DNA of 32,104 nucleotides, taken from assembly GCA_013152515.1 (NCBI GenBank), contig JAADGD010000105.1, positions 1 to 32,104 of the forward strand, written 5' to 3'. The stretch's first letter is position 1. Each line of letters opens with the position of its first letter. Below, piece by piece: positions 1-32,104 of this stretch. Made by a program: the position numbers and the translations under genes. Below the pieces are notes generated by a model, which was not told the DNA's origin, made no database searches, and saw nothing but the letters and a program-made list of their open reading frames with translations. The stretch is from Planctomycetota bacterium. Lineage in GTDB: Bacteria; Planctomycetota; Planctomycetia; Pirellulales; Lacipirellulaceae.

Positions 1-1064
1 ACCAACGAATAACCACCAATCCCAAACAATCCAGGAGCCGCTCCGGCGATTTTAATGAACGGATACTCGTCAGGAGCGGGAAATTGCAACGTGATCAAGT
101 CACCGGTCTTGCTCGTCGAGATACTTTGTTGCAGCAACTGTTGTGTATAGCTATATAGAGTCACCTCAGGAGCTAACAGACTGATTCCGCTAGAGCGAAC
201 CTGGATCGTTACGTTTCCGGTGTAATCGTCGGGAAGGTCGATCTCGAAAAAATCTTGGTCGGCACTGCCAGAGATGTCTCCGTAGACGATCGAAGGCGCG
301 CTGCCATCAACGCCTCCTTCGACTTCGGCATCATCAAGCTCCGTCGCATTGGCGAACGAATCGTTGTTCGTCAGATCATCATACTCTTCATTATTGTCCG
401 GCATCCGCGCACCATGCAACTGTTGTAGCGCTGCTATGTCGTTTGCGGTAGGTGGTAGGCCCGTTGCAGACAATACACCATTATCAAACAATGGCGAATT
501 GGGATCGAGATTATCTTCCAGCCCGAAAACATTGCCCGCTTCGTGCAGTGCCACCGCGTAAATATCGTCGAGGGTCTGATAGGAAAACGCCGTATTAAAT
601 ACGACATCCGCAAACCAAGTACCAGAGACCAGCCCATCCACTGGCACATTGACTGCGCCCACTTCAGGAGACATCTCGATAGCACCGATACGGATGTCTC
701 CAAAGCGATTGTCCTTTTGAATCGGCCCGGGCGAACCAAACTGATCGCCACCATCGGCAACTACGCCAATGTCGCTATTGGTTTCGACAGCCCAGGTTTG
801 AAACGCACGGAGAATGGTCTCTTGCCAGTCCGCACGAGGTGCAATCGCATCAAACCTGGCAGCAAGACTGTTGGACTGCCCCGCAATGTCGGTTCCATCT
901 GGGGCAAAGCTAAGAGAGAGATGAACGTCGGTACCTAAGAGTATTCCTTCCGCGTCGAGCATGACGCGAGGCTCTAGCGACTCGACGCGCAGTCGTCGCC
1001 CACGCTCGGCACTAGGGTGCCTCGCCTTTTGCTTACGCAACGATCTCAAACGTCGTAAATTCAC
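1..1064 (-). CDS. LEPR-XLL secreted protein with degenerate matrixin-like domain and PPC-like domain (partial, C-terminus off window)
   Basis: The frame is open without a stop from 1064 to the window edge, giving about 354 residues, with the C-terminus missing. I chose a GTG start at 1064 because an in-frame stop lies just upstream and no ATG precedes the leader; no Shine-Dalgarno is visible. The N-terminus is basic and carries RRLRVESLEPRVMLDAEG (residues 23-40), the LEPR-XLL leader seen on large exported planctomycete proteins. Residues about 90-225 resemble a matrixin-type metalloprotease, with W..TI..AF..W, a HEAG motif at 174 and DIAALQQLHG at 209-218. The zinc motif reads HEAGNVFGLED instead of HExxHxxGxxH, so two of three ligand positions are changed. 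From about 232 on, NNDSFANATEL and DQDFFEIDLP match a bacterial pre-peptidase C-terminal (PPC) beta-sandwich. Likely surface or periplasmic; catalytic activity is doubtful. Confidence 0.75.
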   Translation of the reverse strand, partial: MNLRRLRSLRKQKARHPSAERGRRLRVESLEPRVMLDAEGILLGTDVHLSLSFAPDGTDIAGQSNSLAARFDAIAPRADWQETILRAFQTWAVETNSDIGVVADGGDQFGSPGPIQKDNRFGDIRIGAIEMSPEVGAVNVPVDGLVSGTWFADVVFNTAFSYQTLDDIYAVALHEAGNVFGLEDNLDPNSPLFDNGVLSATGLPPTANDIAALQQLHGARMPDNNEEYDDLTNNDSFANATELDDAEVEGGVDGSAPSIVYGDISGSADQDFFEIDLPDDYTGNVTIQVRSSGISLLAPEVTLYSYTQQLLQQSISTSKTGDLITLQFPAPDEYPFIKIAGAAPGLFGIGGYSL

Positions 1065-1278
1065 TCGTCTATTCCGAAGAGGTTGGGTTCATGGTAAGTG
1101 GCAGAAGACGCCCGCAAGAAGAGGAGCCGATTTACAGACGCTAACCCGCCAATTTTTCTCTGAAAAAATCTGTGGCACCGCCTATCCCCATGTCTGGCGT
1201 GCCCGTCTGAACCCACTTCGATTATAGTCACCATCACTCAGATTCTGCAAGAACACGGCAAGAAACAGCGGCCTTGGT

Positions 1279-4200
1279 TCATTTTTTCGCCGCAGCACTC
1301 TCTGATGGGGATGGCTTATTGAGATTCAGGTTCAAAGTGTTTAGGTTACGGAAATTCGTCCTAAATGCCTGAAAAGCCTCCTGCTGGCGGACATTTTTCA
1401 GATCGGGGTCGGTAAGCGCCCTGGCAAACCACCGAGGCTCAAGTTGCACTGCTCTGGCCAAAAGTACAAGCGATTTGCGGGCATCTGAATTTCCCGGAGT
1501 CGATGTCAGCGACAGCGCGCACGCTGCTTGAAAAAGCACCTGGGGCTTTTTCGAGTTACGTAGCAGTCGCTTTACGTCCGCCAAAGCTGCTTGTCGATTT
1601 CCCTGGCGGGCGTAAAGGACCGATCGATTTACCAAGGCATCTAGGTCGTTTTCATTCAGAGCGAGCAATTGATTGATTGCCTCGAGTGCTTCTTGAGGCT
1701 GTTTGAGATGGTCGGCAAGCAGATAGACAGAGTTACGTAGCGCTTTGATCGAAAATGGATTGAGCTGAAGTGCTTGCCGGAAATCTGACATCGCTGCTTC
1801 GGGATTGGTTTTTCGTTGGGCATATCCGCGCGCTACCCAGCTCAATTCGTCGGAGGGTATTTTCGCTAGGCCGGTTTTCAAATCCTTCTCCGCAGCTTTC
1901 TTCTCACCAACTTGTCGATAAAGGGCAGCCCGCAAGAAGTAGATTCTCGTTTGCGTTGCGCCCATTCCTAAGGCTTTGGTCAAATCGGCAATGGCCTTGT
2001 GGTAGCTACCCATTGCCTGATAGGCGAGCGCGCGATTGAGATACCCGCAAGTAAGCTGCGGACGGAGTTGAATCACCTGCTCGAAATCCGATAGAGCAGC
2101 TTCGTATCGCTTTAGGTCCATTCGACAGCGCCCACGATGGTAGTAACCCATGTAGGATTCTTGTTGAAACGCGATCGCAGTAGTCAGGCAGCCTTCTGAT
2201 TCCTGGAGCAATCCTAGCGCGGCATTCGCGTCGCCCAACAACAACCACGGCACAGGGTCGGTAGGATTGCGATCTCGCAATACAGTAAGCAACGGTTTGG
2301 CTTGGCGATAATTGCGGGCGTCAAGAAAATCGTAAACCGCGGCATAGTGGTCAATCACTCCTCGATACGAAAGCATGTCGGCTTGAAGACGGATCTTGTC
2401 CGCTACGTCATGCGAACCCTTTTCGTCAAGTAAACGGGCCTTTTGCTTTAGCAGTGCATACGAACTCGTAACTTCTAACGCGAGACGGTTGAGTTCGAGT
2501 GATTCTTCCAGTAGGGACGCACTCGATTGGGTATCCGTCTCTACCTCCAGGAGTTGCTCATTCGCCCTGGTGGTCAAATAAAGCAACTCGCCGATTTGGT
2601 CATTGAGTTCTTTCTGCCTAGTTACCGAAAGTGCTTGGTACGCAGGTCGTTCTCGCCAGTCGGCATCTTCCAACACGCCATACGACGCTAAATTCTTTCG
2701 CGTCGACTGGATGCTGTCTTGCAGCACTTGAGTCTCCGAGTGCGGGACAACAAGCCCCATATAAAGCGAAGGTTGTTCTTGGCTAAATGCGGCAAATGTA
2801 CTTTCGGCTTCTAGTCGCGCTAAATGTCGCCCTCTCACTAGCCATAAGCCTGCCACCGCGATCAACAATACTCCCGCGATGGCAGCCACACCTGCGCCAG
2901 AGCTTATGCGCGGATGCCGCTTCAGCCACTTCTGGCCACGTTCAGCAATCGAGCGGTTGGCGGCATGGGCGAGAGGCCGATGAGACAGATGCCGGTCGAG
3001 GTCTTCGGTCAACTCGTCGGTCGAGAGATAGCGATCCTGGATGTTGGGCGCTAAACAGCGTTCGACGACCGCTGCAATTGACGGTGGCACCGCGTGATTC
3101 AAAGCTCGAATCGATGGGCAGCTCGCCTGGCGATCGGCGATCATGTTTTGCACGACCGTATCGAAGTTCCCTTGACGATCGGGAAATGGCCGCTTGCCGG
3201 TTAGTAATTCGTAGAAGATCACTCCCAAAGAAAACAAGTCGGTCTGGACGCCAATTTTTCCGCCTGACGAAACCGCTTCCAGATGTTCGGGAGCCATGTA
3301 CGGCAGCGTGCCCCCCACGAGCAAACTCGCTGGCCCGTTGACGACGACATTCTCTGACAGATTAAAATCGAGCACCATTGGCACGCCTTCGTCGGTCAGT
3401 AAGATATTTGCCGGCTTGAGATCGCGATGAACGATGCCACGCTGATGGGCGTGCGAAATTCCTTCGGCAACATGCTTGATGAGCCAAACCACTGCGTCGA
3501 CATAGCCCGATTTCGTCAGAATCGCCAAGGTTTTTGATTCTGAAACGATTGGCGTGAAACCATCCGAGGTCTTTCCGGCAGGTGAAACGATCTGCGTCGG
3601 ATCACGTTGGTTCAAAAACGTACTAATGAGATTTTGCTCGGTGGCAAGTCCGCCAGACTTTTCGTGGACCGCGTCGAGCAGATCGGCAAACGTGCGAGTA
3701 CCAAAAAACGGCATGCAAACCGCTGTCAAGTCGTCCTGGCGATGGACAGAATAGATCGGCACGATGTTCGTGTGCTGCAAACGGGCCAAATGCTGAGGTT
3801 CGAGCGAATGCCCCGACGCCACTTTCAACACCACCAACCGATTGGCTAGCTCGCCTTGCTGGGCCAAATAGACACGGGCGAACGCCCCGCGACCAATTTC
3901 TTGCCGCAGCGTAAAAACGAGGAACTGGTCGCCTTCCGCTGGGAAATTTTGCACGTTGTCAGCCAGTACCAACGCCTCTTGCATCAATGCAGCATGAGAG
4001 GAATCTACCGTTTCGGTTGCAGGCGAGATCTCGCGAGGCCAGTGATTGGTGTCGATACCGTAACGTGTTCGATATTCTTTGGACGAAACTTTTTCGCCCG
4101 CCCGCATTCGCAGACGGTATTCCTCAAACGCAATCTGACCGAGTGTTTCGCGATCGTCGAGTACAGCAGGCACGATTTTTTGGTACTCGGGCAATCGCTT

Positions 4201-4407
4201 CTTCTGGCCGCTATTCCAGGAGAACTCCATATCGACCCGTATCACTTCAGCAGCCACCGATCGATAAAATTCGTGGTCGGGGCTGGGCAAGAAGTCGACA
4301 AAATTGGTCTGGCCTTGAAGTTCGCACGCAGATTCGTACGCCTCGACGAATTCGTCGACACTGCGAGAATCTATTGGCTGGGGTGGTATCGTATTGGCCC
4401 GGTTCAC
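1279..4407 (-). CDS. Membrane Ser/Thr protein kinase with C-terminal TPR repeats
   Basis: A Hanks-type kinase. Numbered from the longest frame (TTG at 4428), it has glycine loop IGRGAFARVYLA (about 178-189), lysine in VVLKVA (about 202), catalytic loop HRDLKPANILL (about 335), DFN in place of DFG (about 354), and GTLPYMAPEHL as the activation-segment end. One membrane helix lies at about 508-532, then a long outer part with several TPR-like repeats (about 690-1020, e.g. MGYYHRGRCRMDLKRYEAAL). The N-terminal 130 residues are the acidic/aromatic region common before planctomycete kinase domains. I prefer the GTG at 4407 because GAGG stands about 9 bases upstream, inside the end of the sigma gene; the TTG at 4428 would overlap that gene by 17 bases. 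Directly downstream of an ECF sigma gene, so probably the sensory kinase controlling it. Substrate and signal are unknown. Confidence 0.9.
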   Translation of the reverse strand: MNRANTIPPQPIDSRSVDEFVEAYESACELQGQTNFVDFLPSPDHEFYRSVAAEVIRVDMEFSWNSGQKKRLPEYQKIVPAVLDDRETLGQIAFEEYRLRMRAGEKVSSKEYRTRYGIDTNHWPREISPATETVDSSHAALMQEALVLADNVQNFPAEGDQFLVFTLRQEIGRGAFARVYLAQQGELANRLVVLKVASGHSLEPQHLARLQHTNIVPIYSVHRQDDLTAVCMPFFGTRTFADLLDAVHEKSGGLATEQNLISTFLNQRDPTQIVSPAGKTSDGFTPIVSESKTLAILTKSGYVDAVVWLIKHVAEGISHAHQRGIVHRDLKPANILLTDEGVPMVLDFNLSENVVVNGPASLLVGGTLPYMAPEHLEAVSSGGKIGVQTDLFSLGVIFYELLTGKRPFPDRQGNFDTVVQNMIADRQASCPSIRALNHAVPPSIAAVVERCLAPNIQDRYLSTDELTEDLDRHLSHRPLAHAANRSIAERGQKWLKRHPRISSGAGVAAIAGVLLIAVAGLWLVRGRHLARLEAESTFAAFSQEQPSLYMGLVVPHSETQVLQDSIQSTRKNLASYGVLEDADWRERPAYQALSVTRQKELNDQIGELLYLTTRANEQLLEVETDTQSSASLLEESLELNRLALEVTSSYALLKQKARLLDEKGSHDVADKIRLQADMLSYRGVIDHYAAVYDFLDARNYRQAKPLLTVLRDRNPTDPVPWLLLGDANAALGLLQESEGCLTTAIAFQQESYMGYYHRGRCRMDLKRYEAALSDFEQVIQLRPQLTCGYLNRALAYQAMGSYHKAIADLTKALGMGATQTRIYFLRAALYRQVGEKKAAEKDLKTGLAKIPSDELSWVARGYAQRKTNPEAAMSDFRQALQLNPFSIKALRNSVYLLADHLKQPQEALEAINQLLALNENDLDALVNRSVLYARQGNRQAALADVKRLLRNSKKPQVLFQAACALSLTSTPGNSDARKSLVLLARAVQLEPRWFARALTDPDLKNVRQQEAFQAFRTNFRNLNTLNLNLNKPSPSESAAAKK

Positions 4408-4411
4408 GGTA

Positions 4412-5062
4412 TCAGACCTCGTCGTCAATTAATTTGGCAAGTCGACTGCGAAATTGCTGTAATGTTCTTTCAACCGTCCGCATCGAGCGTTTGGTTTCTT
4501 TGGCGATCTGCTGGACTTCATGCCCTTCGATACGAAGTTCCACAATTCGATTTTTTGGTGCAGGCAAATCTGCGACCAGTTCTTCCACTACCATCCGCAT
4601 CGTTTCGTAGGCCACTTCGTCCTGCCCCGAGGAGCCTTCGTAAAGCTGTTCGAAATGTTTGGGATTCCCAGTTCGTGCCACGTCTCTTTTCTGAGCCCGG
4701 TGATGAGTTGCCAGGGTGCGGATTTTATTCAGCGCCATCACCAACAACAGTTGCCACAGTTCATCTCCCGCCGGCACGTCGTAACCCGTGTCCACTGCCC
4801 GCCGGAAAAACGTACGAAAGACCGACTGTACCACATCTTCTGGATCGAACCTCGAAGCTAACTGTTCGCCCGTTTGCGCTTTGGCCAGTGCTTGCAATCG
4901 CTTGGCGTAACGCACGTAGAGCGCCGTCGCTGCGTCCTGGTTGCCCTCTCGAAAACGGCGCAGCAGCGACTTATCCGTGGAGGATTGGGCGGAGGTCTCT
5001 CCAGCGCCGCTAGCATCGGTTTTCGCAGCTAGTGATCTTGGTTTGGGCATCGTGGTTCTCAT
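4412..5062 (-). CDS. ECF-type RNA polymerase sigma factor (kinase-linked)
   Basis: A sigma-70 family factor of about 216 residues. Region 2 is seen in LLRRFREGNQDAATALYVRY and in FDPEDVVQSVFRTFFRRA, the latter being the DxxDxxQxxF-type segment. Region 4 is the C-terminal helix-turn-helix ending in EVQQIAKETKRSMRTVERTL. It would direct RNA polymerase to an alternative promoter set. The protein is cytoplasmic and no anti-sigma gene is adjacent; the Ser/Thr kinase gene follows at once, an arrangement known for planctomycete ECF-STK groups, so control by phosphorylation is the likely mode (inference). The start is uncertain: GTG 5068, ATG 5062 and ATG 5050 are all in frame and none has a good Shine-Dalgarno. 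The first 30 residues are low-complexity (Ala/Ser/Thr) and probably disordered. Confidence 0.88.
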   Translation of the reverse strand: MRTTMPKPRSLAAKTDASGAGETSAQSSTDKSLLRRFREGNQDAATALYVRYAKRLQALAKAQTGEQLASRFDPEDVVQSVFRTFFRRAVDTGYDVPAGDELWQLLLVMALNKIRTLATHHRAQKRDVARTGNPKHFEQLYEGSSGQDEVAYETMRMVVEELVADLPAPKNRIVELRIEGHEVQQIAKETKRSMRTVERTLQQFRSRLAKLIDDEV

Positions 5063-5384
5063 GCACACAGTGAAGCCAGATTACTCCATCCTAACCGCCG
5101 CAAAAACTGCTGGAAAGCGAGATAACGCTGATTTCGTCGCAGCTTTGCCGAATAATCAGCTGCATATTTCATTCTAGCGAGGTGGAAGGGGGTCTCTGAC
5201 GCATAGTTTTTTTAGCGAATGACGGAGGAGGACATTCCAGCACTCAGCGCGAGCAAGTGGCGTTCCTGCACGCACGCTTGCGTGTCACGCATGCATTCCG
5301 GCAAATTTTCGACTGCCGATTGCCCGTCGACGAGTGCAAAGTATGCCATGATTTCCGAAGTGCCGTTTTTTTTTGCACCCGCGT

Positions 5385-5561
5385 ATTCAAACTTCAAACG
5401 CGACACATTGCAAAACACCGAACCGCGCCCGTAAGGAAGCGTCGATTGAGCGAGACGCCTATAGTAACGCTTCCTTACGGGCGCGGTTCGGTGGAGAAGT
5501 TGCTTTTCCCTCGCTATCTTGGTGTGCGACGAAGGCAAGTGTCGCATTGGAATTTTGAATT
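5385..5561. repeat. Nested palindromic element, core-hairpin copy 1
   Basis: Two arm pairs lie one inside the other. The core is a perfect 26-base inverted repeat (5417-5442 and 5467-5492, beginning ACCGAACCGCGCCCGTAAGG) with a 24-base loop. Around it are imperfect outer arms, 5385-5406 and 5539-5561, both carrying GCGACAC (GTGTCGC on the right) and an AATTCAAA-like end. The rest of the 5063-5573 gap shows no credible gene: open frames there are created by the palindrome. It lies downstream of the symporter stop and upstream of the sigma gene, so it could also act as a terminator. Confidence 0.9.
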
Positions 5562-5573
5562 CGCCCACCACGT

Positions 5574-7193
5574 TCATGCAGCCAAAAACATGTAGCACAA
5601 AAGAGTCACGATCACAACAAACGCGCTCACATGATTTGCTAATCGCCAGGGAGTCATATCAACGTAATGGCCACGTGTCGGCAGCGTCTTCGACTTGCCG
5701 GGCTTCCACCAACTGATCACGCCCATGCCGATCACAGCAAGAGAGAACACGACGGCAAGCAGATGCAGGAAGTGTACGTCTGACTGAAGCGAGAATTGAT
5801 GACGCAAAAACGATTGGACTTGTTCGCCCCGTCCAAAAACCAAGACATAGAATACGATCGGCCCAAGAATCAACGTCACCTTGGCAGAAAGTGGGGTGGC
5901 CCAACGGGTCAACATGCCCAGCAGAATGACGGCTAACATCGGACCAAAAAAGGTTGCGTTGATTTGCTGCAAATATTCGTAAAGACTACCCGTCGTATCG
6001 ATTGTCGGTGCGATAGTCATGGCAGCGACGGCCAACACGACGCTACATATCCGTCCAGCTCGCACTTTCTGCAACTCGCTGGCATCAGGGCAAAAAAGGT
6101 GTGTGTAAATCCCTTGGCTGAAAAGCGTGGCTGAACTGTTGAGAACACTATTAAATGTGCTGAGAATGGCACCCACCATCACTGCGGCGAAAAAACCCGT
6201 CAAAGCGGTCGGTAGTACATGCTTAACAAGCCGCGGGTAAGCTAACATAGCACCCTCTTCACCCAACTCGTCTGCAAACAGATGAAAGGCAATCACACCA
6301 GGCAAGACAATGATGAGAGGCCCGATAAGCTTGAAACAACCCGCCAGCAATACTCCCTTCTGCCCTTCGGCAAGGCTACGCGCTCCTAGGGCACGCTGGA
6401 CTATCGATTGATTCGTACACCAAAAAAATACTTGGTTCACGATCATGCCGGTAAACAAAACTCCCATCGGCAAGAACGAGCCGGGTTCGTCCCCCGTGAT
6501 ATCGAACTTCTCCGGGTGTTCTTGATAGACTTGGGTCATTCCGGCCCACAAATCGCCTGCACCAATTGATCGCAAGGCCAAATAGGGAATGAGCAGCCCA
6601 GCAAGCAAGAAGCCGATGCCATTGACCGTGTCTGATATTGCCACGGCACGCAAACCTCCTAACACGGCGTACAGAGATCCGAGAATCCCTACTCCCCAGA
6701 CTAACATCCAGGTTGCCGTTGAGCGATCGACTCCCCAAGTTGTCGAGACATCGAATAGTTCTTCTAGTCCACTCGCTCCAAACAGCAAGACAATTGGTAG
6801 AATTGCAATCGCATAGGAAAGCAAAAAGAGTAACGACGCGATGAACTGCGTTGATTGGTCGTAACGCCGCGTGAGGAACTCTGGGATCGTCGTCAGGCCC
6901 AGGTTGAGGTATTTCGGCAGGAAGTACAAAGCCATCAATACCATCGCTAATGCTGCCGTGGTTTCCCAGGCCATCACGGCGACGGTGTACCGGTATGCGT
7001 CCGCATTGAGTCCGATGAGATGTTCGGTCGAGAGGTTAGTCAGCATTAAGGAGCCAGCAATAACCCAACCATTCAGGCTGCGACCTCCAAGAAAATACCC
7101 GTCCGATGTTTCGAGTTTCTCTCGTCGCGTAAACCAATAGGTAATCGCTCCGACAATGGAGGTGTAAAGCAAGAACGTCAGGATAGCGAGCAA
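5574..7193 (-). CDS. Sodium:solute symporter (SSS/SLC5 family)
   Basis: A 539-residue inner-membrane protein with about 13-14 hydrophobic segments, the usual size for the family. Family marks are DGYFLGGRSLNGWVIAGSLM near the N-terminus, the segment NLSTEHLIGLNADAY in helix 1, and VGAILSTFNSVLNSSATLFS near residue 330. It resembles the vSGLT/YidK branch, so a sugar or similar organic solute taken up with sodium is likely, but the substrate cannot be read from the sequence. The start is TTG at 7193, preceded by a clear GAGGAG six bases upstream; no ATG gives a comparable site. It stands alone on its strand, divergent from carbonic anhydrase across an 870-base repeat-rich gap. Confidence 0.92.
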   Translation of the reverse strand: MLAILTFLLYTSIVGAITYWFTRREKLETSDGYFLGGRSLNGWVIAGSLMLTNLSTEHLIGLNADAYRYTVAVMAWETTAALAMVLMALYFLPKYLNLGLTTIPEFLTRRYDQSTQFIASLLFLLSYAIAILPIVLLFGASGLEELFDVSTTWGVDRSTATWMLVWGVGILGSLYAVLGGLRAVAISDTVNGIGFLLAGLLIPYLALRSIGAGDLWAGMTQVYQEHPEKFDITGDEPGSFLPMGVLFTGMIVNQVFFWCTNQSIVQRALGARSLAEGQKGVLLAGCFKLIGPLIIVLPGVIAFHLFADELGEEGAMLAYPRLVKHVLPTALTGFFAAVMVGAILSTFNSVLNSSATLFSQGIYTHLFCPDASELQKVRAGRICSVVLAVAAMTIAPTIDTTGSLYEYLQQINATFFGPMLAVILLGMLTRWATPLSAKVTLILGPIVFYVLVFGRGEQVQSFLRHQFSLQSDVHFLHLLAVVFSLAVIGMGVISWWKPGKSKTLPTRGHYVDMTPWRLANHVSAFVVIVTLLCYMFLAA

Positions 7194-7282
7194 TCTAGGC
7201 TCCTCAAACAGCTTGAAGTGAAACGTTGCGAATCCCTAATACCTATATGGCTACGGAGCCCAGCGCTAAGTTAAAAGCTAAA

Positions 7283-7580
7283 GACCACGGATAGCACTGA
7301 GATGAAGCCTTGATGACATGAAGTGAATGTTGTTGACAGTTCAATTCCCCAGCAACAAATCGGCCAAAAGTCTCCAAAATCCGTGGTATCCGTGTTACTA
7401 ACGGTAAAAGTTTGCGCGGCGTGCGCAAGTTTTTTGAAAGGGTTGTCAAATTTGCCTCTCGCAGAGTCGCAGAGACCGCCAAGTGAAGGTACTTGCAATT
7501 TCCTCTGCGTCTCTGCGTGAGGTTTTTTTATTTTTTGGTTGCGGCTATGTCGCGTTGGGTTATCCGTGAAATCCGTGGCT
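7283..7580. repeat. Composite palindromic element with ACCACGGAT outer arms and CGCAGAG inner hairpin
   Basis: Outer half-elements of the ACCACGGAT type occur at 7284-7293 and, reversed, at 7381-7398 and 7558-7579. Inside is a hairpin with arms 7455-7474 and 7503-7522 (CCTCxCGCAGAGxCGCAGAG, 18 of 20 positions pairing). A module at 7538-7562 (starting GGTTGCGGC) recurs in diverged form at 20362-20388, and GTGCGCAAGTTTTT at 7421-7434 recurs at 20090-20103. No gene is supported here; the open frames are products of the repeats. Confidence 0.75.
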
Positions 7581-7667
7581 GCCACTCTGTGCTGCAGCTA
7601 ATAGGATTTCGACGATCGCGGTGACGTGGACGTCTCCGCTACGTAGGGCATGATGCCATTGCCCCTA

Positions 7668-7903
7668 CTTTTGCACAGTCATTTTCAACACAAACTGGAG
7701 GTTTGATGTTTGTTTTTCAGCGGTTTCTGTACTTTGCCGTGGGGGTTTTGCCAAGTTTGACAGGCTCGACTTGGCAAAACTATTGAGGTTTTGCAACACT
7801 CCAAGCTGGCAAACCTCTATAATTACAGTGCGAGACAAAAATAGATCTGTGCAAAAGTCGGGAGGTTTTGCCACAAAAAAAGCGTTTCGTACACGTGGCA
7901 AAA
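7668..7903. repeat. Cluster of hairpins built on TTTTGCCA
   Basis: Three hairpins follow one another: arms 7745-7755 and 7770-7780 (GTTTTGCCAAG, perfect 11 bases); 7785-7794 and 7808-7817 (GAGGTTT stem, one bulge); 7866-7874 and 7895-7903 (TTTTGCCAC, perfect 9 bases). A further perfect pair, CTTTTGCACAG at 7668-7678 and its complement at 7847-7857, encloses the first two. Located 160-400 bases before the carbonic anhydrase start, so it may be regulatory or a small mobile palindrome. Nothing gene-like is seen in 7581-8064. Confidence 0.75.
7818..7823 (+). promoter_or_regulatory. Possible -10 box
   Basis: A perfect TATAAT stands between the second and third TTTTGCCA hairpins, about 240 bases before the carbonic anhydrase start. 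The nearest -35-like hexamer, TTGCAA at 7791-7796, is 21 bases away, which is too far for a standard sigma-70 site. A weak candidate only. Confidence 0.2.
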
Positions 7904-8064
7904 GTGCAAGGTCCATACAGAGAATCCAAAAAAATCGGTAGCGAGGTTTCGGCAAACACTTCGAACGACTATTGGCAGCACACGGCCGGAATTGCGCTAT
8001 CGCTCGTTCCGGCCTCCAAGTTAAAATAGACTCGACTCCGCCCCCTCCGAGAGAAAAACTGATC

Positions 8065-8799
8065 ATGCGTAAACTCGCTCACCTGTTTGAAAGCAACGCC
8101 AATTGGTCCAAGAAAATTTCCAAGGTCGATCCAGAATTTTTTGCACGTTTGGCCCACCAACAGGCGCCTGCTTATTTGTGGATTGGTTGCGCGGACAGTC
8201 GTGTGCCTGCAAATCAAATTGTAGGTGTCGACCCAGGCGAGTTGTTTGTTCATCGCAATGTCGCGAACGTCGTGGTCCATTCCGACCTGAATTGCCTCTC
8301 GGTGGTTCAATTTGCGGTCGAGGTTCTCGAAGTCAAGCACATCATTGTCTGTGGACATTACAACTGCGGTGGCATCACCGCAGTGATGAACCATCGAGAA
8401 CTCGGCCTGATCGACAATTGGCTTAGCCACCTCCACGACATACGTTACCAACACCGTGACCGTCTTGAGGCGATTGTCGACCCGCAATCGCGTTGCGATC
8501 GTCTTTGCGAACTCAACGTCATCACTCAGGTTTCCAATGTCTGCCGTACCACGATCGTCCGCGATGCTTGGCAACGAGGACAAGATCTTGCCGTCCACGG
8601 CTGGATCTACGATCTCTCCGATGGGCGGTTGTGCGACATGAAAATGTGCGTCACTAGCACGGAAGAAATGGAAACCGCGTACTTGGCAGCCATTGAGTCG
8701 ACAGAAGGGACCGATCGAATCCTCCCTCCCGAGATATTTGCCGAACAAGATTACCTCTCCGCCGCATCAAACACGCGTGAAAAGACGCCGCGAACGTGA
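8065..8799 (+). CDS. can: Beta-class carbonic anhydrase
   Basis: Interconverts carbon dioxide and bicarbonate in the cytoplasm. Starting at the ATG at 8065 gives 244 residues, with zinc and active-site residues Cys42, Asp44 and Arg46 (GCADSR) and His98 and Cys101 (CGHYNCGG). This is the same numbering as the Escherichia coli Can enzyme and supports this start over an in-frame ATG at 7972, which would add 31 unlike residues. The body reads as a standard beta-CA, with FVHRNVAN and a C-terminal VHGWIYDLSDGRL. The Shine-Dalgarno is weak (GAGAG about 10 bases upstream). The last 49 bases overlap the convergent end of glnE. Whether it supplies bicarbonate for biosynthesis or pH control cannot be judged from context. 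Confidence 0.95.
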   Translation: MRKLAHLFESNANWSKKISKVDPEFFARLAHQQAPAYLWIGCADSRVPANQIVGVDPGELFVHRNVANVVVHSDLNCLSVVQFAVEVLEVKHIIVCGHYNCGGITAVMNHRELGLIDNWLSHLHDIRYQHRDRLEAIVDPQSRCDRLCELNVITQVSNVCRTTIVRDAWQRGQDLAVHGWIYDLSDGRLCDMKMCVTSTEEMETAYLAAIESTEGTDRILPPEIFAEQDYLSAASNTREKTPRT

Positions 8800-11700
8800 C
8801 CAAACATCTCGGCCACTTCTGTCGAGAGTTTTTCGACGTCGGGATGGCCGAGCAGAAACGCCAGCTTCGCCAATTCAAGCGAGTCGGTTGGGAACTCGTG
8901 CCGACCGGCGGCGTCCATCAATCGGATGCGGGCTTCGATACTGCGTTGAAAGCGATACGAATCGAGCAGAAAGTCGGCATCCTCGGACGACAAGATTCCT
9001 TGCTCGCGCAGTACGGTCAACGCGGCCAAGGTGCCCGTCACGCGCACGGCTGGGTTGTCTTGCCCATGCTTGAGTTGGAGCATTTGCACGACAAATTCGG
9101 TGTCCATCGTGCCTCCGGCGCTCCGTTTGAGATTGCGCTCGGAGGCCGATTCTTGCAGCTTGAGCCGCATTTCGCGGATCTCGGTCGCAAAACTCCGTTG
9201 CCAAGGTCGACAGTACATCGCGGCGAGGAGAGCTGCCTCGGCACGCTCGACTGCTGCGGCCGAACCGATAATCACTCGCGATTTGCACAGCGATTGACGT
9301 TCCCAAAGCTGCCCATCGCCTTGCTGAAAGTAACGTACAAATTCGTCGAGCGAGACCGCCAGCGATCCGCTACGTCCCGTGGGACGCAGGCGAGGATCGA
9401 CCTCGTAGAGCCGTCCGAAAGGGCCGAAGGAGTTCGCCTGTTTGATGATGCGTTGACCTAGCTCGCTAAAAAAATGTTTGTTCGTTGTTGAACCATGCTG
9501 GCCACGCCGGTTGGCAATCGTAGACCCGTCTGCTTCGTACAAAAAAATAAGATCGAGATCGCTATGATAATTCGGCTCGCGCCCGCCCAACTTGCCCATC
9601 GCCAAGACGATAAACTCGCATCGCTGGCCGACGCGTTCGGCCCCCGGATGCCAGAGGTCGTCGATGGGCGTCTCTGCTTGCGACGTGGCGGGCAATTCGC
9701 CGATCTGCGGTTCGCCGAGCTTTTCGATCAAGCGATCGGTTTCTGTGGCGACGATTTGCTTGAGACAAACCTCGGCCACATCAGACAATTCGGCATGGGT
9801 CGCCTCAATTTTATCTTTGCCCAAAATATCTCGCACGCCGATGCGCAAATGCTGCGAAACCTTAAAGCTGTGCAAAATTGGCGAGGGATCTTCGGCTCCG
9901 TGCGTCAATTCTGCCAGCGATTGTTCGAGTGTGTCGATGTTCGGCAGATGATCGATCAGCAGGCTGTCGAGCAATTCGTCGATCATGCCTGGGTTGCTGG
10001 TCAAGATCCCCGACAAGTAGGGACAAGCCGCGCACAGGGTGACGTAGAGGTTCAGCGTCGGATGATTGCTGCTGAACAGCTCCCACAATGCCGCCTTGCC
10101 GCCGAGCGAATCGCTCACACGGCTCAGGTTCACCAGCGTCGCGTCGGGATCGGGCGTCTTGGCAATCGCTGTCAGCAGTCGCGGTGCAATCGATGCCAAG
10201 AACAGCCGGCAACGTCGCGTCGACAGAAACGGAATTCGCTCTTCGGCGAGCGACATCAGATTTGCGTAAGCCGAGTGGACATCGTCGAATGGGTACTGCC
10301 CCAAAACTTGCTGGATCGTCTCAGGTTCGGGATCGGGATTGTTGACCAGATCGACCTCGGGCTCGGTTTCGGCATCGTCGCCAAAAGCATCATGCAACAG
10401 ATGCTTCAAAATCTTGTGATTGATCTCGGTCCGCTCTCGATAGTCAGACTGAAACGCATCGACTGCCGACGCTTCAGACGTCTCTGTGTAGCCCATCCGG
10501 CGGGCGACCTTTGTCAACTCGTTGGTCGAAACGGGCAGTTGATGCGTGTGCAAATCGTACATGATTTGCAGCCGATGCTCGAGCTTACGAAGGAATCGAT
10601 AGTTTTCTTCCAGCAACATCCTTTCTTGGGGCGTCAATCCGCCCGACAGCTCCAAGCAGCCGATCGCGTCGAGTGTGTTGCCGGTGCGCACCCCGGGGTC
10701 GGCACCGCCGCTCAGCAATTGCAAAAACTGGATGACGAATTCGATGTCGCGAATCCCGCCGCGCCCCGTTTTGACGTCGGTGCCCGTGGCTTGAGCTTTC
10801 GAGGCGTTTGCTTCTATCCGACGCTTCAACGACTTGATGCCCGTGATATCAGCCAACGTCAAATAACGACGATAGATCCAAGGTTCCAAACGAGCGAGAT
10901 AATCTTTGCCCAGAGCGATATCACCAGCTATCGGACGCGCTTTCACATAAGCCTGTCGCTCCCAGGTACGCCCGCGACGATCGTAATAGCTCAGCGCTCG
11001 CTCAACATCACTGCAAATCGGCCCCTGCTTGCCTTCGGGACGAAGCCGCATGTCGACTCGATAAGCGAAACCCAGGTCGGTACTCTCGGACAGCATTTGA
11101 ATCAACGTCTGAGCCACCCGATTCGCATAGTTTTGCGACGCGGTCTCGCGACGGGGATCCGCCGCAGTTGCTGGCTGAAACAAGAACACCAGATCGATAT
11201 CACTCGAATAATTAAGTTCCAACCCTCCCAATTTCCCCATCGCCAACACGACAAAGCTGGGCGGGACGAATTCCTTTCCGCTGGGCGGATGGTACTTTTC
11301 CCAAACCGAGCGTTCTGCAAATTCCAAAGCTCCTGCGACGATCGCATCCGCGACGTAAGAGATTTGGCGTGTGATTTGATCGACCGGCAGCCCCTCGACA
11401 ATATCGCCATAGGCAATTCGCAAAGTCTCGCGACGTTTGAAGCGGCGCAACACGGCCAGAACATCTTGTTCGTTACTCAATTCGCGAACACTCTCGATCA
11501 ATTCTTCGACCAGCAACTCGCGCGCAACTGGACGGCCTTCGGTCATGCGCAACAGGTCATGGCTTTCGGCGTCCGAACAAAGCTGATCACTCAGGTGTTG
11601 ACTGCTACTGAATATCAGCAGCAAGTTTGGCAGCGATCGTTCGTCGCGTTCAAACAGGGCCGCCGCCGACAGCAGGCTGCGCGAAGAAAGCAAGAATCGC

Positions 11701-11918
11701 TCCAGATTATTGAGCGCCATATCGGGATCGGCAAGCTGTGGTGCCGTCGCAGCGAACTGTTCGCAAATCGTCCCCAACAAATCAAGTGGCAACCCCGCCC
11801 TAGCCAGTCGCAGCAAATTGGCATGAGCGGTGCGAGGATGCACGATCCCCAGCGACGTCAGCCAAGGCTCCGCTTCCGCGTAAGAGTCCAGCAGAGAGTG
11901 AATGTGGTCAAGCTGCAT
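8751..11918 (-). CDS. glnE: Bifunctional glutamine synthetase adenylyltransferase/deadenylyltransferase
   Basis: Controls glutamine synthetase by attaching and removing AMP. The 1055-residue product has the duplicated architecture of GlnE: a first nucleotidyltransferase domain with MGKLGGLELNYSSDIDLVFL at about 227-246, and a second with MGKLGGREPNYHSDLDLIFL near 755. Each is followed by the conserved GRxGxxxD..F-type segment (TGRGGIRDIEFVIQF, and SAGGTMDTEFVVQMLQLKHG in the second half). The metal-binding S-D-x-D residues are present in both, so both activities look possible. It is rather longer than the roughly 950-residue enterobacterial enzyme. The 3' end overlaps carbonic anhydrase by 49 bases, tail to tail. 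No glnA or glnB is in the window. No clear Shine-Dalgarno precedes the ATG at 11918. Confidence 0.95.
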   Translation of the reverse strand: MQLDHIHSLLDSYAEAEPWLTSLGIVHPRTAHANLLRLARAGLPLDLLGTICEQFAATAPQLADPDMALNNLERFLLSSRSLLSAAALFERDERSLPNLLLIFSSSQHLSDQLCSDAESHDLLRMTEGRPVARELLVEELIESVRELSNEQDVLAVLRRFKRRETLRIAYGDIVEGLPVDQITRQISYVADAIVAGALEFAERSVWEKYHPPSGKEFVPPSFVVLAMGKLGGLELNYSSDIDLVFLFQPATAADPRRETASQNYANRVAQTLIQMLSESTDLGFAYRVDMRLRPEGKQGPICSDVERALSYYDRRGRTWERQAYVKARPIAGDIALGKDYLARLEPWIYRRYLTLADITGIKSLKRRIEANASKAQATGTDVKTGRGGIRDIEFVIQFLQLLSGGADPGVRTGNTLDAIGCLELSGGLTPQERMLLEENYRFLRKLEHRLQIMYDLHTHQLPVSTNELTKVARRMGYTETSEASAVDAFQSDYRERTEINHKILKHLLHDAFGDDAETEPEVDLVNNPDPEPETIQQVLGQYPFDDVHSAYANLMSLAEERIPFLSTRRCRLFLASIAPRLLTAIAKTPDPDATLVNLSRVSDSLGGKAALWELFSSNHPTLNLYVTLCAACPYLSGILTSNPGMIDELLDSLLIDHLPNIDTLEQSLAELTHGAEDPSPILHSFKVSQHLRIGVRDILGKDKIEATHAELSDVAEVCLKQIVATETDRLIEKLGEPQIGELPATSQAETPIDDLWHPGAERVGQRCEFIVLAMGKLGGREPNYHSDLDLIFLYEADGSTIANRRGQHGSTTNKHFFSELGQRIIKQANSFGPFGRLYEVDPRLRPTGRSGSLAVSLDEFVRYFQQGDGQLWERQSLCKSRVIIGSAAAVERAEAALLAAMYCRPWQRSFATEIREMRLKLQESASERNLKRSAGGTMDTEFVVQMLQLKHGQDNPAVRVTGTLAALTVLREQGILSSEDADFLLDSYRFQRSIEARIRLMDAAGRHEFPTDSLELAKLAFLLGHPDVEKLSTEVAEMFGHVRGVFSRVFDAAER

Positions 11919-11954
11919 CTATGATTCATGTCCTAACATCACTCTTCATTGGAC

Positions 11955-12014
11955 ATTCCTTGTTGGATAGTGGACATTTCGGAGGAAGTGAATATCCAGT
12001 ATCCAACAAGGAAT
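11955..12014. repeat. Palindrome between glnE and miaB
   Basis: Arms 11955-11969 (ATTCCTTGTTGGATA) and 12000-12014 pair perfectly over 15 bases. Pairing continues imperfectly inward (TGGACATT against AATATCCA) and loosely outward. It lies between the miaB stop (12085) and the glnE start (11918), both on the minus strand. It could end miaB transcription, but there is no T-run after it, so it fits the dispersed palindromes of this window better. Confidence 0.85.
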
Positions 12015-12084
12015 AACCAAGTGAGAAGTTATTGATGCTACAACCCTTGATTTTCGACCGGTGAATTCATTGCCAAACTACGTA

Positions 12085-13512
12085 CTACGTTCTGAGTGAA
12101 AACAACTCCGGACCCACATGTTGCGTGACCACCAAGCCAAACAGCGTATGGATGCTGGCGTCGTAAATTTTCACGGGTAGCGTTTGCCCGATTTGGCGGC
12201 GGTTGCCGTCGAAGACGACGATCCGATCGCACATCGTTCGTCCGGTGAGTTGCACTTGCTGCGAATCGTTATTAGCGTCACTTTTGAGACTCGCCTTGCT
12301 CGGCCCTTCGACCAGCACTTCGACTTCCTGCCCGAGAAAACGCTGGTTGTCTTCTTCGCTGATCGTATTTTGGATTGCCAGTAGCTCGTTGTTGCGACGC
12401 CGTTTGACCTCGTCGGGAACGTCGTCCGGGTAATGCTCTGCGCCTTTGGTTCCAGGGCGTTCGCTGTACTTGAAGATAAAACTGTTTTTGAATCGCTGCT
12501 CGCGGACCAAGTCGCAAGTCAACTGAAAATCTTCCTCGGTCTCGCCGCAGAAGCCGACGATGAAATCGCTCGTCACTGCGACCTCGGGCAACCACTCGCG
12601 AATGCGGTCCATCATCACCAGATATTCTTCGACCGTGTAGCCTCGCTTCATTCGTTCCAGCAGCCGATTCGAGGCGGTCTGGATTGGCACATGCAGATAC
12701 TTCGAGCATTTCGGCAGATCGCGAACCGCTTCGAGCAAGTCGTCAGTCATGTCCTTCGGGTAATTCGTGATAAATTTTATTCTTTCGATCCCGTCGATTT
12801 CGTGCAGCGAGTAGAGCAGATCGCTCAGACGCGTCTCCTGCTCACCGTCGCGAAAACGATAGCTGTTGACCGTTTGGCCAAGCAGGATGATTTCTTTGCA
12901 GCCTTCGTCGGCCAACTGCTGCGCTTCCGATAAAATTTGAAACGGCGGACGGCTTTGTTCAGGGCCGCGCACACTCGGCACGATGCAATAGGTGCAAAAT
13001 TTGTCACAGCCAATTTGAATGCGTACATACGCCTGGAACGGCGTCGGTCGCATCGCCGGATCGCGCAGCGGGTCAAAACTCTCATGACTGCGCTCGATCT
13101 GGTCGCGCGATCCCTCTTTGCGGCCCAAGCTGACCTCCAACTGCTGTCCAGCCCCGGCTTCGACCTCTTTGATCAAATCGGGCACCTGATGCAATTGTCC
13201 AGGCCCAACGATGAGGTCGACGAAAGGCGCTCGCTGAAAGATCAGCCGCTGGTCTTTTTGTGCCATGCAGCCCAGCACGCCAATGATTTTGTTCGGGTTG
13301 CTTTTCTTTGCATTTTTCAGTCGGCCCAAGGCACTATAGATTTTATCCTCGGCATGTTGCCGCACGCTACAAGTGTTGAACAGAATCGTATCGGCGTCCG
13401 TGGTGCTGTCGGTGAGCTCGTAATCGTGCTTGCGCAGGCTGGCCACTACGAGCTCGCTGTCGAGCACGTTCATCTGGCAACCGACCGTTTCGATATAAAG
13501 TTTTTTCGTCAT
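12085..13512 (-). CDS. miaB: tRNA-2-methylthio-N6-dimethylallyladenosine synthase (radical SAM methylthiotransferase)
   Basis: Adds the methylthio group to i6A37 in tRNAs. The 475-residue product has the full family order. First is the N-terminal MTTase domain, with three cysteines for the auxiliary iron-sulfur cluster (YIETVGCQMN, FNTCSVRQHA, VLGCMAQ). The radical SAM domain carries CDKFCTYC, ligand spacing CxxxCxxC, at about 173-180. The C-terminal TRAM-type RNA-binding region includes VEVLVEGPSK and LTGRTMCDRIVVFDG. The motif FCTYCIVPSVRG matches MiaB better than MtaB or RimO, and the QMN motif supports this. The ATG at 13512 has no strong Shine-Dalgarno. A nested palindrome begins 30 bases upstream, so this gene is probably transcribed alone or from within that gap. 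Confidence 0.95.
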   Translation of the reverse strand: MTKKLYIETVGCQMNVLDSELVVASLRKHDYELTDSTTDADTILFNTCSVRQHAEDKIYSALGRLKNAKKSNPNKIIGVLGCMAQKDQRLIFQRAPFVDLIVGPGQLHQVPDLIKEVEAGAGQQLEVSLGRKEGSRDQIERSHESFDPLRDPAMRPTPFQAYVRIQIGCDKFCTYCIVPSVRGPEQSRPPFQILSEAQQLADEGCKEIILLGQTVNSYRFRDGEQETRLSDLLYSLHEIDGIERIKFITNYPKDMTDDLLEAVRDLPKCSKYLHVPIQTASNRLLERMKRGYTVEEYLVMMDRIREWLPEVAVTSDFIVGFCGETEEDFQLTCDLVREQRFKNSFIFKYSERPGTKGAEHYPDDVPDEVKRRRNNELLAIQNTISEEDNQRFLGQEVEVLVEGPSKASLKSDANNDSQQVQLTGRTMCDRIVVFDGNRRQIGQTLPVKIYDASIHTLFGLVVTQHVGPELFSLRT

Positions 13513-13542
13513 TATTTCTTTGAAGCTATATGCTCGATTTCT

Positions 13543-13695
13543 GAACCACGAAAGAAACGAAATACACGAAAGGGGTTTTCAATCCGAACCGTGACCGTGG
13601 GGGAGCGTCCAGTCGAGTTCGACGCCTATTCGGACGCTCCCTCAGGTCGCGGTTCGGTAGTTTCTTTTTCGTGCCTTTCGTTTCTTTCGTGGTTC
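13543..13695. repeat. Nested palindromic element, core-hairpin copy 2
   Basis: Outer arms 13543-13562 (GAACCACGAAAGAAACGAAA) and 13676-13695 pair perfectly over 20 bases. Inside is a diverged copy of the core hairpin seen at 5417-5492: arms about 13585-13610 and 13632-13657, with GAACCG and GAGCGTCC retained and a loop resembling the other copies (TCGAGTTCGACGCCTAT). The outer arms differ wholly from those of copy 1. Confidence 0.9.
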
Positions 13696-13708
13696 CTATT
13701 TACAAACC

Positions 13709-13894
13709 CTACGCCGCGCCGAGGTCGGCATCTTCGTCTGCTGGCTTTTTCGCTGCTTGTTGTCCTCGTTGCTGCTCAATCTGTTGGCGAACTTGGTCGA
13801 CCAAGTGATTTCGCCGAGCAGCCATTAGCCGCACCAACGACGTCACCGCCACGTAGCCCGCTCCTGCAATAATCATGATATCCCAGCGGTCCAT
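13709..13894 (-). CDS. Small single-pass membrane protein of unknown function
   Basis: With the ATG at 13894 the product is 61 residues, starting MDRWDIMIIAGAGYVAVTSL. Residues 5-24 form one hydrophobic segment. The remainder is hydrophilic and rich in Gln, Arg, Ala and Glu (DQVRQQIEQQRGQQAAKK), probably a helix or coiled coil in the cytoplasm. A longer frame from 13939 adds 15 residues without better support. I do not recognise a family. It is 196 bases upstream of miaB on the same strand, separated by a palindrome, so an operon link is unlikely. Confidence 0.6.
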   Translation of the reverse strand: MDRWDIMIIAGAGYVAVTSLVRLMAARRNHLVDQVRQQIEQQRGQQAAKKPADEDADLGAA

Positions 13895-13984
13895 TCCCTC
13901 GAGTCCTCCGTGCGAAAATTCCAATTCCCCATGATACACCGCAACCTACCCCCAGAGCGAGACGAAAATTGGGGACGAACAGGC

Positions 13985-14045
13985 TGTCAGCGATCAGCTA
14001 TCAGCAGGAAAGACAAGCTTACGACTGTTCGCTGAGTGCTGACCG
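13985..14045. repeat. Imperfect inverted repeat of the TCAGCGATCAGCTATCAGC type
   Basis: GCTGTCAGCGATCAGCTATCAGC-like sequence on the left faces GCTGAGTGCTGACC on the right. Pairing is partial. It lies in the divergent gap between the small membrane protein and the propeller gene (13895-14212), which otherwise shows no gene. Confidence 0.45.
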
Positions 14046-14212
14046 CCGTAACTTGGCCCTCAATTTGTATTTCATTGCGATGAGAATGACGAAACAACGG
14101 TTCCGTTCCGTCGGTTGAAGGACGTTTGCAGTGGTCTTGCCAGCGCTCGCCTAGCCAAGAAAAGTGGCGACGATGGTTTCAATTGCTTTGCCATCGATTA
14201 TGATGTTGTTCT

Positions 14213-17200
14213 ATGATGATCAGAATCTGTCGAATAACATGGTTTGCGTTGCTTTTGCCCCTTTTACTCTTTAGGTCGGCACCCGCGGGTGATTGGCCTA
14301 TGTGGCGATTCGATGCAGGTCGCACAGCGGCTTCTCCGGACGACCTGCCTGAAGATCTCGTGCTGCAGTGGACGCGTCGGTATTCCCCCCGAACGCCGAC
14401 TTGGGATGATCTGCTCAACAACGACCTGATGCCGTATGACAGGGTGTTCGAGCCGATTGTTGCTGAGGGCCGAGTGTTCGTTGGCTTTAACGACTCTGAT
14501 AAGTTGGTCTGTTGGGATGTGAAAACGGGCGAGGAACTCTGGCATTTTTTCACCGAAGGGCCGGTGCGACTCCCTCCTGTTTCCTGGAACCAATATGTTT
14601 ATTGCGTGAGTGATGATGGCCACCTGTATTGCTTGAATGCGTCTGACGGTAGCCTTTGTTGGAAGTTTCGCGGTGGGCCTTCTGCTCGGAAAGTCTTGGG
14701 CAATCGTCGAATCATTTCGATGTGGCCTGCGCGTGGAGGACCTGTCGTCCGAGAGGGCCGCATCTATTTCGCGGCGAGTATTTGGCCTTTTATGGGCACT
14801 TTTATCTATGCGCTCGACGCAGAAACGGGACGCGTCGAATGGGTCAACGACAGCACATCGGCCAGCTACATTCAGCAGCCTCATAGTGCTGATTCGTTTG
14901 CTGGTGTCGCACCGCAAGGAGCATTCGCCGCTACCGAAAAATATCTGGTCGTGCCGGGCGGGCGTTCTGTGCCCGCTGTCTTCGATCGACATACGGGCCA
15001 GCTAGTTCATTTTCATCTCAAAGAAGGTGGAAAAGGAACCGGCGGCACATTGGTGATTGCTAACGACCGCGATTTCTATGTCCACACGCGGCTACGAGGC
15101 GTGCGGAAATTCGACTTGGTGAGCGGAAAAAAGACCGAAGTTCTCATCAACGAGCCTGTCTTGGATGGCGAGTTGGTCTATACCTCGACCGCCGATTCGG
15201 TCCGAGCGATCGACGAGAACAAACAAGTGGTTTGGGAACTGCCGGTCGATGGAAGCGGCGATCTCATCAAGGCAGGCAACACGCTTTATGTTGCCGGCAA
15301 GAGCGAAATTACTGCGATTCGGCTCCCCACCGAGACGCAACCAGCGCAGCGATCGGGCACAATCCCTGTGGAGGGAGAGGTGGTTCGTCTCGTTGCCGGC
15401 GGTGATTCGCTGCTGGCCGTGACTCGAGACGGACGCATCTTTGCCTTTGGAGCGGCTGGTGCGTCGAATCCAAGAGCCATTGCGGATCCCAGAGCCATTA
15501 CGAGCCAGCAACGCCCTCTCGATACGGTCGAAGACCCCGCGACGAAGGCTCTGCTTGCTGAGCATGGAGCGACCGAGGGATATGCGTTTGTTTACGGCGT
15601 GGACGATCCGAAGTTGCTCGATCGATTGTTGTCCAGTAGCGATCTACACCTCGTGGTTGTTGAAAAAGATGCGGCCCTCGTAGCGCAACTTCGCGAGCGC
15701 TACGATGCGACGGGCCACTACGGAAAGCGAATCGCAATTCACACCGGCGACCCTCTCACTTTTCGGGCGCCGCCTTACGTCGCTTCTGTGGTAGTTGTGG
15801 GCACAACTGATGTCTCGCAACTAGCTCGCCCAGACATGCTGCGTGCCATGTACGAATCGGTGCGGCCTTATGGTGGGATCCTGTGGTTTCCACTGGCAAA
15901 AGACCGAGAACAAGTCACCGAGGCTCTGTCGGCGGCAGATCTCGAGCAGGTACACCTAGTTTCTGGCGAGGCGAATGTCGTGCTCGCGAAGCGTGTTGGG
16001 CCACTCCCAGGTTCGGCACCTTGGACCCATCTGTACGGCAATGCTGCGAACACGGTGAAGTCTGACGACCAGTTGGTCAAGTTACCGCTGGGAGTCTTGT
16101 GGTTTGGTGGCAACTCGAATCAGGATGTGTTGCCCCGACATAGCCACGCGCCTTGCGAACAGGTGATCGGAGGTCGCTTGTTTGTGGAAGGCATGAACTC
16201 GTTGAGTGCCCGTGATGTTTACACAGGCCGTGTCTTGTGGATTCGGCAATTTGAAGATTTGGATACGCAAGGCATTTATTACGACGACACTTATACGAAC
16301 AAGCCCCTAGACCCTTCCTACAATCAAGTTCACATACCTGGCGCCAATGCGCGTGGAACGAATTTTGTGGCCACTCAGGATAGTGTCTACCTAGCCATCG
16401 GCAACGAATGTCATGTGCTGGCTGTGGCAACTGGAGAAACCACGCAGGTCATTCCACTTCCCAAGAATGCGGAGGGAGACGCCGCCGACCATTGGACCTA
16501 CCTAGCCGTGTACGGTGACATCCTTCTGGCTGGTGTCGACTATGCGGACTTTGCCAAACGCTTTGGATACACCTACAAACCGACCCGCCGCCGCAGTGGT
16601 GCTTGGAGTTCGGAATGGTTCGGTTCGCGAAGTCTGGCAGCATTGGATCGCCATTCCGGAAAACTCCTCTGGCGAGTCGACGCCCGTTATAGTTTTTTGC
16701 ACAACGGCATCGTTGCTGGGAACAACACGGTCTTCCTGTTGGACAAGCTGCCTCTTTCGGTGGAAAAGCAACTCTCACGCCGCGGACAGCCCGAGCCTTC
16801 GGATTATCAAATTCTGGCTGTGGATGCGAAAACTGGCGACATACTTTGGAAAAAGGAGAGCGATATCTTCGGCACTTGGTTGGGGTTCTCTCAGGAACAT
16901 AACATTCTGATTCAGGCGGGCGCGGACGCCTCTGACCGCGCGATCGACGAAATTGGACAGGGCATCGTGGCGTTGCGTGGAGATGATGGCAGCGAGATTT
17001 GGCAGAAGTCGAGCTTTAAATACACGGGCCCTTGTATTTTGCACAACGACATGTTGATGACCAATTCGTCTTCCCGCAGACAGACCAATGGTTTTTTTCA
17101 CTTGCTCGACGGGTCTCCCGTCTTGATCGAAGATCCACTGACGGGCCGGCAGATACCTTGGAAATACACACGCACTTACGGTTGCAATACGGCCGTGGCG

Positions 17201-18019
17201 AGCGAGCATCTGCTCACCTTTCGTTCTGGGGCTGCGGGGTACTATGATCTAAGCATGAAATGCGGAGTCGGCAATCTTGGTGGTTTCCGCTCTGGCTGTA
17301 GTTCCAACCTGATCGCAGCGGACGGCGTGTTGAACGCTCCCGACTTCACGCGCACTTGTAGTTGTGGTTATCAAAATCAAACATCGCTGGCGCTAGTGCA
17401 TATGCCTGAAGTAGAAACCTGGACAATCAGTCATTTTGATGACGTGAACAAGACAGGCCGGCTCAAGCGGGTTGGTATCAATTTTGGCGCACCCGGCGCT
17501 AGACGTTCTAGCAATGGCACGCTCTGGCTGGAGTTTCCTTCTGTCTCGGAGCGTCCTTATCCGATCGAGATCGACGTGACGGGGCCTAACGTCGACTACT
17601 TTCGGCGGCATATGTCGGTCGCGAGCGGCAACGCGCCTTGGATCGCGTCATCGGGCATCAAGAATGTTTCGAGCGTGACGCTGAAACTGCCAACAGCCAA
17701 GGCAACCGACTCCGCCGAGACGGCTGCCGCTCGGCCGTACACGGTGTGTCTCCGGTTTGCCGAACCCGAATCGAAGCCTAGCGGTCAGCGAATTTTTGAT
17801 GTGCTTATCCAGGGCAAAGTTGTCCTAACCGATTTTGATATCCGTCGCGAGTCGGGAAGCCCGTGGCGCGACGTTGAGAAAACCTTTTCAGGAATCCTTC
17901 TCGAAGACAGAAGCATTTCGATAGAACTGCGATCTCAGACACCAGATTTCCCGCCCGTGTTAAGTGGCCTGGAACTCATCGCAGAGCCAGATCAACTGCC
18001 GGAAAGTCTGTCCGATTGA
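14213..18019 (+). CDS. Secreted PQQ-type beta-propeller protein with inserted methyltransferase-like domain and C-terminal malectin-like domain
   Basis: The 1268-residue product begins with a signal peptide (1-25, cut after APAG or nearby). Residues about 26-415 are a first PQQ-like propeller with repeats such as VFVGFNDSDKLVCWDVKTGE and LYCLNASDGSLCW. Residues about 430-595 have the alternating strands of a Rossmann methyltransferase (LHLVVVEKD as strand 2, MYESVRPYGGILWFPLA as the late strand), but the glycine loop is reduced to YGVDDPKLL. Residues 600-1065 are a second propeller, ending in the cysteine signature C991, C1029, C1049, C1051. Residues about 1085-1260 resemble malectin/CBM57 (YTVCLRFAEPE, RIFDVLIQGKVV), suggesting carbohydrate binding. 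The ATG at 14213 is followed by a second ATG. Probably periplasmic or surface; enzymatic activity is doubtful because the SAM loop is degenerate. Confidence 0.85.
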   Translation: MMIRICRITWFALLLPLLLFRSAPAGDWPMWRFDAGRTAASPDDLPEDLVLQWTRRYSPRTPTWDDLLNNDLMPYDRVFEPIVAEGRVFVGFNDSDKLVCWDVKTGEELWHFFTEGPVRLPPVSWNQYVYCVSDDGHLYCLNASDGSLCWKFRGGPSARKVLGNRRIISMWPARGGPVVREGRIYFAASIWPFMGTFIYALDAETGRVEWVNDSTSASYIQQPHSADSFAGVAPQGAFAATEKYLVVPGGRSVPAVFDRHTGQLVHFHLKEGGKGTGGTLVIANDRDFYVHTRLRGVRKFDLVSGKKTEVLINEPVLDGELVYTSTADSVRAIDENKQVVWELPVDGSGDLIKAGNTLYVAGKSEITAIRLPTETQPAQRSGTIPVEGEVVRLVAGGDSLLAVTRDGRIFAFGAAGASNPRAIADPRAITSQQRPLDTVEDPATKALLAEHGATEGYAFVYGVDDPKLLDRLLSSSDLHLVVVEKDAALVAQLRERYDATGHYGKRIAIHTGDPLTFRAPPYVASVVVVGTTDVSQLARPDMLRAMYESVRPYGGILWFPLAKDREQVTEALSAADLEQVHLVSGEANVVLAKRVGPLPGSAPWTHLYGNAANTVKSDDQLVKLPLGVLWFGGNSNQDVLPRHSHAPCEQVIGGRLFVEGMNSLSARDVYTGRVLWIRQFEDLDTQGIYYDDTYTNKPLDPSYNQVHIPGANARGTNFVATQDSVYLAIGNECHVLAVATGETTQVIPLPKNAEGDAADHWTYLAVYGDILLAGVDYADFAKRFGYTYKPTRRRSGAWSSEWFGSRSLAALDRHSGKLLWRVDARYSFLHNGIVAGNNTVFLLDKLPLSVEKQLSRRGQPEPSDYQILAVDAKTGDILWKKESDIFGTWLGFSQEHNILIQAGADASDRAIDEIGQGIVALRGDDGSEIWQKSSFKYTGPCILHNDMLMTNSSSRRQTNGFFHLLDGSPVLIEDPLTGRQIPWKYTRTYGCNTAVASEHLLTFRSGAAGYYDLSMKCGVGNLGGFRSGCSSNLIAADGVLNAPDFTRTCSCGYQNQTSLALVHMPEVETWTISHFDDVNKTGRLKRVGINFGAPGARRSSNGTLWLEFPSVSERPYPIEIDVTGPNVDYFRRHMSVASGNAPWIASSGIKNVSSVTLKLPTAKATDSAETAAARPYTVCLRFAEPESKPSGQRIFDVLIQGKVVLTDFDIRRESGSPWRDVEKTFSGILLEDRSISIELRSQTPDFPPVLSGLELIAEPDQLPESLSD

Positions 18020-18073
18020 ACTTGGTCTTTCGCCTCTGGTATGCACTTGAGAACCTAACACAGCAGTAAGAGC

Positions 18074-18195
18074 GTGTTTTGGAATTTCGATTTAGCCCCC
18101 GGCTCCGCCGGTGGAGAGTGCCTTTGGTAGCGTTTTTTTCAATTTCCGTCCCCCGGCAGAGCCGGAGGCTACAGTCGATTGGCATTTCAAAACAC
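18074..18195. repeat. Nested palindrome with TAGCCCCCGGCTCCGCCGG core
   Basis: Outer arms GTGTTTTGGAATTT (18074-18087) and the complementary 18181-18195 enclose core arms 18093-18111 and 18153-18171, which pair at 17 of 19 positions. It follows the end of the propeller gene and may act as a terminator. No gene is seen in 18020-18429. Confidence 0.85.
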
Positions 18196-18198
18196 TTT

Positions 18199-18379
18199 CT
18201 AAGTTCGGCTTTCGCAGTTTTTTGCCCGCGAATAACGCGAATGAACGCGAATCAAGTTCTTTAATCCCGATCACGAGCAATCAGGCTCTTCAGAAATGAA
18301 GACTCCACATACTCATTCGCGTTTATTCGCGTCATTCGCGGGCAATCTTTCCTAGAAAAAGTGCGAAAGTCGAACTAAG
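18199..18379. repeat. Nested palindrome with CGCGAAT repeats
   Basis: Outer arms 18199-18216 (CTAAGTTCGGCTTTCGCA) and 18362-18379 pair at 16 of 18 positions. Inner arms 18224-18252 and 18315-18343 pair at 27 of 29; each arm is itself a short run of CGCGAAT units spaced 9-10 bases apart. It begins only 4 bases after the preceding palindrome ends. Confidence 0.9.
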
Positions 18380-18429
18380 AACGTAGCTTCGTTGCCAATC
18401 GGCGATGGCGCAGTAATTGCCTCGCTCCG

Positions 18430-19959
18430 CTATGCGCTAGGAGGTTCCACCGATCGTCTAAGAATGTGAAGCGAGCGACTCTTCAGATTCCAATCCTTGC
18501 TCGGAGTCTCTAAAGAGTCAGACACCGAGACATAGGTCTCAGAAGTGTGGACTTGGGCGGAGTTATGCCCGTAGTTGGCCAACACCAAATAGAAGTGGCG
18601 ATTGGCAAAGGCTGAGGCGACGACATTCTCGTCAGGCGACTGAGTCAACAGGTTGGAGTCCTTGATTTCAAGCCAAGCGAAAGTGCCTTCTTCTACCAGA
18701 GGCCGATACGCTTTGAGCCAGCGCGCGTGGATGGGTCGGATTTCCGCTTTGCCCGGGACGGAATCCCAGATGCTGTAGGTAGGTGGGGCGTTGGGGTTGG
18801 CTTGGTAATACTTCCAAATTTCACGACAACGACGTACCCAAAAGTCTTTTTCTTCGGGAGGATACTTAATGCCGGGGATCGTTGCCCTCTCTCCGGTGAA
18901 GGGGCGACCGGCCTGGAGGACAGGAAATTGCATATACGGGATCGCGTGAAGGTAGGGTTCATTTTCATTGGCGAGGGTCACAAATTCCCTGTCGATGCAA
19001 GGCACAACGTAGGGCGGGAAATTCTTGACTTTCTCTCGAAGAACATCGGCGTTGTTCACCCCCTCGCCGACCCAAAGGTAATCGTAAACTTCTGCCTTTC
19101 CGGTTAGCGGCTGCCTAGCAGCATCAATGTGTAATTTGACGATACCGCCTCGACGTTTCGTTTCCGCATAAATAATAGCTAGCAAATCGGCCAACGCACC
19201 ATCATGCGAAGGACTTTCTTCGAAGGCGAATATCTCATCTTTCGTTGGCGTGTTTGGGGGCCTGTGGGCGTTCGTAACATATCCGCAATCGATGTATAAT
19301 CCGTCGGCGCCGTAGTCATCTAGCGTACGAACGATACGAGGCAAAAGGTAGGCTCTCCAGCTAACGCTAGCAGGCGCACAGCGAGCCATATTCCAATAGC
19401 CGAAATGTAGCGAATCGCCTTTACGCGACCATTCCGGGCGAAAATCGGGGTCAGCTAGCTCGATAAAACCTGTCGAAGCGTAGGTGATAATTTTCATCCC
19501 TCGCTGGTGGACCATTTCCACAAATCGGCGGAAACCCTCAGGGTTGAGAGCAGTATACTTGTCCCCACCAAAAAGTCTTAGCGAGTCGTTCCAGTCGTCA
19601 AAGACCTGAATTAACTCGATATCATGGTCTCGCAACTTGTCGAGTTCTTGCTCGTCGTATTCATCCGGATCCCAGGGCTTTCGACAGGGATATTCTCCCA
19701 GGTTGTAACAGGCCTGCCCTGGCATGTAGCTATGCACCATGTGCTTTCGCAAACAAGCACGAATGTTCTGATTGCCGCGAGCAATGTTTTCGAGTCTTTG
19801 ACGGTGGTCTTCTGCCGTGTAGGAACTCAGAATCGCAGGAGTTTTTGGAAATATTTTGCCGGCGGAGCCTCCGTCTGCAGCCAGCGAAGGAACTGCTGAG
19901 CTTCCTGCGGCCAACACCGTAGCCCCGCTGCCTATCTTGAGAAAATCTCGTCTTTCCAT
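18430..19959 (-). CDS. Tat-exported TIM-barrel protein, glycoside hydrolase-like
   Basis: A 509-residue protein starting MERRDFLKIGSGATVLAAGS, a twin-arginine leader with a hydrophobic stretch and a probable cut near SLAADG (about 28). The mature part looks like a (beta/alpha)8 barrel of the glycoside hydrolase type: DIELIQVFDDWNDSL, GMKIITYASTGF, DDYGADGLYIDCGYV and GGIVKLHIDA are spaced like successive strands. The Asp in YIDCG is a candidate nucleophile, by analogy with amylase/galactosidase-like barrels. The substrate is unknown and the exact family was not recognised. AGGAGG lies 5-6 bases before the ATG at 19959, the strongest ribosome binding site in the window. It converges on the propeller gene across two palindromes, and no operon partner is apparent. 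Confidence 0.75.
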   Translation of the reverse strand: MERRDFLKIGSGATVLAAGSSAVPSLAADGGSAGKIFPKTPAILSSYTAEDHRQRLENIARGNQNIRACLRKHMVHSYMPGQACYNLGEYPCRKPWDPDEYDEQELDKLRDHDIELIQVFDDWNDSLRLFGGDKYTALNPEGFRRFVEMVHQRGMKIITYASTGFIELADPDFRPEWSRKGDSLHFGYWNMARCAPASVSWRAYLLPRIVRTLDDYGADGLYIDCGYVTNAHRPPNTPTKDEIFAFEESPSHDGALADLLAIIYAETKRRGGIVKLHIDAARQPLTGKAEVYDYLWVGEGVNNADVLREKVKNFPPYVVPCIDREFVTLANENEPYLHAIPYMQFPVLQAGRPFTGERATIPGIKYPPEEKDFWVRRCREIWKYYQANPNAPPTYSIWDSVPGKAEIRPIHARWLKAYRPLVEEGTFAWLEIKDSNLLTQSPDENVVASAFANRHFYLVLANYGHNSAQVHTSETYVSVSDSLETPSKDWNLKSRSLHILRRSVEPPSA

Positions 19960-20048
19960 AACGACCTCCTTTGCAATTTCCAGATGTTCAAGCCAGAGTC
20001 AAAAGGTTACATCGCTTTGTCGCAGTTTATTTTCAGAGCAGGTCCATG

Positions 20049-20068
20049 GTAGCACATATTTGTGCTAC
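20049..20068. repeat. Short perfect hairpin upstream of the Tat protein gene
   Basis: Arms GTAGCACA (20049-20056) and TGTGCTAC (20061-20068) with a TATT loop, about 90 bases upstream of the start at 19959. GTAGCAC/GTGCTAC also forms the inner tip of the palindrome at 20205-20267, so the two may be related. Confidence 0.55.
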
Positions 20069-20133
20069 TAACGATTCAGGTTTTCGCAACGTGCGCAAGT
20101 TTTTCAGATCGAAAATTGTTCACGATAGAATTT

Positions 20134-20356
20134 CATTAAACGCAGAGTGCGCGGAGACGCAGAGATTCGCAGAGAAAGACAAATAACAAATAAAAACATT
20201 GATTGCCTATCCCAAAACCGTAGCACGATCCCCCTGGGACGTGCTACGAATGGGTTTTGGGATAGGCTCTGAAGCTCTCAGGGGTAGGTTCTCTACTACG
20301 GTTCTCTTAACAAATCTCTGCGGCCCTCTGCGACTCTGCGGGCTCTGCGTTTAATG
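20134..20356. repeat. Nested palindrome with CATTAAACGCAGAG outer arms
   Basis: Outer arms 20134-20147 and 20343-20356 pair perfectly over 14 bases and continue as CGCAGAG units. Inside, 20205-20219 (GCCTATCCCAAAACC) pairs perfectly with 20253-20267, followed by GTAGCAC/GTGCTAC. Downstream, 20362-20388 repeats a module found at 7538-7562. The 727-base gap 19960-20686 holds only repeats and no supported gene. Confidence 0.88.
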
Positions 20357-20477
20357 TTTTGGGTTGCGGCAATGGGCCGCGCTGGGTTCTCTGTGGATAA
20401 TCCACCCGAGGCTGGTGGTGGATGTCGTTGCGGCAATTGGCCGAAAACTTCGATCGTCCTAGCATCGAAGTTAGAGT

Positions 20478-20685
20478 GTAACCGTTCACGGCGCTGAAAG
20501 AAGAAAAAGGAAAAGCCACAGATAAACACGGATAAACGCAGATGAGGAAAGGGTTTTTAGCCGAGTTCGATTGCCAAAAAGAAATAGGGCAGGAATAGCG
20601 GGAAACTCTGAAGCCTTCCAATAAAATCGGTGTTTATCTGTGTTCATCCGTGGGTGGCTAATTTTCCCCTCGCGTGAACGGTTAC
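20478..20685. repeat. Nested palindrome with GTAACCGTTCACG outer arms
   Basis: Outer arms 20478-20490 (GTAACCGTTCACG) and 20673-20685 are perfect over 13 bases; the right arm ends one base before the stop codon of the moeB-like gene. Inner arms near 20515-20545 and 20631-20658 consist of GATAAACACG/CACGGATGAACA units. It stands at the 3' end of the eight-gene operon and could act as its terminator. Confidence 0.85.
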
Positions 20686-20686
20686 G

Positions 20687-21472
20687 TCAGAGTGAACGAC
20701 AAACGGGGCAATCCGGGCGTCGATGGATTGCGATCTCGCCGTGAGTGCCACGGCGGAGGTCGGCGCAAAGCAGGCGATTGGTCAGAGGATCGCCGATGTC
20801 GGTGATGAGTTTGATCGCTTCCACGGCGCCCAGGCAACCCACGGTTCCGGACACAGCTCCAAAAACGGGGAACTTCCGCTTCCAGCCGGACGGATCTTCG
20901 GGATAGAGACATCGCAGGCACGGCGTCTCGCCAGGAATCATCGTGGTGATTTGGTATTCCATGTCATACATAGCGCACTCGACGATCGGCTTGCCTTGCT
21001 GGAAGGCTGCTCGGTTCATCGCGTAGCGTTCCGTAAAAAGCGGCGCACAATCCACGACGAGGTCGGCTTGTGCGACGATCTCGTTGATTTTTTCCTCCGA
21101 GATGTTTTCCTCGGAAAGATTGGCGTTGTATGTCACGAGATTGAGACGCGGGTTCAGGTCGAGCAGCCGACGTCGGACCGATTCGATACGCGGCTTGCCA
21201 AGCCAATCATGGGTCATTAGCAATTGACGGTTCAAATCGCTTGGTTGCAAGTTGCCCGCATGGGCGAGTACGAGCGTGCCGACACCGGCAGCAGCCAACT
21301 CGTAGGCGACAACGCTGCCCAGTCCTCCGCAACGCGAAACGAGGACCGACGCTCCTTTGAGTCGCTCCTGCCCCGCTTCGCCCAGGTCTTCGGTGGCGAT
21401 CTGCCAATCCCAGATCGCGCGGTCCTCGTCAGTCAACGGAACTTTCTTCTCGCCGCATCGAAATTGACTCAT
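20687..21472 (-). CDS. MoeB/ThiF/HesA-family adenylyltransferase-like protein
   Basis: A 261-residue E1-like protein. In the family it adenylates the C-terminal Gly-Gly of a MoaD or ThiS partner. Seen here are zinc cysteines Cys185, Cys188, Cys255 and Cys258 (CLRC and CPVC), the SDLNRQ segment with the Arg finger (about 78-83), and an Asp in VVDCAPL at about 141. Two nucleotide-binding features are altered: the usual GxGGLG is SRCGGLG, with Arg at the first Gly, and the usual acidic DxD after strand 2 is AHAG. It may therefore bind ATP differently or have lost activity. The start ATG is 4 bases after the stop of the moaD-like gene, whose last codons provide GGAGGA as its ribosome binding site, so the two are translationally linked. 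Confidence 0.88.
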   Translation of the reverse strand: MSQFRCGEKKVPLTDEDRAIWDWQIATEDLGEAGQERLKGASVLVSRCGGLGSVVAYELAAAGVGTLVLAHAGNLQPSDLNRQLLMTHDWLGKPRIESVRRRLLDLNPRLNLVTYNANLSEENISEEKINEIVAQADLVVDCAPLFTERYAMNRAAFQQGKPIVECAMYDMEYQITTMIPGETPCLRCLYPEDPSGWKRKFPVFGAVSGTVGCLGAVEAIKLITDIGDPLTNRLLCADLRRGTHGEIAIHRRPDCPVCRSL

Positions 21473-21484
21473 CGGCTATCCTCC
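21473..21484 (-). promoter_or_regulatory. Ribosome binding site of the moeB-like gene inside the Gly-Gly codons of the moaD-like gene
   Basis: On the minus strand the end of the moaD-like gene reads AGT GGA GGA TAG, followed by CCG ATG. The GGAGGA encoding the two essential glycines is a near-perfect Shine-Dalgarno, 6 bases before the moeB-like ATG at 21472. Confidence 0.8.
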
Positions 21485-21757
21485 ACTGATCGCTGTGAGC
21501 AAGGTGACGGTTGAACCTGCTTTCAGTGCGAGGTCAGGATCAGGTACGGCCGCCTCGTCGTCGATGGAAATCAACAGCCCACCGGCGATCGTCCCGTCCG
21601 GTTTGAACAGCAAATTCTTTGCCTCGGAGTAGTTTTGAGCGATGTCCGCGAGTACATCGCCCAGTTTGGGCGACCCCTCGCTGCCAGATTCAATGGCAAT
21701 GGTCTCCTGCCCGGTTTTCGTGCGCAGCTGCCCAAAAAGTTTTACTTGAATCGTCAT
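21476..21757 (-). CDS. MoaD/ThiS-family sulfur carrier protein
   Basis: A 93-residue ubiquitin-fold protein ending in Ile-Ser-Gly-Gly, the C-terminal diglycine that is adenylated and thiocarboxylated in sulfur carriers. It starts MTIQVKLFGQLRTKTGQETI, a typical MoaD N-terminus, and includes AGSTVTLLTAISGG. MoaD normally donates sulfur for the molybdopterin dithiolene as part of molybdopterin synthase; no moaE is seen here. Its partner would be the neighbouring MoeB-like protein. The ATG at 21757 has GGAG about 7 bases upstream. The oxyanion transporter genes on the same strand point to a role in molybdenum or tungsten cofactor supply rather than thiamine (inference). Confidence 0.88.
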   Translation of the reverse strand: MTIQVKLFGQLRTKTGQETIAIESGSEGSPKLGDVLADIAQNYSEAKNLLFKPDGTIAGGLLISIDDEAAVPDPDLALKAGSTVTLLTAISGG

Positions 21758-21775
21758 ACATCACTCCGTAGTTTC

Positions 21776-21909
21776 AAGGTAACAATTCACGCAAAAGCAG
21801 GAGCCGCTGATGAACGCCGATAAACGCAGATGCGAAACCTGAGTTTATCTATCTGCGTTTATCTGCGTTCATCAGCGGCTTTTTCTTTTTTTCTGTGAAG
21901 GGTTACCTT
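21776..21909. repeat. Nested palindrome inside the operon
   Basis: Outer arms AAGGTAAC (21776-21783) and GTTACCTT (21902-21909) enclose inner arms 21802-21831 and 21851-21880, which pair at 29 of 30 positions (AGCCGCTGATGAACG...). The right outer arm contains the stop codon of the ModC-type gene. The element separates the transporter genes from the moaD/moeB-like pair. A T-run (21881-21892) flanks it on the plus strand, so termination towards the pair (minus strand) is not favoured by that feature. Confidence 0.9.
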
Positions 21910-22601
21910 AATTTGACCATTGGCGGCCCTTGCGAAGGAAGATCACTCTCAGCATCCTTCGGGAGGTTCTTTTCAATCACATAGATTTGGTCGGCCAGTT
22001 GTTTGGCTTCCGCGAGGCTATGCGTCACATGGAGAACTGTTACCGGCATCTCGCGGCGGATGCCTTCGATCAGCCCAATCATGTGTTCGCGGGTTTCATC
22101 GTCGAGCGCTGCAAGCGGTTCGTCAAGTAGCAATGTCGTCGGCGAGAAGGCCAGCGCCCGGCCCAAAGCAACCCGTTGTTTTTCGCCTCCGCTCAGATGA
22201 ACAGGGGATCGCGCGAGTAGATGTCGAATTTCTAGGAGAGTGGCCAAGTCGAGTACACGCTCCTTGCGTTGTTCTCGTGCGACACGCCGTACATGCAGCC
22301 CAAAAGCAAGGTTTTCAAACACCGACATGTGGTTGAACAGAGCGCCATCTTGAGGGACGTAGCCGATGCCGCGATGAGCGGGCGGAAAATCGGTCACGTC
22401 GCGGTCGTCAATGCGAATCGATCCTTGCGTCACGCGGCGCAACCCGGCGATCGCTTCGAGGATGGTCGTCTTTCCTGAACCGGTCTTTCCCATCAAGGCA
22501 ACGTAACTGCCTTGGGGAGCGACCAAACCGACATTTTCGATTTGAAATGCGCCTGCACGAATCGTGACGCCATCCAGTTCGATTCCGGGGATCGTGTTCA
22601 C
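21903..22601 (-). CDS. Molybdate/tungstate-type ABC transporter ATP-binding protein
   Basis: The ATPase of an oxyanion importer, about 232 residues. Walker A is GKTGSGKTT, the signature LSGGEKQRVALGRAL, Walker B TTLLLDEPLAALDD and the switch His in LHVTHSLAEA. The closest resemblance is to ModC/WtpC/CysA-type importers (PPAHRGIGYVPQDGALFNHM), but it is short, lacking the C-terminal MOP/TOBE regulatory domain of typical ModC. I prefer the GTG at 22601, which overlaps the permease stop as GTGA and has GAGGT 6-7 bases upstream, over the ATG at 22625. It powers the ModB-type permease encoded just upstream. Confidence 0.9.
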   Translation of the reverse strand: MNTIPGIELDGVTIRAGAFQIENVGLVAPQGSYVALMGKTGSGKTTILEAIAGLRRVTQGSIRIDDRDVTDFPPAHRGIGYVPQDGALFNHMSVFENLAFGLHVRRVAREQRKERVLDLATLLEIRHLLARSPVHLSGGEKQRVALGRALAFSPTTLLLDEPLAALDDETREHMIGLIEGIRREMPVTVLHVTHSLAEAKQLADQIYVIEKNLPKDAESDLPSQGPPMVKLR

Positions 22602-23407
22602 GTGAGTACCTCGCGTGTTCCCCACACTCGGGCGATCACCAGCACGACCACCGCCGCCAGGACCATCAGCAGCGAGACGGCAATGGCGGCTTCCAGATCG
22701 CCGATCGTTAGTTCAAGGAAAACGGAAGTGGAAAGCACTTCGGTTTTCATGCGTGTGGTACCGGCAAAGATCAACAACGGGCCGAATTCGCCTAGCGCGC
22801 GGGCCCAGGCCAGAGTCAAGGCGGTTAACATGCCACGCCGTGCTTCGGGCAGCACGACCAACAAGAACGCCATCATTCGACTTGCGCCTAGAGTGAGGGC
22901 AACTTGTTCGTGACGAGGATCGATCTGGTCGAATGTCGCCCGCATCGTTCGCACTGCGAAGGCGCAGGCAACGGTAAACTGTGCCAGAATCACCGCTGGA
23001 ATCTGATAGACCACCGCGCCGCTAATCAAGCTGAACGGCCAGAACTGAAACAGAATCAAGAGGCTCAGGCCAATCACTAGCGGCGGAAGCACGATCGGGA
23101 TGTCGAGGATTGCGTCGACGAGACTCCGTCCCGGAAATTTGTGGCGAGACAACAAATAACCGACCGGTATTGCAACCCACATCGAAGCGATCGCCGAGAT
23201 GGTACAGCTCGCCATCGTGAGCAGAATCGAGTATTGAATGGGTGGCTTTGCTAAGGCTCGAAAAAACTCGCGAGGCGAAGTCGAAAGCGCGTCAGCCCCT
23301 AGTAGCAGCAGAATCAACAGCACATAAGTTGCACTGATCGTGGCAAAGACGGTGTAGAAACCGATATCCTGTGCGCGAAGTCGACGTCGAGTGTCAGAGT
23401 CGATCAT
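22598..23407 (-). CDS. Molybdate/tungstate-type ABC transporter permease
   Basis: A 269-residue inner-membrane permease with about six hydrophobic segments. The cytoplasmic EAA loop that docks the ATPase is visible in EQVALTLGASRMMAFLLVVLPEARRGMLTALTLAWARALGEFGP, within which GASR and the LPEARRGML segment are the family marks; ARALGEFGPLLIFAG is typical of ModB/WtpB. DIPIVLPPLVIGLSLLIL is the usual membrane motif for this group. It starts ATGA, overlapping the stop of the binding-protein gene by 4 bases, and ends in a GTGA overlap with the ATPase gene, which indicates coupled translation. Tungstate and molybdate importers cannot be told apart here. Confidence 0.92.
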   Translation of the reverse strand: MIDSDTRRRLRAQDIGFYTVFATISATYVLLILLLLGADALSTSPREFFRALAKPPIQYSILLTMASCTISAIASMWVAIPVGYLLSRHKFPGRSLVDAILDIPIVLPPLVIGLSLLILFQFWPFSLISGAVVYQIPAVILAQFTVACAFAVRTMRATFDQIDPRHEQVALTLGASRMMAFLLVVLPEARRGMLTALTLAWARALGEFGPLLIFAGTTRMKTEVLSTSVFLELTIGDLEAAIAVSLLMVLAAVVVLVIARVWGTREVLT

Positions 23408-24951
23408 TGCAGGCGGAACCCCAGCTTCTCAAACCGTTGCTGCTGTTCCGCCCGCAAGAGATATTTGAAGAGCCTCTCGGAGAGTTTTGGGAAAGAAGTC
23501 TCTTGGGCGATGGCGTAGGTTTGCACAGCAATGGATTTGGGGTGGTCGATTGGAATGACAGGCATTTCGTCTTTCACTTTGGTGCAGTTCACTCGGTAGA
23601 CGATTGCCGCGTCGAGACCGCCTGCCTTCATCGCATTGACCAGCAGATCGGCGGTCGGTGTTTGCACGACACAATTCTTCATAACCTGCTCATAAACGCC
23701 CTCTGCCTTGAGCAATGTCCGAGAAAGTCCACCCAGTGCGCTTTCCTCCGGATTGGCCAGCCCCACGCGCAACCCCGATTGGGTGAGATCCGCAAGAGTC
23801 TGAATCTTGTAGGGATTCTTCGGTTGGACCAAGATGACCATGTCGGTACTGGTGGCTCGGATCGGGGTTTGGAACAGTGGGCTGACGAGATCGTGGTACG
23901 AAGCATCGCAACTGATGTACATGTCTGGGAATAAATCGCTGCGCGTGCCCTCGCGAATACTTTTCATCTGGCTGACCAACAGCCCACAGCCTTGGTAGAG
24001 GCGATTGATCTCGACACCTTCGCGTGCGGCAAAGGCGTCGATTTGGTCGTCGATTGCCAGCCGATTGACTCCGCCGCTGTAGATCGTGAGCTTCGGTCGC
24101 TCCGCCCAAAGGTCGCCTGAAGTAATACGGAATCCATGTTCTTTGAATCGTGGCAGCCCACGGTCCCGTGAAGTCAGGTAGCGGGCGAATCGCAGTGCGT
24201 CGGTGGGATGGTCGCTCGTCGCGATAATCCCTACGGTAATGTTTGCCTCGCCGCTATCAAGTTCTGGCACTCGGACCGCTTCGAGCGCCGCGTATTGCGA
24301 GGCGGTCGCGTCCCACACGATCGACGCATCGGCGCTACTGCCGACCAGAACTGCGGTAGCCGCCTCGGTAACGGTTGGCATAAACGCACCCCGTTTGCGA
24401 ACTTGTGCCTCTAGTTGCGACCAGAGTCCGGCATCGTCGACCAGTTTGCGTGTTGTTTTGCCAATGGCCGCGCGTTCTGGGTCTCCCAGCACAACGGTCA
24501 CGTCGTCGCGAAGCAGGTCCTTCAACGTCACAATGCTTTTGGGATTTCCTTTCTTCACGAGGATGACTGGTCGAATGTGGGCAAGCTCGATCTGCTCGAC
24601 GGTCAATCCTTTTTCAGACGCTAAGTCAAGGTAGCTTTGGTCAGCAGCCAGATACAGGTCGCCGATCTTGCTCACCTCCAGTTGGTTGAGCAGTGTGTTT
24701 GAACCACCGAATTGAAGTTCGACACGGACGCCATATTCTTTTTCGTACGACTTAGCGATCTCTTCGACCGGCTTGCGCATTCCAACGGCACAGTACATCA
24801 ACAACGAATGCGTTTGTGATGAATCAATGGATCGCCACAGGAGAATGCTGCTTAGCGCAGCGACAAGCACCACCGACAAGACGGCTACGAAAAGCATGCG
24901 TCCCGGTCCGCCCTGGCCGATGCCAAGTTCCTTGTCTGAAGTATCTGTCAT
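23404..24951 (-). CDS. Membrane-anchored oxyanion-binding protein with two tandem ModA-like domains
   Basis: A protein of 515 residues, twice the length of ordinary ModA/WtpA. After a short cytoplasmic tail, one helix (about 19-39) anchors it. Domain 1 (about 48-285) begins LLMYCAVGMRKPVEEIAKSY and contains FGGSNTLLNQL and GDLYLAADQSY. Domain 2 (about 286-515) begins LTIYSGGVNRLAIDDQIDAF and contains YQGCGLLVSQM and DMYISCDASYHDL. Both share RPVILVKKGNP/DMVILVQPKNP, VVLGDPERAAIG/VGLANPEESALGG, an A(A/M)..(S/G).DA.I motif and the ends FKEHGFRIT/FEKLGFRLQ, which is direct evidence of internal duplication. The ATG at 24951 overlaps the stop of the ATPase gene (ATGA); an upstream extension to 25194 in the same frame is an antisense-like shadow over that gene. 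It feeds the ModB/ModC-type pair encoded next. Confidence 0.92.
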   Translation of the reverse strand: MTDTSDKELGIGQGGPGRMLFVAVLSVVLVAALSSILLWRSIDSSQTHSLLMYCAVGMRKPVEEIAKSYEKEYGVRVELQFGGSNTLLNQLEVSKIGDLYLAADQSYLDLASEKGLTVEQIELAHIRPVILVKKGNPKSIVTLKDLLRDDVTVVLGDPERAAIGKTTRKLVDDAGLWSQLEAQVRKRGAFMPTVTEAATAVLVGSSADASIVWDATASQYAALEAVRVPELDSGEANITVGIIATSDHPTDALRFARYLTSRDRGLPRFKEHGFRITSGDLWAERPKLTIYSGGVNRLAIDDQIDAFAAREGVEINRLYQGCGLLVSQMKSIREGTRSDLFPDMYISCDASYHDLVSPLFQTPIRATSTDMVILVQPKNPYKIQTLADLTQSGLRVGLANPEESALGGLSRTLLKAEGVYEQVMKNCVVQTPTADLLVNAMKAGGLDAAIVYRVNCTKVKDEMPVIPIDHPKSIAVQTYAIAQETSFPKLSERLFKYLLRAEQQQRFEKLGFRLQ

Positions 24952-25628
24952 TCGGTGGCCACCTGTTCTGATGTGGTTATCTGGCTGTCGCGCATGTGCA
25001 ACACGCGATCGGCCCTTGCAGCAGCTTGTTCGTCGTGTGTCACCAAGATCGCGGCGCTGCCGGCATCGACCGCCGCTCGAATCGCATCGAGAACGATCGC
25101 TGAGTTTTCGCGATCGAGATTGCCGGTTGGTTCGTCGGCAAGAATAACCTTGGGGTTCGCCAAGAGCGCGCGTGCGGTGGCCACTCGCTGGCATTCACCG
25201 GCACTAAGCCGCGAGGGTTGATGCTGGCTACGATGTTCCAGGCCAAATTTAGCGATCAATTGTTCCGCCCGCACTTCGGCATCGGGCAGCGAGACAGCAA
25301 GCGTCGGCGTTAAGATATTTTGACGGACAGAGAGATAGGGCAAAAGATGAAAGCGTTGGAAGATGATGCCAATGTGCTTGGCCCGAAATGCCGCGCGTTG
25401 CTCACTTGGCTGCTCGTACAGATCCTGACCCTCGATCTTCACCTGACCTTCAGTCGGACGAAGCAGCCCGCCAGCGACGAGCAGTAACGAGGATTTGCCA
25501 GCGCCGCTCGATCCTTGAATCGCCACGAATTCACCAGCAGCAACGGTCAACGACACGTCATGCACAGCCCTGACGACATGCTCGCCGCGCTGGTAGTTTA
25601 GCGTGATTTTTGTGAGATCGAGATTCAT
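24948..25628 (-). CDS. ABC transporter ATP-binding protein, LolD/MacB type
   Basis: A 226-residue ATPase with Walker A GSSGAGKSSLL (about 38-48), Q-loop region IGIIFQRFHLLPYLSV, signature LSAGECQRVATARALL, Walker B KVILADEPTGNLD and switch VTHDEQAA. The ADEPTGNLD sequence and length are typical of the LolD/FtsE/MacB group, which works with FtsX-fold permeases, not with ModB-fold importers. Its permease is encoded 4 bases upstream. The signature has LSAGE in place of LSGGE, a common variant. It ends in an ATGA overlap with the tandem ModA-like gene, tying the two transporter types into one transcript. Confidence 0.92.
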   Translation of the reverse strand: MNLDLTKITLNYQRGEHVVRAVHDVSLTVAAGEFVAIQGSSGAGKSSLLLVAGGLLRPTEGQVKIEGQDLYEQPSEQRAAFRAKHIGIIFQRFHLLPYLSVRQNILTPTLAVSLPDAEVRAEQLIAKFGLEHRSQHQPSRLSAGECQRVATARALLANPKVILADEPTGNLDRENSAIVLDAIRAAVDAGSAAILVTHDEQAAARADRVLHMRDSQITTSEQVATE

Positions 25629-25632
25629 TTAT

Positions 25633-26868
25633 TTATTCTTGACTCAATACGACCGCAGGGTCTTGCGTGGCAGCAGTTACAGCAGGAATCCAACTCGCTA
25701 ATGCGGTCAAAAATATCGTAGCGACCATCACCACGGCTACCAGTTCGGGCACAAACAAATCGCCCGCCGAGAGTTGAATCTGCGACTCGGCGGCGAGATT
25801 CGCCGTCGCTCGCAGTCCCATCGCAAAACCGGCGAGACACCCGAGGATGGCCCCAGTGAATCCCAAAAGTAGTCCCTTCCCCACGAACAAAAGAATGATC
25901 TGTCGTGTTGAGGCACCAATGGCTCGCAAGATACCAATTTCGTAGCGACGTTGTCGAGCGTTGATGAACATCAAGAGACCGATGATTGCGCTCACAGCAA
26001 CCGCCAGCAGTACTGTTTGCTTAGTCGCGTGCTGCTGCATCTGGTCAAGCGAAGCAGCACCCTGGGCTTTGACTTTTTCGCGGGCCTCGGCGCGGGCAAG
26101 CGCGATGGACGAGCGTTCGATCACCTGCACGTCGCCCCCTAGCACGCCGGCAATTTCCGCGCGGACTTCGCCCAACCGATCGATCGACGCGCAGTTGCAT
26201 TCCAGCGCTTGAATCATATTGATGCGTCCTGGCAATTGGAGCATTTCTTGTGCCTTGGCCAAATCGATCCACACCGTGATATCGTCGCTGCTACCGCGAG
26301 AGGGGTAGACCTTTTCGAGAATAAGCTTTTCACCTCGGAACACGACTTCCTGTCCTGCTTTCAAGTTTAGCTGCTCGGCAAGGACTGCTCCAACGATGAT
26401 CTTTCCTTCCGGAACGGCAGGCTCGAGCGGTTTTTTGGGGTTCTTGCGATGCGTCCAAGGCACGACCGCAGAGACACCCATGAGAATCACGTCCCGGTCG
26501 TGCTCGCGCCAGCGGACTTTGCGGATTAGCGAGGGGCGCAAGTGGTTGATCGTCACAATCTCGCGACTGTCAGCAAGTCGCTTGACGAGGTCAAACGGCA
26601 TCGTCGCTTCGCCAAAGTCGTTGGCGTAGAGATCGGACAGATTCACTTCTTTCGGTAAAATGTCGATATTGAAACCCATGTTTTTGGTGATCTTGCGAAT
26701 CTCGTCATTGAGTTGGGCAACATGGGCTTCGGCTTTGAGTTGATGGCTGCGAACGACCAAGACCGTGCTGACGGAAACCGCAACAGCGACCACCAACACA
26801 GCCAACGCTTGCGCGAAACTCAGCTTGCGATAGAGGATCTCTAGCCAGATTAGTTGCGGTACATTCAT
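25633..26868 (-). CDS. FtsX/MacB-type ABC permease with extracytoplasmic CxC motif
   Basis: A 411-residue membrane protein with the FtsX-like layout: one N-terminal helix (about 20-40), a large outer domain (about 45-285), then three helices near 293-310, 333-360 and 375-400. The sequence RRYEIGILRAIGASTRQIILLFV is the conserved cytoplasmic segment that contacts a LolD-type ATPase. The outer domain contains ALECNCAS with Cys224 and Cys226. Such proteins move lipids or drugs, or act mechanically on cell-wall enzymes. The function here is unknown; the operon context suggests a role beside metal oxyanion uptake or export. The gene ends 4 bases before the ATPase gene, and the upstream gene is 56 bases away. 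Confidence 0.9.
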   Translation of the reverse strand: MNVPQLIWLEILYRKLSFAQALAVLVVAVAVSVSTVLVVRSHQLKAEAHVAQLNDEIRKITKNMGFNIDILPKEVNLSDLYANDFGEATMPFDLVKRLADSREIVTINHLRPSLIRKVRWREHDRDVILMGVSAVVPWTHRKNPKKPLEPAVPEGKIIVGAVLAEQLNLKAGQEVVFRGEKLILEKVYPSRGSSDDITVWIDLAKAQEMLQLPGRINMIQALECNCASIDRLGEVRAEIAGVLGGDVQVIERSSIALARAEAREKVKAQGAASLDQMQQHATKQTVLLAVAVSAIIGLLMFINARQRRYEIGILRAIGASTRQIILLFVGKGLLLGFTGAILGCLAGFAMGLRATANLAAESQIQLSAGDLFVPELVAVVMVATIFLTALASWIPAVTAATQDPAVVLSQE

Positions 26869-26924
26869 CGCCTAGATAATGGTAGGAGTTTTTCGATAGT
26901 CAAAGGAGCGAGCTGTCGGTCCGT

Positions 26925-28190
26925 CTACAGCCGCAGTCGGACGGTTGCGATCGCCGCAAACACGACACCCAGGGCGATTAGCAGCGCAAGCCAAAGTGTC
27001 AGACGCTGGCCAAACGAACTCGACCCCGACGCTGTTTCGTCGGCTGTTGAAAAGGAGTCTGGTGTCTCGGCGGATTCCCGTGCGACATGAAGCGTCACTG
27101 GAGGCGTCTTGTCCTGTTGCGTGTCGATCGTTGGGTTCTTATCGCTTTCTTCCGTTTGGGGATTCGCTGGATCGCTGTTTGGTTCGCTGCTTGGTTCATC
27201 AAGCGAAACTTCCGAGTAAAGACCTATGCCCACAAGATCGGGTAAAGTGGGATCGACACCTGCGCTACCAACGACCTGTTCGTCCCAATTGAGCGCGAAG
27301 AGCAGATCGACGCCAGGATTTTGCCGTTTGACTTCACACGAACAATCGCCAATTAAAAAGCGGCAGCTCTCTTCGATATTGCGGCGTTTGATTCCCTTGC
27401 CAGCGAGCGCCAGGAAAGCACGTCCTCGCCCATAGACGGGGATCGCAACCGGCTGCCCTAGCTCTTCCAGATTTTCTTCGGATCGAAGCAACATAGCTGC
27501 GAAGATTTTTTCCTTCGGATCCGTACGATCAAGTACAAGCAGTTTTAAGCCGAGCCGCAGTTCGACCTTCGTCTCTTTGCCGAACTGGCTCTCGGCCTCA
27601 ATGATCTCCATGTCACGCAGCTTCAGTTCATTTTCTAAGAGGTCGAGTTGCGTTCGCAGTGTCTCTTCTGCCAACTTGTCTGCCACGGCATCTCCTGCGC
27701 CGACCAGCACCCAAACGGCAGACTCCCCTGCGAGAATCCAATCCGTGATCTGACTTCTCGCAGGCGAACGGACTAAGGCGTCGACGTTCTCGGCCGTCAG
27801 TCGGCCGCGCCACGCTAAGGGGCCGCTTAGACTCCCTTGCGGATATAGCAGAGCGATTTCGGGCGATTCGAGAGACTCTCGATAATCTGGCCCCAGCAGC
27901 TCTGTTAAATCGGGTGATTCCTCGTCCTGCTCAACATCCACACGGCGGACGATCATATTCGCAGAAGTGTTTGGATCGGTAGGCATCGCTTCCAGCTTGG
28001 CTACCAGCTTTTCGTCCTCTTCCGAAAGTGTTCCTCGATGCAGAATCACCGCCCGATAAGGATCGGGATGCCAGTGTTCAAGTGCATATCGAAACACGGG
28101 CACACTGCATGCGTAAGCCCCCGTCGTGAAAACCAATAGGAAACAGACGGGTAGCATGTGGCTGAGGAAACGAGTCTTCAAAAAAAACAT
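26925..28190 (-). CDS. Membrane-anchored extracytoplasmic protein of unknown function with CSC motif
   Basis: A 421-residue protein, first gene of the operon. Residues 1-27 are a signal peptide (MLPVCFLLVFTTGAYA, cut before Cys28; the site is not a clean lipobox). The mature part starts CSVPVFRYALEHWHPDPYRA. A Cys cluster, Cys276, Cys283 and Cys285 (SCRFLIGDCSCEVKRQNPG), lies in the middle. Residues 325-395 are an acidic Pro/Ser/Asn-rich linker, and 399-417 are a single C-terminal membrane helix ending in basic residues. I recognise no named family. Its place before a FtsX-type permease and LolD-type ATPase suggests it is their outer partner (inference). The CxC motif parallels that in the permease. 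No good Shine-Dalgarno is visible. Confidence 0.8.
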   Translation of the reverse strand: MFFLKTRFLSHMLPVCFLLVFTTGAYACSVPVFRYALEHWHPDPYRAVILHRGTLSEEDEKLVAKLEAMPTDPNTSANMIVRRVDVEQDEESPDLTELLGPDYRESLESPEIALLYPQGSLSGPLAWRGRLTAENVDALVRSPARSQITDWILAGESAVWVLVGAGDAVADKLAEETLRTQLDLLENELKLRDMEIIEAESQFGKETKVELRLGLKLLVLDRTDPKEKIFAAMLLRSEENLEELGQPVAIPVYGRGRAFLALAGKGIKRRNIEESCRFLIGDCSCEVKRQNPGVDLLFALNWDEQVVGSAGVDPTLPDLVGIGLYSEVSLDEPSSEPNSDPANPQTEESDKNPTIDTQQDKTPPVTLHVARESAETPDSFSTADETASGSSSFGQRLTLWLALLIALGVVFAAIATVRLRL

Positions 28191-28311
28191 CGCAGGAACC
28201 CTTGAATTGGTACTTGGGCGATCCCTCCATGTGACCTCTAGTCATCATGGCTCGCCCCTAATATCATACTCAAACAAGCGTGTAACATGCCAGCGTTCTC
28301 GAAGGATTCGT

Positions 28312-28462
28312 AGGAGGACTGCAAAGTCGCTCTGAATGAATAAAGAAAACCGCCAAGGACGCCAAGAGCGCCAAGAAAAACCCCTAGGAAATGTCCATTG
28401 CCAGCATTTCCTTGGCGTTCTTGGCGGTTAATTTAGTTTCCTTTTGACTTTGCAGTCCTCCT
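28312..28462. repeat. Triple nested palindrome
   Basis: Three arm pairs lie inside one another: outer 28312-28328 (AGGAGGACTGCAAAGTC) with 28446-28462, perfect over 17 bases; middle, CGCCAAGGACGCCAAG-type units at 28348-28375 with 28410-28429; inner 28386-28393 (AGGAAATG) with 28405-28412, perfect over 8 bases. It lies in the divergent gap 28191-28642 between the operon and the second propeller gene; no gene or clear promoter is seen there. Confidence 0.92.
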
Positions 28463-28642
28463 GATGAGGAGCCCATCGCAATTTGCTTTGTCTTGGTAGG
28501 TGCTGTACCATACTATCTTAGCAACGATAGCGACACCGTTGGATAGATCTTCAAGTCTTCGAGGGTGCCGGCGCCAGACGCTCAATATCACGGTGCCGCA
28601 GTCGTACGTTTTCATTTGACTAATTCTTGAGAGCTTGCAAGC

Positions 28643-31600
28643 ATGAACATCCGCGAGTTTTTTCACAGTTTGGTTTATTGCCAACTATTTTTCGTTTCGG
28701 TCGTCGCTGCTGACGACTGGCCGACCTACCAGCACGACCATGCTCGTAGTGGTATCAGTTCAGAGACCCTTGGCACACCTCTCTACGAGAAGTGGACACA
28801 CCTCGCCGCCCATGCGCCAAGTCCCGCTTGGCCGGCACCGGCGGGACAGGACTACTGGCACAAGCTGATGAAGCTTGAGCCGCGTGTAACTTATGATCGG
28901 GCTTTTCATCCGGTTGTTGCAGGGAAGACGCTCTATTTCGGTTCCTCGGCGGACGATCGCGTTTATGCGCTCGACTCGCGTAGCGGCGAGGTTCGCTGGA
29001 CGTTCCAGACCGAGGGTCCTGTTCGGCTCGCACCGTCCATTGCGGACGACAAAGTCTATTTTGGTTCTGATGATGGCTGTGTGTATTCTTTAGCTGCCTC
29101 TGATGGCAAGCTCCTCTGGAAGCGGCGCATCGCTCCGCACGACCACCGGATTCCAGGAAACGGACGTATGATCTCTTTGTTCCCGGTCAGAACAGGTGTG
29201 CTCGTCGACGATGGCGTAGTCTATTGTTGTGCGGGGATGCTGCCGGCCCAGGGAGTTTACCGGTGCGCGATCGACGCCGAAACGGGGGAGTTTCTGTGGC
29301 ATGAGCAGACGGGCAATCTTTCGCCTCAAGGATACTTGCTCGCCTCTGAGAGCAAGCTTTATGTGCCCACGGGACGGACGAGTCCGTCGATTTTCGCTCG
29401 TTCTGACGGTAGATTCCTTGGGAGCGTGGGCGGAGAAGGAGGCTCCTATGCCTTACTCCTCGGCGATGCTCTGGTGAGCGGCGACAACCGGACAGGGGAC
29501 ATGCTCAGAGTGTCTGACGTGAGCAAGGAAGGCGAAAACGCGAAAGATCCTATGTTGGCATTCCAAGGCCTGCGACTGCTGGTTTCCCAAGACCGGGCCA
29601 TCATGCAAAGCAAAGACAGCATCACGGCACTACAGTGGTCCCGCTATACGAAGCTTGCCTCGAGGCTGAACACAGCTCGCGAGCGTCGCTACGAGTTGAC
29701 CAAAGAATTGAGAAAGCTAGGGAAATCTGCGACAGGCAAGCAGCGTGCCAAACTAGGAGGCAAAATCAAATCGCTCGACCGTTTGGTTAAAAAGCTAACC
29801 GAAGGAATGCAGGCCTGTATTCATTGGCGTGAGAAAAGCAGGTTGCCCTATTCGCTGGTACTCTCCGGCGAGGTCCTGTTTGCTGGTGGCGATGGCCAAG
29901 TCGTAGCGATAGGCGCAGCCGATGGAGTTGAGCTGTGGAAGGCCGACGTCGACGGAAAGGCGCACGGCATGTGCATTGCCGACGGTTCTCTTTACGTCAG
30001 TACCGATCGGGGGACGATCCATTGCTTCAGCCCCACCGAAGTCGAACGGCCACACATCGTCAAGTCGACCCCACAGCCGTACCCAGAGGATGACACAACG
30101 GCCATTTATGCCGAGGCAGCCGATCAAATAGTCAAGGCGATGTGGCCAGACGCATCCGTCGCTCGTCGTGGCTATTGCTTGGTACTAGATTGCGGTGAAG
30201 GCCGGCTCGCCTATGAACTTGCGAAAAGAACGGAACTACAAATCCTCGGCGTTGATACAGACATCAAAAACGTAGAGACCGCGCGACGTATGTTGACTAC
30301 TGCGGGAATCTATGGTGATCGAGTGACCATCCACCACCAGACGTCTTCCTCTCTTCCCTATGGAAGCTTCTTCGCAAATCTAGTGGTTTCGGATCGGGCG
30401 TTACTCACAGGTGAGCTTCCCGATTCGTCAGAAGAAGTCGTGCGTCTGCTGCGCCCCGGAGGCGGATTGGCCATGATCGGGCAGGGCCAAGCTGCTCGCA
30501 AGACATCCGTTAAAATTACCGCTGACAAGCTCAAAAAGTGGACCGCCTCGTCGAAAGCTGGCCAATCGAAAGCAGGACAGTGGTCGATCGAATCGCACAA
30601 GGTCGCCCTGCCCGAAAAATCCGAGGGCCTTTGGGCAATGCTCCGCCGTCAGCCCCTACCGGGCGGTGGCGAGTGGACTCAACTTTACGCCAACGCCGAA
30701 CATACGGCTTGTAGCAACGACAAAATTCAAGGGCCGACGACTTTGCAATGGTTCGGCGCGCCGGGCCCCCGTCGCATCATCGACCGCCATCATCGGCCGA
30801 TGTCGCCATTGGCCAAGGATGGACGGATTTTTGTGCCGGCAGACGATGCGGTGATCGCGGTTGACGCGTTCAACGGAACCCGGCTTTGGGAGACCGACGT
30901 CCCGAATTCTCGACGAGTGGGGGCGATGAAAAACAGTGGGCAAATGCTGATCGAAGGCGAAAACCTCTACATCGCTGCCGAGGACGAATGTTGGTCTATC
31001 GATGCGGTCACGGGGCAGCGCAGCGCTGTGATCCGCCTGCCGAAGACCAACGAAGGAGAGCCTCGCCATTGGGGATACCTGAACTGCACGGGAGATCAGT
31101 TGTTCGCAACCGGTGTAAAGCCGACCGCGTCGTTCGTAAAAACATGGACTGGCGGGGCAAGCTTCTTGGAAGGCGATTTTCGTCCTGTCGTGACGGGCAA
31201 TTCGGTTTTTTCCGTCGACCGGCACACGGGCAAAACGCTTTGGACCTACGAGAATGGTGCGATCATGCACAGCGCGATCGCCATCGGCCAAGGTCGCATC
31301 TATTTTGCCGAAAGCCGTCGCCCCGAAATCGTTTCCGACGAGGATGGCCGAGTGCGGATCGACGACTTTTGCAAAGGTCCAACGCTACTGGTAGCACTCG
31401 ACTTAAAGACCGGAAAAAAGGTTTGGGAACGCGCTGTCCAACTGCCTCACCAACACATCATGTTTCTGGTCGTTGCCGGCGATGCCGTACTAGTCACGGG
31501 ATCGTACAACGAAGGAGAGACCGTCTACTATGGCCTAGACACTTTCGACTGTTCGACGGGCAAGCCGCGTTGGCAAACTCGATTCGTCGCCACGAATATC

Positions 31601-32005
31601 CGGGGAACCGAGCCGACCGGACGCGAAGGAAGCCACGGCGAACAGTGGCAGCATCCCGTGGTCGTGGGAGACAAAGTCTATCTGCGACCCTACGGATTTG
31701 ACCTCGCCACGGGCGAAAAAATCGGTTACCACCTTTACCGAGGTGGGCACGGTTGCGGAGGGCTGACAGGGTCTTCCAACTACTTGTACGGACGTGGCAG
31801 CAACCCGCGCATGTATCCGCTTAACGTCCCTTCGACAGAAGGAACTCCGCTCACGCGCACGACCCGCCCTGGCTGCTACTTGAATATCATTCCAGCCAAC
31901 GGACTGCTGCTCATTCCCGAATCGAGCTCGGGATGCACCTGCTCGTATTCTTTGCAAACCTCGTTAGTCTTCGTACCCAAAAGTCTCTCAGGCGCCCCTT
32001 TTTAG
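28643..32005 (+). CDS. Secreted PQQ-type beta-propeller protein with inserted SAM-methyltransferase domain (paralog of 14213-18019)
   Basis: An 1120-residue product with a signal peptide (1-23, VVAADDWPTY junction). Residues about 24-465 are a first propeller (VYALDSRSGEVRWTFQTEG, VYSLAASDGKLLWKR), interrupted at about 335-395 by a basic helical segment (ARERRYELTKELRKLGK) likely to form a coiled coil. Residues about 485-625 are a class I methyltransferase-like domain with a recognisable SAM loop VLDCGEGRLAYEL (Asp516, Gly518, Gly520), acidic end of strand 2 in LGVDTD, and LLRPGGGLAMIG. Residues 670-1115 are a second propeller ending in Cys1038, Cys1078, Cys1098, Cys1100. Unlike its paralog there is no malectin-like tail. 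The start at 28643 has no clear Shine-Dalgarno. Fold assignments rest on motifs; substrate unknown. Confidence 0.87.
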   Translation: MNIREFFHSLVYCQLFFVSVVAADDWPTYQHDHARSGISSETLGTPLYEKWTHLAAHAPSPAWPAPAGQDYWHKLMKLEPRVTYDRAFHPVVAGKTLYFGSSADDRVYALDSRSGEVRWTFQTEGPVRLAPSIADDKVYFGSDDGCVYSLAASDGKLLWKRRIAPHDHRIPGNGRMISLFPVRTGVLVDDGVVYCCAGMLPAQGVYRCAIDAETGEFLWHEQTGNLSPQGYLLASESKLYVPTGRTSPSIFARSDGRFLGSVGGEGGSYALLLGDALVSGDNRTGDMLRVSDVSKEGENAKDPMLAFQGLRLLVSQDRAIMQSKDSITALQWSRYTKLASRLNTARERRYELTKELRKLGKSATGKQRAKLGGKIKSLDRLVKKLTEGMQACIHWREKSRLPYSLVLSGEVLFAGGDGQVVAIGAADGVELWKADVDGKAHGMCIADGSLYVSTDRGTIHCFSPTEVERPHIVKSTPQPYPEDDTTAIYAEAADQIVKAMWPDASVARRGYCLVLDCGEGRLAYELAKRTELQILGVDTDIKNVETARRMLTTAGIYGDRVTIHHQTSSSLPYGSFFANLVVSDRALLTGELPDSSEEVVRLLRPGGGLAMIGQGQAARKTSVKITADKLKKWTASSKAGQSKAGQWSIESHKVALPEKSEGLWAMLRRQPLPGGGEWTQLYANAEHTACSNDKIQGPTTLQWFGAPGPRRIIDRHHRPMSPLAKDGRIFVPADDAVIAVDAFNGTRLWETDVPNSRRVGAMKNSGQMLIEGENLYIAAEDECWSIDAVTGQRSAVIRLPKTNEGEPRHWGYLNCTGDQLFATGVKPTASFVKTWTGGASFLEGDFRPVVTGNSVFSVDRHTGKTLWTYENGAIMHSAIAIGQGRIYFAESRRPEIVSDEDGRVRIDDFCKGPTLLVALDLKTGKKVWERAVQLPHQHIMFLVVAGDAVLVTGSYNEGETVYYGLDTFDCSTGKPRWQTRFVATNIRGTEPTGREGSHGEQWQHPVVVGDKVYLRPYGFDLATGEKIGYHLYRGGHGCGGLTGSSNYLYGRGSNPRMYPLNVPSTEGTPLTRTTRPGCYLNIIPANGLLLIPESSSGCTCSYSLQTSLVFVPKSLSGAPF

Positions 32006-32012
32006 GCAGCCA

Positions 32013-32104
32013 CATTCTAACTTCAATTGCGACACATTGCAAAAACCGAACCGCGCCCGTAAGGAAGCGTCCATCGAGTTTGAAGCCTGTTGGAACGCTT
32101 CCTT
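32013..32104. repeat. Nested palindromic element, core-hairpin copy 3 (cut by window end)
   Basis: Left outer arm 32013-32034 (…AACTTCAATTGCGACAC) matches the left outer arm of copy 1, and 32045-32070 is identical to its 26-base core arm. The right arm begins at 32095 and is cut at the window end. It directly follows the second propeller gene. Confidence 0.92.

Follow-up and report, generated by a model that had tools for sequence, protein, structure and literature searches.

The window, by which we mean the whole 32,104-nucleotide stretch of planctomycete DNA that was analysed, contains an operon in the order hyp421-FtsX-LolD-SBP-ModB-ModC-MoaD-E1, the whole or part of which is kept in many related loci. 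Its substrate-binding protein (SBP) gene had been predicted to encode two fused ModA-like domains in one anchored protein. The features considered here are as follows:

23404-24951, minus strand: fused two-domain SBP, 515 aa, with a TM helix at residues 17-37 (from the ORF, Pfam and AF2)
24121-24813, minus strand: domain 1 of the SBP, residues 47-277, with an oxyanion-type pocket (S84, V194, W213)
23407-24099, minus strand: domain 2 of the SBP, residues 285-515, with a dithiol pocket (C322, C348, Y452)
22598-23407, minus strand: ModB-like permease, 269 aa, carrying the C68 and C148 usually seen where the SBP is fused
21903-22625, minus strand: ModC-like ATPase, 240 aa
21476-21757, minus strand: MoaD/ThiS-like sulfur carrier, 93 aa, ending in AISGG
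20687-21472, minus strand: MoeB/ThiF-like E1 enzyme, 261 aa
24948-25628, minus strand: LolD/MacB-type ATPase
25633-26868, minus strand: FtsX-like permease with a conserved C224-x-C226
26925-28190, minus strand: hyp421, with a signal sequence, C28, C283-x-C285 and a C-terminal TM segment
28643-32005, plus strand: PQQ-propeller giant, 1120 aa, with a methyltransferase-like insert and a C-terminal Cys motif
14213-18019, plus strand: PQQ-propeller giant, 1268 aa, with a malectin-like end and C991, C1029 and C1049-x-C1051

Architecture of the fused protein and its importer

The SBP gene runs from an ATG at 24951 to a stop at 23404 without internal stops, and overlaps both the LolD gene upstream and the ModB gene downstream by 4 bases. 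The coordinates of the original prediction are correct, and the gene lies on the minus strand. The tandem architecture is likewise borne out: Pfam SBP_bac_11 matches the protein in two stretches (E 1.8e-81), and structure prediction, which had been proposed as a check, returned two complete domains that follow a single TM helix (AF2 run on an alignment of four sequences, pLDDT 82; 85 for domain 2 alone). Both domains have the PBP-II fold of ModA, with Z scores of 24-26 against ModA-like structures: VIA-align gives 26.3 for domain 1 against Y. pestis ModA, and for domain 2 against the ModA-like Lmo1041 it gives 25.8 in the full model and 24.4 for the domain alone. Absence of the binding cleft from one domain would have refuted the prediction; instead, each has a full fold and a conserved cleft. 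We looked for a lipobox in the fused SBP and found none, the only anchor being the single N-terminal TM helix.

Profile-profile comparison aligned the N half with the C half over 220 columns at 27% identity (probability 99.95, E 1.3e-38), and on this alignment the two halves are judged homologous, far past chance. The matching landmarks reported for the two halves were confirmed, FKEHGFRIT and FEKLGFRLQ being the ends of domain 1 and domain 2, respectively. So was the difference between the candidate anion-binding loops FGGSNTLL and YQGCGLLV, both of which fall, in the alignment, on the ligand loop (GSSTL) of solved ModA structures. Against the TIGR01256 modA model, the whole protein scores 115 bits, the N half 81 bits and the C half 38 bits, which places the N half above and the C half below the curated cut-off of 62.5 bits.

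One ModB gene and one ModC gene lie directly downstream. ModB scores 180 bits to TIGR01581 (cut-off 210) and 149 bits to TIGR02141 (cut-off 183), and ModC 182 bits to TIGR02142 (cut-off 285). Because both fall below the NCBIfam cut-offs, the importer is classed from its sequences as ModABC-like only. At 240 aa, ModC is also shorter than its counterparts in unfused loci (~350 aa). Effectively, the locus shares a common fold and ModB and ModC neighbours with the ModA/ModABC importer (TIGR01256; structures from E. coli, Y. pestis and A. baumannii), and departs from it in having two substrate-binding domains (SBDs) in one TM-anchored chain, a dithiol pocket in domain 2, cysteines in ModB, a short ModC and scores below the molybdenum cut-offs. 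Tandem linked SBDs of different specificity that serve one importer are known from GlnPQ-type importers (PMC8025302). The present protein resembles these in having two covalently linked SBDs on one importer; however, the SBDs of GlnPQ bind amino acids and are joined to the permease domain, whereas here they belong to a separate anchored ModA-type protein, ModB having an ORF and a start of its own.

Several of the partner proteins, which the original prediction did not mention, carry conserved cysteines. The FtsX-like permease keeps C224 in 23/23 and C226 in 22/23 sequences, and its CxC lies in the extracytoplasmic part, unlike LolC/E. The hyp421 family, for which neither a Pfam match nor a PDB profile match was found, is Cys-rich and membrane-anchored, and its C28 and C283-x-C285 are unchanged in all 17 proteins compared. 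The PQQ giants have four conserved cysteines, including a CxC; relatives of both adjoin these genes elsewhere, and in one locus (L060) a giant and hyp421 form a single ORF. Giants are multicopy in some planctomycetes, where a single genome can have as many as 9 matches. The MoaD-like gene also occurs in 16 related loci. Because SAMP/UbaA models score about as well as molybdenum cofactor (Moco) models on the MoaD/E1 pair, the pair is not diagnostic. Elsewhere in the window, an 809-aa open frame (9495-11924, plus strand) lies opposite a 1055-aa minus-strand ORF (8751-11918) and is probably a by-product of codon composition.

Recurrence of the fusion and of its partner genes

The original prediction called for a survey of the fusion across planctomycetes. 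Among 294 planctomycete genomes sampled, including the window's own, 36 carry the same fusion in one ORF. These genomes spread over 13 families and include finished ones, and the fused ORFs of the other genomes are 38-48% identical to the window protein. The linker residues G279, D280, W282 and P286 are 89-100% conserved among fused proteins. That a stop or frameshift error joined two genes can practically be ruled out: the window genome is a draft (329 contigs, 80% complete) and other lineages do have adjacent unfused SBP pairs, but the single ORF and its conserved linker recur across the 13 families and in single-contig genomes (G048, G069, G152, G181, G238), which refutes an artefact of assembly or frameshift. 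Fused tandem binding domains had also been called unusual for this importer type; this holds for ModABC generally and not within Planctomycetota, where the fusion is common. For the counts below, the fused set (n=37) comprises the 36 one-ORF genomes and G281, whose C-domain is cut by the contig end; G277, in which a lone N-type domain adjoins ModB, was left out.

In a tree of single domains, all C-domains form one fully supported clade separate from the N-domains. Recent self-duplication is ruled out as the origin of the fusion, since the domains are old separate clades and since a second, different fusion (L079, L080, L083) derives from other SBP lineages. Proteins of this second fusion are lipoproteins without the Cys pair, and we infer that SBP fusion probably arose twice. 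Adjacent unfused SBP pairs (L076-L078, L082, L085-L087) and a split pair (L081) also exist, and two SBPs per ModBC is a pattern wider than the fused clade. In L086 (6708-11562), an unfused pair precedes ModB, ModC and a protein of the ethylbenzene-dehydrogenase type (EB_dh). Two further observations concern single loci: a Verrucomicrobiales-labelled MAG (L033) carries the fusion and may be misbinned, and in L128 (G031:C112) the genome search read through in-frame TGA codons in hyp421 (2 of them) and in a match resembling an SBP, which may reflect sequencing error or recoding.

The partner genes follow the two-SBP system closely. Two SBPs, fused or unfused, are found in 48/294 genomes; hyp421 is present in 42 of these 48 and in 3 of the remaining 246, and PQQ-Cys giants in 39 and 3, respectively. 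The two-SBP system, hyp421 and the giants are common to about 18-19 families. The Fisher values for the co-occurrence treat genomes as independent and are not corrected for relatedness. A lone N-type SBP without hyp421 or giants is seen in three genomes (G121, G216, G257). The correspondence is incomplete: hyp421 is missing from five fused genomes, and G277 has a lone N-type SBP, yet ModB C68, hyp421 and giants are present.

ModB varies along with the fusion. Position 68 is Cys in 33/36 loci with the fusion and in 1/11 without it (the exception being G277), position 148 in 29/36 and 2/11, and two relatives with only an N-type SBP (L073, L074) have Ser68. These cysteines would fit passage of a ligand along thiols in the importer. 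As the fused clade is a single lineage, the covariation does not represent many independent events.

Two unlike pockets

Pocket positions were defined by the ligand residues of A. baumannii ModA (S39, S66, V150, V177 and Y195; PMC11734730) and mapped by alignment; its S66 position is also numbered as E. coli S39. Domain 1 keeps the oxyanion Ser and Val positions of ModA, with Ser at the S66 position and Val at the V177 position in 40/40 copies. Its Y195 position is Trp, Tyr or Phe, its A85 position Ala or Gly, and its S39 position Gly in 33/40. In domain 2, both the S66 and the A85 positions are Cys and the Y195 position is Tyr (42/42 each), the V177 position is a small residue in 40/42, and the S39 position is Val or Met. 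In canonical planctomycete ModA (n=30), by comparison, the S66 position is Ser in 25 and Cys in 2, and the A85 position Ala in 28 and Cys in 1. Accordingly, the membership test of an oxyanion Ser is met by domain 1 and failed by domain 2, and because Cys replaces this Ser in 42/42 copies, domain 2 is classed as ModA-like and not as ModA proper.

In the window protein, the invariant residues of domain 2 are C322, C348 and Y452; the Cys-Cys geometry is unmeasured and no metal has been shown. Since the pocket Ser is lost and two invariant Cys are gained, domain 2 may, from its residues alone, bind a thiophilic ligand and not an oxyanion. The halves had been suggested to bind different oxyanions or to divide roles. 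A probable division of roles is supported, whereas 'different oxyanions' is too narrow for a domain with an invariant Cys pair.

Ferric-binding SBPs of the FbpA family share the fold (Z about 18-22), and C348 presumably occupies the position of the FbpA iron ligand Glu57, an equivalence that rests on the fold. Unlike the hard His/Glu/Tyr site of FbpA, domain 2 has Cys/Cys/Tyr, and FbpA was absent from the results of sequence-profile searches with domain 2.

Candidate ligands and the probable division of roles

Taken together, we tentatively favour, at somewhat short of even confidence, a single importer whose two sites differ, one being of the oxyanion type and the other a dithiol site; there are no binding data and the substrates are unproven. 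More specifically, a membrane-anchored receptor with two SBDs would serve one ModB2C2-type ABC importer. Domain 1 would capture a molybdate- or tungstate-like oxyanion, and domain 2 a thiophilic ligand, which could be Cu(I) or another soft metal ion, or else a thio-oxyanion. Once closed, the two domains would take turns in docking on the ModB dimer, and the ligand released by domain 2 would pass the clade-specific ModB cysteines. We infer that hyp421, the CxC-containing FtsX with LolD, the Cys-rich PQQ giants, the sulfur carrier and the E1 enzyme probably acquire and use this second ligand. Support comes from sequence and from models: both folds are predicted to be complete, domain 1 exceeds the modA cut-off, the unlike pocket residues are fixed, and ModB C68, the single ModB and ModC genes, the operon, the co-occurrence, and the presence of MoaC and scarcity of a separate ModA in fused genomes would agree with it. 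Besides the lack of binding data, the single-lineage covariation, G277, the five fused genomes without hyp421 and three genomes discussed below (G284, G010, G098) count against it.

It is also conceivable, though we consider it improbable, that both domains bind molybdate or tungstate, duplication raising capture or widening the affinity range, and that the Cys pair of domain 2 acts as a redox switch, binding being weaker once the disulfide has formed. There is a precedent: A. baumannii ModA has the same fold and a Cys pair, and its noncanonical disulfide lowers molybdate affinity from 0.177 to 30 nM (PMC11734730). ModA-like proteins are the closest structures to domain 2, and MoaD and E1 genes lie within the operon. 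MoaC is found in 36/37 fused genomes, which are taken on this basis to use Moco, and a separate ModA is rare in them (5/37 vs 149/246 genomes outside the two-SBP set). The window genome itself has MoaA and two molybdopterin oxidoreductases (PF00384); no other ModA was found in its 80%-complete assembly, and neither were MoaC and MoeA. However, the A. baumannii pair (C141 and C189, in a single-domain protein) sits at other positions than C322 and C348, domain 2 having Gly/Ala and Leu/Val there, and one Cys of domain 2 takes the place of the ligand Ser itself. Domain 2 also falls below the modA cut-off, and this explanation leaves ModB C68 and C148 and the Cys-rich partners unexplained.

The converse, that this is not a molybdate importer and that the SBP pair provides the FtsX/LolD/hyp421/PQQ-giant machinery with a different ligand (copper or some other metal, or a sulfur oxyanion), also strikes us as unlikely. 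It draws on three genomes (G284, G010, G098) that combine two SBPs with hyp421 and giants and in which no MoaA, MoaC, MoeA or PF00384 enzyme was found; because every tested Moco gene is missing there, the ligand of the wider system may not be molybdate. Genome-wide co-occurrence is, in addition, tighter with hyp421 and the giants than with MoaC, the Ser39 position of domain 1 is mostly Gly, and the MoaD/E1 pair fits SAMP/UbaA models as well as Moco models. Yet the SBPs of these three genomes are unfused and completeness is just 89% in two of them, domain 1 scores above the modA cut-off, and nearly all fused genomes have MoaC, mostly without another ModA.

Loss of ligand binding by domain 2, leaving a docking or regulatory module, is very unlikely: in its favour are the missing oxyanion Ser and a Val or Met at the S39 position, but the fold is complete and the pocket is more strongly fixed than that of domain 1. 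Because these cleft positions are fixed, a degenerate domain 2 appears unlikely from the alignments.

Extending the two-site reading, the fused receptor could serve as the uptake component of a planctomycete system that has not been described, a possibility that we hold more loosely. A soft metal or metal-sulfur ligand would enter over SBP domain 2 and the ModB cysteines and be used or matured by the FtsX/LolD/hyp421 machine to equip Cys-rich PQQ-propeller proteins, the C-domain being a dithiol SBD on a ModA-type importer. ModABC and WtpABC are given as the commonest molybdenum transporters in a survey of ~5900 genomes for molybdenum utilisation (PMC6147048). Our search of the literature on tandem ModA, planctomycete molybdenum transporters, FtsX with molybdenum and PQQ giants, which left most subscription papers outside its scope, found no description of these and no account of the fused protein or its gene set.

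If the division of roles is true, one ABC importer would handle two chemically different ligands through one permease and one receptor chain. The Cys pair of domain 2 and the matching permease cysteines make this division directly testable by mutation. These loci also caution against a plain annotation as 'molybdate importer', and the co-occurrence of hyp421 and the PQQ giants provides a functional handle on large families for which no described role was found.
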